Shown here: piece after piece, positions 1-60,347 of the stretch
Layout: the number at the start of each line of letters is the position of its first letter
How positions within the stretch are numbered: position 1 is the stretch's first letter
The notes under the pieces: generated by a model
The model's input: only the letters and a program-made list of their open reading frames with translations
Databases searched by the model: none
Told to the model about the DNA's origin: nothing
Program-made: the position numbers and the translations under genes
Origin: Pseudomonadota bacterium
GTDB taxonomy: Bacteria; Desulfobacterota; Anaeroferrophillalia; Anaeroferrophillales; Tharpellaceae
Length of the DNA: 60,347 nucleotides
NCBI GenBank assembly: GCA_011049115.1
Contig: DSCM01000113.1
Location: forward strand, 1 to 60,347
Direction: 5' to 3'

Positions 1-78
1 CGCTGTACGGGTCAAGGTCAGGGACTGGGGGGCGGCCCTGAACCAATTCTCAATCCTATTTGAAGGCCGGTTACCGGT

Positions 79-185
79 TTACTGACAACTCAAACCCGGA
101 CCGTTTACACAAAATGCTTTACAGGCCCCAGCAAGCCGGTGAACAGTACCAGGCCCAGACCTTTGCAGATTTTCTTAAAATCCAT
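79..185 (-). pseudogene. Possible tiny lipopeptide gene, one-base frameshift
   Basis: An ATG at 185 follows a very strong ribosome binding site (AAGGAGGAG, 8 bases upstream). As read, the frame stops after 26 codons at 105. If the GGGG run (complement of 126-129) had one more G, the frame would continue to 79. The 35-residue product would be a hydrophobic segment ending in LLGAC, which fits a lipobox, followed by a short tail with two more cysteines. It lies at the 3' end of the GAK-type cluster on the same strand. The missing-base lesion matches those in the neighbouring genes. No family is recognised. It could also be a chance reading frame, although the ribosome binding site argues for translation. 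Confidence 0.3.
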
Positions 186-350
186 TTTTTCTTCTCCTCC
201 TTAGCTTTTACACAGCTGTTGTTCGTTGATGCCAAACTCACCCTGAATCTGACACCACCTTCATTCAAGCCCGGACTTAATGTCACAGCAACATCAACAT
301 AATGTAAAAACTGAAAAAGGATTTGTTAAAGAAATCTACGCTGCCCCGGA

Positions 351-751
351 TTAATGTTTTTCAAACTCCTCGCCGCAGGAACTGTCGGAAAGTTCTTCTT
401 TTTCGCCAGCGCAGGTTACCGTCAGGCATTCGCCGGCATCATCGCCCTCAGCTGGATTTTCCGGGATTTCTTCGTCGGCCGAAAGCAACTCGCGCGCTCC
501 GACAGAAATATCAATATCCTGTTCCAGGCTTCCACAAAACCATGACAGTTCAAGAGAAAAACGGCCTTATCCTTTTTCTCCCGGGCACTGATTTCGATCT
601 CAACCGGATCGGACAGCTGCAGACTCAGAACCTGATCATCCTTTTCAATTCTGACCATCCCGGAGCGAAAAGCGGCGGCCAGATCTTCAAGTTTAGCCGC
701 GGCTTCGGCCGGGGCCATGAACTTTTTCAAACTGAGTTTCTTTTTTTCCAT
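351..751 (-). pseudogene. Amphi-Trp/XXXCH-like small GAK-system protein, frameshifted
   Basis: The start is the ATG at 751, 8 bases after AAAGGAG. The first about 65 residues read as an amphi-Trp-type domain: a basic start, a helix with many alanines, then alternating beta strands. The open frame then runs on into an unlikely Arg- and Trp-containing tail ending at 422. Adding one G in the GG at about 563-564 (plus coordinates) restores the expected ending RFSLELSW, followed by an acidic tail with cysteines that stops at 351. The reconstructed length is 133 residues. The C-terminal extension suggests the family called XXXCH in GAK loci, but I could not verify that motif. The partners are the CofD-like gene upstream and possibly the lipopeptide downstream. 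Function is unknown. Confidence 0.55.
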
Positions 752-802
752 GATCAATTCTCCTTTAATGATTTACCTGCATCAAGCTTCAATACCCATG
801 GC

Positions 803-2019
803 TCACGCCAGGGACAACAAAATGCCTGCCAGACATTCGGCATCGAGCAACGAATCGCTATCCGGGCTTATAAGTTCACCCCTGATTACGATAATGCCGC
901 GGCGGGCAAACTCGGCCTCATCGAGCTTGCCGCAATAGTTACAAGAGTGCTTATCCAGCAGGATAAAGTTCAACAAGTCACCGTCTTGAAGCTCTGGATC
1001 ATCCTTTTTCAGATAAAAAAGCAGTTTATCCACCTGATCCCTGAGCTCCAGACCCAGGGTTTCCGGGTCATATCCGGTACTGGGGATATAAACCTTGGGC
1101 GCCGGATTACGGGCTATGGCCCGGCCCAGCCCAGCCGGCAGCAGACTGGCAATCAGGCTTGAAAAAAAACTGTCCATCGGATAGCAGATTAAAGAGGCGC
1201 CGGCGATCAACTCACAAATTTTAGAGCGTACCGCAACCGTCGCCGTCACATCTTCTACGTGAGCAAGCCCCCCACCAGAAAAACCTTTTCTATGCGGCTG
1301 CCGGGACAGGGATACGCCCCGGCGGTAAACCGATGCTGCCCGACAAGAATGCGGCCGTCCGACAATGCGGCCGCCAGATGACAATTACTGCTGACCACCG
1401 GCCGGACCACGCCTCGAACTTCGGCCAGCTTTGAATAGATGTAAATTATCGGATCAAGGTGACGCCGGTTTTCAAGATAGCCGGCCGTCAGAATGAGGTT
1501 TCCGATATTGGCGCCGGCCAGATTGAAATCCGCAGGTTTTAGCTCATCGAAAAGTTGAAGATGATGGCGAATAATCTTGCGCATGGGTGAGGAAATTGCC
1601 AGGATCAACTCATGACAACCACCAACCATTGCTTTCAGTTCACCGGCCAGTTGCCTGGGACTCGCCGTTGACGGCAGGCGATAGGCAAACAACCGATAGA
1701 TTTCGGGATTGCCGCAAATACTCTGATCGGCCAAAGCCATCAAACGGTTGCGAATATCACCTATCGCCGGCATGCGGAAAGCCTCGCGTAACCCGGCGGA
1801 GCTGCCCCCGGAATCAAACGGGGTAATCAGGTGAATCGAGTTACAGGTGTACTTGACAAGTTTCTGACTGAGTTTTTTCAACGCGCTGCCGCCGCTGAAA
1901 AAAAGCAGTCTGGGTCCCAGAGCCGGAGCCGTACGCAGAAGTTCAAGGCACTCCGGATCCGGCAATTTCACCTCTCGCCGAACGGCAACCCGCCGGGTAA
2001 AAACTAAATCCGCAGACAT
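803..2019 (-). pseudogene. GAK-system CofD-like protein, split by a frameshift
   Basis: The ATG at 2019 opens a 254-codon frame whose motifs resemble the CofD/UPF0052 fold: FFSGGSALKKLS near the N-terminus, then HLITPFDSGGSSAGLR, the substrate/phosphate-binding glycine region of that superfamily. The frame ends at 1255, but the frame ending at 803 continues the protein smoothly (GLAHVEDVTATVAVRSK, later YIPSTGYDPE). Joining needs one extra G in the G6 run at 1268-1273. The reconstructed length is 405 residues. CofD proper transfers a lactyl-phosphate group to the F420 precursor; the role of GAK-type members is not established. The gene lies 9 bases after the small amphi-Trp gene in the same operon. 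The break could be a real mutation or a homopolymer sequencing error. Confidence 0.75.
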
Positions 2020-2028
2020 TGGGCTCAG

Positions 2029-2281
2029 TTACCTATCCTGATTTTGGCAATTCACCGCGTCCTGATTCCAGGACATTTTAAATTCAATCCGCCCTTCACC
2101 TTTACGAACCCGGGCCTTGACTTTAAAATCAATTTCGTCACTCGGATAAAGGAGAATCTCCTCCTCGGCCGAGGTGAGGATGAGTCGCCTTTTTCTCAAA
2201 GCCTTCAATCAGGGAGGTAAGATAAGCGATAACCGTTGCCGGCTTACCCCGAATCTCATAGCTGATCTTTTTTCCCGACAT
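2029..2281 (-). pseudogene. Amphi-Trp domain small protein, frameshifted
   Basis: An ATG at 2281 sits 7 bases after TAGGAG, just behind the stop of the HprK-like gene. The first 30 codons read MSGKKISYEIRGKP and onward, then a run of five A residues (complement of 2190-2194) throws the frame into an early TGA. Removing one A restores an ending of alternating polar and hydrophobic residues with EFKMSW near the end, stopping at 2029. The reconstructed length is 83 residues, typical for amphi-Trp proteins, which end their core with a conserved tryptophan. Function is unknown; this type of small protein accompanies GAK-system kinases. It is placed between the HprK-like kinase and the CofD-like gene. 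Confidence 0.6.
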
Positions 2282-2292
2282 CGCAGTTTCTC

Positions 2293-3357
2293 CTAAACCA
2301 GTAAGCGCAGGCAGAATTCCGTCGCCCCGACAAAATCCACGCCGCCTCGAAGTTCATACATCGGACAGACGGAAAGCCGCCGCAGATATTTCTCCAGCGC
2401 AACCGCCGCCGTACCAAGATAAAAAAGACCGGCGGCCTTCATAAACGCCGGCAGCAGGGCGCGGCGGCGGCTTTCATCCGCAGCCACGACAACCAGACCG
2501 CCACCCTGGCGCTCCCAGTTCAGAATAACCAGGGCTTCGAGCGTGGCTTTACTTTGAAAACGATCCCGACCAAAGCATTGATCGATGTAAACATCGTATT
2601 TATGCTCAACCTGCCAGAGGGCATCGGTTTCCAGCAGACCAAAGCGTTCCCGATCGGCCAGCGGCATCACCATCGCCAGATCGGGATTACCCAGGGCCGT
2701 CCCCGGATTGATCCGCGGCAGCTTCGCGATGCCATACATAAACTGCGGTTTGCCGGCTTCGCCTTCAATTAACAGTCGGTCATTGCTGATAAAATCAGTT
2801 CCCCGGCTCATCAGGTGCAACGCCAGGGTTGATTTCCCCATGCCGGAAAACCCGGCCAGGGCCAGGCCCCGGCCACCCTTGGCAACGGCGGCGGCGTGAC
2901 CGAGCAGACAACCCTGATCAAGCTTATAGGCGATAAAACGATTATTAATAAAATTAACCACCTGATTGGCATTGGCGCAACAGGAACCGGCCACCAAATT
3001 GACGTCGGATGCAAAAATAAAGACCATGCCGGTCAATCTTTTGCGCACGATGCGCCCATCATCGAGATCAAGGAACTCTTCCTTGATCTTATCTTTTCCG
3101 AAATCCGGCATTTTCATTTCAAAATGAGCGTCAATTTCTGGAGGATCCATCTCCAGAGCCGTAACCGTCAGCTGCACCTCGCCCGCGGAAACCACGAAGG
3201 TTTCAAAATAATGCCTCAGATTTTCAACCAGCTTCGCGGCATTACTGACAAGCAGCACCCTGTAGTTCTCGAACTGCAGATAAAACTGGTGGTCAAAGTG
3301 CGTCCCCCGACACAAATCATCAGTTAAAGAGCGCAGGTTTCGAGCTGCATAAATCAT
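2293..3357 (-). CDS. HprK-related kinase B (GAK system)
   Basis: This is a 354-residue protein resembling the HPr kinase/phosphorylase catalytic domain. A Walker A loop, GFSGMGKST, lies at residues 169-177, preceded by LGHAAAVAKGGRGLAL and followed by FISNDRLLI, which corresponds to the acidic metal-binding strand of HprK-type kinases. The N-terminal 150 residues are a separate domain without recognisable motifs. True HprK phosphorylates a serine of HPr in sugar regulation; no HPr or PTS gene is present here, so the substrate is unknown. The ATG overlaps the TGA of the ATP-grasp gene (ATGA), showing translational coupling. The reading frame is intact, unlike most of its neighbours. Confidence 0.8.
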   Translation of the reverse strand: MIYAARNLRSLTDDLCRGTHFDHQFYLQFENYRVLLVSNAAKLVENLRHYFETFVVSAGEVQLTVTALEMDPPEIDAHFEMKMPDFGKDKIKEEFLDLDDGRIVRKRLTGMVFIFASDVNLVAGSCCANANQVVNFINNRFIAYKLDQGCLLGHAAAVAKGGRGLALAGFSGMGKSTLALHLMSRGTDFISNDRLLIEGEAGKPQFMYGIAKLPRINPGTALGNPDLAMVMPLADRERFGLLETDALWQVEHKYDVYIDQCFGRDRFQSKATLEALVILNWERQGGGLVVVAADESRRRALLPAFMKAAGLFYLGTAAVALEKYLRRLSVCPMYELRGGVDFVGATEFCLRLLV

Positions 3358-4235
3358 CGATGTTCCTCCAGTCTACGAATCACATAGTCGGTATAAAGCG
3401 AGGCGACATCCAAGCCTCGAGCTTCCTGCAGGCCGCGAAAACCACCAAAAGCGGAAACTTCGAAAACTATCGGTCCAGCCGCCGTTTCCGCCACATCAAC
3501 GCAGGTAAAATCAAGTCCGAAAGGGGCCTGGGCCCGCCGGGCCAGCTCGATAATCGCCGGATCAGGATCAATGGCCGCATATCTGCCGCCCGAGGCGATC
3601 GTCGTATTCCAGGATGCGGCCTGCCGGCAGCGGGCGTAGGTGGTCAGATATTCTCCACCCAGAAAAACCAGGCCGAGATCGTAAGTCCCCAGATCCACCT
3701 TTTTCTGAATATAAAGAATACGGTTGACCTTTTTGTAAGCCTGCAGTTTTTCAAGCAGCCCCGAGCTGCCATCCTGCAGCACGGTCATGCCCCGGGCCTT
3801 GGTTGAATAGAGAGGTTTAAGCACGACCTCGCCATACTCCTTGATAATCTGCAAAGCCTGATCGAGATCTTCCGTTACAGAGGTCGCCGGCATCGGCACT
3901 TCGGCCTGCTGCAGGGTAACCGTGCAACTAAGCCGATCAAGAACCCCAAGAATTTTTAAAGGGTCGGAACAAAGCAACACTCCATACCGAGGTAACAGAC
4001 GCAGAATTTCGAGACGATCCAGGAGATCGGGAGAATAACGCTGACCAATCTTCTTGATAATCAGGGCATCGAATCGCCGCAGATCATGACCTTCAAACAA
4101 AAGACGACCGGAGGGCAGATCCAGCCTGACCTTATCCATTTCCACCAGCAGATGAAAACCGGTCCGGTGCGCGACGGTTTTAGCCAAAAGCTCCGAGGAC
4201 CAGCCGCCGGCCGTACCAACCACGGCAATTTTCAT
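3354..4235 (-). CDS. GAK-system ATP-grasp enzyme
   Basis: A 293-residue ATP-grasp fold protein. It opens with a Rossmann-like stretch (MKIAVVGTAGGWSSELLAK). The central domain has the nucleotide-binding strands GEVVLKPLYSTKARGM (about residues 135-150) and LYIQKKVD, as in RimK- and glutathione-synthetase-like ligases. The end carries FEVSAFGGFRGLQEA, where RimK-type enzymes have their metal-binding E-x-N (here E-x-S). ATP-grasp enzymes join an acyl phosphate to an amine or thiol; the substrate here is unknown. The frame is intact, and the gene sits between the broken PhoU-phosphotransferase gene and the HprK-like kinase, coupled to the latter by a 4-base overlap. Confidence 0.8.
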   Translation of the reverse strand: MKIAVVGTAGGWSSELLAKTVAHRTGFHLLVEMDKVRLDLPSGRLLFEGHDLRRFDALIIKKIGQRYSPDLLDRLEILRLLPRYGVLLCSDPLKILGVLDRLSCTVTLQQAEVPMPATSVTEDLDQALQIIKEYGEVVLKPLYSTKARGMTVLQDGSSGLLEKLQAYKKVNRILYIQKKVDLGTYDLGLVFLGGEYLTTYARCRQAASWNTTIASGGRYAAIDPDPAIIELARRAQAPFGLDFTCVDVAETAAGPIVFEVSAFGGFRGLQEARGLDVASLYTDYVIRRLEEHR

Positions 4236-4290
4236 AAAAGTTGACTCCGTTTCAAATCATTTACCAGCGGTCAAAAAACCAAGAGGACCA

Positions 4291-5982
4291 TCAAACGCTG
4301 TAATAAAATATATCTTTCGGCAGCACAAAGGTTTCCGGAGAGGCTTTTGACTTTCTCCAGGCATCAATCTTTTCCAGCAAAAACAATGCGCGTAACGCCA
4401 TTTCCTGGGCAAACTTATGATTCTGTTCAAACCTGGTCGAGGTATAAAACGATCTTACCAGCGCCAGTCCCAGGCGCAGGTCAAAGGTATGATCCTCCTG
4501 AGCGACGGCAAATTCACCGGCAAACCGATAAATCTCGGCCATTATCTGGTTGAGTCTGTCGCGCAACCCCTTTTCAAACACCGGTAAACGAAAATTTGAG
4601 ATCATGATAACGACGATATCAGCCACGTAATCAGCCGGCCCGGAACGATAGAGATCAATAAAATGGATACTTTGCTAAACCTCATCATAAAGAATGTTAT
4701 TTATATTGAGGTCCCCGTGACCGAAAACCGTGAACGGTGCCGCCAGAGTTTTCTCCCAGGCGCGACAGTTCTCGACCAGAATTAACGCTGAAGGCACTTC
4801 AAGACCGCTTACCACCTGCTGATCGCGAAAGATATCGGGATGCACGGCCATAATGTCTTCACTGCGCTTAAGCAGCTGCCCCATATAATCAATCCCTGCC
4901 GGAACCGTAATCAGGGATTTTTCCCAGACCCCGCGCAAGGTGGTTTCAAGTTTTTGCAGAGCCTTGACGATTAGCGACAGCGGCCGGGTGATGATAATGG
5001 ACTCCAGGGTCTGCCCGGCAATGAACTCGACCAGTATTGAACTGCAATTGCCATCTTCATGAAAACTGTAAATCCGGGGCACCAGACCGGGCATGATCAT
5101 GGTCCATTTTTCAATATTATCTCTTTCCTGAACAATTTTACTCCGGCTGCCGGATTTAAAAAGACCTTCCTGCCGCTTTTCACCCACCCCACCAGGCTGG
5201 ATCCCACTCCCGACCCGGCTGATATTACAACCCGAGCGGTTGCCCCAGAAGGAATTGACTTCCAGCTTTTCGGGGGCGATACTGATTTCAGCATGACATA
5301 AGGTCTGCTGCAGGGCTTCGAACTGGCGAATTTTAATCTTTTCTCCCAGTATCGCCAGCAGAATAGCTTCACCGATATTGAGCAGGGCATCGCCCATACG
5401 TTCCAGATACCTGAAGATAAAAAGAGTGGTCACACAGGTATCTACCTCTTTGCCGTCCCGCAGGAAAGCCATGATTTTACTGAAATTTTACGTAAACAGC
5501 TCATCAAGCTCACACTCGGACCGACAGATCAGCATGGCTTTTGCGATATCGTTTTCAGTCAGGGCCTGATCCACGAGATTCAGGCTTTTCTCAATAAATA
5601 AAGACATCGGCTGAGGGGAGAAACTCCACCAGAACTCCCGATTACTAAGGAAATCCACCTGTTTGGATATATTAATGCAGCAATCAGCGATTCTTTCCAG
5701 ATTCACACAGATTATCTGCCGCGCACGCAGATGTGCGATTTTCTCTTTTTCCTCAGATCCAAGCTGGCTCAGCGTGGTAAAACACTGATTTTCAATGGTC
5801 AACTTGAGATTATCGATATAGTCGTCCCGCTCGATTATTTTCCCGTGCAGCGCCTCGGAAAAGGATTCAATGTAAGCAAAAGTCCGGGCCAGCTGGTTGA
5901 CGCCTTCACTTAAAAGCAGCCTGAAGTTATCATCCAGAACCCGTAGACTGGACTGGTTCTTATTTCTACCGGAACTGCTCAT
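4291..5982 (-). pseudogene. PhoU-domain/phosphotransferase fusion with two in-frame stops
   Basis: One continuous frame of 563 codons starts at the ATG at 5982 (AGGCGG upstream) and is interrupted by TAA at 5488-5490 and TAG at 4675-4677. Residues 1 to about 215 form a helical PhoU-like domain: LERIADCCINIS in the first half, and YLERMGDALLNIGEAI in the second half after the first stop. The C-terminal half is an aminoglycoside-phosphotransferase-like kinase with the catalytic loop FGHGDLNINNILYD, followed 7 residues after the second stop by HFIDLYRSGPADY, where the metal-binding Asp is expected. The second stop therefore cuts between the catalytic and metal-binding loops and should abolish activity. 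Both stops are one C-to-T change from Gln codons. It is probably a decayed small-molecule kinase of the GAK cluster. Confidence 0.75.
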
Positions 5983-5998
5983 ATTTCCGCCTCAGGAC

Positions 5999-6274
5999 TC
6001 AGAAGATCTCAATTTCTTCCCGGGAAAGTTCCGCCGGGCCGCCGGCATCGGTCCAGCTTAATTTGATGGTCAACTTATTTTCCAGACCCTTTTTCTTGGC
6101 CTGAAACGAGATGCGGCATAACTCACCCATCGCCATCACAATCTTCTCATCGCCCGACAACAGGGTTATCTTTTTCTTGTCCAGGGCCTCAATCAGAGAT
6201 TCAAGATACAGTTTGATCGAATTTGTGTCCTGCAGTGAAACATGAGAGAATTTTTTCCATCCATTGCTTTCCAT
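5999..6274 (-). CDS. Amphi-Trp domain protein
   Basis: The ATG at 6274 gives a 91-residue protein starting MESNGWKKFSHVSLQD. The core is a helix (YLESLIEALDKKK) followed by alternating strands ending LENKLTIKLSW, the pattern of amphi-Trp domain proteins, then an acidic tail. A TTG at 6307 would add 11 residues but has a poorer fit to the family start. The gene lies between the PHP-like pseudogene and the PhoU-phosphotransferase pseudogene, 16 bases before the latter. The frame is intact. Function is unknown; these small proteins are known only as companions of GAK-system enzymes. Confidence 0.6.
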   Translation of the reverse strand: MESNGWKKFSHVSLQDTNSIKLYLESLIEALDKKKITLLSGDEKIVMAMGELCRISFQAKKKGLENKLTIKLSWTDAGGPAELSREEIEIF

Positions 6275-6349
6275 CCCTTTTTCCCAGTGCCATCCGTTTT
6301 CCCTCAAGGTTAAGCCTTCGCAACACAGATGAGGCGAAAACCCTGAAAC

Positions 6350-7525
6350 TTAGCCGTTCAAACGGCTTGCGTACTCTTCGATCACCTGCCGTCTACTCAT
6401 CCCGGTTTTAATCAGTTCCTTGCTAATCGCCAGATCATCCCAGGCCGGCTACACCCCGATTTCACGTTCGGCTTTTTCCCTGGAACCGGCTTCCGGGCTC
6501 TTGAGTTTCTCCCCGAAATGAGTATCGTCTCCCATAAAAGCCAGCAGCCTGCGGCCCGGTTTGCGCCCCTGATTTTTTCTTTCCAGAACTGAAATTAAAA
6601 ATTCAGTGTACTCCCGGGACTGCGGGTTCCAGATCTCATAACCATCGACATCGTAATCCGCCAGCAGAATCGGCCAGAACTGTTCCGGATGAGGAATGAC
6701 AATCCCCGCCCCCAAAGCCCGAGCCTCTTCGATAATCTCCGAAGTCCGGTAAAAGAATTTCAGCGAAAAGTGACTTTTGACAATCTCTTTCAGGGCCCGC
6801 AGAAAGATCTGAATACGCAGCACCAGGGAGACATCCAGCTCAGCGCAGAGCTCGTCAAAATAATTCCGCAGCAGCTTGTTTTTGATGCTGGCCGGAGGAA
6901 TCATGTCGCAATATTGATCAAACAGTTTTTCGAGTTTGCACGCGTGCGCGGCGATATAGGCAACCAGTTCCGACCCGGTTCAGGTTGCGCGCGCGGCTTC
7001 CTCAAGCCAGTCCGCCCGGGACCGGGTCAGGGCCTGGAGAAAACTGAAGAATTGAGATGAACGATATTTGAAGGTGTGCTCAAAGATATTTTTAAACACC
7101 CCGGCCTCTTCGACCCGGGCTGACTGAAAATGAACCAACAGCTGAACCTTACGGTTAAAACCGCTGGAATAACAATCAACCTCGACCCCTGAATAACCGT
7201 TAAATTCCATCAGAATATTATGCTGGGTCGGAATGATCAGTTCCTGTTTACGATCGGGAAACAGGAACTCCAGACGACGGGCTATCAGCTCCAAGGGAAT
7301 AAATTCCGGATGCCAGTGCACCGCCAGGACCTCCTCCTGACGTTTAAATATCTTATCCGGGGTTACTATCCGAAGCTCCTCCTCCGCAGTCAACTCACTT
7401 GAAATCACCTTGAAAAAACGTTGTTCATCCGGCGCGGAAATCTCGGGTGACAGTCCCGGCAACGGGGCCGCGACCAATCCGGCGGCTATCCTTTCTATGG
7501 TGGCCATAGCTTTTTTCCGTTTCAT
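6350..7525 (-). pseudogene. PHP-like metal-dependent hydrolase with two in-frame stops
   Basis: A single frame of 391 codons from about 7525 to 6350 is broken by TGA at 6980-6982 and TAG at 6449-6451. The N-terminal part has AVHWHPEFIPLELIARRL and IIPTQHN, and the C-terminal part has GAGIVIPHPEQFWPI and LADYDVDGYEIWN. This layout of spaced histidines resembles PHP (polymerase and histidinol phosphatase) enzymes. After the second stop the frame continues with AWDDLAISKELIKTGMSRRQ and ends at TAA, a sensible protein tail, which supports a broken single gene. The stops are one C-to-T step from CGA and CAG. The start is uncertain: ATGs at 7525 and 7507 and a TTG at 7564 are possible. It is the first gene of the GAK-type cluster. 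Confidence 0.7.
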
Positions 7526-7531
7526 TCCTGT

Positions 7532-7563
7532 GGTGGTCGTCAAGCATCGGTTTTCGACCACCA
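7532..7563. promoter_or_regulatory. Inverted repeat in the leader of the GAK-type cluster
   Basis: TGGTGGTCG at 7532 is matched by CGACCACCA ending at 7563, a perfect 9-base inverted repeat with a spacer of about 14 bases. It lies just upstream of the likely start of the first gene of the minus-strand cluster. It could be an operator or an RNA hairpin in the leader. It has no T tract, so a terminator is unlikely. Confidence 0.35.
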
Positions 7564-7564
7564 A

Positions 7565-8056
7565 ATTCCATCTTTGACCAGCGGTACCTTAACCTTATAA
7601 AAAAATATTATTAACGTCGCATAAAGATAAACTGCCGTCCCCAACCCGGGGCCCCGCTTTTTTTTACCTTTCATAGTGATATATAAAGCCGTCTCAGCGA
7701 ATTTTCTTTCCCAAAAATGTAACTATTCTGCTAAGCTGCAACCTCGATGAGCTTCAGTGGCCTTCCGCGACATGACGAGAGATTTCGTCGTTTCCCCCCC
7801 CCGGCGAGAGAAGCCCCATAACCTTGCGGCCGCCTGAGTGCGATAGCTGGACATCATAAACGCTGGGAAAGCAGAATGCGAACCTCGGGAGTCAAAGAAA
7901 AGCCCCTGCGAGCTCCCGAAAATGAATAGTTACCTGAAAATTTTCTTTCTGAGAGGGGAAATATCTTCTGGGGAAAACCGTTAGATTCGCCTTTCGTGGC
8001 CGGCCCCGGCCGCACCTGGCTGAATAAACGAGGGGGAAATGATAAGAGGAAAATTG
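7565..8056. other. Intergenic gap between divergent GAK cluster and exoA
   Basis: About 490 bases without a gene I can support. They must hold the promoters for the minus-strand GAK-type cluster and the plus-strand exonuclease gene, but no convincing -35/-10 pair stands out. There is a run of nine C residues near 7793-7801. Overlapping minus-strand frames at 7892-8181 have no family features and run into the exonuclease gene. Confidence 0.5.
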
Positions 8057-8848
8057 ATGGCGAAAAAAATCAAACTGGCATCCTGGAATGTCAACGGCCT
8101 GCGCGCGATTGCCAAAAAGGGAGAACTCGACAATTTCCTGCGGCAACATGATCCCGATATTCTGCTACTGCAGGAAACCAAGGCCGGGGCCCACCAATTA
8201 CCCCCGGAACTTACCGCAAGCCCGCTTTATCATCAGTTTTATCACGCCGCCGTCAGACCCGGCTACGCGGGCACCGCGATCTGGGCGAAAAGGACGGTCT
8301 GCCCCGAATGTACCTTTCTGACCGGCATGCCGGGCTACAACGACGATGAAGGCCGCATCGCCCAACTCAAACTGCCGGGTCTGCACCTTCTGGGAGTCTA
8401 TTTTCCCAACGGCGGCAAGTCGGAGGCCGCCTGGCAGGGCAAACTCGCTTTCTATGAAAATTTTCTCGACTACATCAATGAATTGCGACGGCAAGGAGAG
8501 AAGGTGATCTTCGCCGGCGACGTCAACTGCTGTCATGAAGCAATCGACATCGCCCGACCCAAGGAAAACGACGGTGAAATCGGTTTTCACCCGGAAGAAC
8601 GACGCCGGCTCTCCGCCTGGGTGGCCGCCGGCTGGGTCGATGTCTGGCGCCGGACCTTTCCCGACAAACGGGAGGTTTATTCATGGTGGAGTTTTCGCGC
8701 CGGGGCCCGGCAACGCAACGTCGGCTGGCGGATTGACTATTTCTTTGTCGACCAGAGCCTTTTTCCGAACGTCACTGCGATCGACTACCTCGGCGGGCAA
8801 AACGGCAGCGATCACTGCCCGGTTATCATGGAAACCAGCATTGAATGA
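8057..8848 (+). CDS. xthA: Exodeoxyribonuclease III
   Basis: A 263-residue endonuclease/exonuclease/phosphatase family DNA-repair enzyme that acts at abasic sites and 3' ends. It has all the expected motifs: KLASWNVNGLRA at the start (metal-coordinating Asn), ILLLQETKA (catalytic Glu), the GDVNCCHEAIDI strand (Asp-x-Asn), WRIDYFFV and the terminal NGSDHCPVIM (catalytic Asp-His). The start at 8057 was chosen because AGAGGA lies 6 to 8 bases upstream and the protein begins MAKKIKLASWN as usual; an ATG at 8039 would add six residues. The gene is monocistronic and converges on the glycosyltransferase gene with a 9-base gap. Confidence 0.95.
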   Translation: MAKKIKLASWNVNGLRAIAKKGELDNFLRQHDPDILLLQETKAGAHQLPPELTASPLYHQFYHAAVRPGYAGTAIWAKRTVCPECTFLTGMPGYNDDEGRIAQLKLPGLHLLGVYFPNGGKSEAAWQGKLAFYENFLDYINELRRQGEKVIFAGDVNCCHEAIDIARPKENDGEIGFHPEERRRLSAWVAAGWVDVWRRTFPDKREVYSWWSFRAGARQRNVGWRIDYFFVDQSLFPNVTAIDYLGGQNGSDHCPVIMETSIE

Positions 8849-8857
8849 ATCCGGCGA

Positions 8858-9718
8858 TCAAGCTTTCGACGCCGGTTCAGCCACGTCTCGCAGAGCTTGT
8901 TGCAGCTGGTAGATTTCAGCTTGCCGGCCGCGCTTGCGACAACCGGCAAGATAGACGGCGCTCTTTTCCTGTAAAACCGCCAGCGCCATCTCCCGCTGGG
9001 CCTTCGTCAGCGTGCCGCTGTGAAGGACTTTAAGCAGCGCCTGAATCCGGTAGCGGTCAAGCGCGGGAACCGTGCGCGAGAGCTGATCGGCGTGCCCACC
9101 GTGCTTGACCACCAGTTTTTCGGCCAGCAGCGGCACGGGATAGCGACTGGCGGTCCGCAGCCAGAGATCATAATCCTCACAGGCCGGCAGATTTTCATCA
9201 AAAAGACCGACCCGGGCAAAAAAACGGCGGCGCATCATCACCGCCGAGGGACTGACCACACAGAGCGGCAGACATTCGGCGAAGATGTATCCGGAAGGCT
9301 TGCGGTGCCGAAAACGGGGATTGACCTGGCGCCCGTCCCGAATCCAGATTTCATCCGTCTGAGAAAGCAGCAGCTCCGGATCTTCGCGCATGAAGGCAAG
9401 TTGGCGCGCAATCTTTTCCGGACTCCAAAGATCATCGGAATCCAGCAGGGCGATAAAATCGCCCCGGCTGAAGGCGATGCCCCGATTACGGGCATAGCTG
9501 ACCCCGCGATTGCGGGGCAGCCGCAAGAGCTCGATGCGGTTCCCGAAATGTTTTACCAACAGGGCCGCGCTGGCATCGGTCGAAGCGTCGTCGACGACAA
9601 TGATCTGCAAACGGGAATAAGACTGATCCAACACCGAGGCCACCGCTCTGAGCAGCGGCTGCGCCCGGTTAAAGGTCGGAATCACGACGCTGACCAGAGG
9701 CGCTCGCCGCCCCCTCAT
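8858..9718 (-). CDS. Family 2 glycosyltransferase
   Basis: A 286-residue GT-A fold glycosyltransferase. PLVSVVIPTFNRAQPLLRA opens the nucleotide-sugar site, IIVVDDASTDAS provides the first Asp pair, and FIALLDSDDLWSPEKIARQL carries the DxD-type metal motif. AYDLW-like acidic residues (ACEDYDLWLR) match the catalytic ED-x-D-LW loop. It is likely to transfer a sugar to a cell-envelope glycan or lipid; the acceptor cannot be told. The start at 9718 overlaps the stop of pepA (ATGA), so the gene is the last member of the liv-pepA operon. The link of an envelope transferase to amino-acid uptake is unexplained. Confidence 0.88.
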   Translation of the reverse strand: MRGRRAPLVSVVIPTFNRAQPLLRAVASVLDQSYSRLQIIVVDDASTDASAALLVKHFGNRIELLRLPRNRGVSYARNRGIAFSRGDFIALLDSDDLWSPEKIARQLAFMREDPELLLSQTDEIWIRDGRQVNPRFRHRKPSGYIFAECLPLCVVSPSAVMMRRRFFARVGLFDENLPACEDYDLWLRTASRYPVPLLAEKLVVKHGGHADQLSRTVPALDRYRIQALLKVLHSGTLTKAQREMALAVLQEKSAVYLAGCRKRGRQAEIYQLQQALRDVAEPASKA

Positions 9719-11190
9719 GGCCGCAGATTTTTCACCAGACCGGCCATGATCCGGGCCCCGAAACCGGTCGCGCCGGGAGCGAAGTATTTCCATTTTTTCC
9801 CCGGATAGGCGGGCCCGGCAATATCGAGATGGGCCCAGGCGATAGTTTCGGGAACAAATTCACCCAAAAAGAGAGCGGCCGTAATCGTCCCTCCGTAAGC
9901 GCTGTTACCGATATTAGAGATCTCGGCAAAATCAGATTTCAGATCCTCCAGATAGGCCCTTTCCAGAGGCAGTTCCCAAAGAATTTCACCGCTTTCCTCG
10001 CCTGCCGCCCGCAACCGGCGAATCAGCTCGGCATCACGACCAAGCACCGCCGCCACCTGCACGCCCAGCGCCACCCGACAGGCCCCGGTCAGGGTGGCGG
10101 CGTCGACCATATAGTCGGGTTCGAGCGCGGCGCCCAGCTGCAGGGCATCAATCAGAATCAAACGGCCTTCGGCGTCGGTATTTTTAACTTCCACCGATTT
10201 ACCGTTTTTCATGACTATCACATCACCGGGAGCCTGAGCTCGGCCACTCGGCATATTTTCGGCCAGGGCCAGGATTCCGGTCACCTTGACCCGGGCTCCG
10301 AGCTGGGCGATGATTTCCATGGCTCCGAGAACCGCGGCCGCTCCGGCCATATCCGATTTCATATCCACCATCGAAGGACCGGGCTTCAGGGAAAGTCCGC
10401 CGGAATCAAAAGTAATGCCCTTACCCACCAAAACCACATGGGCCGGCTTCCCTTCCTGCTCCAGCGGCGGCTCATAAGTCAGAGCTACCATGCGCGGCGG
10501 CCGGCAGCTGCCCCGGCCCACGGCCAGGAGGCCGTTATAGCCTTCCCGCGCCAACCGGTTCTCGTCCCAAAGCTCGATTTTCAAACCATGGCGGCCGGCG
10601 CTTTTAACCGCCTCGTCGGCAAGTTCCTCGGGGCCCAGTATCGACGGCGGATGGTTGACTAGATCGCGCACCCGGTTAACCGCCAGGCAAACCGTTTCCA
10701 GTCTTTGCAATTCAGCCTGAATCTGCTCCCGGTCAAGACCGCCGACGACAAAAACCACTTCCGGAACCAACTTGTCAGCTTCCCGGGCGGCGGATTTAAA
10801 CTGCGTGTAATTATAAGCTCCGAGCACAATCCCTTCCAAGGCTTTTTTATGAAAACCCGGCGCATCGGGCCCATCCAAAACCAGAACCAGCGGCGAAATC
10901 TTAAGCGCCGCTGCCTCATTGAAAGCCTGCTGGGCGGCGCATTTGACCGCTTCCCAAGCATTGAGGTACTTGAACTGGGCCAGAGGCAGCAGGTAATCGG
11001 CCCGCTCCAGCTCCGGAGAGCCCAGAAACAACGACTTCTCAAGCCCCCGTTCCCGGTAAACCGCGGCTTTTTGTTCCAGTTCCGAAGATGAAGCAAAAAA
11101 AGACCGTTCTTCATCAAAAAGAAATACCCGCATTCCGGATTCCGGTGCCGGATAATGGTTCACAACCTTCCAGATAATATTCTTTTCCAT
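9715..11190 (-). CDS. pepA: Leucyl aminopeptidase (M17)
   Basis: A 491-residue cytosolic dimetal aminopeptidase. The C-terminal catalytic domain has VLVGKGITFDSGGLSLKP (metal-binding Lys and Asp), MKSDMAGAAAVLG (Asp) and the family signature NTDAEGRLILIDAL with its Asp-Glu-Arg. The ATG at 11190 is preferred over the one at 11196 because it is 7 bases from AGGAG, while the upstream ATG has only one base of spacing. The gene overlaps or abuts the livF stop and is co-transcribed with the transporter. Inference: it cleaves peptides to feed or balance the branched-chain amino-acid pool served by Liv. Confidence 0.95.
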   Translation of the reverse strand: MEKNIIWKVVNHYPAPESGMRVFLFDEERSFFASSSELEQKAAVYRERGLEKSLFLGSPELERADYLLPLAQFKYLNAWEAVKCAAQQAFNEAAALKISPLVLVLDGPDAPGFHKKALEGIVLGAYNYTQFKSAAREADKLVPEVVFVVGGLDREQIQAELQRLETVCLAVNRVRDLVNHPPSILGPEELADEAVKSAGRHGLKIELWDENRLAREGYNGLLAVGRGSCRPPRMVALTYEPPLEQEGKPAHVVLVGKGITFDSGGLSLKPGPSMVDMKSDMAGAAAVLGAMEIIAQLGARVKVTGILALAENMPSGRAQAPGDVIVMKNGKSVEVKNTDAEGRLILIDALQLGAALEPDYMVDAATLTGACRVALGVQVAAVLGRDAELIRRLRAAGEESGEILWELPLERAYLEDLKSDFAEISNIGNSAYGGTITAALFLGEFVPETIAWAHLDIAGPAYPGKKWKYFAPGATGFGARIMAGLVKNLRP

Positions 11191-11192
11191 GC

Positions 11193-11903
11193 TCATGCTC
11201 CTAAATAGGCTCCCTTAACCCTCTCATCGCGCAATAGCTCGGCGGCCGGAGCGGCCAGGACAATCCGGCCGGTCTCCATGACATAGCCGTAATCTGCCAG
11301 GCGCAGAGCGGCGTGCGCGTTCTGTTCAACCAGGAGGATGGTAATCCCCTCACCGGCTATTTTTTCAATAATCGCGAAAATCTTTTCCACCATCAACGGC
11401 GCCAACCCCAGCGAGGGCTCGTCCAGCAGCAACAGCTGCGGCTGTGACATCAAGGCCCGACCGATAGCCAGCATCTGCTGTTCCCCGCCGGACAAAGTGC
11501 CGCCGAGCTGACGCCGGCGCTCACCGAGTACCGGAAACAGATCGTAGACCATCTCCAGATCCGCCGCCACCGCACGTTTCACCCGCCGGCAGTAGGCCCC
11601 CATTTCCAGATTTTCCTGAATCGTCAATCCCGGGAAAATCCGCCGTCCTTCCGGCACCTGACAAAGACCGGCCTTGACGATCTCGTCCGGGCGTCGCCCG
11701 GTCAGAGGAGTGCCGTGATAAAGGATTTCACCGCTCCGGGGGTTGAGAATGCCGCTGATCACCATCAGCGTGGTTGATTTACCGGCGCCGTTGGCCCCGA
11801 TCAGGGTTCTGATTTCTCCGGCGTAAATCTCTAGATCAACCCCCTTCAGGGCGTGAATATTACCATAATAATAATGGATATGGTCAAGCTTCAGCAACGG
11901 CAT
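11193..11903 (-). CDS. livF: Branched-chain amino-acid ABC transporter ATPase LivF
   Basis: A 236-residue ABC ATPase of usual LivF length. Walker A IGANGAGKST, Q-loop PEGRRIFPGLTIQENLE, signature LSGGEQQMLAIGRAL, Walker B LLLLDEPSLGLAP and the switch region LLVEQNA are all present. The start at 11903 is the ATG giving MPLLKLDHIHYYYGNIHALK, which fits the family; GGGAG lies upstream. It overlaps livG by 20 bases. Together with LivG it should power LivHM import of branched-chain or other hydrophobic amino acids. Confidence 0.95.
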   Translation of the reverse strand: MPLLKLDHIHYYYGNIHALKGVDLEIYAGEIRTLIGANGAGKSTTLMVISGILNPRSGEILYHGTPLTGRRPDEIVKAGLCQVPEGRRIFPGLTIQENLEMGAYCRRVKRAVAADLEMVYDLFPVLGERRRQLGGTLSGGEQQMLAIGRALMSQPQLLLLDEPSLGLAPLMVEKIFAIIEKIAGEGITILLVEQNAHAALRLADYGYVMETGRIVLAAPAAELLRDERVKGAYLGA

Positions 11904-13101
11904 GCCGGGCTCCCAGATAAGCTGCGATGACCTTCTCATGGTTGCGGATTTCCGTCGGGCTACCCGAGGCAATGAGTTCACCATGATCGAGGACATAGAT
12001 TCGGCTGGCAAGGTTCATGATCACCTTCATATCGTGCTCGATAATCAGAACCGCGATTCCGGCCTGACTGATCCGCCGCACCACAGCGATCAGCGCGGCG
12101 GATTCGGTCGGATTCATGCCGGCCGCCGGTTCATCCAGAAGCAACAGGCGCGGCTCGCTCGCCAGGGCCCTGGCAATTTCAAGCCGGCGCTGATCACCGT
12201 AAGCCAGAGACCCGGCGCGGGTCTGCGACTGTTTACCGAGACCGACGAAACGCAGACAATCTTCCGCCTTGGCGGCGGAGTCGAGCTCCTCGCGACGAGC
12301 CCCTGGCAAGGCCAGGACAATACCGAAAAAATTGGCCCGGGTTCGGCCGTGACGCCCAAGTTTGACATTATCCAAGGCTGAGAGTGAGGAAAAAAGACGA
12401 ATATTCTGAAAGGTCCGGCCCATTCCGAGACGGGCGATGACATCCGCTCGCAGGTGTTGCCCGAAGGCCTCACGCACCCGCGGCAGATTACTCACAAGGA
12501 ACAGCAGCGCCGCTCCCAGAAACAGCAGCAGCGCTCCCGGAACCAGCAGCGGATAGAAGCGAAAGAGACCGAAAAAAACGACTTCCGAAAAGCTCTCGCT
12601 CCGTTTCAGCCAGACGAGTGCACACAGGAGGTCGCTCATCACAAAAAGATTGAGCAGCAGGCGACTCCAGGGCCGCAAGGCCCCTAGCGGTCGCAACAGA
12701 TAAATGCGGAACCCCGTCAGCAAGGTGAGGGCCAACACAGCTTCCAGGCGAAAAAAGGTTTCCGGCCAGACAACCCCCAAGACCAGCGGCAACCAGAGCA
12801 GCGAAAGCAGTCCGAACAACCGGCCGGCCCAGATCACCAGGCGCAATGTCTCCGGAGTCACCTGACTGACCAGACTCTGACCGGCGAAGATGATCTCCCC
12901 CGAGCTGACCCTGGTGACCGCGTTCAGACAATTAAAAAAAGTGGTTTTCCCGGCGCCGTTGGGACCGATCAAACCCACGATTTCCCCGGCCCGGACCTCC
13001 AGGGAAACCTCCTTGACCGCCGTCAGGCCGCCAAACCGTTTCACCACCCGGCGAGCCTGAAGCAGTACCTTGCCGGTTTTTATCTCAGCCACCGGACTCA
13101 T
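11884..13101 (-). CDS. livG: LivG-type ABC ATPase with a transmembrane insertion
   Basis: A 405-residue protein, about 150 longer than a normal LivG. Walker A GPNGAGKT is at residues 46-53, the Q-loop GRTFQNIRLF around 228-237, the signature LAYGDQRRLEIARAL around 299-313, Walker B LLLLDEPAAGMNP around 319-331 and the switch His in IIEHDMKV near 356. All ATPase motifs are intact. Between residues about 85 and 220 lies an extra hydrophobic block with about four likely transmembrane helices, starting LVIWAGRLFGLLSLLWLPLV. It splits the domain exactly between the strand after Walker A and the Q-loop. The frame is continuous. The start at 13101 overlaps the livM stop (ATGA). The role of the insert is unknown; it may anchor the ATPase in the membrane. 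Confidence 0.9.
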   Translation of the reverse strand: MSPVAEIKTGKVLLQARRVVKRFGGLTAVKEVSLEVRAGEIVGLIGPNGAGKTTFFNCLNAVTRVSSGEIIFAGQSLVSQVTPETLRLVIWAGRLFGLLSLLWLPLVLGVVWPETFFRLEAVLALTLLTGFRIYLLRPLGALRPWSRLLLNLFVMSDLLCALVWLKRSESFSEVVFFGLFRFYPLLVPGALLLFLGAALLFLVSNLPRVREAFGQHLRADVIARLGMGRTFQNIRLFSSLSALDNVKLGRHGRTRANFFGIVLALPGARREELDSAAKAEDCLRFVGLGKQSQTRAGSLAYGDQRRLEIARALASEPRLLLLDEPAAGMNPTESAALIAVVRRISQAGIAVLIIEHDMKVIMNLASRIYVLDHGELIASGSPTEIRNHEKVIAAYLGARHAVAEA

Positions 13102-14054
13102 TCCTTTTCCAGGGGCAACAGCCCGGCCGGGCGCCGGCGCATCATCACCACAATGATCAGACCGAAACAAAGATAGCGAGCCTGGCTCATTTCGGCCGGC
13201 AGAACGATCCGCAGAATCTCGGTCAGCGGAATCAGTACCAGAGCCCCGAGCAAAGCCCCGGTAATGCTGCCCATGCCGCCAAAAACAATCAGACAGAGAA
13301 TCAGAATCGACTCCCAGAATTTAAACATATCGGGATGAATAAAACGGAACCAGCGGGCATAGAAAGCCCCGGCCAGCGCTCCGATGGCAGCACTCAGGGC
13401 AAAAGCAATGATCTTGTAAATGGCGACGTTGATTCCGACACACTCAGCCGCGGTTTCATCCTCGCGGATGGCGAACCAGGCCCGCCCCAGCCGAGAACCG
13501 CGAATCCGCACGACCACCCAGAGCACCACCAGCAAAAAGAACAGTATCAGATAATAGGTCTGCCAAGGCTGCTCCAGCAGATAGCCAAAACAATCGGGGC
13601 GGGCGATTCCGGGAACCCCCATCGGGCCTCGGGTCAGCCAGAGCTCATTGCGAATCACCAGAATAATCAACTCGGAAAAGCCGAAGGTCACGATGGCAAA
13701 ATAATCATCCGCCAGACGCAGGGTCGGGGCTCCACGCAGCACGCCCCACAGGGCCCCATGCAAGGCCGCCAGGGGCAACACCAGCCACAGGCTCCACTGA
13801 TACTGAACCGTCAGCAGCCCGGCAGTATAAGCCCCGAGTCCGAAAAAACCGACGTAGCCCAGATCGAGCAGGCCGGTAAATCCCGGAACCACATTAAGCC
13901 CCAGGGCGAGAACCATGTAGACCAGGGTCAGAGTCGCAACCCGAATCACATAAGGTCCGGCCTCGCCCAGCGGCAGCCAGGGCAGAAGCAGGACCAGCGC
14001 CAGAAGGAGGGGAAAGTATCTTTTATCGCTGAAGAGATAGTCGTCTAAATGCAT
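13098..14054 (-). CDS. livM: Branched-chain amino-acid ABC permease LivM
   Basis: A 318-residue integral membrane permease. After a short hydrophilic start the protein is almost wholly hydrophobic helices. The family region LALGLNVVPGFTGLLDLGYVG, with its conserved glycines, is near residues 50-70, and PTLRLADDYFAIVTFGFSE matches the LivM coupling-loop area. It forms the translocation path with LivH and overlaps livG by 4 bases. About 80 bases separate it from livH. Confidence 0.95.
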   Translation of the reverse strand: MHLDDYLFSDKRYFPLLLALVLLLPWLPLGEAGPYVIRVATLTLVYMVLALGLNVVPGFTGLLDLGYVGFFGLGAYTAGLLTVQYQWSLWLVLPLAALHGALWGVLRGAPTLRLADDYFAIVTFGFSELIILVIRNELWLTRGPMGVPGIARPDCFGYLLEQPWQTYYLILFFLLVVLWVVVRIRGSRLGRAWFAIREDETAAECVGINVAIYKIIAFALSAAIGALAGAFYARWFRFIHPDMFKFWESILILCLIVFGGMGSITGALLGALVLIPLTEILRIVLPAEMSQARYLCFGLIIVVMMRRRPAGLLPLEKE

Positions 14055-14134
14055 AAGCCTGGATTTTGGACTTTTTCTAGAACCGCGTTCAGGGAAAAAC
14101 CGCTCACGCCATCGGACGCAAGGGCCAGGGAAAA

Positions 14135-15061
14135 TCAGGCCTTATCCTTAATGCGACGGCCGAAGATACCGTTCGGCTTGACCAGAATCACCAGAATCAT
14201 CACCGCATAGGCAATGCCGTCACTATAGGCGGAAGAGATATAACCGCCTCCAAAAACTTCGGCCAGACCGAGAATCGCACCACCGAGAATGGCTCCGGGA
14301 ATACTCCCGATACCTCCCAGCACTGCGGCGGCAAAAGCCTTGATCCCGGCAAAATAGCCCATGGTCGGATAGACCGCGTTATAGTAGAGGGCGACCAGAA
14401 TCCCGGCCACCGCGCCCAGCGCCGAGCCCAGAGCGAAGGTATAGGAAACCACCCGATCAACATTGACGCCCATCAAAGCGGCCGCGATCTGGTCCTGGGC
14501 TATCGCCCGCATGGCCCGCCCCGTTCGAGTATAATGCACCACCAGCTGCAAAATCAACATCAGAATCATGGCGACCAGCAAAACAATTACCTGCAGCCAG
14601 CCGACACTGACCTCGCCCATTTCCAGGGCCGTCTCAAACAAAAACGCGGGAATAACACCGCGGGGGAAAGCTTTAATCTGCCCCCCCCAGATCAGCAGGG
14701 CCAGATTCTGCAGAAAAATCGACATGCCGATGGCGGTGATCAGAGCCGCCAGGCGGGGAGAACGCCGCAAAGGGCGATAGGCGATAACATCCAACAGCAC
14801 TCCGGCTCCGGCGCAGATCAGCACTGCGAGCGGCACGGCAACGGCAAACGGCAGGCTCGGACCGAAAAAACCGGTCAGCAGGGAAAAACTCAGGAAGGCC
14901 CCGAACATATAAATTTCGCCATGAGCGAAATTTATCAGCTGAATAACCCCATAGACCATAGTGTAACCCACCGCGATCAAAGCGTAAATACCGCCCAGGG
15001 TTACCCCATTTACCAGCTGCTGTAAAAAAAGGGCTGACTGTTCGAGAAAAAAACCCTCCAT
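14135..15061 (-). CDS. livH: Branched-chain amino-acid ABC permease LivH
   Basis: A 308-residue membrane permease. The start GVTLGGIYALIAVGYTMVYG followed by INFAHGEIYMFGAF is the hallmark of LivH; later RAMRAIAQDQIAAALMGVNV corresponds to the ATPase-coupling loop and GIGSIPGAILGG to a conserved late helix. It pairs with LivM. The gene follows livK with a 6-base gap and is part of the same minus-strand operon. Confidence 0.95.
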   Translation of the reverse strand: MEGFFLEQSALFLQQLVNGVTLGGIYALIAVGYTMVYGVIQLINFAHGEIYMFGAFLSFSLLTGFFGPSLPFAVAVPLAVLICAGAGVLLDVIAYRPLRRSPRLAALITAIGMSIFLQNLALLIWGGQIKAFPRGVIPAFLFETALEMGEVSVGWLQVIVLLVAMILMLILQLVVHYTRTGRAMRAIAQDQIAAALMGVNVDRVVSYTFALGSALGAVAGILVALYYNAVYPTMGYFAGIKAFAAAVLGGIGSIPGAILGGAILGLAEVFGGGYISSAYSDGIAYAVMILVILVKPNGIFGRRIKDKA

Positions 15062-15067
15062 TTTTGC

Positions 15068-16183
15068 CTACTGTAACTGTCCTTCCGCGCTGACCCATTG
15101 ACCGTTTCTGATGATTTTGACAAAAGCGGCCTTCAGACAATCGCCATTCTCATCGAAATAGGTCGCCCCGGTAACCCCCGGGTAGGCTTTCTCCGGAGAA
15201 TTGATCGCGGCCAGATAACCACGCACCTGTTCCCGATCGTTTCCGGCCACCGCCAGGGCCGCCGCCGCCAAGCCGACCGCGTCATAGGTATTGGCGGCAA
15301 ACCAGTTCGGTTCAACTGAGAATTTATGACGATAGCGCTCGACAAATTCTTTAACGATGCTTCCGCCGCGATCCGCCAGAAAGGGGGTGGTCACAAACAA
15401 ACCCTCAGCCTCGGGATTTTTCAGCATGATTTCATCATCCAGACCATCGCCTCCAAAAAAAGCGCATTTCAGGCCCAGATTACGAGCCTGGGAAATCAAC
15501 AGGGTAGCCTGGGGCGCATAGCCGGGAATAAAGATCGCATCGGGCCGCAGCAGTTTGAATTTTGCCAACTGAGCTTTGAAATCCGTGGTTTCAGCCCGAT
15601 AGGCTTCGGCTCCGACGACCTTGAGACCACTGTTTCGGGCTTGGGCAAAAAAAGCGTCTTTAAGCCCCATAGCATAATCATTTACCTCATAAAAAATGGC
15701 GACCCGTTTAAAATTCATGACCTGACTGGCATAACGGGCGAGAAAATCCCCCTGAAAATCATCCCTGTAAACGTTGCGAAAATAGTAAGGGCTGGATTTT
15801 CCGATCACCGGATTGGTCGAGGCCGGAGTAATCGCCGGCAGTTTGGCTTCCAGATAAATCGGCAACGCCGCCAGGGTCGCCGAACTACAAAGATGACCGA
15901 TGATAATCGCGCTCTTCTGATCATTGGCGAAACGAGTGGCCACGGCCGCGGCTTCCTTGGGGTCGCAAAGTTCATCGGCCAGCTCGATCTCTACCTTTTG
16001 CCCATTGATTCCCCCCCCCGCATTGATTTCTTCCGCCTTGAGCAGGGCTCCGTTTTTCACGCCTTCACCAAAAGATGCCAGCGGCCCGGTAAAAGGGGAA
16101 GCCACTGGAATTTTGATGATTTCCGCCCCCCCTGGCACCGCCAGAAAGAAAACCAGCCCAAGCACCATGAGCTTTTTCTTCAT
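15068..16183 (-). CDS. livK: Branched-chain amino-acid substrate-binding protein
   Basis: A 371-residue periplasmic binding protein of type I fold. A signal peptide covers about the first 20 residues (MKKKLMVLGLVFFLAVPGGA). The mature part starts IIKIPVASPFTGPLASFGEG, typical of LivJ/LivK, and has IIGHLCSSATLAALPIY and PAITPASTNPVIG, the ligand-contact segments of that family. It delivers branched-chain or related amino acids to LivHMGF. The ATG overlaps the stop of the HD gene (ATGA). Confidence 0.93.
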   Translation of the reverse strand: MKKKLMVLGLVFFLAVPGGAEIIKIPVASPFTGPLASFGEGVKNGALLKAEEINAGGGINGQKVEIELADELCDPKEAAAVATRFANDQKSAIIIGHLCSSATLAALPIYLEAKLPAITPASTNPVIGKSSPYYFRNVYRDDFQGDFLARYASQVMNFKRVAIFYEVNDYAMGLKDAFFAQARNSGLKVVGAEAYRAETTDFKAQLAKFKLLRPDAIFIPGYAPQATLLISQARNLGLKCAFFGGDGLDDEIMLKNPEAEGLFVTTPFLADRGGSIVKEFVERYRHKFSVEPNWFAANTYDAVGLAAAALAVAGNDREQVRGYLAAINSPEKAYPGVTGATYFDENGDCLKAAFVKIIRNGQWVSAEGQLQ

Positions 16184-16785
16184 TCCCCGCCTCCGTTTTT
16201 ATGTTTGCCGTTAATCCACCATTCATTACTGCCTTTACTGAACCACCAGGCGGCCCAGTCACCCTCATACAGGGCCTTGGCCAGGGAACGACCGGAATCG
16301 GTCAACAGCCGTTGCCGGGCCACACTCAGCCATTCCCTTGCGTAAGCATTCCCGAGATCCAGTTCCTCCTTGAGAAGCACCATCAGGGCCAGCTGGTCGG
16401 CATCCGCGGACAGCCGGGCCTCGGGACTTTGGCGCTCGTCAAACTCTTTGACCAGAACCTCAATTTCCCCTCCAAAAAAGAGCGGCCGACACATGTCGCT
16501 CAGGGCACCAGTGGCCTCGACCCGCACATATTTCTTATTCACATAATTAAGATCGCCCGTGCGAGACTCAATCAGGTCGTGCAGCAGACAAAGTTGCAAG
16601 ACCTTTTTTTCATCAATTGCCACGCCCCTTTCCGCTTCCATCTTGGCCAGAACAAAACCGACTATCATCGTCTGGAAAACATGCTCGGCCACACTCTCCC
16701 GACCGCTGCCGAGAAACTGCAGGCCGCTGCGCGGAGTCCGCCGCAGCATCGCCGCCGTAAAGAGGAATTCGGCCAGAGGCTTCAC
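16180..16785 (-). CDS. HD-domain phosphohydrolase (YfbR/HDDC2-like)
   Basis: A 201-residue HD-superfamily protein with the metal ligands in order: ESVAEHVFQTM (His), LLHDLIESRTGD (His-Asp) and LSADADQLALMVLL (final Asp). This is the pattern of YfbR/HDDC2-type 5'-deoxynucleotidases. The start is a GTG at 16785 overlapping the previous stop (GTGA). It is translationally linked to both the coiled-coil gene and livK, an unusual partner for an amino-acid transporter. Its substrate cannot be read from the sequence. Confidence 0.8.
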   Translation of the reverse strand: MKPLAEFLFTAAMLRRTPRSGLQFLGSGRESVAEHVFQTMIVGFVLAKMEAERGVAIDEKKVLQLCLLHDLIESRTGDLNYVNKKYVRVEATGALSDMCRPLFFGGEIEVLVKEFDERQSPEARLSADADQLALMVLLKEELDLGNAYAREWLSVARQRLLTDSGRSLAKALYEGDWAAWWFSKGSNEWWINGKHKNGGGE

Positions 16786-17072
16786 AGCTGCAAAGCCTCC
16801 AGTTCCCGTAACCGCTCAAGAATCATATTTTTCTTGATCCGGGCGGCCTGGTAGGCCATTTCATCCCCGGCTTCAAACGCCGCTTTGAGCTCATCCTCAA
16901 TCCGGGCCGCCCCGGCCGCCATCTCGACATAAGACTTTTTTAACTCCGCGGTTACCGATTCCAGATTATCGTCCAGCTCCCCCAGGGTCTTTTGTATCCA
17001 GGCCGGGTCGTTGAAACGTTCGATCTCGGCCGTATCTTCCGCTAAATCAGCGGCCTTTAGTTTTTCTCGCAT
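16782..17072 (-). CDS. Small coiled-coil protein, unknown function
   Basis: A 96-residue, mostly helical and charged protein (MREKLKAADLAEDTAEIE at the start; LERLRELEALQL at the end) without cysteines or membrane segments. Heptad-like spacing suggests a coiled coil. The ATG at 17072 has GAGGG 8 bases upstream; an in-frame ATG at 17090 is an alternative. It is coupled to the HD gene by a GTGA overlap and is the first gene of the liv-pepA run. No family is recognised. Confidence 0.6.
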   Translation of the reverse strand: MREKLKAADLAEDTAEIERFNDPAWIQKTLGELDDNLESVTAELKKSYVEMAAGAARIEDELKAAFEAGDEMAYQAARIKKNMILERLRELEALQL

Positions 17073-17495
17073 TTCCTGATCCCTCGGCATCACTCTGACC
17101 AATGCGGGAACAAGTCCCGCAACCCAAAGGGCCTTCACGGCCCGCAAATAAGTACTCTTGTCAGACCCAGCAGAGCTGGATAAGTTTCTTCATCGGGACA
17201 TCCCCTTCGGGGATAACCCGTGAAGCACTTAACATTTTCTTGTTTTTGTGGTTGAAAAAATTGTTGAAAAAAAACAAGAAAATAACCCGTAAGGTTCTAA
17301 AGTTATCTATCAAACCTGCTGGCTGCGTAAGCAACCAACCGACTGCGTTCACCTTTAACTTTGGTCACGGTGTTGTACCTCTGGATATGCCGCCGGTCCA
17401 GGTTTCGAACGCCTCGCGGCTGGGGAGGACTTTACTGAAAGTTCTCTCCCCCCCCCCAAGTGCTTGCAGGTAAAGCAGCTCAGAACGGTTTCATT
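17073..17495. other. Intergenic gap with clustered hairpins
   Basis: About 420 bases between yraN and the liv run. Three compact inverted repeats crowd 17104-17220: GCGGGA/TCCCGC at 17104-17120, GGGCC/GGCCC at 17129-17143, and a nested stem at 17194-17220 built on TCCCC-TTC-GGGGA with a UUCG-type loop. A weaker A/T-rich inverted repeat (CTTGTTTTT...AAAACAAG) lies near 17237-17276. A run of nine or ten C residues is near 17447. No gene is supported. The gap must hold the promoter of the liv operon, perhaps with a structured leader. Confidence 0.5.
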
Positions 17496-17870
17496 TCAAT
17501 CCCAGGGAAAAGCGTTCTCGACCCATTCCAACTCAAATTTATCCGATTCCCGGGCCACAGTAATCGCGATCACATCAAAACGTAAATCACCGTCCCAAGG
17601 GTTTTGATTCAGATACCAGCCCGCAGTTTTAATCAAACGTCTCCGCTTGGCGACGGAAACGGCTTCCAGTGCATTCGTCCAGCCACCCTGACGTCTGGTT
17701 TTAACCTCACAAAAGATTAAAAGTTCCTGGTTACGGACAATCAGATCGATTTCCCCGAAACGACAACGAAATCCTCGTTCGACGATCGTCAGGCCGCGCT
17801 TCTGTAGAAAAGCGGCCGCCAGAGCCTCACCCCGGCGCCCTAAAGAACCACCCCTGTCCTTCGCCGTCAT
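17496..17870 (-). CDS. yraN: YraN/UPF0102 nuclease-fold protein
   Basis: A 124-residue protein with the UPF0102 pattern: GRRGEALAAAFLQKRGLTIV, then FRCRFGEIDLIVRNQELLIFCEVKTRR, the (D/E)-x-D and E-V-K motif of restriction-endonuclease-like folds. The biochemical role of the family is not settled. The ATG at 17870 overlaps the rnhB stop (ATGA). The position after rnhB is the classical proteobacterial order. Confidence 0.92.
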   Translation of the reverse strand: MTAKDRGGSLGRRGEALAAAFLQKRGLTIVERGFRCRFGEIDLIVRNQELLIFCEVKTRRQGGWTNALEAVSVAKRRRLIKTAGWYLNQNPWDGDLRFDVIAITVARESDKFELEWVENAFPWD

Positions 17871-18469
17871 CCACAAACTTCCGCTTTGGCTCTGAAACTT
17901 TGACGATGCAGCCAGCAGGGTCCGATCCGGGTCAGCGCCGCCCGGTGCCGGCGGGTGCCGTAACCTTTATGAGAAGCAAAACCATATTCAGGAAATCGGC
18001 AATCATAATACTGCATCTGACGATCACGTATGACTTTGGCGACAATTGAGGCCGCCGCTACCGGCAGACAAAGAGAATCCCCCCGCACCAAGGGATATTG
18101 AGGAAGGTAAAGAGGCAAAGACTGAGGCCCGTCAACGACCACCAGATCCGGAACCTGGCGAAGCGAGGTCAGAGCCAGAACCATCGCTTTCAGGGAAGCC
18201 TGGAGGATATTGATTCGATCTATCTCCCGAGCGGAAACCACCCCCAGTCCGATAGCGACCCCAGCCGCCACCATCTGCCGAAACAGTCGTTCCCGAGAAG
18301 CAGGAGTCAATTTCTTTGAATCGTTAACCCCTGCCACGGCAAAACCCGCCGGCAGAATGACGGCGGCGGCAACCACCGGTCCAGCCAGGCAGCCGCGCCC
18401 GGCTTCATCGACCCCGGCCAGTTGCGGCCGCCCCAAACGAGTCATTAGAAGATTAAGCGAACGCAGCAA
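17867..18469 (-). CDS. rnhB: Ribonuclease HII
   Basis: A 200-residue RNase HII that removes ribonucleotides from DNA and RNA-DNA hybrids. LAGVDEAGRGCLAGPVVAAA carries the first catalytic Asp-Glu (Cys replaces the usual Pro after the GRG), LVVVDGPQ the next Asp, and ASIVAKVIRDRQM the following acidic helix. The start is taken as a TTG at 18469 with GGGAG 8 bases before it; an ATG at 18445 is possible. It lies between rplS and yraN, as in many deltaproteobacteria. Confidence 0.93.
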   Translation of the reverse strand: MLRSLNLLMTRLGRPQLAGVDEAGRGCLAGPVVAAAVILPAGFAVAGVNDSKKLTPASRERLFRQMVAAGVAIGLGVVSAREIDRINILQASLKAMVLALTSLRQVPDLVVVDGPQSLPLYLPQYPLVRGDSLCLPVAAASIVAKVIRDRQMQYYDCRFPEYGFASHKGYGTRRHRAALTRIGPCWLHRQSFRAKAEVCG

Positions 18470-18634
18470 AGAATTTTCTCCCGGTTTCCGCTTCGGTTTA
18501 AGTTCTGCACGCAGCGCAGCTCAGAACAGCCATAACCCGCGGTTCAAAGCAGCTGCCGGCCGGGCTTGAAGACTTCCGGGAAAATCGCTCAGGCAAAGAA
18601 GCAGCGACAATTTTCCGCAAACACCAACTGAATA

Positions 18635-18976
18635 TCAGTTGATAGTCTTGATCCGCGCTGCCTTACCGCGCAGGTTACGCATAAAATAGAGTTTCGCCCT
18701 TCTTACCCGTCCCTGATTGACAAGCTCGATTTTATCGACCATCGGGGAATGAATCGGGAAGGTTCTCTCCACCCCGATACCACCGGAAACCTTACGCACC
18801 GTAAAGGTTTCGCGGCTGCTTTCGCCCTGACGGCGCAGAACAAAACCCTGAAAAATCTGAATCCGCTGTTTTTCCCCTTCACGAATCTTGACATGCACCT
18901 TCAAAGTGTCTCCAGCTTTAAAGGGAGGAATGTCCATTCTCATACCACGCTGTTCAATCTGAGCTATTGCATTCAT
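18635..18976 (-). CDS. rplS: 50S ribosomal protein L19
   Basis: A 113-residue L19 of usual length, starting [20 protein letters not shown]. Conserved are [47 protein letters not shown] and [19 protein letters not shown]. The ATG at 18976 is 7 bases from GGAG; another ATG directly upstream is closer. It sits at the 30S-50S subunit interface. It is preceded by 253 bases without a gene, so it may have its own promoter in addition to read-through from trmD. Confidence 0.97.
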
Positions 18977-19229
18977 CATCGTTCTCCAAAATTGATGGCT
19001 TTGTAAAAAACGCGCCCCGAGGCCTCGCAATGAAGGCACTTCCGAGAGCGATAGCCTTGGTCAAAAATTCCCACAGTGAACTGGAATAAAAACCATGCCG
19101 TCTTATAGAATCCAGTGCTCTATGAACCTGCAATCCCGCCGCCCGGCAGGGCGCCACACGAACAAGGCGGATTTTTCAAATTGCGGCCCCCGACCGCCGA
19201 ACCCATATCCGCAAACATGAGCCCGAAAA
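18977..19229. other. Gap between trmD and rplS
   Basis: About 250 bases with no gene. On the minus strand a possible -10 (TATAAG, near 19103-19108) precedes rplS without a good -35. No clear terminator or riboswitch was seen. Such a long gap is unusual inside this normally tight operon. Confidence 0.4.
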
Positions 19230-19976
19230 TCAAACAACGTTTCTGCCGCTGTGTTCCTCCAGACGCCACCGCTCAATAAGCCTGACTTCAGCCGAAGTTA
19301 ATTCCGCTTCGGCCAGAAGCTCTGGGCGACGTTCAAAGGTACGGCGCAGCGCCTGCCGGCGTCGCCATTCCTGAATCCGGGCATGATGTCCGGAAAGCAG
19401 AATTTCCGGCACTCGCAGCCCGGCAAATTCCGCCGGTCGAGTATAATGGGGATACTCAAGCAAAGGCGAAAAGCTTTCCTCCTTAAGAGAGGCGGCCGAC
19501 CCCAGAACTCCGGGCAATAATCTGACCACCGCATCAATCATAACCATGGCCGGCAACTCGCCCCCGGTCAAGATGTAATCACCCAGACTGATCTCGCGAT
19601 CCACCCATGTCGTCACCCGTTCATCCACACCTTCGTAATGAGGACAAAAAATAACGATCTGGTCCATGGCGCTGAGTTCCTGGGCCAGGGCCTGGCTGAA
19701 AGGCTCTCCTGACGGGGAAGGCAACAAAACCTCTGCCGCCAAGTCAATCCTTTTAAGCGCCTGAAGAGCCGCCACAACCGGTTCGGGGCGCATCACCATA
19801 CCGGCGCCTCCCCCGTAAGGATAATCATCAACGACCCGATGACGATCATGACAATAATCCCTCAGATCGTGGACATTTAGTTCAAACAAGCCCTGATTCC
19901 GGGCCCGGAACATAATACTCTCGGCAAAGGGAGAGGTGAACATCCCGGGGAAAATCGTGACCACATCAACAATCAT
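19230..19976 (-). CDS. trmD: tRNA (guanine-N1)-methyltransferase
   Basis: A 248-residue SPOUT methyltransferase that makes m1G37 in tRNAs. It starts MIVDVVTIFPGMF and shows the trefoil-knot motifs HDRHRVVDDYPYGGGAGMVM, IVIFCPHYEGVDERV and ISLGDYILTGGELPAMVMID. The ATG at 19976 fits the family; it overlaps rimM by 11 bases. The last 80 residues form the usual helical domain. Confidence 0.97.
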   Translation of the reverse strand: MIVDVVTIFPGMFTSPFAESIMFRARNQGLFELNVHDLRDYCHDRHRVVDDYPYGGGAGMVMRPEPVVAALQALKRIDLAAEVLLPSPSGEPFSQALAQELSAMDQIVIFCPHYEGVDERVTTWVDREISLGDYILTGGELPAMVMIDAVVRLLPGVLGSAASLKEESFSPLLEYPHYTRPAEFAGLRVPEILLSGHHARIQEWRRRQALRRTFERRPELLAEAELTSAEVRLIERWRLEEHSGRNVV

Positions 19977-20529
19977 CGGCCGTGATCTCCGACTCGACCG
20001 GCTTACCTTTGCCACCGCTGGGATCGACCACGATACAACCTCGCTCAAAATCAATGGCAAGGATATAGTCGGAAACCCCTGGCAACAGTAACTCGTCAGA
20101 ACTGTTCACGGCCCCGTTGTTCGCGCTTTTTACCACGTAAACATCATGAGCCCCGGTCTGCATGATCTCTGCCAGGCGCCCCAGGGGTTGATCTTGACTA
20201 TCGAGTACGTCCAGCCCGATAAGTTGAAAATGATAAAACTCATCCTCCGCCGGAGGCGGCAAACGGCTACCTCGACAAACAAGTTCCGAGCCTATCAGTT
20301 TCTGGGCCTGCCCAACCGACTCCAGTCCGGCAATTTTCAACAAATAAGCATTTTTCTGAAAACGCCAGGTAAGCACCTGAATTTCATTCAGGGAACCTTC
20401 CGGAGAGCGCAAAAAAAGACCCGCCAGAAGAAAATTTTCCGGGTTTTCGATCTCGGAACGAACCTTTACTTCACCGCGCAGCCCATGCGTTTTGACGATT
20501 TCTCCCAAAACCACCCAGGGATCGTTCAT
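19966..20529 (-). CDS. rimM: 16S rRNA processing protein RimM
   Basis: A 187-residue RimM with the N-terminal reductase-like barrel (VVLGEIVKTHGLRGEVKV) and a C-terminal PRC-type barrel (FYHFQLIGLDVLDSQDQPLG...VYVVKS). It helps mature the head of the 30S subunit. The ATG at 20529 gives the standard start; the ribosome binding site is weak (GGTGG). The C-terminus extends about 15 residues beyond the usual end and overlaps trmD. Confidence 0.95.
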   Translation of the reverse strand: MNDPWVVLGEIVKTHGLRGEVKVRSEIENPENFLLAGLFLRSPEGSLNEIQVLTWRFQKNAYLLKIAGLESVGQAQKLIGSELVCRGSRLPPPAEDEFYHFQLIGLDVLDSQDQPLGRLAEIMQTGAHDVYVVKSANNGAVNSSDELLLPGVSDYILAIDFERGCIVVDPSGGKGKPVESEITADDC

Positions 20530-20596
20530 AAAACCACCGCTTTTTGCGTTTCCGTCAAGTTCACCCGCTCCGGAATCCAGCCAATTCAGAAAAAAG

Positions 20597-20830
20597 CTAC
20601 TCGACAATCTCAAGGCTGGCGCGGCGGCCTTCCTTGGCGGCCGCCGCGCCTAAAATGGTCCGCATGGCCCGGGCGGTTTTCCCCTGACGACCGATCACCT
20701 TCCCCAGATCTTTCTGATTGACGCAAAGCTCCAGCAGTACGGCCTCGTCTTCTTCCCGCTCCCTGACCTCAACCTCATCCGGGTTATCAACCAGGGATTT
20801 AGCCAGATACTCAATCAAATCTTTATACAT
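20597..20830 (-). CDS. khpA: KH-domain RNA-binding protein KhpA
   Basis: A 77-residue single KH domain, starting MYKDLIEYLAKSLVDNPDEV, with the GKVIGRQGKTARAMRTIL loop that contains the G-x-x-G nucleic-acid contact. GGAGAG lies 5 bases before the ATG at 20830. It is a global RNA chaperone-type protein, always found between rpsP and rimM in this order. Confidence 0.93.
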   Translation of the reverse strand: MYKDLIEYLAKSLVDNPDEVEVREREEDEAVLLELCVNQKDLGKVIGRQGKTARAMRTILGAAAAKEGRRASLEIVE

Positions 20831-20913
20831 TGCTTCTCTCCAAGCACCTGCTAAACCAGGCGGCAAAGGAATCGATTATGAGATCAAGCTGAACGAGCGG
20901 CCCCGAAAAGCTC

Positions 20914-21171
20914 CTAAGCGGAGACCTCTGCAGAGGCTCGTCCTTTTTCAATCAAACTGGCCACGGTGGGCGTCGGAATAGCTCCCTGCTCCAGCCAGTA
21001 ATTGAGTTTATCATCATGCAAAACTATCGCCGCCGGGTCTTGATGGGGATCATAGGTCCCGACAATTTCGAGAAAACGACCATCCCTGGGAGCCTGGGAA
21101 TCAGCCGCGACAATCCGGTAGAAGGGTTTCTTCTTCGCCCCTCTCCGGGTCAATCTTAATTTTACTGCCAT
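20914..21171 (-). CDS. rpsP: 30S ribosomal protein S16
   Basis: An 85-residue S16 with the typical beginning MAVKLRLTRRGAKKKPFYRI and VAADSQAPRDGRFLEIVGTY. It needs only the usual length and shows no insertions. The gene follows ffh by 58 bases and continues into khpA. Confidence 0.97.
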   Translation of the reverse strand: MAVKLRLTRRGAKKKPFYRIVAADSQAPRDGRFLEIVGTYDPHQDPAAIVLHDDKLNYWLEQGAIPTPTVASLIEKGRASAEVSA

Positions 21172-21229
21172 CAGTCAAATTCTCCTTTTTTATAAACAAA
21201 ATTTCAGTTAGTTACTGCAAAAATTATCA

Positions 21230-22570
21230 TCAAACGCCAAGTTGACCCATGATCCGTTTTAGACCCTTAGGTCCCATCTTCTTGAATTGCTTCATCATCT
21301 TCTTCATTTCAAGAAAATTCTTCAGCAACCGGTTAACATCCTGAACCGTCGTCCCGCTGCCCTGGGCAATCCTTTTACGCCGGCTGCCGTTAATAATCCG
21401 GTGATCACGGCGCTCCTTGTCGGTCATTGAATTGATAATCGCCTCAATCACCACCATTTCTTTCTCGTTGATCGCTTCATCCCCGAGTTTATCCTTGAGC
21501 CGACCCATGCCCGGAATCATTTTCATAATCCCGCCGATTGAGCCCAGTTTTTTGATCTGCTTCAGCTGGGAACGAAAATCATCCAGGGAAAATTCATTCT
21601 TACGGAGCTTGCGCGCCAGCTCTTCGGCCTTTTTCTGATCCACGCTTTCCTGGGCTTTTTCGATCAGGGTCAGCATGTCACCCATGCCGAGAATCCGCGA
21701 CGCCATGCGATCCGGATGAAAAACATCGAGGGCGCTGAGTTTTTCTCCTTCGCCGACAAATTTTATCGGTTTGCCGGTAACCGCCTTGATCGACAAGGCC
21801 GCCCCACCCCGGGCGTCACCATCCAGCTTAGTCAGGACAACGCCACTGATATCAAGGGCGTCATTAAAGGTTTTAGCGATATTGACGGCTTCCTGACCGG
21901 TCATCGCGTCGGCCACCAGAAGAATCTCGTGGGCCACAACCGCCGCCTTGATTTTCTCCAGCTCAGCCATCAGTTTCGCATCAATCTGCAAGCGACCGGC
22001 GGTATCAATAATAACCGTATCATAACCCTGCTGCCGGGCCGCCTCGACCGCCTTACGACTGATCTTGACCGGATCCTCATTCGCATCAGTAAGATAAACC
22101 GGAACCTCGATCTGACGCCCCAGACTCTGTAGTTGGTCAATCGCCGCCGGCCGGTAAACATCGACCGACACTAACAGAGGACGACGTTTCTGTTTCTTCA
22201 GGGAAAGGGCCAGTTTCCCTGAAGAAGTGGTTTTACCCGAACCCTGAAGCCCGACCATCATGATCACTGCCGGTGGAGCGACCTTAAGGTTTAAGCCGGA
22301 GGCATTACCACCCATCAGGGCAATCATCTCTTCATTGACGACCTTGACAAACTGCTGCGCCGGAGTCAGACTTTCCAGGACTTCACCGCCCATCGCCCGA
22401 TCGCGAACGGCTTTGACAAACTGTTTGACAACCAGGAAATTAACATCCGCCTCAAGCAAGGTCAGGCGCACTTCACGCAGGGCATCCTTGACATTACCTT
22501 CGGTCAGACGCCCCTGGCCGCGCAGCTTTTTAAACGTCCCGTCCAGCTTGTCGGAAAGCGACTCAAACAT
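21230..22570 (-). CDS. ffh: Signal recognition particle protein Ffh
   Basis: A 446-residue SRP54-type GTPase that targets nascent membrane proteins with 4.5S RNA. G1 GLQGSGKTTSSGKLA, DTAGRLQID, TKLDGDARGGAALS and the helical N domain are intact. The C-terminal M domain is methionine-rich (GGIMKMIPGMGRLKDK, KKMMKQFKKM) and holds the RNA-binding SRRKRIAQGSGTTVQDVNRL. It is first in the ribosome-maturation operon that runs to yraN. Confidence 0.98.
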   Translation of the reverse strand: MFESLSDKLDGTFKKLRGQGRLTEGNVKDALREVRLTLLEADVNFLVVKQFVKAVRDRAMGGEVLESLTPAQQFVKVVNEEMIALMGGNASGLNLKVAPPAVIMMVGLQGSGKTTSSGKLALSLKKQKRRPLLVSVDVYRPAAIDQLQSLGRQIEVPVYLTDANEDPVKISRKAVEAARQQGYDTVIIDTAGRLQIDAKLMAELEKIKAAVVAHEILLVADAMTGQEAVNIAKTFNDALDISGVVLTKLDGDARGGAALSIKAVTGKPIKFVGEGEKLSALDVFHPDRMASRILGMGDMLTLIEKAQESVDQKKAEELARKLRKNEFSLDDFRSQLKQIKKLGSIGGIMKMIPGMGRLKDKLGDEAINEKEMVVIEAIINSMTDKERRDHRIINGSRRKRIAQGSGTTVQDVNRLLKNFLEMKKMMKQFKKMGPKGLKRIMGQLGV

Positions 22571-22672
22571 AAAAACCCCGTAAAAAGACGCTTTTCTATC
22601 TTTTTACAAAAAAACCGGCGCCCATAAAATTACAGGCGCACCCCTCCTGTCAGACAAATTATAAGGACGGGA

Positions 22673-22702
22673 ATATTAGCCCACTTGGCTTACTAAAGTC
22701 AA
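22673..22702 (-). promoter_or_regulatory. Candidate promoter for the ffh operon
   Basis: On the minus strand TTGACT (complement of 22697-22702) and TAATAT (complement of 22673-22678) are spaced by 18 bases. They lie about 100 bases before the ffh start, in the only non-coding gap of the region. A second -10-like TATAAT lies a little downstream without a good -35. Confidence 0.4.
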
Positions 22703-22719
22703 ATAAAAAAACCGCGGGC

Positions 22720-24981
22720 CTAATCGACCCTCTTGAGCGAAGCATATTTAAGCAGCAACACCTTGCGCCCTTGATCCCTGAAAACAATATCGAGTTTGGT
22801 CTCCGCTCCCGAACCCTTGACTCCGGCAACCACTCCGGGACCAAAGACCGCGTGTTCCACTCGAGTCCCAGGGGGAAAAGAAACCGGCCCGCCCCGGCTT
22901 TCGACCTTTCCTGTTTCCGGCGCCCGCGCCGGAGCGGGGCGCCGACGAATCGGAGCGTCCGCCGGCAAAGCTGAAGCCATGTTCCGGGAAAGCTTCGATT
23001 CCGGAGCCCAACCCGCTCCCTTGAGTCCACGATCTTCGCGACGCAGCAGTTCCAGGGGGATGTCAAGCATGAAACGCGAGGGACGGTTATCAACCGTTTG
23101 CCCATACAACCGCCGCATTCGACAAGCGGAGAGATGAAGTTTCCGCCGCGCCCGGGTCATGCCGACATAACAAAGCCGCCGCTCTTCTTCCAGCAACTCG
23201 GGACGTTCGTAACTGCGGCGCCCGGGAAACAGCCCTTCCTCCATTCCGACCAGAAAAACTTCATCGAATTCAAGTCCCTTGGCCCGATGAATGGTCATCA
23301 GGGTAACCCTTGAGGCATTTTCCGCCACCAACTGATCATCGTTAACCAGAGCCACATTTTCAAGATAGCCCGCCAGGGTCGGATGTTCCTGCTCATGTTC
23401 CCAGAGCTCAATGGCGTTCAACAATTCGGCCACATTCTCACCACGGGCCTCCGCCTGAATCGGATCGCTATCCTTCTTGAGCCAATCGGCAAAACCAATC
23501 TCCGCAATGATTCTGGCGCACAGCTGGCTCGGCTTGCAGGCCTCATGTTCGCGCCGCCAGGTAAGAATCAGATCCCGCAGGGACAGCAATGCGGTTTGTG
23601 CTTGTCCGCGCAGCGGAGTCTCCTCCTCCAGACCTTCCAGCGCCTCCCAGAGACTGAGCTGGCGGGCCTCCGCGAAGGCTTGCAAATGCTCAATCGAAAC
23701 CTTGCCGACGCCGCGCCCGGGAACATTCAGAATCCGTAACAGACTGAGGCTGTCACGTTCATTGTTAACCGCCTTGAGATAAGCCAGCAGATCCCGCACC
23801 TCGGCCCGGTCATAGAATTTAGTCCCGCCGATAATTGCATACGGAATGCCCTTGCGACTGAGACCCTCTTCAAAAATCCGGGATTGGGCGTTGGTCCGAT
23901 AAAAAATCGCAAAAGCTCCGGGTTCCCGCACCGAGCCGGAAATGCGCTTCACCACATAACTGCATTCATCACCCTCATTGGCGGCAAGATAGAGAGAAAT
24001 CGGCTCACCCGAGCTGTTTTTGGTCCACAGATCCTTGCCTTTGCGTTTCTGATTGCCGGCAATAACCTGCTTAGCGGCCTGAAGAATGGTTGCGGTCGAG
24101 CGGTAATTTTCTTCCAGACGAATAACCCGGGCCTCCGGATAATCCGCTTCAAAATCGAGAATATTTTTGATTTGGGCCCCACGCCAGCTGTAAATCGACT
24201 GATCGTCATCGCCAACCACACAGAGATTACGCCGAGGTTCGGCCAGCAGGCTGACAAGCCGGTACTGCACCTCATTGGTATCCTGATATTCATCCACCAG
24301 AATATATTGAAATCGCTCACGATAGTGTTCAAGCAGATCGGCATGCGCCCCCAGAAGCAGGGTTGTATGAAAAATCAGATCACCGAAATCAAGCGCGTCA
24401 TTGGCCAGCAGACTCTCCTGGTAGAGCTGATAAACCTCCGCGACCCGCAGAAGCTTGGGATTATGTGAGTGGCGCACTTCACGGGCATATTCTTCGGGCC
24501 CGACGCCGCGATTCTTGGCGTCATCAATAATTGAGCGCAACCCCTCGGTCGGAAACATGGTCGGCGAAAGATTGAGCTTGCGGCCCACCTCCTTGAGCAA
24601 GGCCACCTGTTCCTTATCGGCATAGATCGTAAACCTATCGGAAAAACCCAGACGGCCACCGTGTTCACGCAAAATCCTGGCGCAAGTTGAATGAAAGGTT
24701 GAAATCCACATGCGTTCGGCTACCGGACCAATCAGCGCTCGCACCCGCTCGCGCATCTCCTGCGCGGCCTTATTGGTAAAGGTGACCGCCATGATCTCCT
24801 GCGGAGCGACGCCCTTAACTTCAATCAGATAGGCGATTCTATGAACGATCACCCGCGTCTTGCCACTACCGGCGCCGGCCAGAATCAACAGCGGACCGCG
24901 ATCGTTGATCACCGCTTCGCACTGCACCGGATTAAGTCCGGCCACAAGCTTTTCATGGTTAAAGGGGTTAACTTGGTTCAT
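22720..24981 (-). CDS. pcrA: ATP-dependent DNA helicase UvrD/PcrA
   Basis: A 753-residue superfamily 1A helicase. Motif I LAGAGSGKTRVIVHRIAYLI, motif II ILVDEYQDTN, motif III VGDDDQSIYSWRGA, motif IV RLEENYRST, motif V TIHRAKGLEFDEVFLVGMEE and motif VI YVGMTRARRKLHL are all present. The C-terminus has the Tudor-like segment VEHAVFGPGVVAGVKG typical of PcrA. It acts 3' to 5' in excision repair and replication-conflict removal. An ATG at 24981 is taken; a GTG sits directly before it. Naming it pcrA rather than uvrD is by similarity in length and C-terminus only. Confidence 0.93.
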   Translation of the reverse strand: MNQVNPFNHEKLVAGLNPVQCEAVINDRGPLLILAGAGSGKTRVIVHRIAYLIEVKGVAPQEIMAVTFTNKAAQEMRERVRALIGPVAERMWISTFHSTCARILREHGGRLGFSDRFTIYADKEQVALLKEVGRKLNLSPTMFPTEGLRSIIDDAKNRGVGPEEYAREVRHSHNPKLLRVAEVYQLYQESLLANDALDFGDLIFHTTLLLGAHADLLEHYRERFQYILVDEYQDTNEVQYRLVSLLAEPRRNLCVVGDDDQSIYSWRGAQIKNILDFEADYPEARVIRLEENYRSTATILQAAKQVIAGNQKRKGKDLWTKNSSGEPISLYLAANEGDECSYVVKRISGSVREPGAFAIFYRTNAQSRIFEEGLSRKGIPYAIIGGTKFYDRAEVRDLLAYLKAVNNERDSLSLLRILNVPGRGVGKVSIEHLQAFAEARQLSLWEALEGLEEETPLRGQAQTALLSLRDLILTWRREHEACKPSQLCARIIAEIGFADWLKKDSDPIQAEARGENVAELLNAIELWEHEQEHPTLAGYLENVALVNDDQLVAENASRVTLMTIHRAKGLEFDEVFLVGMEEGLFPGRRSYERPELLEEERRLCYVGMTRARRKLHLSACRMRRLYGQTVDNRPSRFMLDIPLELLRREDRGLKGAGWAPESKLSRNMASALPADAPIRRRPAPARAPETGKVESRGGPVSFPPGTRVEHAVFGPGVVAGVKGSGAETKLDIVFRDQGRKVLLLKYASLKRVD

Positions 24982-25083
24982 CACGATAGACTTTCACCTG
25001 CAGGAAAAATCAGAAAAGAATGCAGCCCCGGCGGCTCCGCCGGTTGCCAAGGCAAAACCTGCGGCGCTCCCGTTCAGGCCGTA

Positions 25084-26859
25084 TCAGGCCCCCGGCAATT
25101 CACGCTCCAGCAGGCTGCGATTATAGGCAGAGATAATATCCTGGCGCGAGACCATGCCGACCAGACGGCGCGGATTAGCTTCAGACACCACGGGAAGATA
25201 ATCGATATTGCGGGATCCGATCTTTCGCAAGGCATCATCGAGATTTTCCCCGGCCGTGACCGTCAGCACCTTATCCCGGGCCAGTTCTTTGGCAACAATC
25301 AGCTCTTCAAGGCCTTCCTCGTACACCAGTTCCCGCAAATCCTGAATACTGAGGATACCGCTTAACAGGCCCTTACCGTCCACCACGGGGTAGGTGGTTT
25401 TGCGTGAACGCGGGAGAAACTGGAGCAGGGATTTTAATTTCATGGTCTCGGGGATGGTTTCCAGCGAACCGCGGAACATGATGTCGCCGATTCTGATCGA
25501 ACGCAGCAGGTTGAGTTCGCGACCATCTTCCAGATGAATCCCTTCCCGGGCCAGGCCATAAGTATCGACACTTTCCGGTTCAATACTGCGGACCACCATG
25601 ATCCCGACCACCGTAGCAAAAATAGCCGGCAGGATGGCCTGCGATTCACCGGTCAGTTCATAGACCAGAAAGATCGCTGTCAAGGGCGCATGCGTCATGG
25701 CCGAAAGAAAGGCTCCTAGACCAACCACAGCGTAACCGTCGGCGGCATGCACGACTTCGGGCAACAGACGGCAGGCCATCAGACCGCAGCTCTCCCCGAT
25801 CATCAAGCCAACAAACATGATCGGGGCAAAAAGGCCACCGGCCCCACCGGAACCAAGGCAGATGGAAGTCGCCAGAATCTTCATGAAAACCAGGGCCAGG
25901 GCCGTGTACCAGAACGGCGGCTGGTGAAAAACATGACCCATATGTTCATAAACATCCCCCATGACCTGCGGAAAAACAAGGCCGATCAGGCCCACCAGCA
26001 AACCGCCAAGGGCCGGTTTCAGATAACGGGGAAAACGCAACCGGCTAAAAAAATCATGGACCACGTAAAAAAAACGGATAAAAAAAGCGGCCAGGCAACC
26101 GATCACCAGACCCATCGCCATATACACAAAAAGCTCACGAAAATTATTCAGGGCAAAGGCCGGCACCGCCAGCAGACTCGCGCGCCCGAAAAGCAATCGG
26201 GTAAAAGCCACCGAGGTGGCGGAAGCAATGACTACCGGCGTAAAGATGGCCAGCCCGATATCGCCCATCATGATAATTTCAAGGGCGAAAAAGACGCCGG
26301 CAATCGGCGCGTTGAACGTTGCGGCAATCCCGCCGGCCACTCCGCAGGCAACCAGCAAACGAATCCGGGCCTGATTGAAAGAAAAAAAACCGGCGACCAT
26401 CTGACCAATAGCACCGCCGACCGCCGCGATGGGCCCTTCCTGTCCGGCAGAACCTCCGCTGCCGATAGTAATCGCCGGCGCGACAATCTTGAGCCAAATA
26501 TTACGCCGCGCCAGACGGCCCCGACCGAGGTTGACTATCTTTAAGAATTTGGGCAGGCCGTAGCCGCAGACATATCCAGGGAAAACCATTTCCAGAGGAA
26601 TCAGCAAAAGACCACCAACCATCGGCAGAAGAGGCAAGAGATAAAACTTCCAGCCTCCCTCTCCAACTCCCAGCCAGGATGAGCCGGCGACGAAAAGATA
26701 CTCATGAAAAAAATTGATCGCGGAACGCAGACCCCAGTTACCCAGGGCACTCAGCCCGCCAACCAGCACCGCGAGGAAAATCAGAAAATAATTCTCCGAA
26801 AGGCCTACGCGTTTTTTCAAAACGTCAACCAGGTTGACAAGTCGGCTACGAAAGTTCAT
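25084..26859 (-). CDS. ClC-family chloride channel/transporter with CBS domains
   Basis: A 591-residue protein. About 430 residues of membrane helices hold the ClC selectivity motifs GSGGSAGQEGPIAAVGGAIG (with the gating Glu) and GSGGAGGLFAPIMFVG. The C-terminal 130 residues form two CBS domains (TYPVVDGKGLLSGILSIQDL; DYLPVVSEANPRRLVGMVSR), which usually bind adenine nucleotides and tune the channel. It exchanges chloride for protons or conducts chloride. It stands alone between pcrA and glmS on the same strand. Confidence 0.93.
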   Translation of the reverse strand: MNFRSRLVNLVDVLKKRVGLSENYFLIFLAVLVGGLSALGNWGLRSAINFFHEYLFVAGSSWLGVGEGGWKFYLLPLLPMVGGLLLIPLEMVFPGYVCGYGLPKFLKIVNLGRGRLARRNIWLKIVAPAITIGSGGSAGQEGPIAAVGGAIGQMVAGFFSFNQARIRLLVACGVAGGIAATFNAPIAGVFFALEIIMMGDIGLAIFTPVVIASATSVAFTRLLFGRASLLAVPAFALNNFRELFVYMAMGLVIGCLAAFFIRFFYVVHDFFSRLRFPRYLKPALGGLLVGLIGLVFPQVMGDVYEHMGHVFHQPPFWYTALALVFMKILATSICLGSGGAGGLFAPIMFVGLMIGESCGLMACRLLPEVVHAADGYAVVGLGAFLSAMTHAPLTAIFLVYELTGESQAILPAIFATVVGIMVVRSIEPESVDTYGLAREGIHLEDGRELNLLRSIRIGDIMFRGSLETIPETMKLKSLLQFLPRSRKTTYPVVDGKGLLSGILSIQDLRELVYEEGLEELIVAKELARDKVLTVTAGENLDDALRKIGSRNIDYLPVVSEANPRRLVGMVSRQDIISAYNRSLLERELPGA

Positions 26860-26880
26860 TGGTTAACAAGTTCCCGAGGA

Positions 26881-28722
26881 TCATTCGACCGTGACACTTT
26901 TCGCCAGATTGCGCGGCTGATCGACATCGGTCCCCTTGATGACGGCCGTATAATAAGCTAAGAGCTGTAGCGGCACAACATAAAGCAGCGGATTAAGCTC
27001 TTCATTGACTTCACCGACAACAAAATGATCGAGCTCGCCGACATCCTTCGGGAGGTGCAGGTCGGCGCCGGAAAAAAGCAGCACCCGCCCATCCCGGGCC
27101 GCCACTTCCTGGAAGTTACTGATAATCTTATCCAGATGCCGATCCGGGGGCGCGAGAACGACCACCGGCAGGTTTTCATCAATCAGGGCAATCGGCCCAT
27201 GCTTCATCTCCCCGGCCGGATAACCTTCGGCATGGATATAGGAGATTTCCTTGAGTTTGAGGGCACCCTCGAGGGCAATCGGAAAATTCACCCCTCGAGC
27301 CAGATACAAGTAATCACTGGCCTGATGATATTTGCGCGCGAGGTGTTCCACTTCAGAGGCCCTGGCCAGAACCTTTTCCAAGGCGCCCGGCACCTGCTGC
27401 AGAGCCCTGATCTGAGCACTGAGCTGATCATGCGTCAGGGTTCGACGGTGAGCCGCAAGATCGAGAACCAGCAGGAAAAGAACCACTAACTGGGTGGTGA
27501 AAGCCTTAGTTGAGGCCACCCCGATTTCCGGTCCGGCATAGGTATAGAACACCGCGTCACAATAACGCGCCAGACTGCTTTCCATGACGTTACAAACGGC
27601 GAGCAGGGTAGCGCCGCGCTGCTTGGCCTCCTGCAACGCGGCCAGGGTGTCGGCGGTTTCTCCCGACTGAGAAATGCCGATCACCAACGTAGACGAGGAA
27701 ATCAGGGGATCACGATACCGAAACTCAGACGCGATATCAACCTCGGCCGGAATTCGGGCCAGGCTTTCAAACCAGTATTTAGCCACCAGCCCGGCATGCC
27801 ATGAGGTACCGCAGGCGATGATCTTGATTTCCTTAAAAGAGAGCCAGCGCTCCGGACTGAAACCCAGCTCCTGCAATTCAACCCCGCTGCGATCCTCATT
27901 GAGACGACCCAGCAAGGTATTGCTGACCGCTTCGGGCTGCTCATAAATCTCCTTGAGCATGAAATGTTTATAGCCACCCTTTTCCGCCATAATCGCATCC
28001 CAGGTAATCCGCTGGGCTTTTTTCTCTCGCGGGAGCGCGTCATGGAGTCCCTGAATCCGCATCCCCCCTTCATCCAGAACCGCGAGCTCCCCATCCTCGA
28101 GAAAAATGACTTCACGCGACCACGCCAGCAAAGCCGGAACGTCGGAAGCCACAAAATACTCTCCCGGCTTTTCCCCCAAAGCCAGCACCAGGGGACTGCT
28201 CTGCCGGGCGACCACCAGACGGCGTGGTTCCTGGTCATACATAACCGCCAAGGCATAAGTTCCCCGAATCATAAGCAGAGCGGCCCGCACCGCTTCGACA
28301 AAGGAAAGCCCCTGTCTGAGCTCGCCGACAATCAGATGGCTGATCACCTCCGTGTCGGTTTCCGAAGCAAACACCTGGCCGAGGTCACTAAGTTTACGCC
28401 GCAGTTCCAGGTAATTCTCAACAATTCCGTTATGAACCACCACGACCCCCTGATAATTATGGGGATGGGCGTTAGCTTCGGTCGGACGCCCGTGAGTGGC
28501 CCAGCGGGTATGACCGATGACCGGCGAACCGCAGAGATTTTTTTGCAGAACCTTCTTTTCCAGCCCCACCAGCTTGCCGACGCTGCGATGAATCTCGATT
28601 TCCCGGCCGTTGAAAACCGCCATCCCGGCTGAATCATAGCCCCGATATTCAAGCTTGCGTAATCCATCAAGGACCACCGGAACCCCATTACGAGGCCCAA
28701 GATATGAAACGATCCCGCACAT
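26881..28722 (-). CDS. glmS: Glucosamine-6-phosphate synthase
   Basis: A 613-residue enzyme that turns fructose-6-phosphate and glutamine into glucosamine-6-phosphate for peptidoglycan and LPS. The N-terminus MCGIVSYLGPRNG supplies the catalytic Cys2, which fixes the start at 28722 with AGGA just upstream. GHTRWATHGRPTEANAHPH lies in the glutaminase half; two SIS domains follow (GTSWHAGLVAKYW; ISQSGETADTLAAL), and the C-terminus ends NLAKSVTVE as usual. It follows glmU by 2 bases, so the pathway genes are coupled. Confidence 0.97.
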   Translation of the reverse strand: MCGIVSYLGPRNGVPVVLDGLRKLEYRGYDSAGMAVFNGREIEIHRSVGKLVGLEKKVLQKNLCGSPVIGHTRWATHGRPTEANAHPHNYQGVVVVHNGIVENYLELRRKLSDLGQVFASETDTEVISHLIVGELRQGLSFVEAVRAALLMIRGTYALAVMYDQEPRRLVVARQSSPLVLALGEKPGEYFVASDVPALLAWSREVIFLEDGELAVLDEGGMRIQGLHDALPREKKAQRITWDAIMAEKGGYKHFMLKEIYEQPEAVSNTLLGRLNEDRSGVELQELGFSPERWLSFKEIKIIACGTSWHAGLVAKYWFESLARIPAEVDIASEFRYRDPLISSSTLVIGISQSGETADTLAALQEAKQRGATLLAVCNVMESSLARYCDAVFYTYAGPEIGVASTKAFTTQLVVLFLLVLDLAAHRRTLTHDQLSAQIRALQQVPGALEKVLARASEVEHLARKYHQASDYLYLARGVNFPIALEGALKLKEISYIHAEGYPAGEMKHGPIALIDENLPVVVLAPPDRHLDKIISNFQEVAARDGRVLLFSGADLHLPKDVGELDHFVVGEVNEELNPLLYVVPLQLLAYYTAVIKGTDVDQPRNLAKSVTVE

Positions 28723-28724
28723 TT

Positions 28725-30125
28725 TCAATCCTCCGCGAGCGCTTTACGGCGCTGGGCCATGCCGCGCCCGGCCAGTTCCTTCTGACGGACCCTGGTCGTC
28801 ACCAGAGCATTAGCCGAAACCTCTCGAGTGACCGTCGATCCAGCCCCGATCAAAGCATCATCGCCGATTTTTACCGGCGCCACCAACTGTGAATCGGACC
28901 CGATAAAAACCCGGCACCCGATCTCGGTCCTGAATTTTTTAAAACCATCGTAATTACAGGTTATCGTCCCGGCCCCGAGATTACTCTCGTCACCAACCTC
29001 AGCATCCCCGATATAGGCAAGATGGGAAGCCTTGGCGCCACGACCAAAACGAGCCTTTTTAGTTTCCACGAAATTGCCGATTTTAGCGTCAGGCCCGATT
29101 TCCGTGCCCGGGCGCAGACGAGCAAAGGGACCGATAGCGCTGCCGTCATCAATCCGTGCCTGTTCAAGCACTGAATAAGGCTTGATTTCAACTCGATCGG
29201 CCAAACAGCAATCCTGCAACCAGGCACCGACTCCGATCCGGCAGTTATTGCCGATCGTGGTACGACCAAAAATGGTAACCCCTGAATCGATTTCCGTATC
29301 CGGCCCGATACTCACCCGAGAGCCGATCCGCACGGTCTCCGGCAGATGGATTGTAACTCCTCGAGCAAGCCAGACATCGACCAGACGTCGGGCCATGATC
29401 TTCTCCAGGGCGACAAGATCCGCCCTCGTGTTAATTCCGAGAATTTCACGAGCATCGTCAAGATCAAAAATTGCGGTTGTTTCACCTCGACTGCGGGCAA
29501 AGGCCACCATATCCGTTAAATAGTACTCCCCTTGAGCGTTACGGCAATCAGTCGCGGCCAAAGCCTGACGCAGGAGCTCGAGATCGACCAGATAAGTACC
29601 ACTGTTAATTCTGGTACAGGCCAGTTCCTCGGGGCTTGCATCCCGTGCTTCGACGATCGCCTCAGGCCGGCCCATTCCGTCAAGCAGGACTCGGCCATAG
29701 CTGCCGCCCTCGTCAAGAACCGCGGTCAAGACCGAAAGCTTAGCCTGCTTAGCCTGATGGTGACGATAAAAAGCGCTCAAGGTTTCGGGTCGCAACAAAG
29801 GAACATCTCCACAAACAATCAAGACGGTGCCCTGTTCGTTTGCCAGTTGCGGTAAAGCTGCGGCCACGGCATCAGCAGTTCCCCTGGGGCTGGCCTGACG
29901 CGACCACTCTAATCCCAGCTCGAAAGCCAGGGCCTCAACCACCTGATCACCGACCTCATCCCCACTGACCACAACCAGGCGCCGCTTGATTCCAAGCTCA
30001 CTGAGGGTTCGCAAAGAATAAGACAGCATCGGCTTATCCAACAGAAAATGCAGCACTTTAGGACAGGATGAAAGCATCCTGGTGCCCCGGCCCGCGGCCA
30101 AGACAATGGCATTGAGCTGATCCAT
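28725..30125 (-). CDS. glmU: Bifunctional GlmU uridyltransferase/acetyltransferase
   Basis: A 466-residue enzyme making UDP-GlcNAc. The N-terminal uridyltransferase has LNAIVLAAGRGTRM and VLIVCGDVPLLRPET. The C-terminal left-handed beta helix shows hexapeptide repeats from about residue 255 (IGSRVSIGPDTEIDSGVTIF and later), with RPGTEIGPDAKIGNFVETKK and AYIGDAEVGDESNLGAGTI of the acetyltransferase site. The ATG at 30125 gives the normal start MDQLNAIVLAAG. Confidence 0.97.
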   Translation of the reverse strand: MDQLNAIVLAAGRGTRMLSSCPKVLHFLLDKPMLSYSLRTLSELGIKRRLVVVSGDEVGDQVVEALAFELGLEWSRQASPRGTADAVAAALPQLANEQGTVLIVCGDVPLLRPETLSAFYRHHQAKQAKLSVLTAVLDEGGSYGRVLLDGMGRPEAIVEARDASPEELACTRINSGTYLVDLELLRQALAATDCRNAQGEYYLTDMVAFARSRGETTAIFDLDDAREILGINTRADLVALEKIMARRLVDVWLARGVTIHLPETVRIGSRVSIGPDTEIDSGVTIFGRTTIGNNCRIGVGAWLQDCCLADRVEIKPYSVLEQARIDDGSAIGPFARLRPGTEIGPDAKIGNFVETKKARFGRGAKASHLAYIGDAEVGDESNLGAGTITCNYDGFKKFRTEIGCRVFIGSDSQLVAPVKIGDDALIGAGSTVTREVSANALVTTRVRQKELAGRGMAQRRKALAED

Positions 30126-30141
30126 GGCAAAAAACTCCATA

Positions 30142-30175
30142 AAACAAAAAAACGGGAGTCAGGCAACTCCCGTTT
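30142..30175 (-). terminator. Rho-independent terminator after atpC
   Basis: On the minus strand AAACGGGAGT and ACTCCCGTTT form a perfect 10-base stem with a 6-base loop, followed by TTTTGTTTT. It lies between atpC and glmU and ends the ATP synthase transcript before the glm genes. Confidence 0.88.
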
Positions 30176-30229
30176 CCGGCCTGTCGGCCCACAGATAAAT
30201 TCTATAGTTTAAGTTCCATGAAACTTTTC

Positions 30230-30637
30230 TCAGACTTTGGCAACCGTAATCCGGTTTAGAGCCCGATCCAGCGCCGCTTTTTCTTCAAAAAAATCCTTAT
30301 CTTCAGGACTCAACTCGGAGAGGCGGGCTTCGGCCCGCTGACGGGCCCTTTCAGCTCGGGCAACATCAATCTCCTGCGGCAACTCTGCGGCATCAAGCAA
30401 GACGATAACCTGATGATATTCGACCTCGGCATAACCATGCGAGACGGCCACATACTTAAGCTGGTTGCCTTGCCGATAGATTAACTGCCCGACACTGACC
30501 GTTGCCAGAAAAGGAGTATGTCCAGGCAACACCCCGAACTGGCCCTCTTCTCCAGGAGCGATTACCTCATCCACCTCAACATCCAATACCTGGCGATAAG
30601 GACTGACAATGACCAGACGTATTTTATCACTTTCCAT
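30230..30637 (-). CDS. atpC: ATP synthase epsilon subunit
   Basis: A 135-residue epsilon subunit: an N-terminal beta sandwich (IRLVIVSPYRQVLDVEVDEV, GEEGQFGVLPGHTPFLA) and a C-terminal helical hairpin rich in Arg and Ala. It couples and inhibits F1. It is the last gene of the operon and is followed by a strong terminator. Confidence 0.97.
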   Translation of the reverse strand: MESDKIRLVIVSPYRQVLDVEVDEVIAPGEEGQFGVLPGHTPFLATVSVGQLIYRQGNQLKYVAVSHGYAEVEYHQVIVLLDAAELPQEIDVARAERARQRAEARLSELSPEDKDFFEEKAALDRALNRITVAKV

Positions 30638-30694
30638 AATTGTACTGTCTCACTTGACTTGTTGCTTTAAAAAGTATCCGGACAGTCGACTCAG

Positions 30695-32122
<1,428 letters not shown>

Positions 32123-32171
32123 TTAATCGGTTTTATCACAAAATTTTAATAAATTGTATTGAACCTGGTTA

Positions 32172-33032
32172 TCAATTCAGTGCTTCCGCGCCGCTGACAA
32201 TTTCCATCAGCTCAGTGGTTATCGCCGCCTGTCGCGCGCGGTTGTAAAGCAAGGTCAGTTTTCCACTCATTTCAATCGCGTTTTTGGTTGCCGAATCCAT
32301 AGCCGTCATGCGCGAGCCATGCTCGCTGGCAATGGACTCAAGCAGCATACGGAACATCTGGGTGTAGAGATAACGCGGTATGATTTCGGCCAGCAAGGCA
32401 TCTTCGGACGGCTCATAGAGGTATTCTACCGGAACTTCCCCCTCGGCCAAGGGTCGCGGTTCCAGCGGCAATAAACGTTGAACCACGATATTCTGGGTCA
32501 TGGCCGATTGAAACTCAGTGTAGGCGACATACACGGCATCACTTTCACCCTGAACATAGCGATCGATTATCGGACGGGCGACACTTTCAGCCTGACTGAA
32601 ACTGGTACTGCCGGGGTTAAGATCCTCATTACGGAATTCCCAGTTGCGGCGACGAAAATAATCTCTGGCTTTACGGCCGACGACGCTGAGACAAACTTCA
32701 TCGCAGCTCGCCTGCCTGTCTCTGATAAAACTATCGGCGGCCTTGATAACATTGGTATTAAAACCGCCACAGAGACCACGATCAGAAGTGATGACCAGAA
32801 GCTCGATCTTTTTTTCCTCGCGACGTTGTAAGAGGGGATGCTTGCCGGGTTTAACCCGAACCGCCAGACTGGCCAGCACGTCTCCCATCTTAATCGCATA
32901 TGGACGCGCCTGGACCACGCCCTCCTGAGCTTTTTTCAGCTTCGAAGCGGCTACCATCTGCATGGCTTTGGTAATCTGCTGCGTACTTTTGACGCTGGCG
33001 ATTCGCTTTCTGATATCTTTTAGATTTGCCAT
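32172..33032 (-). CDS. atpG: ATP synthase gamma subunit
   Basis: A 286-residue rotor subunit. The N-terminus ANLKDIRKRIASVKSTQQIT and KAMQMVAASKLKKAQE, the middle TSDRGLCGGFNTNVIK, and the C-terminal SRMTAMDSATKNAIEMSGKL are conserved. The order alpha-gamma-beta-epsilon is standard. Confidence 0.98.
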   Translation of the reverse strand: MANLKDIRKRIASVKSTQQITKAMQMVAASKLKKAQEGVVQARPYAIKMGDVLASLAVRVKPGKHPLLQRREEKKIELLVITSDRGLCGGFNTNVIKAADSFIRDRQASCDEVCLSVVGRKARDYFRRRNWEFRNEDLNPGSTSFSQAESVARPIIDRYVQGESDAVYVAYTEFQSAMTQNIVVQRLLPLEPRPLAEGEVPVEYLYEPSEDALLAEIIPRYLYTQMFRMLLESIASEHGSRMTAMDSATKNAIEMSGKLTLLYNRARQAAITTELMEIVSGAEALN

Positions 33033-33104
33033 CTATTTTCCTGTTTCCGCCTGAATCAGTAAGTTCGGAAATTTATAATAACGCAGTGCCGCAGACTACC
33101 TTAA

Positions 33105-34613
33105 CTAAGCTTTGAAAACATCTTTAAAGGCTTTCAAAGCTTCCTCCATGCGGCCTTTAAGATCGTCATCTATGGCTTTACGCTCTTTCAGATCGACTAA
33201 GATCGAGCTGTAGTTAGCTGCGATAAAGGCCAAAAGTTCGGCCTCATAGCGCAGCAGTGCCGCTTCCGGATAGCCGTCGATATGCCCATTAATCGCGGCA
33301 TAAATAATAAAAACCTGTTTTTCCATCGGCAGCGGTGAATACTGATCCTGCTTGAGGATTTCGACCAGGCGCGATCCACGGGCCAGCATGGCTTGAGTTG
33401 CTTTATCGAGATCACTGCCGAACTGGGCGAAAGCCGCCATTTCCCGGTACTGGGCCAGGTCGAGACGGAGTGAACCGGCAACCTGTTTCATGGCTTTCAC
33501 TTGCGCCGAGCCACCAACCCGGGAAACCGATAAGCCAACGTTAATGGCCGGTCGAATCCCGGAATAGAACAGATCGGACTCCAGAAAGATCTGACCGTCG
33601 GTAATCGAAATCACGTTGGTCGGAATATAGGCGGAAACATCGCCGGCCTGAGTTTCAATAATCGGCAAAGCGGTAAGGGAACCACCACCACGCTCAGCGC
33701 TCATTTTAGCGGCCCGCTCCAGTAGGCGGGAATGAACATAGAAGACATCCCCGGGATAGGCTTCGCGTCCCGGGGGACGCCGGAGCAGCAGTGAAAGCTG
33801 GCGATAGGCCACCGCCTGTTTGGAAAGATCGTCATAAATTATCAGGGCATGTTTGCCGCTGTCGCGAAAATATTCACCCATCGTCACTCCACTATACGGA
33901 GAAATAAACTGCAGGGGCGCAGGTTCGCTGGCAGTCGCTGCGACAACCGTGGTGTATTCCATGGCGCCGAACTCTTCAAGCTTGGCAACCACTTGGGCCA
34001 CCGTTGAGCGTTTCTGACCGATAGCCACGTAGATACAGTAAACATCAGTATTTTTCTGATTAATAATCGTATCAACGGCTACCGCTGTCTTTCCGGTCTG
34101 CCGGTCGCCAATAATCAATTCACGCTGCCCCCGACCGATTGGCACCATCGAGTCAATGGCTTTAAGCCCGGTCTGCAATGGTTCATGGACAGACTGTCGG
34201 TCGACAATCCCGGGGGCTTTGATCTCTACCCGGCGACGATGTTCGGAAACGATAGGTCCCTTGCCGTCAATCGGCTGCCCCAACGCATTGACCACACGAC
34301 CCAACAAGGCTTCGCCGACCGGCACTTCAACAATCCGCCCGGTACGTTTGACTTCATCACCTTCGCCGATCTCCGTATCTTCTCCGAAAATCGCAGCCCC
34401 GACATTGTCTTCCTCAAGGTTCAGAACCATACCGTAGATATCATGCGGAAAAAGCAGCAGCTCACCGGCCATGGCATTTTCCAAGCCGTAGATACGCGCG
34501 ATGCCATCACCTACCGTCAGGATAGTCCCGGTCTCACTGACCTCTACCTTTTTCTCATAGTTTTCGATCTGATCCTTGATAATCTGGCTTATCTCTTCAG
34601 CGCGTAATTCCAT
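33105..34613 (-). CDS. atpA: ATP synthase alpha subunit
   Basis: A 502-residue subunit with the regulatory nucleotide site [18 protein letters not shown] and the family signature [21 protein letters not shown]. The start [20 protein letters not shown] is typical. It alternates with beta in the F1 hexamer. Confidence 0.98.
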
Positions 34614-34725
34614 GACCTTTTGTAACTCCCTAGAAAACTGCTTTATTCAATAATGAATCCATTCTGACTCAGTTTCTCAATTGAGTTGCCAGCGTGCAAT
34701 CCCTCCGTCAACTCAGTTACTTCTG

Positions 34726-35265
34726 TTATGCGCGCAGGCTCTCACCCAGGCGATTCAGCTGAGTTCTGATACTACCGTCGTAAACCTTACCCTCGTAGCG
34801 GGCAACCAGTCCGCCAAGCAGACTTTCGTCAACATTGATGGCTAGGTCAACTTCCTTTCCTGTTATCCGTTTGAACTCTTCGCGCAATTGAACCTGAACC
34901 TCCTCTTCCAGGAGGGTCGCAGTGGCGATCTCCACCTTCAGGCGCCCTTCGGCTTCATCCACCAAACGGGCAAAATTTTCCGCCACCAAAGCAACATAGG
35001 CTATTTTATTTTTGTCGATCAGAATTCCCAGTAAACTGCGCAAGCGGTCTGAAACCCGCAAACGATCCAACAGGGAATTCAAAACCTGCTTGCGCTGCGC
35101 CACCTCAAAAACCGGATTATAGAGAACCCCGCGCAGCTCCGCTTGCACCGCCAGAAAAGCCACAAAGTCGTCGAGCTCCAAACGTGCTTCCAGCAAACGC
35201 CCATCTTCACGAGCCAGGGCAAAGTAGGCCTTGGCGTATCTCTTGGCAATAATATCGCGAATCAA
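34726..35265 (-). CDS. atpH: ATP synthase delta subunit
   Basis: A 179-residue delta/OSCP subunit joining the peripheral stalk to F1: IIAKRYAKAYFALAREDGRL at the N-terminus, LGILIDKNKIAYVALVAENF in the middle, and the C-terminal DESLLGGLVARYEGKVYDGS. The likely start is a TTG at 35265, one base after the atpF stop, with GAGGG about 8 bases upstream. Confidence 0.95.
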   Translation of the reverse strand: MIRDIIAKRYAKAYFALAREDGRLLEARLELDDFVAFLAVQAELRGVLYNPVFEVAQRKQVLNSLLDRLRVSDRLRSLLGILIDKNKIAYVALVAENFARLVDEAEGRLKVEIATATLLEEEVQVQLREEFKRITGKEVDLAINVDESLLGGLVARYEGKVYDGSIRTQLNRLGESLRA

Positions 35266-35266
35266 A

Positions 35267-35887
35267 TCATGCCCTCACTATTTTTCCCAGATAGTTTTCC
35301 ACCATTCGCCGACGGTCGCTGTCATTGAGGTTTTCCTTGACCAGACGTTCGGCTACCTCAAGTGCCCGCCGGGCCGCCTCATCACGCAATTCGCGCTTGG
35401 CAGCCAGGACTTCCTGCTCAGCCATCTGCCGGGCCTGCTGACGCAACTTAGCCACAAATGCTTCCGTCTCCAGCTGCATCCTCTCCTGCTCGCGCCGAGC
35501 TTCCAGCTGGCTGCGTTCTTCCAACTCCCGCAATTCCGCTTCCAGTCCGGCCAGCTTGGCCTGATATTCGCTATAGAGCTTTTCCGCCGCCGTTTTCGCT
35601 TCCTGAGCTTCTGCCACCCCTTTCAGTAAACTCTCTTTACGACCAGCAAAAAACTCACGAAAAGGCTTACCCGCAAACCTGATTAGGATCCAGAGCAGGA
35701 CTCCGAAATTGATCAATCGCCAGAGAAAGTCCCTAAGCAGAGGCAGCGGCTTCTCGGCCAGCAAGGTATAGAGGCTCTGGTGTTCGCCGCCACCATGTTC
35801 AGCCGCCCCGGCCGCCGCCGCGGCAAAGCCAACCAACAGAACAACCAACGCAAGCTTCACGGCTTTGTTCACTGCACAACTATTCAT
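35267..35887 (-). CDS. atpF: ATP synthase b subunit with N-terminal signal-like segment
   Basis: A 206-residue stalk subunit. It has two hydrophobic segments: a signal-like start (KLALVVLLVGFAAAAAGAAE) and a membrane helix (FLWRLINFGVLLWILIRFAG), followed by a long charged coiled coil that reaches F1. The extra N-terminal segment suggests the N-terminus is processed or periplasmic. It stands between the shorter b-type subunit and delta. Confidence 0.93.
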   Translation of the reverse strand: MNSCAVNKAVKLALVVLLVGFAAAAAGAAEHGGGEHQSLYTLLAEKPLPLLRDFLWRLINFGVLLWILIRFAGKPFREFFAGRKESLLKGVAEAQEAKTAAEKLYSEYQAKLAGLEAELRELEERSQLEARREQERMQLETEAFVAKLRQQARQMAEQEVLAAKRELRDEAARRALEVAERLVKENLNDSDRRRMVENYLGKIVRA

Positions 35888-35963
35888 TCTAATCCCGCAC
35901 CCCTTGACTTGAAACCTGACAATTTCGTAAGCACTTCGCCAATTAAACCGCCGCGATTAAAAA

Positions 35964-36389
35964 CTAAAGCTCCCTCTCCAGGATTTTTCCGGCGATATTC
36001 CGGGCCAGCGAGTCAACCTCATGGGCCAGTTTTTGCCGTACGTCCTCACTTTCACGCCGAACCCGTTCTCTCGTCGCCTCAACCTGAGCCAAAGCCTCTT
36101 CCCGGGCTTTATCCAGCAATTCCCGCGACTCCCGAACCGCGCCCTCCCGAACCGCTGCGGCACGGTCCATCATGCCGGCCTTGGCCTTTTCGATCCGCTC
36201 GTGGTAGGTCACGCGGTTCTGATCCGCCCGTTGCCGAACCTCATGGGCTCCGGCAACGGTACCCTCAACCTTGGCCTGACGCGCATCGATGACGCGCAAA
36301 ACCGGCTTGAACAAAAAGTAGTGCAGGAACACCATCAGGGCAACGATAACACCCCACTGGATCAACATTGTCGCATTCAGATCAATCAC
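35964..36389 (-). CDS. atpF: ATP synthase b' subunit
   Basis: A 141-residue second stalk subunit: one membrane helix near the start (IQWGVIVALMVFLHYFLFKP) and a charged coiled coil. The start is a GTG at 36389 with GGGAG about 9 bases upstream. Having both b and b' suggests a heterodimeric stalk, as in photosynthetic and many deltaproteobacterial enzymes. It is first in the operon; genes for subunits a and c are not in this window. Confidence 0.9.
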   Translation of the reverse strand: MIDLNATMLIQWGVIVALMVFLHYFLFKPVLRVIDARQAKVEGTVAGAHEVRQRADQNRVTYHERIEKAKAGMMDRAAAVREGAVRESRELLDKAREEALAQVEATRERVRRESEDVRQKLAHEVDSLARNIAGKILEREL

Positions 36390-36507
36390 GGTCTATTCTC
36401 CCAAGGAAATTACCACGCTACACAGCCCGTCACAACCCGACCCACGGCCAAAACAAGCCTGTATTCCAAGCTGTTTTAACTTATTTACCGGGCACTAAAG
36501 CGGGCGC

Positions 36508-36538
36508 ATTGTTAACATACCGCAGCTCGCCAAGTCAA
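36508..36538 (-). promoter_or_regulatory. Candidate promoter for the ATP synthase operon
   Basis: On the minus strand TTGACT (complement of 36533-36538) and TAACAAT (complement of 36508-36514) are about 18 bases apart and lie about 120 bases before the first atp gene. The -10 match is only fair. Confidence 0.4.
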
Positions 36539-36595
36539 GTTTTTTTTGTGCCCTCAGCCCTCCAGCTAAGAAGCTAATTTTACTGAAAAAACATC

Positions 36596-36623
36596 TTGAC
36601 AATAAAATCAAAAAAGTTATATT
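36596..36623 (+). promoter_or_regulatory. Promoter for the Mrp-type antiporter operon
   Basis: TTGACA at 36596-36601 and TATATT at 36618-36623 are separated by 16 bases in an A/T-rich stretch, about 58 bases before the first antiporter gene. It is divergent from the ATP synthase promoter. An imperfect hairpin (CTGAACCGAA/TTCGGGTCAG, 36652-36674) lies between it and the start codon. Confidence 0.7.
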
Positions 36624-36680
36624 TTTAAAGCATAACCCCATTTTAATGATGCTGAACCGAACCATTCGGGTCAGCCAGAC

Positions 36681-37760
36681 ATGAGGCCCGTGATTAAGCC
36701 CTTCCATACGCCGCTGACAAATTACAATCCGGTTTTCACTCAAAGAAAAATTGACCGGATCAGACATTTGTTCCTGACACTTGTTTTACTTTCAATCTTC
36801 TGGCTGCTGCTTTCCGGCCATTACGATGTTTTCCATCTTACAATCGGTTTAGGCTGCTGCCTTCTGGTCGCCTACGCCTCCGGCGACTTTCTTTTTGTTT
36901 ATGTCGGAGCCGGCCATACGCATCTTATTTTTCCGCGCCTACTGCTTTATATCCCGTGGCATTTTTACCAGATCGTGCTTTCCAATTTACATCTGGCAAA
37001 ACTGGTTTTTTCTCCCCTGAACAAACTGAATCCCCGCATGATTCCCTATCAGACCCGCCTGACTAACGGCATGGCCCTGGTTACCCTGGCCAACTCAATC
37101 ACCCTGACCCCGGGCACTATAACCGTAGATCTGATTGACCAGAAAATGATCATTCACGCCATTGACGACAAGGTCGTCGAAGATCTTCAAAGCGGAGAGA
37201 TGGAGGCACGGATTGAAAAGGTATTCCTGCCGATGGGCCCCACCAACGAACACGCCCGCGCCATGCTCGCCACGGAAGCCGACAATCTGATCGTCAAGAC
37301 CATCATTCGAATATTCACTCCCTTCATTCAGCTTTACGCCCTGTACGTCATCGCTCACGGCCATTATTCTCCCGGGGGCGGCTTTCAGGGGGGTGTGATT
37401 CTGGCGGCCAGCATCATACTGCTGGCTTTGGCCTTCGGGCTGCGTCGAACCCTTACCAAGGTTACGGAAAAGCTGACTGCCATGCTCTGCAGCACTGGGG
37501 TTTTCATTTATGGAGGCATCGGCGCTCTGTGCATTTTACTGGGCGGAAACCTGCTGGATTACGCCCAGCTTGACGGCATGCTCCAGGTCGGCATTCCACA
37601 GGCCCGATCACTGGGTATACTCGGAGTTGAAATCGGGGTCGGGGTCGCGGTCATGGCCTGCATGATCTCTATTTTTGTCGATATCGCAAGCGCCGGCGAA
37701 CTTAGCGGCAAACGGGCCGACGCGTCGCGAGCTCTGCAAACGACCGAGGAGAAGCGCTGA
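36681..37760 (+). CDS. MrpE-MrpB fusion antiporter subunit
   Basis: A 359-residue membrane protein. Residues to about 190 match MrpE/MnhE: paired helices, then LVTLANSITLTPGTITVDLI, the family hallmark. Residues about 203-345 match MrpB/MnhB: FIQLYALYVIAHGHYSPGGGFQGG and later helices. In most Mrp operons these are two proteins; here they are one unbroken frame. It should be part of a multi-subunit Na+/H+ antiporter. No good ribosome binding site precedes the ATG at 36681, and a hairpin sits just before it. MrpF follows with a TGATG overlap. Confidence 0.85.
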   Translation: MRPVIKPFHTPLTNYNPVFTQRKIDRIRHLFLTLVLLSIFWLLLSGHYDVFHLTIGLGCCLLVAYASGDFLFVYVGAGHTHLIFPRLLLYIPWHFYQIVLSNLHLAKLVFSPLNKLNPRMIPYQTRLTNGMALVTLANSITLTPGTITVDLIDQKMIIHAIDDKVVEDLQSGEMEARIEKVFLPMGPTNEHARAMLATEADNLIVKTIIRIFTPFIQLYALYVIAHGHYSPGGGFQGGVILAASIILLALAFGLRRTLTKVTEKLTAMLCSTGVFIYGGIGALCILLGGNLLDYAQLDGMLQVGIPQARSLGILGVEIGVGVAVMACMISIFVDIASAGELSGKRADASRALQTTEEKR

Positions 37761-38026
37761 TGGAAGTATTTTTCCTCGGCAGCAGCCTTTTTCTCTGCCT
37801 GCTGGTTGTTCCCTGTCTCTATCGAGCCATAGTCGGACCAACCATCATCGACCGCATGGTTGCAGTCGGTGCCATCGGCACCAAGACCCTGATAATTTTG
37901 GTTGTAATCGGCTTTCTTTACGAAAGAGTCGCCATGTTTATCGACATCAGCATGGTTTACGCCATCCTCAACTTCGTCGGAACCCTGGCGGCGGCCCGCT
38001 ATTTTGAAGGCAAGGGGGAAATCTGA
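37760..38026 (+). CDS. mrpF: Antiporter subunit MrpF
   Basis: An 88-residue, three-helix membrane protein with the MrpF/MnhF pattern RAIVGPTIIDRMVAVGAIGT and FIDISMVYAILNFVGTLAAA. GAGGAG precedes the ATG, which overlaps the stop of the upstream fusion gene. It is part of the Mrp complex. Confidence 0.9.
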   Translation: MEVFFLGSSLFLCLLVVPCLYRAIVGPTIIDRMVAVGAIGTKTLIILVVIGFLYERVAMFIDISMVYAILNFVGTLAAARYFEGKGEI

Positions 38027-38340
38027 TGACCATAGGAAATTTTGCAACCATCACCCTGGTCTGTCTGGGCTGTTTTTTCTTTATGACCGGCGCTATCGGT
38101 TTAGTGCGTTTTCCTGATTTCTACGCCCGCATGCATGCCACCGGTAAAAGTGATACCCTGGCTGTTTTTCTGTGCCTGAGCGGCCTCGCCGTTCATCTGG
38201 GTTGCAACCTTGACAGCCTGAAACTTTTATTGATTGCGGTCTTTTTCTTTTTCGCCAATCCGACCGGAACCCATGCCATCTGCCGAGCCGCCTTTCGCTG
38301 CGGGGTCAAACCCTGGACCAACAAGGAAAGAAAATCATGA
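38026..38340 (+). CDS. mrpG: Antiporter subunit MrpG
   Basis: A 104-residue protein with three helices and the MrpG/MnhG motif GAIGLVRFPDFYARMHATGK followed by SDTLAV. Near the end FFFFANPTGTHAICRAAFRC matches the family. It overlaps mrpF (TGATG) and the next gene (ATGA). Confidence 0.92.
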   Translation: MTIGNFATITLVCLGCFFFMTGAIGLVRFPDFYARMHATGKSDTLAVFLCLSGLAVHLGCNLDSLKLLLIAVFFFFANPTGTHAICRAAFRCGVKPWTNKERKS

Positions 38341-38582
38341 TCTGGCAGCTGGATATTGTTCTGCTTCTGTTTATCGTCATTTGTGCGCTTGCCGCCATCA
38401 ACCTCAAGGATCTCCTGGGCGCGGTTATCATTCTCGGCGCCTACAGTTTTTTCATGTGTCTGCTCTGGACCGAAATGGGTGCCGTTGACGTGGCCTTCAC
38501 CGAAGCTTCGGTGGGAGCCGGAATCGGCACCGTGTTGTTTATTGCGGCCGTCAATAAAACCTCACGGAGGTCAAAGGACTGA
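38337..38582 (+). CDS. MrpA C-terminal/MbhD-like subunit (DUF4040 type)
   Basis: An 81-residue membrane protein that matches the segment found at the C-terminus of MrpA or as MbhD in membrane-bound hydrogenases: AINLKDLLGAVIILGAYSFF, then EMGAVDVAFTEASVGAGIGT with the conserved acidic residues. As a separate gene it points to an Mbh/Mrp-like layout with a split MrpA tail. It is coupled to both neighbours by overlaps. Confidence 0.85.
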   Translation: MIWQLDIVLLLFIVICALAAINLKDLLGAVIILGAYSFFMCLLWTEMGAVDVAFTEASVGAGIGTVLFIAAVNKTSRRSKD

Positions 38583-38890
38583 TGACAAACTGGCTCAAAC
38601 TGTTTTCCTGGATCGCCGTCATCATGACCGGAGCGCTGCTGGTGTACGGCATTCATGACATGCCGGCCTGGGGAGATCCCGACTCTCCGGCAAACACCCA
38701 CGTTTCACCGCGCTACATCACTGAAGCCGGATTGCGAACCGCCACCCCCAATATCGTGACCGCGGTCCTGGCCGATTATCGAGGTTATGACACCCTGGGA
38801 GAAACCACGGTAATTTTTACCGCTTCAATTTCTTGCCTCTTTCTTCTGCGCCGGGTCCGTAAAATCCGACTCCACCCCGACCAGGAATGA
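38582..38890 (+). CDS. MrpA C-terminal/MbhE-like subunit
   Basis: A 102-residue protein with two helices. Between them lies YITEAGLRTATPNIVTAVLA followed by DYRGYDTLGET, the conserved segment of the last part of MrpA and of MbhE. Together with the preceding gene it supplies the missing MrpA tail as separate polypeptides. It overlaps the upstream gene by TGATG. Confidence 0.85.
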   Translation: MTNWLKLFSWIAVIMTGALLVYGIHDMPAWGDPDSPANTHVSPRYITEAGLRTATPNIVTAVLADYRGYDTLGETTVIFTASISCLFLLRRVRKIRLHPDQE

Positions 38891-38907
38891 CCAAGGCGTA
38901 ACCACAG

Positions 38908-39330
38908 ATGCTTGAATACATTCTGGCCAAATACAACTTTTGGATTTACGTGGTCCTGATGATGATCGGCCTTTATGCCATGATGGGCAAACGTAACCTG
39001 GTCAAAAAATTGATCGGCATGAATATCTTTCAGACCTCGATCATCCTTTTCTTTGTTTCGATCGGGGTCAAGAAAGGCGGCGCCACGGTTCCCATCCTGA
39101 AAGACTTCGGCCATGGCCATGGCGAGCCGTTAATCAGGGTTGCCGACTATCTTAACCCTCTGCCTCACGTCCTGATGCTGACCGCGATTGTCGTTTCCAT
39201 CGCCACTACCGGCGTGGCCCTGGCCACCTTGATTTTGATTTATAAACGCTATCAGACGCTGGAAGAAGATGAGATCATGGCCATTCGCAAGGAGTCATCC
39301 TCCTACAAAACCTCAGGCCTCGAAAGTTGA
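38908..39330 (+). CDS. mrpC: Antiporter subunit MrpC (NuoK-like)
   Basis: A 140-residue, three-helix protein homologous to complex I NuoK: IGLYAMMGKRNLVKKLIGMN, NIFQTSIILFFVSIG and PLPHVLMLTAIVVSIATTG. It has an extended C-terminal tail. The gap of 100 bases to the next gene contains a small hairpin (TGCGGC-TAA-GCCGCA, near 39365-39381). Confidence 0.92.
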   Translation: MLEYILAKYNFWIYVVLMMIGLYAMMGKRNLVKKLIGMNIFQTSIILFFVSIGVKKGGATVPILKDFGHGHGEPLIRVADYLNPLPHVLMLTAIVVSIATTGVALATLILIYKRYQTLEEDEIMAIRKESSSYKTSGLES

Positions 39331-39430
39331 TTTGAGAGATCAAGATGTTCCCAACCACCGGAATCGCTGCGGCTAAGCCGCAAAGACCCTGTCACCTTTC
39401 CGGCCAACCCTCAGCCCGGTTAGCATTTGC

Positions 39431-40945
39431 ATGAATGCAATGAGCGACCAGATTCCGGCCTTAATTATCATCGTCCCTCTTCTCGGGGCCTTTTTGACCC
39501 CGGTCATCGGCTGGCGTTTCCCCTCCCTGTGCCGGCCCTGGGCCTTGACCGTTCTCACCATGCCCCTGGGAGCAGCCATCGTCTCATTGCTTCAAGTTCT
39601 CTCCCACGGTCCTTTTGGTTACAATGTCGGCGGCTGGGCTCCGCCCTGGGGAATAGAATATCGCTTCGACCACCTGAGTACGCTGATGCTGATCCTGGTC
39701 GCCGCTATCGGCCTCTTGGCGGCGGTTTACGCCAAAACCGGAATCAGCCTCGACCTGAAGGGTAAAGAGACCCATTTTTACACCCTGCTGTTACTCCAGA
39801 TCACCGGATTACTGGGCATTGTCATTACCGGTGATCTTTTCAACATTTTTGTTTTTCTGGAAATCTCCTCGCTTTCCGGCTACGGCCTCATCGCTCACGG
39901 CGAGGATGGGGCTCCGATGGCGACCTTCAATTATATCATCATCGGCACCATCGGCGCGAGTTTTTACCTGCTTGGCGTGGGCTATCTCTATATGGTGACC
40001 GGCTCCCTCAATATCGCCGACCTGGCGCAACTTCTGCCCGAGCTCTACCACTCCAAGGTACTGCTCGTCGGTTTCGCCTTTTTCACTACCGGAATCGCGA
40101 TTAAAATGGGGCTGTTTCCACTGCACACCTGGATGCCGGATGCCTACACCACGGCCCCCTCGCCGGTCAGTGCCCTGATCGCCCCGCTGATGACCAAGGT
40201 TGCAGCCTACTTGCTGATTCGCATCATGTTTACGCTGTTTCAACCGGATTTCGCGGTTTCAGTGATTCCAACAGCGACGATTCTAGGCTGGATGGCCGTA
40301 GTTGCCATCATTGTCGGCGGCATCAAGGCGCTGGCCCAGACCGACATCAAACGCATGGTCACCTATATCATGATTGCCGAAGTCGGATATATCGTCATGG
40401 GCATCAGCGTCATGAACCGCCCCGGCCTCACTGGAGCCATTCTTCATATTGTCAATGACGCCTGGATGGTTTTTTCCCTGTTCATGATCATCGGCGCCAT
40501 CTCCGGCAAGGGCCACGGCCGGGAAATCAATCACCTGCTGCATCTAAATCAGAAGATGCCGCTGACCATGGCGGCTTTCGTGATCACCGCCCTTTCGATG
40601 TGCGGCCTTCCGCCGGCCTGCGGTTTTTTCAGCAAATGGTATCTGATCATGGGTACGATTAAAGCCGGACAGTGGGTGTTCGCGGTCACCCTGCTGGGCA
40701 GCAGTCTGATCAATGCGGTCCTTTTCTTCCGCATCATCGAAAAGGCCTACCTGAAACCCTTTATCCCGGGGGAAGGTCACGGCCCGACCGCAGAGCATAC
40801 GGAAGGCGCCGCAATCCGCGACGAAGCGCCCGCAAGCATGTTGATTCCGATTCTGCTTACGGCCGCGATCATCATTCTCCTCGGCCCCTTGAGTGGGAAA
40901 ATTATCGCCGGTGTCATTCAGCATGCGGTACCGACGGTTTTTTAA
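39431..40945 (+). CDS. mrpD: Antiporter subunit MrpD (first of three)
   Basis: A 504-residue proton-conducting membrane subunit related to NuoN/NuoM. It has VFLEISSLSGYGLIAHGEDG with the helix-5 Glu, IKMGLFPLHTWMPDAYTTAP with the helix-7 Lys and helix-8 region, and DIKRMVTYIMIAEVGYIVMG. It is likely to be an ion-translocating unit. The start at 39431 is uncertain since no clear ribosome binding site is seen; an ATG at 39440 is an alternative. Confidence 0.9.
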   Translation: MNAMSDQIPALIIIVPLLGAFLTPVIGWRFPSLCRPWALTVLTMPLGAAIVSLLQVLSHGPFGYNVGGWAPPWGIEYRFDHLSTLMLILVAAIGLLAAVYAKTGISLDLKGKETHFYTLLLLQITGLLGIVITGDLFNIFVFLEISSLSGYGLIAHGEDGAPMATFNYIIIGTIGASFYLLGVGYLYMVTGSLNIADLAQLLPELYHSKVLLVGFAFFTTGIAIKMGLFPLHTWMPDAYTTAPSPVSALIAPLMTKVAAYLLIRIMFTLFQPDFAVSVIPTATILGWMAVVAIIVGGIKALAQTDIKRMVTYIMIAEVGYIVMGISVMNRPGLTGAILHIVNDAWMVFSLFMIIGAISGKGHGREINHLLHLNQKMPLTMAAFVITALSMCGLPPACGFFSKWYLIMGTIKAGQWVFAVTLLGSSLINAVLFFRIIEKAYLKPFIPGEGHGPTAEHTEGAAIRDEAPASMLIPILLTAAIIILLGPLSGKIIAGVIQHAVPTVF

Positions 40946-41023
40946 ACAGCAGACGATAACCGCAACCGAAGAACGGGCCCGGAATACTCGGGTCCTGAAA
41001 CTACTTTGAAGGATTTACACGGC

Positions 41024-42517
41024 ATGGGTGAAGTGGTCTACTCGATAAAACCATGGCTGGCCGTCCTGGTTTCAATGGTTGCCGCCTTCCTGATCCTGTG
41101 GACCGGCGAACGGTCCCGCAATCTGCGGGAAGGCTGGACCATTCTCGCGGCCCTGATCAAATTCGGCCTGGTTTTTTCTCTGATTCAACCGGTGCTCGAC
41201 GGCAAGACCATCGAATACACCCTACTGACCCTGACGCCCGGAGTCGCCCTGCAGTTTCGGGTTGACGCCTTCGGTCTGCTTTTCGGAGTGGTCGCCGCCA
41301 CTTTATGGATCCCCACTTCCATTTACTCCATCGGCTACGTTAGAAGCCTCAACGAGCATGGGCAAAGCCGTTATTTCTTCAGCTTCGCGATGTGCCTGTC
41401 CGCAGCCATCGGCGTGGCGTTTGCCGGCAATCTTCTGACTCTGCTGATTTTTTACGAGATTCTGACCATCGCGACCTGGCCCCTGGTCATCCATCACGAG
41501 GATGAAAGCGCGGTCGTGGGCGGGCGCAAGTATCTGGTTTACACCCTGACCGCCGGCTGTCTGTTGCTACTGGCCACCGCCATTACCTACTCGTTGGCCG
41601 GGACCCTTGATTTCAGGGCCGGAGGTTTTCTCGCGGGCCATGCTGACCCCGGCCTGCTGATTATATTGCTAGCCTTGTTTATCGCCGGCTTCGGAGTAAA
41701 AGCCGGTATCATGCCTTTTCATGAATGGCTGCCGGCGGCCATGGTTGCTCCGACCCCGGTCAGCGCCCTACTGCATGCGGTCGCTGTGGTCAAGGCCGGG
41801 GTGTTCGGCTGTGTGCGGGTCATTCTTTATGTGTTCGGGCCGAACCTGCTCCACGATCTCGGCCTCGGCACGATTCTGGCCGGTGTGGTCGCCTTCACCG
41901 TAGTCGTCGCCGGCCTGCTCGCCCTGGGTCAGGACCATCTCAAACGCCGACTCGCCTTTTCCACCATCAACAATCTGGCCCTGATCATTCTGGGAGTCAG
42001 CCTGCTCAACCAGCAGGCTATGACCGGGGGCATGCTTCATATTGCCAACCACGCTTTCATGAAAATCACCCTTTTCTTCTGCGCCGGGGCCATCTACGCC
42101 AAAACCAAGAAGGATCACGTCAGCCAGCTCGACGGTCTCGGCCGCCAGATGCCCTTTACCTTCGCCGCCTTTACCATCGCCGCCATGGGCCTTTCCGGAA
42201 TTCCGCCGGTCAACGGTTTTATCAGTAAATGGTTTCTCTGCCTGGGTGCGGTAGAGACCCATCACCTGATTTTTCTTTTTGTCATCCTGACCAGCGCCAT
42301 GCTTGATGTCGCCTTCTTTTTCCCGATAGTCTATAACGGCTATTTTAAAAAACCGCTGCCCGACGTCGCTCCCGGCATCGACGAAGCCCCGCTCCTCATG
42401 GTCATACCACTGTGTCTGACCGCTCTTTTTTCTATAGTTTTTGGAATTATGCCGAATGCCTTTCTCAATTTTCTCAATCTTGTCCAGCTGGCCGTTGGCA
42501 AGGTCCTTGGAGGTTAA
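41024..42517 (+). CDS. MrpD-like antiporter subunit (second of three)
   Basis: A 497-residue NuoL/M/N-family membrane subunit: FYEILTIATWPLVIHHEDES (helix-5 Glu), GFGVKAGIMPFHEWLPAAMV (helix-7 Lys), APTPVSALLHAVAVVKAGVF and DHLKRRLAFSTINNLALIIL. It differs clearly from the first MrpD-like protein, for example by the long N-terminal helix. The ATG at 41024 lies 10 bases from AAGGA; a TTG at 41006 would add six residues. Confidence 0.9.
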   Translation: MGEVVYSIKPWLAVLVSMVAAFLILWTGERSRNLREGWTILAALIKFGLVFSLIQPVLDGKTIEYTLLTLTPGVALQFRVDAFGLLFGVVAATLWIPTSIYSIGYVRSLNEHGQSRYFFSFAMCLSAAIGVAFAGNLLTLLIFYEILTIATWPLVIHHEDESAVVGGRKYLVYTLTAGCLLLLATAITYSLAGTLDFRAGGFLAGHADPGLLIILLALFIAGFGVKAGIMPFHEWLPAAMVAPTPVSALLHAVAVVKAGVFGCVRVILYVFGPNLLHDLGLGTILAGVVAFTVVVAGLLALGQDHLKRRLAFSTINNLALIILGVSLLNQQAMTGGMLHIANHAFMKITLFFCAGAIYAKTKKDHVSQLDGLGRQMPFTFAAFTIAAMGLSGIPPVNGFISKWFLCLGAVETHHLIFLFVILTSAMLDVAFFFPIVYNGYFKKPLPDVAPGIDEAPLLMVIPLCLTALFSIVFGIMPNAFLNFLNLVQLAVGKVLGG

Positions 42518-42518
42518 G

Positions 42519-42737
42519 TTGAAAACCAATTTACAACGCCTGTTACTGGCCGCCATAGTCGCGGTTTTTTTCCTGGGCCTGGCGTTCCCCAATCCACACC
42601 CTCATTTCTGGTGGCAGAAACTGCCGGTTTTTGATATGTTTTTCGGCTTTTTCGGCGCCATTCTGATAATCGTCTTCGCTAAATGGCTGGGTCACAACTG
42701 GCTTTTAAAGGACCAGAGCTTCTACGATCATGATTAA
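42519..42737 (+). CDS. Small two-helix membrane protein of the antiporter operon
   Basis: A 72-residue hydrophobic protein from a TTG at 42519, which is 5 bases after GGAGG. Two membrane helices (LLLAAIVAVFFLGLAFPNPH; FDMFFGFFGAILIIVFAKWL) are joined by a His-Pro-Trp-rich loop, and the C-terminus ends SFYDHD. It overlaps the next gene by 8 bases. No family is recognised; it may be an assembly or accessory subunit of the antiporter. Confidence 0.7.
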   Translation: MKTNLQRLLLAAIVAVFFLGLAFPNPHPHFWWQKLPVFDMFFGFFGAILIIVFAKWLGHNWLLKDQSFYDHD

Positions 42738-44511
42738 CCTGCCGCCCGCTTTTATCTATATCATCGGCGCGCTGCTGCTGCCTCTTATTCGCGTGCGCCG
42801 TCTACAGCAATTGCTGGCCCTGTTGCTTCCCCTGGCGGCCCTGGCCGTCATTCTGCGCATGCCGGAAGGCGTTTACTGGCAAATCCACTTTCTCGGTTAT
42901 GAACTGATTCTGGGCCGGGTTGACAAGCTGAGCCTGCTGTTTGCTTATATATTTGTCATTATTTCCTTTGTCAGCATGGTCTACGCCATTCACATCAAGG
43001 AAATAGGACAGCACGTCGCGGCCTATTTCTACGTCGGCAGCACCCTCGGCGTGGTATTTGCCGGCGATCTCTTCTCCCTCTTTTTCTTCTGGGAAATCAT
43101 GGCTGCGGCCTCGGTTTTTCTGATCTGGTACAACCAAACCGAAACCTCTCTGCAAGCCGGTTTCCGTTACGCCCTGGTCCACCTTTTCGGTGGCGCAATC
43201 CTGTTGGGCGGCATTGTCATGCAGGTTTCCAACACCGGCTCCATCGCTTTTAATCCTTTTGATCCAAGCACCCTGGCTGCCAAGTTCATTCTCTTCGGCT
43301 TCCTCGTCAATGCCGCGGTCCCGCCGCTGCACGCCTGGCTGCCCGATGCCTATCCGGAAGCCACCATCACCGGCAGTGTTTTCATGACCGCCTTTACCAC
43401 CAAAAGCGCGGTCTACGTTCTGGCCCGTTCCTTCGCCGGAACCGAAATTCTGGTCTGGCTGGGGGCCATCATGACCCTCTACGGGGTTGTCTACGCGGTC
43501 ATTGAAAAAGACCTGCGCCGGCTCCTGGCCTACCATATCGTCAGCCAGGTCGGATACATGGTATGTGCCGTCGGACTCGGTTCCGAGATGGCCCTGAACG
43601 GAGCCGGGGCCCATGCCTTCTGCCACATTCTCTACAAGGCCCTGCTTTTCATGGGCATGGGCGCGGTGATCATGGTCACCGGCCGCCGGAACCTGCTTGA
43701 CCTCAAAGGACGTGCTCTCTACCGCAAGATGCCACTAACCCTGATGCTCTACATGGTGGGGGCCTTTTCCATCTCGGCGGTGCCGCTGTTCAACGGCTTT
43801 GTCAGCAAAACCATGATTGTCGCGGCCGCTGGTTATGCCCATCGTCCGCTCATTGAACTGATGCTGCACCTGGCTTCGGTAGGTACATTTTTGAGTGTCG
43901 GTCTGAAACTGCCCTGGGGGGTCTGGTTCGGGCAGCCCGACGGCAGCGAAGATATCATTGCCGAGGTCAAGGAACCGCCCCTCAACATGCAGCTGGGGAT
44001 GGCCCTGGCCGCCGGGTTATGCATTATTACCGGAATTTTTCCGCAGTTACTCTACCGACTGCTGCCCTATGAAGTCCATTTTCATCCTTATGCGCCAAGC
44101 CATGTCGTCGCCTCTCTGCAGCTTCTCCTGCTGACCTTGGCCGCCTTCTGCCTTTATCGAAACAGGCTCTTAGCCGGCAAAAAAGCCATCTCGCTCGACA
44201 CCGACTGGTTTTACCGGGTTTTCGGCAAGGCCGTCCGGCTATTCTGCACCTACCCCCTCAACCGTCTCCGCAACCAGATTCAGACCGCTTTTGCCGAACG
44301 GGTTAAAACCTCAGCCCAGCTCAGCCACCATCCTTACGCCCTGCTGGAAATTATCTGGTATACGATCATTGGCCAGGAAAAAGCCATGCGCGAACTGCTG
44401 CAACGCCGCTACGACGAAAATCACTATCGCCTGCCAGTCGGCATCGGGGTCGGCATCTCTTTGATTTTTCTCTTCCTTTACGCTCTGGTCTACATGCGGG
44501 TCGCGGGTTGA
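42730..44511 (+). CDS. MrpD/NuoL-like antiporter subunit (third, extended)
   Basis: A 593-residue membrane protein with FFWEIMAAASVFLIWYNQTE (helix-5 Glu), AAVPPLHAWLPDAYPEATIT and KDLRRLLAYHIVSQVGYMVC. It has about 90 extra residues at the C-terminus with a basic amphipathic stretch and a final helix (GVGISLIFLFLYALVYMRVA), reminiscent of the lateral helix of NuoL. It is last in the operon. Three antiporter modules in one cluster suggest an energy-coupled or multi-ion pump. Confidence 0.88.
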   Translation: MINLPPAFIYIIGALLLPLIRVRRLQQLLALLLPLAALAVILRMPEGVYWQIHFLGYELILGRVDKLSLLFAYIFVIISFVSMVYAIHIKEIGQHVAAYFYVGSTLGVVFAGDLFSLFFFWEIMAAASVFLIWYNQTETSLQAGFRYALVHLFGGAILLGGIVMQVSNTGSIAFNPFDPSTLAAKFILFGFLVNAAVPPLHAWLPDAYPEATITGSVFMTAFTTKSAVYVLARSFAGTEILVWLGAIMTLYGVVYAVIEKDLRRLLAYHIVSQVGYMVCAVGLGSEMALNGAGAHAFCHILYKALLFMGMGAVIMVTGRRNLLDLKGRALYRKMPLTLMLYMVGAFSISAVPLFNGFVSKTMIVAAAGYAHRPLIELMLHLASVGTFLSVGLKLPWGVWFGQPDGSEDIIAEVKEPPLNMQLGMALAAGLCIITGIFPQLLYRLLPYEVHFHPYAPSHVVASLQLLLLTLAAFCLYRNRLLAGKKAISLDTDWFYRVFGKAVRLFCTYPLNRLRNQIQTAFAERVKTSAQLSHHPYALLEIIWYTIIGQEKAMRELLQRRYDENHYRLPVGIGVGISLIFLFLYALVYMRVAG

Positions 44512-44544
44512 CAACCAAACCGCGAGAAAAGGCTTGGTTGTCAA
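44508..44544. terminator. Inverted repeat at the end of the antiporter operon
   Basis: TTGACAACCAA at 44508 and TTGGTTGTCAA ending at 44544 form a perfect 11-base stem with a 15-base loop. The first arm covers the stop codon of the last antiporter gene. No T tract follows, so a factor-dependent terminator or 3'-end protecting hairpin is more likely than a classic intrinsic terminator. Confidence 0.5.
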
Positions 44545-44584
44545 GTTCAATTCCGACAGAAACTATACGATAATCCCGCCGGAA

Positions 44585-46525
44585 TTATTTGTCAGAGGGG
44601 CAAGCACCCCCAAACAATTCAATTTGCCCCCGTTTAAAAATCAGGGGATAGAGTTTTTTGGTCAGTTCACCATCGGTTGCAGCTGTCGTCAAACCTGAAA
44701 CCAGAGGCAGATCGCGGCAAACGGCCAGAAGCTGCCGCCAGGCTTCCGCATCGGACCGTCCTCCTTCAAGGTCCAAAGCCAGACGACGCAGCAGCATGAT
44801 GGTGTCATAACCAAGCACCTCCAGCAAGCCTGGAGTTTCCTCCGGGTAAAGCGCGGAGAAGCTATCCAGAAAGGAGCCCAGATCAGCGGTTTTTCCTTGA
44901 CGGTCGGCAAAAAAGGCATCGACAAAGATGGCGCCTTCACCATATTCACCCACCGTCTGCAAAAGATCTTCGCTGTTCCAGTAGCGCCCGCCTAGAAGAA
45001 ACATCTCTTCAAGATCGTAGAAAGCCAGTTGAGGAATCAGTAATTTTAACGTCTGCTCCCGATCGGGAATGACAATCGCCTCGAAATCACAGGCCAGCAA
45101 AGGCCGGGGCATGATTTCTGTTTTTTCGTCAAACAAGGCCGCTTCTTCTTCCCAAAGACCGATCTCCCGAGCCAGGCCAACAAGCTGATCAACCGCCGCA
45201 TTTTCCTTTTCAGGGCTTTTTACTTCAGCCCTGCGTTCCTTCAACCAGGCCTCGTACTCACTGCGTTGTTCCTTGAAACGACGATAGACCTCATTACCGA
45301 TCAATTCCCGTATCGCCGGGCCGAAATCCGGACGACCGGCATCATAAAAGACCTGCCTGACAACTTCCCCTCCCCAGACGCCGACCCAATGGCTGAAAAC
45401 TTCCGCAAAGGTCCGCCCATAGGGGTTACGCGGCGCCAGAATCGCAAAAGACCCGATTCCCATACGACTCATGGCCACTTCCGCCAAAGCTTGAGCCTGG
45501 TTGTGGATCGTCGGGTAATGCAAAAAAACATTCGGATAACGATCCAGATCCCGCAACAGAGGACTCAAACTGACCATCGTCACCCCGAGACTCTGAGCTT
45601 CCACAGCCGCATAATTTGCCGCTTTGCCGGTATAGGGTCCAAGTAACAGACAGACCCCCTTTTCTTCAACCAGATAGCGAACTCCAGCACGTGCACGCTC
45701 ACTTTCACCGGCGGTATCGTAAAGCAGCAAACGCATTCGGGGTAAGTTTCCCGACAAAAACCGAGCCTCCTCCGGCAAAACTGACGTTGCCGCCGCCAGG
45801 CTTGCGAAGGTTGGCCTGGTTTCCGAATTCATGTTCTCCGCCCCAGTGGAACCCCCGGCCAAGGACCGCGCGGCCGGCGACAGGGTGTTCTCAGGATAAA
45901 CAGCTAGGGCCAGTTCCATACCGCGCAGCAGGCTTTGGCCGGCCTCGGCATTTGAACCGCTCAAGGGCAAAAGACAGCCGACGGTCAGCATCGCGCTGCT
46001 GCCGTCAGCCTGCTCCTGAAGCAAATAATCCTGAGCCGCGTTCCTGACCTCATCCGCGATGCCCTCAACACAAGCCGAGCTCAGCCTCTCGGCCAGGTCA
46101 AAAAGCAGGCGCCGATCCGCCGGAGTCAAGCGGTTCGCGGGACGCTGTTCAAGCCGGCGGAAAGATTCGGCCGCCAAGTAGCAGGCAAGCCCCTTTTCGC
46201 TTTCCATCCGCCACCAGTCGTGCAGTTCACCCTCATCAAGCTTAGTCAGAAGTCTGGAGTAGAGTTCCGCTAGCACCGGATCCGGCGACCGCAGATAACG
46301 CTCCCGCAAAACCCGAACGGCCCCGGAATAATCGCCCAGACATTCCAGCTGTTCAATCTGTTTCAGCCAAAGTGCTGTCGGCTCTGAAATCTGCAGGGTC
46401 GCAGGACGCCGCAAACCTCCTGCGCCAGCACGATCATCCGAAGCGCCTTTTTCCGGAAAGTCGGCGCAGGCCGACAGAAAGATTAAACTGAAAAAAAAGC
46501 TCAGATAAATAAAGGTTTTCTTCAT
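44585..46525 (-). CDS. LppC/LpoA-like lipoprotein with periplasmic-binding fold
   Basis: A 646-residue lipoprotein. The start at 46525 gives KKTFIYLSFFFSLIFLSAC, with the lipobox Cys at residue 20. The N-terminal 170 residues are helical and TPR-like. From about residue 185 comes a type I periplasmic-binding domain: GCLLPLSGSNAEAGQSLLRG, CLLLGPYTGKAANYAAVEA and FAILAPRNPYGRTFAEVFSH. This is the layout of LppC/LpoA, the outer-membrane activators of penicillin-binding proteins; the ligand of the binding domain is unknown. It may also act as an amino-acid sensor. It converges on the antiporter operon. Confidence 0.8.
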   Translation of the reverse strand: MKKTFIYLSFFFSLIFLSACADFPEKGASDDRAGAGGLRRPATLQISEPTALWLKQIEQLECLGDYSGAVRVLRERYLRSPDPVLAELYSRLLTKLDEGELHDWWRMESEKGLACYLAAESFRRLEQRPANRLTPADRRLLFDLAERLSSACVEGIADEVRNAAQDYLLQEQADGSSAMLTVGCLLPLSGSNAEAGQSLLRGMELALAVYPENTLSPAARSLAGGSTGAENMNSETRPTFASLAAATSVLPEEARFLSGNLPRMRLLLYDTAGESERARAGVRYLVEEKGVCLLLGPYTGKAANYAAVEAQSLGVTMVSLSPLLRDLDRYPNVFLHYPTIHNQAQALAEVAMSRMGIGSFAILAPRNPYGRTFAEVFSHWVGVWGGEVVRQVFYDAGRPDFGPAIRELIGNEVYRRFKEQRSEYEAWLKERRAEVKSPEKENAAVDQLVGLAREIGLWEEEAALFDEKTEIMPRPLLACDFEAIVIPDREQTLKLLIPQLAFYDLEEMFLLGGRYWNSEDLLQTVGEYGEGAIFVDAFFADRQGKTADLGSFLDSFSALYPEETPGLLEVLGYDTIMLLRRLALDLEGGRSDAEAWRQLLAVCRDLPLVSGLTTAATDGELTKKLYPLIFKRGQIELFGGACPSDK

Positions 46526-46901
46526 AGGCTTTCCCGTGTCGATATGCGCTTTTGACAAAACAATTCAGAAACCTCGTGGATCATGACGATATCATGAACA
46601 TATTAAGGCGGCTTCCGTCAACAAAAAACTCCGGTTCCGGGAAACAAACAAGCGAAATAAAATCCAAATCCTTTTTGACAAGTTACGGTAAAACATGCGA
46701 TATACTGGCTTTACAGTTCAGAATAAATTTTACCCTCGGCAAAACCATCGGCCTGCAAGCCGGCCTACAGCTCAGGGCCGCACCCGACAGCCATCAGAAG
46801 GTCGCGCATAAGGGCTCTGATCCGCGGGTTGCAGGGTTAAAAACCTGAAAGACATCATAATTACTGAATTGAACCTCTTTAAACCATTACGAGGAGAAAT
46901 C
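46526..46901. promoter_or_regulatory. Divergent intergenic region with a candidate plus-strand promoter
   Basis: About 375 bases without a gene between the lipoprotein gene and gatC. TTGACA at 46675-46680 is followed by GATATA (46699-46704, 18-base spacing) or TATACT (46701-46706, 20-base spacing) on the plus strand, about 200 bases before gatC. The rest shows no clear structure. Confidence 0.4.
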
Positions 46902-47195
46902 ATGTCCCCTGAAAAAATCGATCTAGGTACGGTCAAACACGTTGCCACTCTCGCCCGCATTGAGATGGATGAAAGTGAAATGCTAAGATATGGCGCCCAA
47001 CTGAACGCCATTCTGGGCTATGTCGAAAAGCTCCAGGAACTGGACACCTCCACGGTTCCGGCCATGGCCCATGTATCGGCCACGGCCACCCCGCTGCGCG
47101 AGGATGTCCTACGAGAGGGACTGGGCGAAAGGATCTTGAACCATGCCCCGGCCCGGGAAGATAACTTCTTTGCCGTTCCCCAAGTCATTGAGTAA
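46902..47195 (+). CDS. gatC: Glutamyl/aspartyl-tRNA amidotransferase subunit C
   Basis: A 97-residue GatC: LGTVKHVATLARIEMDESEM, LNAILGYVEKLQELDTS and the C-terminal APAREDNFFAVPQVIE are typical. GAGGAG precedes the ATG at 46902. GatC stabilises the GatAB amidotransferase. gatA and gatB do not follow; mtnA comes next after 31 bases, so the operon is split in this genome. Confidence 0.93.
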   Translation: MSPEKIDLGTVKHVATLARIEMDESEMLRYGAQLNAILGYVEKLQELDTSTVPAMAHVSATATPLREDVLREGLGERILNHAPAREDNFFAVPQVIE

Positions 47196-47226
47196 ACCAG
47201 CCAGGCACTCAGCCGACGGACAACAT

Positions 47227-48279
47227 ATGAAACCTTTCCAGACCATTAACTGGTTCAAGGCAGGTGATTTCCTGCGCCTGCTCGATCAACGGCGACTACC
47301 GCATAAAAAAATCTATCTTGATTGCAGCAAACTTGAACAGGTCTGCGAGGCAATTGAAACCCTGGCCGTGCGGGGAGCGCCGGCAATCGGGGTCGCCAGC
47401 GCCTATGGCGTCGTCGTTGGCGTACAGGAAATAATCAACCAGAATCGAAGGTTAGGGCAAGATGAATTTGAAGCCATTCTGAGGCGGCTAGCCGCGACCC
47501 GGCCGACCGCGGTCAACCTCTTCTGGGCTTTGGCACGCATGAGGAAAATCGGCCGGAACTATCTGGCCGCGGCCCCTTCAGACCTCAACGGCCTGAAGGA
47601 ACGCCTCCTCGAGGAAGCCGCAATGATTTATGCCGAGGACGAGCAGGCCCACCGCCGCCTGGGTGAAATCGGAGCCGCTCTGATTCCGGATGGGGCACGG
47701 GTTCTGACGCACTGCAATGCCGGAGCGCTGGCCTGCGCCGCCTACGGCACCGCCCTGGGAGTGTTACGTACGGCCTGGACTGCCGGGAAAAGATTTCAGG
47801 TCTACGCCGATGAAACCCGGCCGCTCCTGCAAGGCTCCCGCCTGACGGCCTGGGAATTACAGCAAGACGGCATTCCGGTTACGCTGATTTGCGACAACAT
47901 GGCAGCCCACTGCATGCGCCAGGGAAGAATCGATCTGGTCATCGTTGGCGCCGATCGCATCGCCGCCAACGGCGATACCGCCAACAAGATCGGCACTTAC
48001 GGGGTCTCCCTGGCGGCGAAAGCTCACAACCTGCCTTTTTATATAGCGGCCCCGACCACCACCATAGATTTTTCCCTGGCTGACGGCAGCCGGATTCCGA
48101 TCGAAGAACGCGACCCCGACGAAGTCCGCCGTTGCGGTGGAAAAAGAATGGCACCGGCCGGCGTCGCGGTTTACAACCCCGCTTTTGACATCACCCCGGC
48201 GAGCTTGATTACGGCGATTATCACTGAACGCGGCCTCGTCACCCCCGACCGGCTCGCGGATTTGCAATCGTCTTCCTAA
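47227..48279 (+). CDS. mtnA: Methylthioribose-1-phosphate isomerase
   Basis: A 350-residue aldose-ketose isomerase of methionine salvage, related to eIF2B. VRGAPAIGVASAYGVVVGV, LTHCNAGALACAAYGTALGV (with the catalytic Cys), DETRPLLQGSRLTAWEL and VGADRIAANGDTANKIGTYG (with the catalytic Asp) are present. The ATG at 47227 gives the usual start KPFQTINW; the ribosome binding site is weak. It follows gatC and is likely to be co-transcribed with it. Confidence 0.94.
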   Translation: MKPFQTINWFKAGDFLRLLDQRRLPHKKIYLDCSKLEQVCEAIETLAVRGAPAIGVASAYGVVVGVQEIINQNRRLGQDEFEAILRRLAATRPTAVNLFWALARMRKIGRNYLAAAPSDLNGLKERLLEEAAMIYAEDEQAHRRLGEIGAALIPDGARVLTHCNAGALACAAYGTALGVLRTAWTAGKRFQVYADETRPLLQGSRLTAWELQQDGIPVTLICDNMAAHCMRQGRIDLVIVGADRIAANGDTANKIGTYGVSLAAKAHNLPFYIAAPTTTIDFSLADGSRIPIEERDPDEVRRCGGKRMAPAGVAVYNPAFDITPASLITAIITERGLVTPDRLADLQSSS

Positions 48280-48416
48280 CCCCGCTTCGACAGGCCCGAC
48301 ATAAAAACAGAGGGCAACCATTGACCGTCGTTTTGATTAACCCCGGGCGCGGCAGCTTTTCATCGAGCTTCTGATCTTAGCTTTGGTCTTCCACGCTAAA
48401 TCAAATACCATAAAGT

Positions 48417-49928
48417 TTATTCCTGCGGCTCGATTCTGACCTTGGCTTTACCCTCTTTGCCGCCGAAAACCTCGGCCTGACTCTGATCCAGATAAACCAC
48501 TACGCGCTCCCCGGCAACCCGGTTCTCGCCCTGCCACATCACCGGATTACCGGTCAGGGTCACCTTTCTCTCGGCCTGAAGCAGCTCCGCGCGCTCGCAG
48601 GTAACAAATTTATCGGCCTGATTGAGCTTGACATCACCAACCGCCACGGCGCGAATCAGCTTACGCGTCTGCATATCAAAATAATTGACCACCTTGTCGG
48701 CGTAGAGCACCATATCCTTCTGTTTGGCGATAACCTTGCCGCCAAAAGTGATAATACCCTGCTGACGGTCGGCCTCGGTCCAGTCTGAAATGATTTCGAG
48801 GGGCTCGTCCCGGGTTTCGAGATGCGTCGGAGGCCGCAAGTCAGGAACCGTACCCTTCGGCGCAGGGCCCTGAAAAGTAAGCGCGGGATCGGAAACCTTT
48901 GCCGCGCCGGGCGAGGCCTTTTTACCGTCGGAGTGGGCAAAAGAACGCGGCTGATACAGTGACGCAAAGGTCACCTCCTCCGCCTGGGCCGCGGCCGCCG
49001 GCCGCGGCCCTCTCAGCAGGGAAAAAAGTCTGGGCGAGTAATTTTCCGGGGCAAAGGAGGTGGTCAGATAGCCATCGCCGATATCTGAATCATGCACGAT
49101 AAAATAATCCCGCGCCATGAACAACAGGGGTAAGCCCGGTCCTTTTCCCTCCTCCAGACGTGACCGGGCTTCGGCCGTGTAGGGGCTCTCGGGGAAAGCC
49201 CGGGTCAGGGTCAGCAGCGCACGCTGCCCGGCCTCAAGCTCGCCCCGATTAAGATTGGCCAAGCCCAGATAATACAGCACCTTGTCGTCAATATAGCCAG
49301 GGTAGTTCTGCAGCAGGTATTCAAACCGCTTGATGGCCGAATGAAACTTGCCGCTCTTATAGTAATAAAAACCAACATAAAATTCCCGCTTGGCAAAACG
49401 TCGCTTGCAATCGTTAATCCGCTGGATGATTTTCGCCGTGTAAGGCGGATGATCGGGATAACGGGACAAGGCTTCCTGAAAAGTTTCAAGTGCCTGGCGC
49501 AGGGCCTCAAGATCGAGATCAATGGTTTTCGAGGTCACATAATGGCTCATCCCAACCTGATAAAAAGCGTAGGGGGCCCGGGGATGATCGGCATTAAAAT
49601 TGATAAAATCGTTATAGGTTCGAGCCGCTTCCTCAAGTTCTTTCCGGCAATAAGCAATATCCGCCGTCCGCAACAGGGCCAACCTGGCCTCCTCGGTGTC
49701 GGGAAAATCATTCTGCAGGTTCTGAAAAAGCTCCAGCGCCCGGCTGTAACTTTTTTTCTGAAACGCTTTTTCCGCCTCCTGGTAGAGGAATTGGGCATTT
49801 CCGGAAGCCGTCGTCCGGCGCGAAGCGCAGGCCGCGCTCAGTCCGAAAAGCAGAAGAAAGATTAAAAGAAGCCGGGCCGGCGCCCAAAAACACCGGCGGG
49901 CTAAGTTTTTTCCGTAATCCTGACGCAT
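48417..49928 (-). CDS. BamD-like TPR lipoprotein fused to an LptA-like domain
   Basis: A 503-residue lipoprotein. LLLIFLLLFGLSAAC puts the lipobox Cys at residue 34. Residues about 45-270 are TPR-like, as in BamD/YfiO: FLYQEAEKAFQKKSYSRALE, LFQNLQNDFPDTEEARLALL and later repeats. A low-complexity Ala/Pro linker follows. Residues about 372-500 look like LptA/OstA: PLEIISDWTEADRQQGIITF, DMVLYADKVVNYF and VTLTGNPVMWQGENRVAGER, with its repeating beta pattern. BamD helps fold outer-membrane proteins and LptA carries LPS across the periplasm. One protein may link both, or the C-terminus may have another role. The gene stands alone. Confidence 0.75.
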   Translation of the reverse strand: MRQDYGKNLARRCFWAPARLLLIFLLLFGLSAACASRRTTASGNAQFLYQEAEKAFQKKSYSRALELFQNLQNDFPDTEEARLALLRTADIAYCRKELEEAARTYNDFINFNADHPRAPYAFYQVGMSHYVTSKTIDLDLEALRQALETFQEALSRYPDHPPYTAKIIQRINDCKRRFAKREFYVGFYYYKSGKFHSAIKRFEYLLQNYPGYIDDKVLYYLGLANLNRGELEAGQRALLTLTRAFPESPYTAEARSRLEEGKGPGLPLLFMARDYFIVHDSDIGDGYLTTSFAPENYSPRLFSLLRGPRPAAAAQAEEVTFASLYQPRSFAHSDGKKASPGAAKVSDPALTFQGPAPKGTVPDLRPPTHLETRDEPLEIISDWTEADRQQGIITFGGKVIAKQKDMVLYADKVVNYFDMQTRKLIRAVAVGDVKLNQADKFVTCERAELLQAERKVTLTGNPVMWQGENRVAGERVVVYLDQSQAEVFGGKEGKAKVRIEPQE

Positions 49929-50048
49929 CGCTGGGGGATATTCCTTGATTTAATAAAATGATTCGGTTAGTTTCAACTCTTTTGACGATACGGAACCACG
50001 ACCGGCACCGCACCCGGCCGCCATAATCAACCAGCAGCACCCCTTATT

Positions 50049-50064
50049 ATAGTTAGATAACTAT
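50049..50064. promoter_or_regulatory. Palindrome over the radical SAM start codon
   Basis: ATAGTTA-GA-TAACTAT is a perfect 7-base inverted repeat whose right arm contains the first two bases of the ATG at 50063. A TATTAT/TATAGT -10-like element overlaps it, and no ribosome binding site precedes the ATG. It may be an operator, and the transcript may be leaderless. Confidence 0.4.
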
Positions 50065-51376
50065 GTCAACGCCAAAACCAATAGATCCCAACCAGGTGTA
50101 CGCCCTGGTCGCCAATCCTAAAGGGGAAATCTTCGACCATCCCACCTGGCTCATGCTGGGGGGAAGCGGTCGCCAGACCCGCCGTCCGCAAGCTGCAGAA
50201 TTGATCCCCCTGCCCCCCGGCAGCCGCCTGTTCTTTTTCCCCGGCTGTCAGACCCTGGGTTTTGACCCGAGTTCCGACCGCCAGGACCCGATCATCCGGC
50301 TGGACGGGGTCGGCAACCGCGGCCTGCAAGGGGTTGCTGCGTTTCTGCCCCCGGCCTACAGCCGCTTGTTACTGCCCGCGGTTGCTTATCACGACAAGAA
50401 CTATACCCTGCCGCTCTGGTCCTACACCGCGGTCGGCTGGTCCGACGAGCACGGTTATGTCACCACCGCCTGCCGCGTGGATGAAAACCGGCAATGGGAA
50501 CCAGAGTATTTTGATGACCGGGAGGTCGTGGCCGGGGTTGATAAAAAGCTTGAAAGCTATCCGCATAACCGCCTGATCAAACATCTGCGCGGCTGCGCCC
50601 TCGATAACCACTGCTTCGCGGCCAAGAACTTTTTTTTAGAACGCTGGGAATGTCCTCTGCCGGTCTCGCCCACCTGCAACGCCAACTGTATCGGCTGTCT
50701 TTCCTTTCAGGATGAAATGGCGATCAGCAAAGGCGAGAGCTGTCCGGCCTCACATGAAAGAATCAATTTTGTCCCGAGCCTGAACGAACTGCTTGAAGTC
50801 GCCCTGCCGCACATTTCCGTGGCCGAAAACCCGGTATTGAGTTTCGGCCAGGGCTGCGAGGGAGATCCGATCCTTCAGGCCGGACGCATCTGCGAGTTCG
50901 CCCGGGCGGTCCGCCGGGAAACCAACGCCGGAACCCTTAACGTCAACACCAATGCCAGTCTGCCGCTGGAAGTCCGCGCTCTAGCCGAAGCCGGCATGGA
51001 TGCCATTCGGGTCAGCCTGAACTCGGCGCGCGAGGCCACCTATCTGCCCTATTACCGACCGCGAAACTACGCTTTCAAAGATGTCATGCGTTCCCTGGAA
51101 GAGGCTAAAAGCGGCGGCCTGCATCTGGCGATCAACCTGCTGGTCATGCCCGGAGTCACGGACAGCGCCCGTGAGGTCGAGGCCCTGATGCAAATGATTG
51201 AGCGCTACGCCATCGACCAGGTTCAGATGCGCAATCTCTGTATTGATCCGCGTCAGTACCTGGACCTCTTCGATGATGATTTCGCCGGGGCGATCGGCAT
51301 TCACGAACTGCTGCAAAGGCTCAAAAAAACCTTTCCCCTGCTTCATATCGGCTACTTCAACCGTTTTCTGGGATAA
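50063..51376 (+). CDS. Radical SAM protein
   Basis: A 437-residue protein with about 190 residues of unknown N-terminal sequence, then the cluster-binding loop SPTCNANCIGC (C-x3-C-x2-C), the GQGCEGDPIL strand that resembles the SAM-contact GGEP motif, and VNTNASLPLEVRALAEAGMD of the barrel. The reaction is unknown. It is followed by rtcB after 13 bases, so the two should be one transcript. The ATG at 50063 has no visible ribosome binding site. Confidence 0.85.
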   Translation: MSTPKPIDPNQVYALVANPKGEIFDHPTWLMLGGSGRQTRRPQAAELIPLPPGSRLFFFPGCQTLGFDPSSDRQDPIIRLDGVGNRGLQGVAAFLPPAYSRLLLPAVAYHDKNYTLPLWSYTAVGWSDEHGYVTTACRVDENRQWEPEYFDDREVVAGVDKKLESYPHNRLIKHLRGCALDNHCFAAKNFFLERWECPLPVSPTCNANCIGCLSFQDEMAISKGESCPASHERINFVPSLNELLEVALPHISVAENPVLSFGQGCEGDPILQAGRICEFARAVRRETNAGTLNVNTNASLPLEVRALAEAGMDAIRVSLNSAREATYLPYYRPRNYAFKDVMRSLEEAKSGGLHLAINLLVMPGVTDSAREVEALMQMIERYAIDQVQMRNLCIDPRQYLDLFDDDFAGAIGIHELLQRLKKTFPLLHIGYFNRFLG

Positions 51377-51389
51377 GATCCCGCCTGAC

Positions 51390-52565
51390 ATGAAAAAGAT
51401 TATCGCCAGCGAAAAAAAACCGATTAAACTCTGGCTTGAGGATATTGAACCGCAGGCCCTGGCCCAGGCCCGCAACCTGGCCAACCTTCCCTTTATCTTT
51501 TCTCATGTAGCGATCATGCCGGACGCTCATGTCGGTTACGGCATGCCGATCGGCGGCGTCCTGGCCACCACCGGCGTGGTCATCCCCAACGCCGTTGGCG
51601 TTGATATCGGCTGCGGCATGGGCGCCGTCAAAACCTCGCTGCGCCAGCTCTCCAGCGAAACCCTGCAAGCCACCCTCGCGGAAATCAGAAAGAGGGTGCC
51701 GGTCGGCTCCAAACACCATCAGCGCCGTCAGGACGCGGCCCTGATGCCGCAACCGCCGCCGGGTTTTCGCCTCAAGCATCTGCCCGTTATTAGCCGGGAA
51801 TACGAAAACGCCCGAACGCAGCTCGGCACCCTGGGCGGAGGGAATCATTTTATTGAGATACAGAAAGGCAGCGACGGTTTTATCTGGCTGATGCTGCACT
51901 CCGGCAGCCGCAATCTCGGATTCAAGGTCGCCAACCACTATAACCAGCTGGCGATCAAGATCAATCAGCGCCTGGGTTCCGCCATCCCCAGCGCCTGGCA
52001 GCTCGCTTTTCTCGAACTGGAAAGCGAGGCCGGACGCAATTATCTGGCCGAGATGAATTATTGCGTCGCCTTCGCCTACGCCAACCGCCTGTTAATGATG
52101 GCGCAAATCCAGGAGGCTCTGCGGAACCTACAGCCGCAGACAACCTTTGCCGAGCTCATCAATATCGCCCACAACTATGCCGCCCGGGAAAAACACTTCG
52201 GTCACGAGGTCATGGTCCACCGTAAAGGCGCGACCCGGGCTCGGGTCGATGAAATCGGCATTGTTCCCGGATCCCAGGGCAGCCCCAGCTATATCGTCAA
52301 GGGCCTGGGCAACCCCGAAAGTTTCCTCTCCTGCGCCCATGGCGCCGGCCGCGTCATGGGCCGCAAGGAAGCGCAACGCCGGCTCAATTTCGATGGGGAA
52401 AGAAAAAAACTCGAAGACCAGGGCATTATTCACTCTCTGCGCCGCCCCCTGGACCTGGACGAAGCCGCCGGCGCCTATAAAAATATCGACCAGGTTCTCG
52501 ATAATCAGAAAGACCTGGTCGAGGTTCTGGTCGAATTGCGCCCCCTGGCGGTCATCAAAGGTTAA
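51390..52565 (+). CDS. rtcB: RNA-splicing ligase RtcB
   Basis: A 391-residue RNA ligase that joins 2',3'-cyclic phosphate or 3'-phosphate ends to 5'-OH ends with GTP and Mn2+. The metal ligands appear in VGVDIGCGMG (Asp, Cys), TLGGGNHFIEI (His), MLHSGSRNLG (His) and the guanylylated His region SCAHGAGRVMGRKEA. It is the short bacterial form. No archease or RtcA gene is nearby. The start at 51390 gives MKKIIASEKKPIKLW. The partner is the upstream radical SAM gene. Confidence 0.94.
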   Translation: MKKIIASEKKPIKLWLEDIEPQALAQARNLANLPFIFSHVAIMPDAHVGYGMPIGGVLATTGVVIPNAVGVDIGCGMGAVKTSLRQLSSETLQATLAEIRKRVPVGSKHHQRRQDAALMPQPPPGFRLKHLPVISREYENARTQLGTLGGGNHFIEIQKGSDGFIWLMLHSGSRNLGFKVANHYNQLAIKINQRLGSAIPSAWQLAFLELESEAGRNYLAEMNYCVAFAYANRLLMMAQIQEALRNLQPQTTFAELINIAHNYAAREKHFGHEVMVHRKGATRARVDEIGIVPGSQGSPSYIVKGLGNPESFLSCAHGAGRVMGRKEAQRRLNFDGERKKLEDQGIIHSLRRPLDLDEAAGAYKNIDQVLDNQKDLVEVLVELRPLAVIKG

Positions 52566-52732
52566 ACGGCACCAACCGCAGGCAGCGCCTGAACATAAAG
52601 TAAAGGTCGAACCAAACCCGATCTCATGCTAAGAAGCCAACCGCCAAGCTAATCATCTATACATCGATTGACGCCAGACGCAGGACCTTTCTTTTCCCGT
52701 TTGATCTTCTCCTTGGTCAGTTATTTAAAATC

Positions 52733-55540
52733 ATGCGCCCCATCACCCGTTTAAATCTCCTCGCGATTCTGGCCACCAGCAGTTTTCTGGCGATCAGCCT
52801 GAGCTATGTTTTTATTTTCCTGCCGCTGCAAAACTACCAAAACCAACTGCAGGAATATCACGATACGCAACTGAGCGCTCGAAAAGAACAAATCACTCAG
52901 GAAGTCAGAAACCGCATCAAGGCCCTGCACGACAAACGCCGGGAGCTGCCCCGGCAAACTAGCCGCATGCTCAGATACCGGGCCGGCATCATCGCCGGTT
53001 TTATCGATCTGCAATTCCGGCAGGGCCTGAATGAAGACGAAATCCTCACCGCCCTGACCTCCCTGGCGCGCCTGACCCCCTGGGCTGAAGAAAACTCCGA
53101 GTATTTCATTCTGGACCAAAAAACCAGGTTTCGGCTGCACAGCCGTTACCCGGAACTCAAAGGACAAAACCTTCAATCCTGCATGGAAAGCAACCCCCTG
53201 ACGAAAAATCTGGTTGAACAAATATTGAGCTGCACCGGAGTGCACGAATGCCGCCTGCCCTGCCTGGATTGCCGTCAGCCCGATCAATCCGAGCACCTGG
53301 CCGTGGTCTGTCCGATCGCGGCCGCCGACTGGTTTGTCGTCACCTACAAAAGCGCGGACATTATTGAACAGGAGTTGCAACGCCAGACCCTGCGGGAGTT
53401 AGCCGAAAAGCGTTTCGGAGAAATGAATTCCGGCTATTTTTTTGTTCTCGACCGTGAAGGCCGGCCCCTGATGCGCGGAGTCCTGGACCAGCCCTTTAAT
53501 CACGACCTCTCACCCTTGCCCATAAATCCCGGAATGGAGAAGACCGCCCGACAGCTGGTGGACTGCGCCGCAAGCGGTAAAGGAATCTGCTTTTATCGCC
53601 ATCCCAATCCAAACAAGACCGACCTCTATTATGAAGACAAGGTCGCCTATGTTGAACTTTTTCCGCCCTGGCAATGGACGATCGGCACCGGACTGTATAT
53701 CAGCGAGTTCGAACAAAGTTTTGCCGCGCAGAAACAAAAACTAAAAAACACCACCTGGCAGAATGCCCGGCTGGGCCTGCTGCTGCTCGGCCTTAATTTA
53801 TTGTTCAACCTGCTGGTTTTTCTCTTGACAACCCGCCATATCAAGCAGCTGGAAAACAACAGCCGACATCACCTGCGAGAACTGGAGCAGTACAAAACCA
53901 TTCTCGACCTTTCCTGCCTGGTCTCCAAGAGTGATCTCGAGGGCAACATAACTTACGCCAACCAGGCCCTGCTGAAAGTCTCCGGCTACAGCTGGGAGGA
54001 AATCAATGGGCGGCCGCATAATATCTTCCGTCACCCGAGCGTACCGAAAGCGGTGTTCAAGAATCTCTGGGAAACCATCGAGCAGGGCAAGGTCTGGCGC
54101 GGCACCGGCAAGAACCGCAGCAAACACGGCTCCGCCTACATCACCGACATCGTCATCGCCCCCCTTCGCGATGAGCGCGGCCGCATCGTTGAATATCTGG
54201 CCGCCCGCCACGACATCACCGAATTACTGGAAAGCCGGGAAAAACTCAAGCTCGCCTTCGCCACCGACAACCTGACCTCTCTCGGCAGCCGCTATAAACT
54301 CCTGCAGAATATCGCGGACCACCCCGGCAACAAAGAACTGATGCTTTTCGACATCAACGGCTTTCATGACCTCAATCATGATCTCGGCAATGCGGCCGCA
54401 GACCAGATCCTGAAATGGGTGGCGGAGCAACTCGTTAACATCTTCCATGAAAAACATTACCAGCACTATCGCCTGCAGGCCGATACCTTTGCCGTCCTGA
54501 GCGATCCCCCGGCAACCGACAAAAACCTGGAACGCAGCTACCATTTTCTCGATTTTTTCACCAAACATCCATGTCAGACCGCCTCCTCCAAAACCATTTA
54601 TATAAGTTTCTGCTGCGGGTTGGCGCTCGCCGACAAAAATCTTCTCTGCTGCGCCGACATCGCCTTGAAAAAAGCGAAAAAGGCCAATACCGCCCTGGTC
54701 CGCTATTCAATCGAGCTGGATAACGAACATCTGAGCCGCAGTTACTGGCTCAATGAGGTTTTACAGGCTCTGCGCGATCAACGGCTGGTGCCCTACTATC
54801 AGCCAATTGTCGACCTGCGCAGCGGGGCGGTCTTAAAGTATGAAGCCCTGATGCGCCTGCTGGATGAAAAAGGCCGGGCCGTCCCTCCGCATGAGTTCCT
54901 GCCCATCATGAAACAGACCCACCATTACGCCTACATGACCATGACCATCATCGACCAGGCCTGCGCCTGTTTTCAACAACGCCGGGACGCGGTTTCAATC
55001 AACCTCTCGGTCGACGATCTGCTGCGCCCGGAAACCGTGGCACTCCTGCTCACCACGGCCAGACAAAAGGACATCATCAAACGACTGACGATCGAGATCG
55101 TCGAGACCGAGAACATTCAGAACTATGAAAACGCCATGCAGGCGCTGGATCTTTTACGCCAGGAGGGCATCACCATCGCGATCGATGACTTTGGTTCCGG
55201 TTACGCCAATTTCACCTATCTGACTGAGATGCGGGCCGACTATATCAAGCTGGATGGCTCCCTGGTCAGACAGGTCAACAATAGTCCCCAGATCCGCGAG
55301 CTGCTGGCTTCGATCATCAACTTCGCCCATCAGTCGCAAATGCTGGTAATCGCCGAGTTCGTTAGTTCCAGGGAGATTCTGAAAACCATGCTTGAGCTGG
55401 GCGCCGACTACGGCCAGGGCTATCTTTTCAGCCCGGCCTTGCCCGAAAACCAGCTGGCCGATCAGCAAAGATATGACCTTGACCTCTCTGAGCGCAGGGG
55501 CGCTTCAATTGAAGTCGCGAAAAACGGGAGGCCACGGTAA
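52733..55540 (+). CDS. Membrane sensor with Cache-PAS-degenerate GGDEF-EAL
   Basis: A 935-residue signalling protein. TM1 covers about residues 8-28. A Cache-like periplasmic sensor follows (YFFVLDREGRPLMRG; PWQWTIGTGLYIS). TM2 is near 346-366, a PAS domain near 390-500 (LEGNITYANQALLKVSGYSW), a GGDEF-type domain near 510-660, and an EAL domain near 680-925. The GGDEF signature is degraded to RLQADTF, so cyclase activity is unlikely. The EAL domain keeps YEALMRL, INLSVDDL, IEIVETEN, IDDFGSGYANF and DYIKLDGSL, so c-di-GMP hydrolysis is likely. The usual AEGVE is AEFVS here. The sensor has a Cys cluster (CRLPCLDC) near 180 that might bind metal or heme. Confidence 0.85.
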   Translation: MRPITRLNLLAILATSSFLAISLSYVFIFLPLQNYQNQLQEYHDTQLSARKEQITQEVRNRIKALHDKRRELPRQTSRMLRYRAGIIAGFIDLQFRQGLNEDEILTALTSLARLTPWAEENSEYFILDQKTRFRLHSRYPELKGQNLQSCMESNPLTKNLVEQILSCTGVHECRLPCLDCRQPDQSEHLAVVCPIAAADWFVVTYKSADIIEQELQRQTLRELAEKRFGEMNSGYFFVLDREGRPLMRGVLDQPFNHDLSPLPINPGMEKTARQLVDCAASGKGICFYRHPNPNKTDLYYEDKVAYVELFPPWQWTIGTGLYISEFEQSFAAQKQKLKNTTWQNARLGLLLLGLNLLFNLLVFLLTTRHIKQLENNSRHHLRELEQYKTILDLSCLVSKSDLEGNITYANQALLKVSGYSWEEINGRPHNIFRHPSVPKAVFKNLWETIEQGKVWRGTGKNRSKHGSAYITDIVIAPLRDERGRIVEYLAARHDITELLESREKLKLAFATDNLTSLGSRYKLLQNIADHPGNKELMLFDINGFHDLNHDLGNAAADQILKWVAEQLVNIFHEKHYQHYRLQADTFAVLSDPPATDKNLERSYHFLDFFTKHPCQTASSKTIYISFCCGLALADKNLLCCADIALKKAKKANTALVRYSIELDNEHLSRSYWLNEVLQALRDQRLVPYYQPIVDLRSGAVLKYEALMRLLDEKGRAVPPHEFLPIMKQTHHYAYMTMTIIDQACACFQQRRDAVSINLSVDDLLRPETVALLLTTARQKDIIKRLTIEIVETENIQNYENAMQALDLLRQEGITIAIDDFGSGYANFTYLTEMRADYIKLDGSLVRQVNNSPQIRELLASIINFAHQSQMLVIAEFVSSREILKTMLELGADYGQGYLFSPALPENQLADQQRYDLDLSERRGASIEVAKNGRPR

Positions 55541-55839
55541 CCGCTTCTAAGGCGAGGTGCCCGCAACCTGTGAGGCAGGCGGCGGCCACAGAAGTCGGAC
55601 GCCGTGACGCTCGTCCGGCCTTGGCCGGGAAACTGTAAAGGGAACCAAACCGGTGGCGCGGGCGCGAAGCCAGTAAAATTATATTCCTTGACAAGCCGCC
55701 GGCAAAGGTGTACCTCGTCGCGCGTTCAGGCTGAGTCGGGAAAATTTCCATCTGCACAGACATTCACCGCGGGGGGCAGGTTCCAATGATCTGCCCCCCG
55801 CTCATTTTAAAAAACAAAGGCAAGGTAAGGTAACGAATC
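55541..55839. other. Gap before typA with hairpins
   Basis: About 300 bases without a gene. CCGGCC-TT-GGCCGG lies at 55615-55628. GGGGGGCAG (55771-55779) and CTGCCCCCC (55791-55799) form a perfect 9-base stem with an 11-base loop, 40 bases before typA. A TTGACA at 55688-55693 has only a weak -10 (TACCTC) 17 bases on. The second hairpin could end the EAL transcript or structure the typA leader. Confidence 0.5.
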
Positions 55840-57666
55840 TTGAGCAACCGCAGCAACCTCAGAAATATCGCCATCATCGCCCATGTCGATCACGGCAAAA
55901 CCACGCTGGTCGATCGTCTTCTGCAGCAATCCGGCACCCTGGGCCGACGCGACCGCGGCAAGGAACGCATCATGGACTCCAACGACCAGGAACGGGAACG
56001 GGGCATCACGATCCTCGCCAAGAGCACGGCGATCAGCTGGCATGATTACCATATCAACATCGTCGACACCCCCGGTCATGCCGACTTCGGCGGCGAGGTT
56101 GAACGCATTCTTTCCATGGTTGACTCGGTCCTTTTGCTGGTAGACGCCGTCGAGGGACCCATGCCGCAGACCCGTTTCGTCACCCAGAAAGCCTTTAAAG
56201 CGGGTCTGAATCCAATTGTCGTCATCAATAAAATCGACCGCGAGGAAGCACGGCCGGACTGGGTGGTGGATCAGGTTTTCGATCTTTTCGGCCGCCTGGG
56301 AGCAACCGATGAGCAACTTGATTTTCCCGTGGTCTACGCCTCGGCGGTGACCGGGGTCGCCGGTCTTGAAATGAATGCCCTGGCCTCAGACATGACCCCG
56401 CTCCTGCAGCTGATCGTCGACCGGGTCAAGCCTCCGGCGGTTGATCCCGACGGGCCGTTTCAGATGCAGATCTGCGCCCTTGATTACAGCAGTTATGTCG
56501 GGGTTATCGGGCTGGGACGAATTCAGCGCGGTCGGATTCAGGGCAATACCCCGATTGTCGTCATCGACCGCGACGGCGGTCGATGCAACGCCCGGATTCT
56601 CACGGTCATGGGGCACCTCGGCCTGGAACGCACCGAAATCAAGGAAGCCCTGGCCGGAGATATCATCAGTATCAGCGGGGTTGAGGGACTGCAGATCTCG
56701 GATACCCTCTGCGCCCCGGATCGCCCCGAGGCCCTGCCCCCGTTAAGCATCGACGAACCCACGGTCAGCATGACCTTTCAGGTTAACGACTCGCCCTTTG
56801 CCGGACTCGACGGCAAGTATGTCACCAGTCGCAATCTCAAGGATCGCCTCGAACGGGAACTGATTCATGACGTCGCTCTGCGGGTAGCGCCGGGCAACAG
56901 CCCGGATCGTTTTGTGGTTTCCGGCCGGGGTGAACTGCATCTTTCCGTCCTGATTGAAAAGATGCGCCGCGAAGGTTACGAGATGGGGGTTTCCCGACCG
57001 GAAGTCATCATTCGGGAGATTGACGGCATCAGACAAGAACCTTTTGAGATGCTGGTTATCGACTGCGAAGAGCAGCATCAGGGCGGAGTTATCGAAGCCC
57101 TGGGGCAGCGCAAGGCGGAACTGACCAATCTCAGACTCGACGACAAGGGTCGGGTGCGGCTTGATTTCACGGTCCCGTCACGCGGGCTGATCGGTTTTCG
57201 TTCCCAGTTCATGACCCTGACTTCGGGCAGCGGCATCATGAACCACATCTTCGACCATTACGGCCCGCGCCTGGCCGGCGAGCTGGGCAGCCGGAAAAAC
57301 GGAGTGCTGGTCTCCATGCTGCAGGGCAAGGTGCTGGCCTATGCCCTCTTCAACCTGCAGGAACGCGGCCAGCTTCTAATCGGCCCCAACGTGCAGGTCT
57401 ACGAGGGCCAGATCATCGGCATTCACTCCCGCGGCAACGACCTTGCCGTCAACCCGACCAAAGCCAAGCAGCTCACCAATATTCGAGCGGCGGGCTGCGA
57501 TGAGAACATCATCCTGACTCCGCCGATCAACTTTTCCCTGGAACAGGCGCTGGAATTCATTGACGAAGATGAACTGGTCGAGGTCACTCCCAGCCAGATC
57601 CGCCTGCGCAAACGCATGCTCAAGGAAGTCGACCGCAAACGCGCCGGGCGCAAACGCGAAGCATAA
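55840..57666 (+). CDS. typA: Ribosome-associated GTPase TypA/BipA
   Basis: A 608-residue translational GTPase involved in stress responses and 50S assembly. The G motifs [50 protein letters not shown] and [18 protein letters not shown] are complete. The C-terminal part has [20 protein letters not shown], typical of BipA. The start is a TTG at 55840, with AAGGTAAGG upstream. An intrinsic terminator follows directly. Confidence 0.96.
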
Positions 57667-57668
57667 AA

Positions 57669-57704
57669 AAAAGCCGGGGGAAACTCTTTTCCCCCGGCTT
57701 TTTT
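57669..57704. terminator. Bidirectional intrinsic terminator between typA and rhlE
   Basis: AAAAGCCGGGGG and CCCCCGGCTTTTTT form a perfect stem of about 12 bases with a 10-base loop, flanked by A and T tracts on both sides. It terminates typA on the plus strand and the converging DEAD-box gene on the minus strand. Confidence 0.95.
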
Positions 57705-57720
57705 CAATTAAGGCAGCAGC

Positions 57721-59040
57721 TTAAAACGCCCTGGCGCTCTGGGGCCGGGAGGAGTTGTTTCCGGAAGCGGCTCGAGGCCTGCGTTCGCCACCCTGGCGCC
57801 GCGCATCGGAGCGGACGCGACCGGTCCCGGATTTAAATGAGGCTCCGCCTCCAGAGCGCTGCGGCCCCCGCCCGCGGAAACCAACCAAGGTTTCTTCGTT
57901 GACATCATCCGGGTTCTGCGCAAAACCTTCAATAACCTTCACCGTGATCTTGCGACCTAAAAGACGCTCAATCGGGCGCAGAAGTTTTTCCTCATCGGCG
58001 CTGACCAAAGAGACCGCCCGACCGCTGCAGCCGGCCCGGCCGGTGCGGCCGATACGATGAATATAGTCCTCGGCAACGTTGGGCAAATCAAAATTGACCA
58101 CCTGGGGAAGCTGATCGATATCAAGACCACGGGCCGCGATATCGGTCGCCACCAGGATACGCAGACCACCTTTTTTGAACTCCGTCAGGGCCCGGGTTCT
58201 AGCCGCCTGACTTTTGTTCCCGTGAATCGCGGCGGCTCCGATGCCGTTGGTTTCGAGAAACAGGGCCAGACGATTGGCGCCGCGTTTGGTCCGGGTAAAA
58301 ACCAAGGCCCGTTCCCAGGCTTCATCCCTGATCAGCTGCGCCAGCAGCTGCCGCTTGGCCTTGAGACCGACCGGATGAATTACCTGCTCAACCTTCTCCG
58401 CCGCCGTGTTGCGCCGGGCTACCTCGATCATTTCCGGCTGGTTCAGCAGGCCATCGGCCAACTGCCGGATGTCATCGGAATAGGTCGCCGAAAACAGCAG
58501 ATTCTGTCTTTTAGCCGGCAACAGCTTAAGAATCTTTTTGATATCGTGAATAAAACCCATGTCAAGCATGCGGTCGGCTTCATCCAGAACCAGAATTTCA
58601 ACCGCCGCAAGATCCAGGGTTTTCTGACCGACATGGTCGAGCAGGCGGCCCGGGGTCGCCACCAGGATATCGACGCCGCGGCGCAGTCCCTCAATCTGCG
58701 GATTGATCCCAACCCCGCCGAAAATAATCAGGGAACGCAACGCCAGATGCCGGCCGTAAATCGACATCGATTCCCCGACCTGGGCGGCAAGCTCGCGGGT
58801 CGGGGCCAGAACCAGGCAGCGAGGACGCCGGCCGACACTGCGGCTTCCTCCGAGAAGCTGCAGAATGGGCAAGGCAAAAGCGGCGGTTTTACCGGTTCCG
58901 GTCTGGGCGCCCCCCATCACATCACGGCCCTCAAGAATCACGGGAATAGCCCGTTCCTGAATCGGGGTCGGCACCGTATAACCCTGATCGGCAACCGCTT
59001 GTAACAATCCGGGTTCTAAACCCAGTTCAGCAAATAACAT
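57721..59040 (-). CDS. rhlE: DEAD-box RNA helicase RhlE-type
   Basis: A 439-residue helicase with Q motif [14 protein letters not shown], motif [31 protein letters not shown] box [32 protein letters not shown] and the C-terminal [11 protein letters not shown] basic low-complexity tail (Arg/Gly/Ser) of about 60 residues is likely to bind RNA. GGAG lies about 9 bases before the ATG at 59040. It unwinds RNA in ribosome assembly or mRNA decay. A long, structured upstream region may regulate it. Confidence 0.92.
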
Positions 59041-59535
59041 ATAAATCCAACTCCAAAAATTCCTCCGCGCTCATTCGGCAAACAGCCCTTAATCTTTTGA
59101 AGAACCGCCCCGAATGCAGGATTGACAGATAATAAACAACGCCGCCGACCGAAACCAACCCGGCTCCGGTAACCGTAAAAGTGACAGAGATCGGAAACCC
59201 TGCTATCCATTTTACCAACCATAAAAAAAGACACCTGGGAGCAACTGAAAAGTCCTCTCAAGTGTCTTTTCATTTTCTGGTTTCTGCCGCCGAAAGCTCA
59301 AAATAACAACTGCGCGAGCAATTCTTCGCCTCCAGACGATGACTTATAACGTAAAGGCGCGGAAATGTCAACTCTTCATCCCGGCTCAGCTTTATCCAGA
59401 ACCGGGAAAAAGCGGTTGACAGTTGCGACCGCCTCCTATAATTTAGAAGACAGGTAAGAACGCGCCAATACTTTCTTATCGCAAATAAAGATCGCTCCGC
59501 AAGCCTCAGGCACCAGTCTTGGAAGGAGTTCAAAC
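59041..59535. other. Divergent gap between rhlE and the CBS-domain gene
   Basis: About 500 bases without a supported gene. An imperfect inverted repeat at 59226-59270 starts AAAAGACAC, ends GTGTCTTTT and has further inner pairing (TG-CA, GAG-CTC), giving about 17 paired bases. On the minus strand it would sit about 190 bases inside the possible leader of the helicase gene. The promoter of the CBS gene is at 59416-59442. Confidence 0.55.
59416..59442 (+). promoter_or_regulatory. Promoter for the CBS-domain gene
   Basis: A consensus TTGACA (59416-59421) and a consensus TATAAT (59437-59442) are separated by 15 bases, slightly short of the usual 17. They lie about 94 bases before the CBS-domain gene start. 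Confidence 0.7.
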
Positions 59536-59985
59536 ATGAAATACGCACAGGATATCATGACCACCCCGGTAATTACGGCAACCCTGGACACAGGCATCAA
59601 GGAACTGGCAAAGTTGTTGGCCGACAAGCGCATCAGCGGCGTTCCGGTAGTCGACAAAGACGGCGCCTTATTGGGAATCGTGACTGAAACCGATCTTTTA
59701 TTCACCGAAAAACCCATGCATATACCAACCTTTTTCACCATTCTGGACGCCGTGCTCTATTTTGAAAATCCCTTCAAAATGGACATGGAGCTAAAAAAAC
59801 TGACCGCCAGCACCGTCGCCGACCTGTACAGCCGGGATTGCCTGACGGTCAGCCCCTCGACCCCGACCGGCGAGATCGCCGAGTTGATGCTTTCCCGAAA
59901 GATCAACCTGCTGCCGGTGATTGACAACCAACGCAAGGTTGTCGGCATCATCAGCCGAACCAACATGCTTTCCCTGATCTCCTGA
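59536..59985 (+). CDS. Two-CBS-domain protein
   Basis: A 149-residue protein made only of two CBS domains: IMTTPVITATLDTGIKELAK with GVPVVDKDGALLGIVTETDL, and CLTVSPSTPTGEIAELMLSR with LLPVIDNQRKVVGIISRTNM. Such stand-alone pairs bind adenine nucleotides and act as energy sensors or regulators of other proteins. AAGGAG lies 7 bases before the ATG. No partner gene is adjacent, so its target is unknown. Confidence 0.9.
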   Translation: MKYAQDIMTTPVITATLDTGIKELAKLLADKRISGVPVVDKDGALLGIVTETDLLFTEKPMHIPTFFTILDAVLYFENPFKMDMELKKLTASTVADLYSRDCLTVSPSTPTGEIAELMLSRKINLLPVIDNQRKVVGIISRTNMLSLIS

Positions 59986-60347
59986 GATCACTTGCCGCAG
60001 ACGAAAAGCGATGACCCTCGGAGTTCTTCGTTATGACTGAAACGCGTCGCCGCGCCCTGCTTGAGACTGAGTGGCAGCCGGCAGGCCCTACAGACAAGCA
60101 GCTTGGCGACCGCCCCCATACCTGCATGATCATAAAAACCCTAACCATCTCATTCCGGCTGACAACCACCGCCCTCTGAGCCCTTTTCGCGCCCATGCTG
60201 TCCGCGAGTTGCCTCCCGGGGGAACTTAAGCCTATTGGACTCATACTCTTTTATCGAAGAACTGGGGTTACGTGTTTAGGACGAAGTTGATCGCCAGGTT
60301 GCCACCCCAGGTAGTCAGCGTGAACGCCTGACTTTCTGGGTAAGCCA
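59986..60347. other. Terminal stretch with no supported gene
   Basis: About 360 bases to the window end. Short frames exist on both strands, for example a 48-codon plus-strand frame from the ATG at about 60033, but none has a ribosome binding site and family features together. The minus-strand frame over 59951-60244 runs into the CBS gene. It may be the edge of a feature outside the window. Confidence 0.4.

Follow-up and report, generated by a model that had tools for sequence, protein, structure and literature searches.

The GAK gene cluster at one end of contig DSCM01000113.1 (assembly GCA_011049115.1) is very probably an accessory operon in early pseudogenisation, the outcome of real and recent decay. 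Five of its eight recognisable genes are interrupted, by four in-frame stop codons and three one-base frameshifts in total, a tally that the initial annotation of this DNA had put forward and that is present in the sequence. The locus is a degenerate member of the GAK group with no working system, and what it represents is a commonplace recent loss of genes and no novel type of system.

Composition of the cluster and its interruptions

The window, by which we mean the whole stretch of 60,347 nucleotides that was analysed, starts where contig 113 starts, in an assembly of 143 contigs and 2.64 Mb that is rated 97% complete. A GAK cluster had been placed at 79–7525; the GAK assignment holds, with the cluster proper confined to 354–7525 on the minus strand, and positions 1–124 are the end of an insertion sequence that lies outside it. 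Read from 7525 to 354, the genes encode a PHP-fold (metal-dependent phosphoesterase-like) protein, amphi-Trp protein C, a PhoU-APH fusion kinase, a GAK ATP-grasp enzyme, an HprK-related kinase B (HprK-B), amphi-Trp protein B, a GAK CofD-like protein and amphi-Trp protein A. This order matches that of relatives' loci, and all four GAK family types in NCBIfam are found: amphi-Trp (TIGR04354), HprK-related kinase B (TIGR04355), grasp_GAK (TIGR04356) and CofD_rel_GAK (TIGR04357). The locus agrees with the GAK system in families and order and differs from it in the interruption of five of eight genes, such that it does not constitute a complete working operon. An open-access literature search for the names GAK, amphi-Trp and HprK-related kinase returned no papers.

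Three genes are open. Two of these, encoding the ATP-grasp enzyme (3354–4235; 435.5 bits against a TIGR04356 cut-off of 300) and HprK-B (2293–3357; 459.5 bits against a TIGR04355 cut-off of 200), had been recognised as such in the initial annotation, and to them must be added the gene for amphi-Trp C (5999–6277; 52.3 bits to TIGR04354). All three amphi-Trp copies exceed the 31-bit cut-off of their family, two of them in frameshifted form.

The frameshifts lie in the genes for amphi-Trp A (354–750, shifted at ∼545–585), amphi-Trp B (2029–2281, shifted at ∼2180–2200 beside a run of five A residues) and the CofD-like protein (803–2019, shifted at ∼1255–1275 within a run of six G residues). For the CofD-like protein, TIGR04357 matches both halves, with the split pieces, at 324 and 150 bits, falling short of the cut-off of 340, and tblastn alignment to intact relatives continues across the change of frame. 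The two amphi-Trp frameshifts are deduced from three-frame translation and the TIGR04354 match, supplemented for amphi-Trp A, which is spread over two frames, by an intact homologue in the related genome G005. All three frameshifts coincide with or adjoin a single-base run five or six bases long. Indels in such runs are typical of slippage, and also of some sequencing errors.

The stop codons are located in two genes. The PhoU-APH gene (4291–5982), in which both domains are recognisable, carries TAA at 5488–5490 and TAG at 4675–4677, and the PHP-fold gene (6353–7525) carries TGA at 6980–6982 and TAG at 6449–6451. Alignments to intact relatives continue through all four. The first PhoU-APH stop falls in the PhoU half, and the whole kinase half is lost after it; the second follows the HGDxxxxN catalytic loop but precedes the Mg-binding Asp, removing that Asp and everything downstream in APH. 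Likewise, the first stop in the PHP-fold gene takes away about half of the protein, and with it the invariant PHPEQFW and GDDTH-type motifs.

The alignment columns occupied by the stops bear on how they arose. Each stop had been described as one C-to-T step from CAA, CAG or CGA, a description that, taken as the history of all four, does not survive comparison with relatives. The TGA column is Gly in 66 of 66 relatives, the TAG column at 6449–6451 is Gln in 66 of 66, and both PhoU-APH stops occupy variable columns. C-to-T damage as the sole cause was therefore rejected, since only one stop in four sits at a column implying a Gln ancestor. Because the TGA codon sits at an invariant Gly column, a C-to-T change is most likely not the origin of at least this one stop.

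Apart from the genes themselves, an Rfam scan of the region upstream of the cluster gave no match. A 65-base stretch at window positions 7860–7926 is 79% alike to one elsewhere (G000 C28:38669–38733). Both are intergenic, an inverted motif (TCGGGAG/CTCCCGA) is present, and the window copy has no match in Rfam.

Relatives, the PHP-fold protein and constraint

Among 15 genomes of the same family, the GAK ATP-grasp gene is found in only one other, G005, which belongs to a different genus. There the CofD-like and amphi-Trp genes are intact, HprK-B and ATP-grasp are open, and a partial PhoU-APH gene is free of stops across the site corresponding to 4675. The ATP-grasp proteins of the two genomes are 73% identical, a distance at which dS is likely saturated. 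The PHP-fold gene was not found in G005, an absence that is uninformative because the cluster there is split over short contigs. No second, compensating GAK copy was found in the source genome.

Of 80 related clusters, about four carry one or two isolated lesions and none has more than two; their genes are otherwise intact. Intact clusters occur in culturable relatives too, for example in Desulfatibacillum alkenivorans and a Nitratidesulfovibrio. The density of lesions in the GAK cluster studied here is thus beyond what chance would provide, given that homologous genes in these clusters are mostly intact. The comparison with relatives proposed in the initial annotation accordingly turned up intact homologues, that of G005 included, and the lesions seen here, stops among them, are absent from those copies, as is characteristic of pseudogenes. 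As a separate observation, a GAK cluster in an uncultured Desulfococcus (contig CAJXSB010000097.1) has a frameshifted PhoU-APH gene, and the aligned stretch of its ATP-grasp gene contains a stop; these lesions may reflect independent decay or assembly error.

Fifty loci with long flanks were treated as complete. PhoU-APH is present in all 50, as is ATP-grasp, followed by the PHP-fold protein (49), HprK-B (47) and the CofD-like protein (36). PhoU-APH and the PHP-fold protein, the latter uncatalogued, are therefore core GAK members. None of the 50 loci holds ATP-grasp and HprK-B alone. GAK clusters on Rhodobacterales plasmids (Tritonibacter and Qingshengfaniella) share ATP-grasp, HprK-B, an APH-type phosphotransferase and amphi-Trp proteins, and of the two regions viewed one also has CofD. 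They differ in carrying an annotated metallophosphoesterase and histidine phosphatase, and no PHP-type protein is named in them.

The PHP-fold protein matches no curated sequence model in Pfam or NCBIfam, and a profile search of the PDB with it returned nothing. Its assignment comes from the predicted structure of an intact relative (pLDDT 89.6), for which the best Foldseek hits are RNase AM (9etk) and a PHP phosphoesterase (3o0f and 3e0f), with E values of 2×10−5 to 5×10−5 and a probability of 1.00, at TM-scores of only 0.36–0.50. Homologues, of which L075:6458–7603 is an example, share the invariant motifs HWHPE, PHPEQFW and a GDDTH-type sequence, and these metal-ligand motifs are consistent with the fold. 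The gene at 6353–7525 can thus be provisionally assigned to the PHP family at the level of fold only.

To compare broken and open genes, we counted deviations at those sites where conservation among the other sequences reached 93% or more, with the lesions themselves excluded. The PHP-fold protein deviates at 7 of 104 such sites, the highest rank among 67 sequences, and differs in this respect from the two open enzymes taken together (Fisher P 0.010), for which the counts are 0 of 79 (ATP-grasp) and 1 of 65 (HprK-B). PhoU-APH deviates at 2 of 53 sites, and the value for the CofD-like protein (3 of 96) is unremarkable. When identity is expressed relative to that of ATP-grasp, the broken genes are low (PhoU-APH ranks 1 of 75, CofD 3 of 49 and PHP 4 of 67) and HprK-B is ordinary (19 of 72). 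PhoU-APH of G005 is also fast-changing (rank 4), and the constraint signal is only moderate evidence because G005 shares part of this effect, which is to that extent lineage-wide. Relaxed constraint of the kind expected for pseudogenes is thus apparent in the top rank of the PHP-fold protein and in the relative-identity comparison, with CofD a weaker case. This moderate evidence suggests that the excess change in broken genes fits real relaxation better than false bases. ATP-grasp and HprK-B look normally constrained.

Broken genes elsewhere and the insertion sequence

The initial annotation reported no interrupted gene in the remaining 52 kb of the window. We established a baseline with a frameshift-aware gene finder that was trained on the source genome and models gene overlaps, and it likewise detects no frameshift or read-through between 8 and 60 kb. 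The observation does not extend to the genome at large, as about eight further broken genes occur in a sample of ∼434 kb from other contigs (∼16% of the genome), several with domain matches flanking the break on both sides. Examples are PAS-histidine kinases on C10 (L127, C10:100–2506) and C16, an MFS transporter (L137, C36:40339–41597), an NMT1-type protein that is likewise on C16, a Cache sensor on C26 (L144), a DJ-1-like gene with a TAG codon on C11 (L156) and a B12-binding/radical-SAM-like gene on C4 (L150). The number of broken genes found in the genome is a minimum, because the gene finder misses most in-frame stops and, of the five broken GAK genes, picks up just two. The GAK block is the densest patch of lesions seen, and not the sole one.

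Positions 1–124, on the plus strand, correspond to the 3′ end of an element resembling the IS256/Mutator family, comprising the C terminus of a transposase and a terminal inverted repeat. The genome holds at least 10 other copies of this end (on C10, C20, C26, C32, C56, C92, C117, C132, C134 and C142), mostly at contig ends. A longer copy on another contig reads as a Mutator/IS256-type transposase C terminus, with a weak match to Pfam PF00872 (E 0.0076), and the motifs of the element resemble those of IS256. The insertion sequence end cuts the start of a small open reading frame (MDFKKICKGLGLVLFTGLLG...) at 124–185 on the minus strand, just downstream of the cluster, that has no relatives in the 80 loci. 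Some of the other broken genes adjoin copies of the end (on C10 and C26); the sampled contigs were picked partly for carrying it, and we claim no enrichment.

Origin of the lesions and meaning for the GAK system

Recent loss of an accessory pathway was the interpretation first offered for this cluster, and it is the best reading of the data, considering the patchy occurrence of the cluster, the intact copies in a related genus and the excess substitution in broken genes; decay is not confined to this block. The operon of relatives codes for an ATP-grasp ligase, two kinases (HprK-type and PhoU-APH), a phosphoesterase of the PHP fold, a CofD-like transferase and the amphi-Trp proteins. A pathway of this composition would be expected to make a small molecule or peptide and to phosphorylate and dephosphorylate it. 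We propose that this pathway lost its usefulness in the lineage, whereupon stops and slippage indels would have built up in five of the eight genes, and that the cluster acquired an IS256-like element at its downstream edge. With the PHP phosphoesterase, PhoU-APH and CofD steps putatively lost, the pathway as known elsewhere could not run. ATP-grasp and HprK-B would remain open and constrained most simply because the loss is recent and they have not yet been hit. The loss of function of each broken gene, the order of events and the chemistry of the pathway are all inferred. Published work on the pseudogenes of Salmonella Typhi and Paratyphi A (PMC2658671) and on pseudogene dynamics (PMC2916853) describes stops and frameshifts accumulating in unneeded genes. 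The lesion types here are the same as in those accounts, and the difference is that ours come from the assembly of one environmental uncultured bacterium and not from a strain series that would show fixation.

The principal competing explanation, which we consider rather unlikely, is that the cluster is truly intact and that the lesions are local sequence or assembly errors, arising from low coverage or a mixture of strains where the contig ends next to a repeat. The assembly is indeed fragmented, the contig end next to the cluster coincides with a multi-copy insertion sequence, every indel lies at a short single-base run, and some frameshifts elsewhere in the genome are also near copies of the same end. 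Nonetheless, the lesions reach 7 kb from the contig end, the middle of the cluster contains 1.9 kb of clean genes, the 52 kb beyond it is clean as well, and four of the seven are substitutions creating stops, not indels. Furthermore, a few base errors would not be expected to produce the excess of amino acid changes at conserved sites in the broken PHP-fold protein. Highly improbable, in our estimation, is a remodelling in which five genes were dropped while ATP-grasp, HprK-B and one amphi-Trp protein were kept as a working reduced module. Although the two enzymes are lesion-free and together show just one deviation among 144 conserved sites, seven lesions would miss both genes by chance with P ∼0.10, which is not significant by count alone, no relative retains only this pair, and recent loss accounts for the same data. 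Taken by itself, the claim that ATP-grasp and HprK-B (with one amphi-Trp protein) are retained as a reduced working module is doubtful in the extreme; if it were true, it would point to a core reaction of the two enzymes that is separable from the GAK pathway.

There is almost no likelihood that recoding or programmed frameshifting yields full proteins across the stops and shifts. The genome does contain tRNA-Sec (on C95), together with a peroxiredoxin gene (G000 C36:23988–24722; L136:3988–4722, minus strand) that has an AhpC/TSA domain and an in-frame TGA at the peroxidatic Cys (..DFTFV*ATEL..), so that recoding of TGA as Sec probably occurs here. This peroxiredoxin is likely a selenoprotein, and the presence of at least one such selenoprotein-like gene explains the tRNA-Sec. 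In the GAK cluster, all three stop codons are used, as noted in the initial annotation, which concluded that no single codon reassignment explains them, and none of the lesions is conserved in relatives. A TGA at an invariant Gly and a TAG at an invariant Gln mark neither a Sec nor a Pyl site, and pyrrolysyl-tRNA synthetase (PylS) was not found in the genome. Recoding by Sec or Pyl is thus rejected, the presence of tRNA-Sec notwithstanding.

If the cluster is decaying as we propose, the copy at 354–7525 should not be taken for a working GAK system, and its state suggests that GAK is dispensable in this lineage. For the family more broadly, the core status of the PHP-fold protein and PhoU-APH, along with the occurrence of other phosphatases in the Rhodobacterales plasmid clusters, suggests that the system may operate through a kinase/phosphatase cycle.

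Follow-up and report, generated by a model that had tools for sequence, protein, structure and literature searches.

A conserved domain of predicted membrane helices inserted in the LivG-type ATPase of a liv operon lineage of Desulfobacterota

The LivG-type ATP-binding subunit encoded in the window (the whole stretch of 60,347 nucleotides analysed here) carries, within an ABC ATPase core with intact motifs, a block of 139 residues predicted to form four membrane helices. The protein, here called LivG*, works in an operon of a known type, that of the HAAT importers, and has the motifs of its family; the inserted membrane domain is the new part. Within one phylum, Desulfobacterota, 27 genomes belonging to three families have homologous inserts of 137–145 residues at the identical site, and the carriers belong to several, mostly uncultured groups. 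The ATPases of prokaryotic ABC importers are soluble subunits, held only through their contacts with the permease. A predicted membrane domain gained once, conserved and placed just before the permease-sensing Q-loop amounts to a natural experiment on the coupling of ATP hydrolysis to the membrane part of the transporter.

Table 1. Coordinates, within the window, of the liv genes, the ATPase motifs and the inserted domain.
Feature	Position	Strand	Description and basis
livF	11193..11903	-	second ATPase subunit, insert-free
livG*	11884..13101	-	405 aa; ATP-binding subunit of an ABC transporter of the branched-chain amino acid type, carrying the predicted membrane domain
H-loop	12034..12036	-	H356
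Walker B	12127..12147	-	LLLLDEP (LivG 319-325)
ABC signature	12190..12207	-	LAYGDQ (LivG 299-304)
Q-loop	12403..12417	-	RTFQN (LivG 229-233)
Inserted domain	12454..12870	-	LivG 78-216, 139 aa; alignment to canonical LivGs; profile match at exactly these coordinates
Insert helix 4	12490..12555	-	LivG 183-204; predicted TM4, most hydrophobic, KD 2.69; hydropathy, AlphaFold2
Insert helix 3	12604..12672	-	LivG 144-166; predicted TM3, invariant W145, F153, D157; alignment, hydropathy, AlphaFold2
Insert helix 2	12700..12750	-	LivG 118-134; predicted TM2, invariant E120 and R132; alignment, AlphaFold2
Insert helix 1	12769..12855	-	LivG 83-111; predicted TM1 with cytoplasmic extension; AlphaFold2 of insert, hydropathy
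Walker A	12943..12966	-	GPNGAGKT (LivG 46-53)
livM	13098..14054	-	permease, 318 aa, BPD_transp_2, without N-terminal extension
livH	14135..15061	-	permease, 308 aa, BPD_transp_2
livK	15068..16183	-	substrate-binding protein, Peripla_BP_6

The insert within the ATPase

Frame translation gives LivG* as a single open frame of 405 residues, read from 13101 to 11884 on the minus strand. The set of ABC motifs is complete, from Walker A through the Q-loop, signature and Walker B to the H-loop, as the original prediction had claimed, and the BCA_ABC_TP_C domain (PF12399) is matched at residues 375–401 with 44.6 bits against a cutoff of 25.5. The NCBIfam LivG equivalog model NF008449 is the top model in that library and matches in two pieces, but its 255.5 bits fall below the cutoff of 362; LivG* is therefore placed in a distinct subfamily of LivG-type ATPases and not among the LivG equivalogs. 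Confidence in the full-length AlphaFold2 model is low (pLDDT 62), yet the model still matches the LivG protein MJ1267 and LptB (TMt 0.73–0.80), and this match to ABC ATPases, including a LivG, indicates that the core fold is kept. In genus g2, two LivGs keep the insert and have altered motifs: one (L016, genome G003) has ADDRRR as its signature and a glutamine replacing the H-loop histidine, and the other (L017, genome G001) has the degenerate signature SHANRR. One ATP site of the LivF–LivG pair may be impaired in these two genomes, judging from these motifs.

Canonical LivGs of HAAT importers, such as E. coli LivG and MJ1267 (PDB 1g6h), share with LivG* all the ABC motifs, the C-terminal BCA_ABC_TP_C tail and the place between livM and livF, and E. 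coli LivG is 43% identical to it across the shared part. They differ in having about 255 residues, as the original prediction held (E. coli LivG has 255), and no membrane helices, whereas LivG* has 139 residues of predicted membrane helices inserted. Boundaries were set by alignment with E. coli LivG and canonical LivGs of the same phylum. On one side of the insert is the beta-subdomain strand GEIIFAGQSL and on the other the helix LRADVIARLGMGRTFQ, which runs into the Q-loop; the insert takes the place of a short loop adjoining the Q-loop. Some 135 hydrophobic residues had been predicted between the Walker A half and the Q-loop, at 12442–12849 (LivG 85–220); the location holds to within a few residues, but the extra block spans residues 78–216 and is 139 residues long. 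The insertion is clean and in frame, as proposed: the frame is open, the flanks align with canonical LivGs and the arrangement is conserved in 27 genomes.

The original prediction also considered that the insert might be a misassembled or intron-like segment. An artefact of this kind, in which a misassembly, an intron or an intein splits an ordinary livG, would be in keeping with the origin of the window in a draft genome of 143 contigs. We rejected it as having practically no likelihood: the insert is common to 27 genomes, one of which carries it on a single contig of 4.24 Mb, the frame is open, purifying selection acts at the amino acid level and AlphaFold2 predicts the helices with confidence. 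That the insert is real also follows from its recurrence, with exactly 139 residues and without an indel, in 11 genomes from three genera within the family of the window, together with the homologues that make up the three families.

Extra domains inserted in an ABC ATPase core have precedents in the arm domain of ABC-F proteins and the coiled coils of Rad50 and SMC; these are soluble coiled coils at another site and have no membrane helices. The regulatory insertion in NBD1 of CFTR, like the LivG* insert, lies inside an ABC ATPase domain; it is soluble and flexible, occupies another loop and has no membrane helices. This CFTR insertion is named in PMC3776845. With the terms used in an open-access literature library, we found no account of a membrane domain within LivG.

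Distribution, origin and relatives of the insert

The profile search covered the window's own phylum, so that the spread given here is a lower bound; a scan of the whole collection with patterns from close relatives returned the window's own lineage only. Checking relatives for the insert, as had been proposed, located it in 11 genomes of the family to which the window belongs, in three genomes of family f22 (among them the 4.24-Mb single contig) and in 13 of about 46 genomes of family f49. Own-family genomes without a match are mostly incomplete, and in two of them the operon or a LivG fragment is cut by the contig end. The homologous inserts of f22 and f49 show 22–32% identity, and the residues E120, R132, W145, F153, D157 and G214 are invariant across the carrier families. 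Public records place relatives in Candidatus Tharpella, a genus described along with its family (PMC9213671), and in other metagenome assemblies of Desulfobacterota. One further long LivG frame (L022) was rejected as a carrier, its length being due to an upstream extension only.

In trees of the LivG core (with the insert removed), LivH and LivM, all carriers form one clade, with ultrafast bootstrap values of 93, 94 and 95, respectively, which shows that the insert was gained once, by these phylogenies in the ancestor of one livKHMGF operon lineage of Desulfobacterota. The LivMs of f22 and f49 carriers are 68–71% identical to that of the window. Both families include carriers and non-carriers, and different liv operons are present in those non-carriers that were examined; the lineage of insert-bearing operons would either have been passed between families or have been lost often. 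The next group of LivMs, 57–61% identical to the window's, comes from families f41, f14 and f23; in f23 the LivM-bearing contig showed no LivG. The sister operons of f41 and f14 are the nearest that lack the insert (LivM 57–60% and LivH 59–63% identity). In their LivGs, otherwise ordinary, the loop at the same site is slightly lengthened (several to about 16 residues), with no membrane helices. Because this lengthening falls exactly at the insertion site (L144–L147, L109), the loop is taken to tolerate insertions in this lineage.

Searched alone, as the original prediction had suggested, the insert matched nothing in Pfam, NCBIfam and PHROGs, or in PDB by sequence or profile, and a Foldseek search with its model gave no significant match in PDB or among viral folds. 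No plasmid, viral or stand-alone copies were found, and all profile matches from the sampled phylum fall within LivG frames (none stands alone). We regard the insert as defining a domain family without a match in the libraries searched.

Profile comparison detected neither an internal duplication nor a relation to LivH, LivM, LivF, LivK or the N-terminal extension found on long LivMs, and origins of the insert from that extension, from LivH or LivM, or by internal duplication were rejected on this basis. The LivMs of carriers do lack the N-terminal membrane extension present in many LivMs, which would suit a relocation of this permease piece into LivG. Such a move is nevertheless highly improbable, given that the insert shows a profile probability below 1% against the LivM extension, LivM and LivH and that this extension is likewise missing from the sister LivMs, whose operons have insert-free LivGs.

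Predicted fold and proposed role

AlphaFold2, run on the insert alone with an alignment of 27 inserts, predicts four long helices (pLDDT 90, pTM 0.82), the first of which, at 29 residues, is longer than a membrane crossing needs. Helices 1, 3 and 4 pass the Kyte–Doolittle threshold for transmembrane segments, and helix 2, which contains an arginine, is for that reason weaker in the sequence of the window. The original prediction of four membrane helices is therefore upheld in the number of helices and in the hydropathy of three of them, with helix 2 weaker and the membrane location itself predicted. Of ten canonical LivGs scanned on the same scale, one has two segments of this kind, both marginal, and the other nine have none; a stretch of the ATPase core of LivG* (residues 336–354) also passes and was judged a false positive. 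Four arginines and no acidic residue lie in the loop joining helices 2 and 3, and helix 4 is followed by a basic segment. These charges and the hydropathy fit four transmembrane helices with both ends in the cytoplasm.

In close pairs, dN/dS is 0.13–0.19 for the insert against 0.04–0.27 for the rest of LivG, which places the insert under purifying selection by this measure. Helices 2 and 3 bring E120 and D157 to what would be a similar depth in the predicted fold.

We lean, by a little over even chances, towards a reading of the insert as an additional membrane module with two effects: it would dock LivG next to LivH and LivM and would modulate the ATPase on its Q-loop side. Its four helices would cross the inner membrane beside the two permeases, with helix 1 extending beyond it on the cytoplasmic side to reach the ATPase core, and LivG would thereby become an integral membrane subunit that docks the ATPase on the permease side. 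Movement of the membrane helices could then be passed to the strand and helix beside the Q-loop, tuning the coupling of ATPase and permease. The full-length model is of too low confidence to support a particular geometry of insert and ATPase core. The two genus g2 proteins, with degenerate ATPase motifs and the insert kept, speak against a role in tuning the ATPase, which would not predict them.

A simpler alternative is a passive anchor, which would keep LivG at the membrane and improve the efficiency of assembly with no part in the transport cycle. Hydrophobic helices would suffice for this, both ends of the insert are predicted on the cytoplasmic side, and in 9 of 11 pairs the insert has diverged at a higher rate than the core of the ATPase. 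We consider it unlikely, since an anchor needs none of the residues E120, R132 and D157, in or at the edge of the helices, or W145 and F153, all invariant at only 22–32% identity, and the absence of indels in 11 genomes also tells against it. The conserved charged residues argue for more than a hydrophobic anchor. Alternatively, two of them, E120 and D157, could as a buried pair form the active site of a sensor or other functional membrane module responding to an ion, the state of the membrane or a small ligand, and gating the ATPase. Both acids are invariant, and the insert directly precedes the Q-loop; against this, Foldseek found no related sensor or channel fold in PDB or among viral folds, and the two acids might just as well have a structural role or form a pair with R132. 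We hold this reading to be distinctly improbable.

Beyond the docking and modulating role that we favour lies a bolder claim, which we put forward as unlikely: a new ABC importer architecture, in which one ATPase subunit would be an integral membrane protein and a four-helix domain with a conserved acid pair in the membrane would directly control the ATPase beside the Q-loop, as a built-in sensor of the membrane or of ions.

The operon and its neighbours

The order livK-livH-livM-livG*-livF is complete in 13 of the 14 insert-bearing loci read, the fourteenth ending at a contig end; in one further carrier genome livK, livH and livM lie on a separate contig. The operon is predicted to encode a HAAT-type importer for branched-chain amino acids, the binding protein being assigned by Peripla_BP_6 only. 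Clade-specific residues in the partner subunits amount to few changes in the membrane partners and outline no clear contact surface with the insert. LivK stands out, with 30 positions that are conserved among carriers and in every case differ from the sister clade, against 3–12 in the other subunits, hinting at a different substrate.

A leucyl aminopeptidase gene (Peptidase_M17; 9715–11196, minus strand) overlaps the end of livF and follows livF in five own-family loci; it was not seen beside the operon in f22 or f49. Its position suggests a possible link between peptide breakdown and amino acid uptake. Upstream of livK (16180–18469, minus strand), genes for RNase HII, YraN, a small open reading frame and an HD-domain protein form an arrangement conserved in the window's own family.
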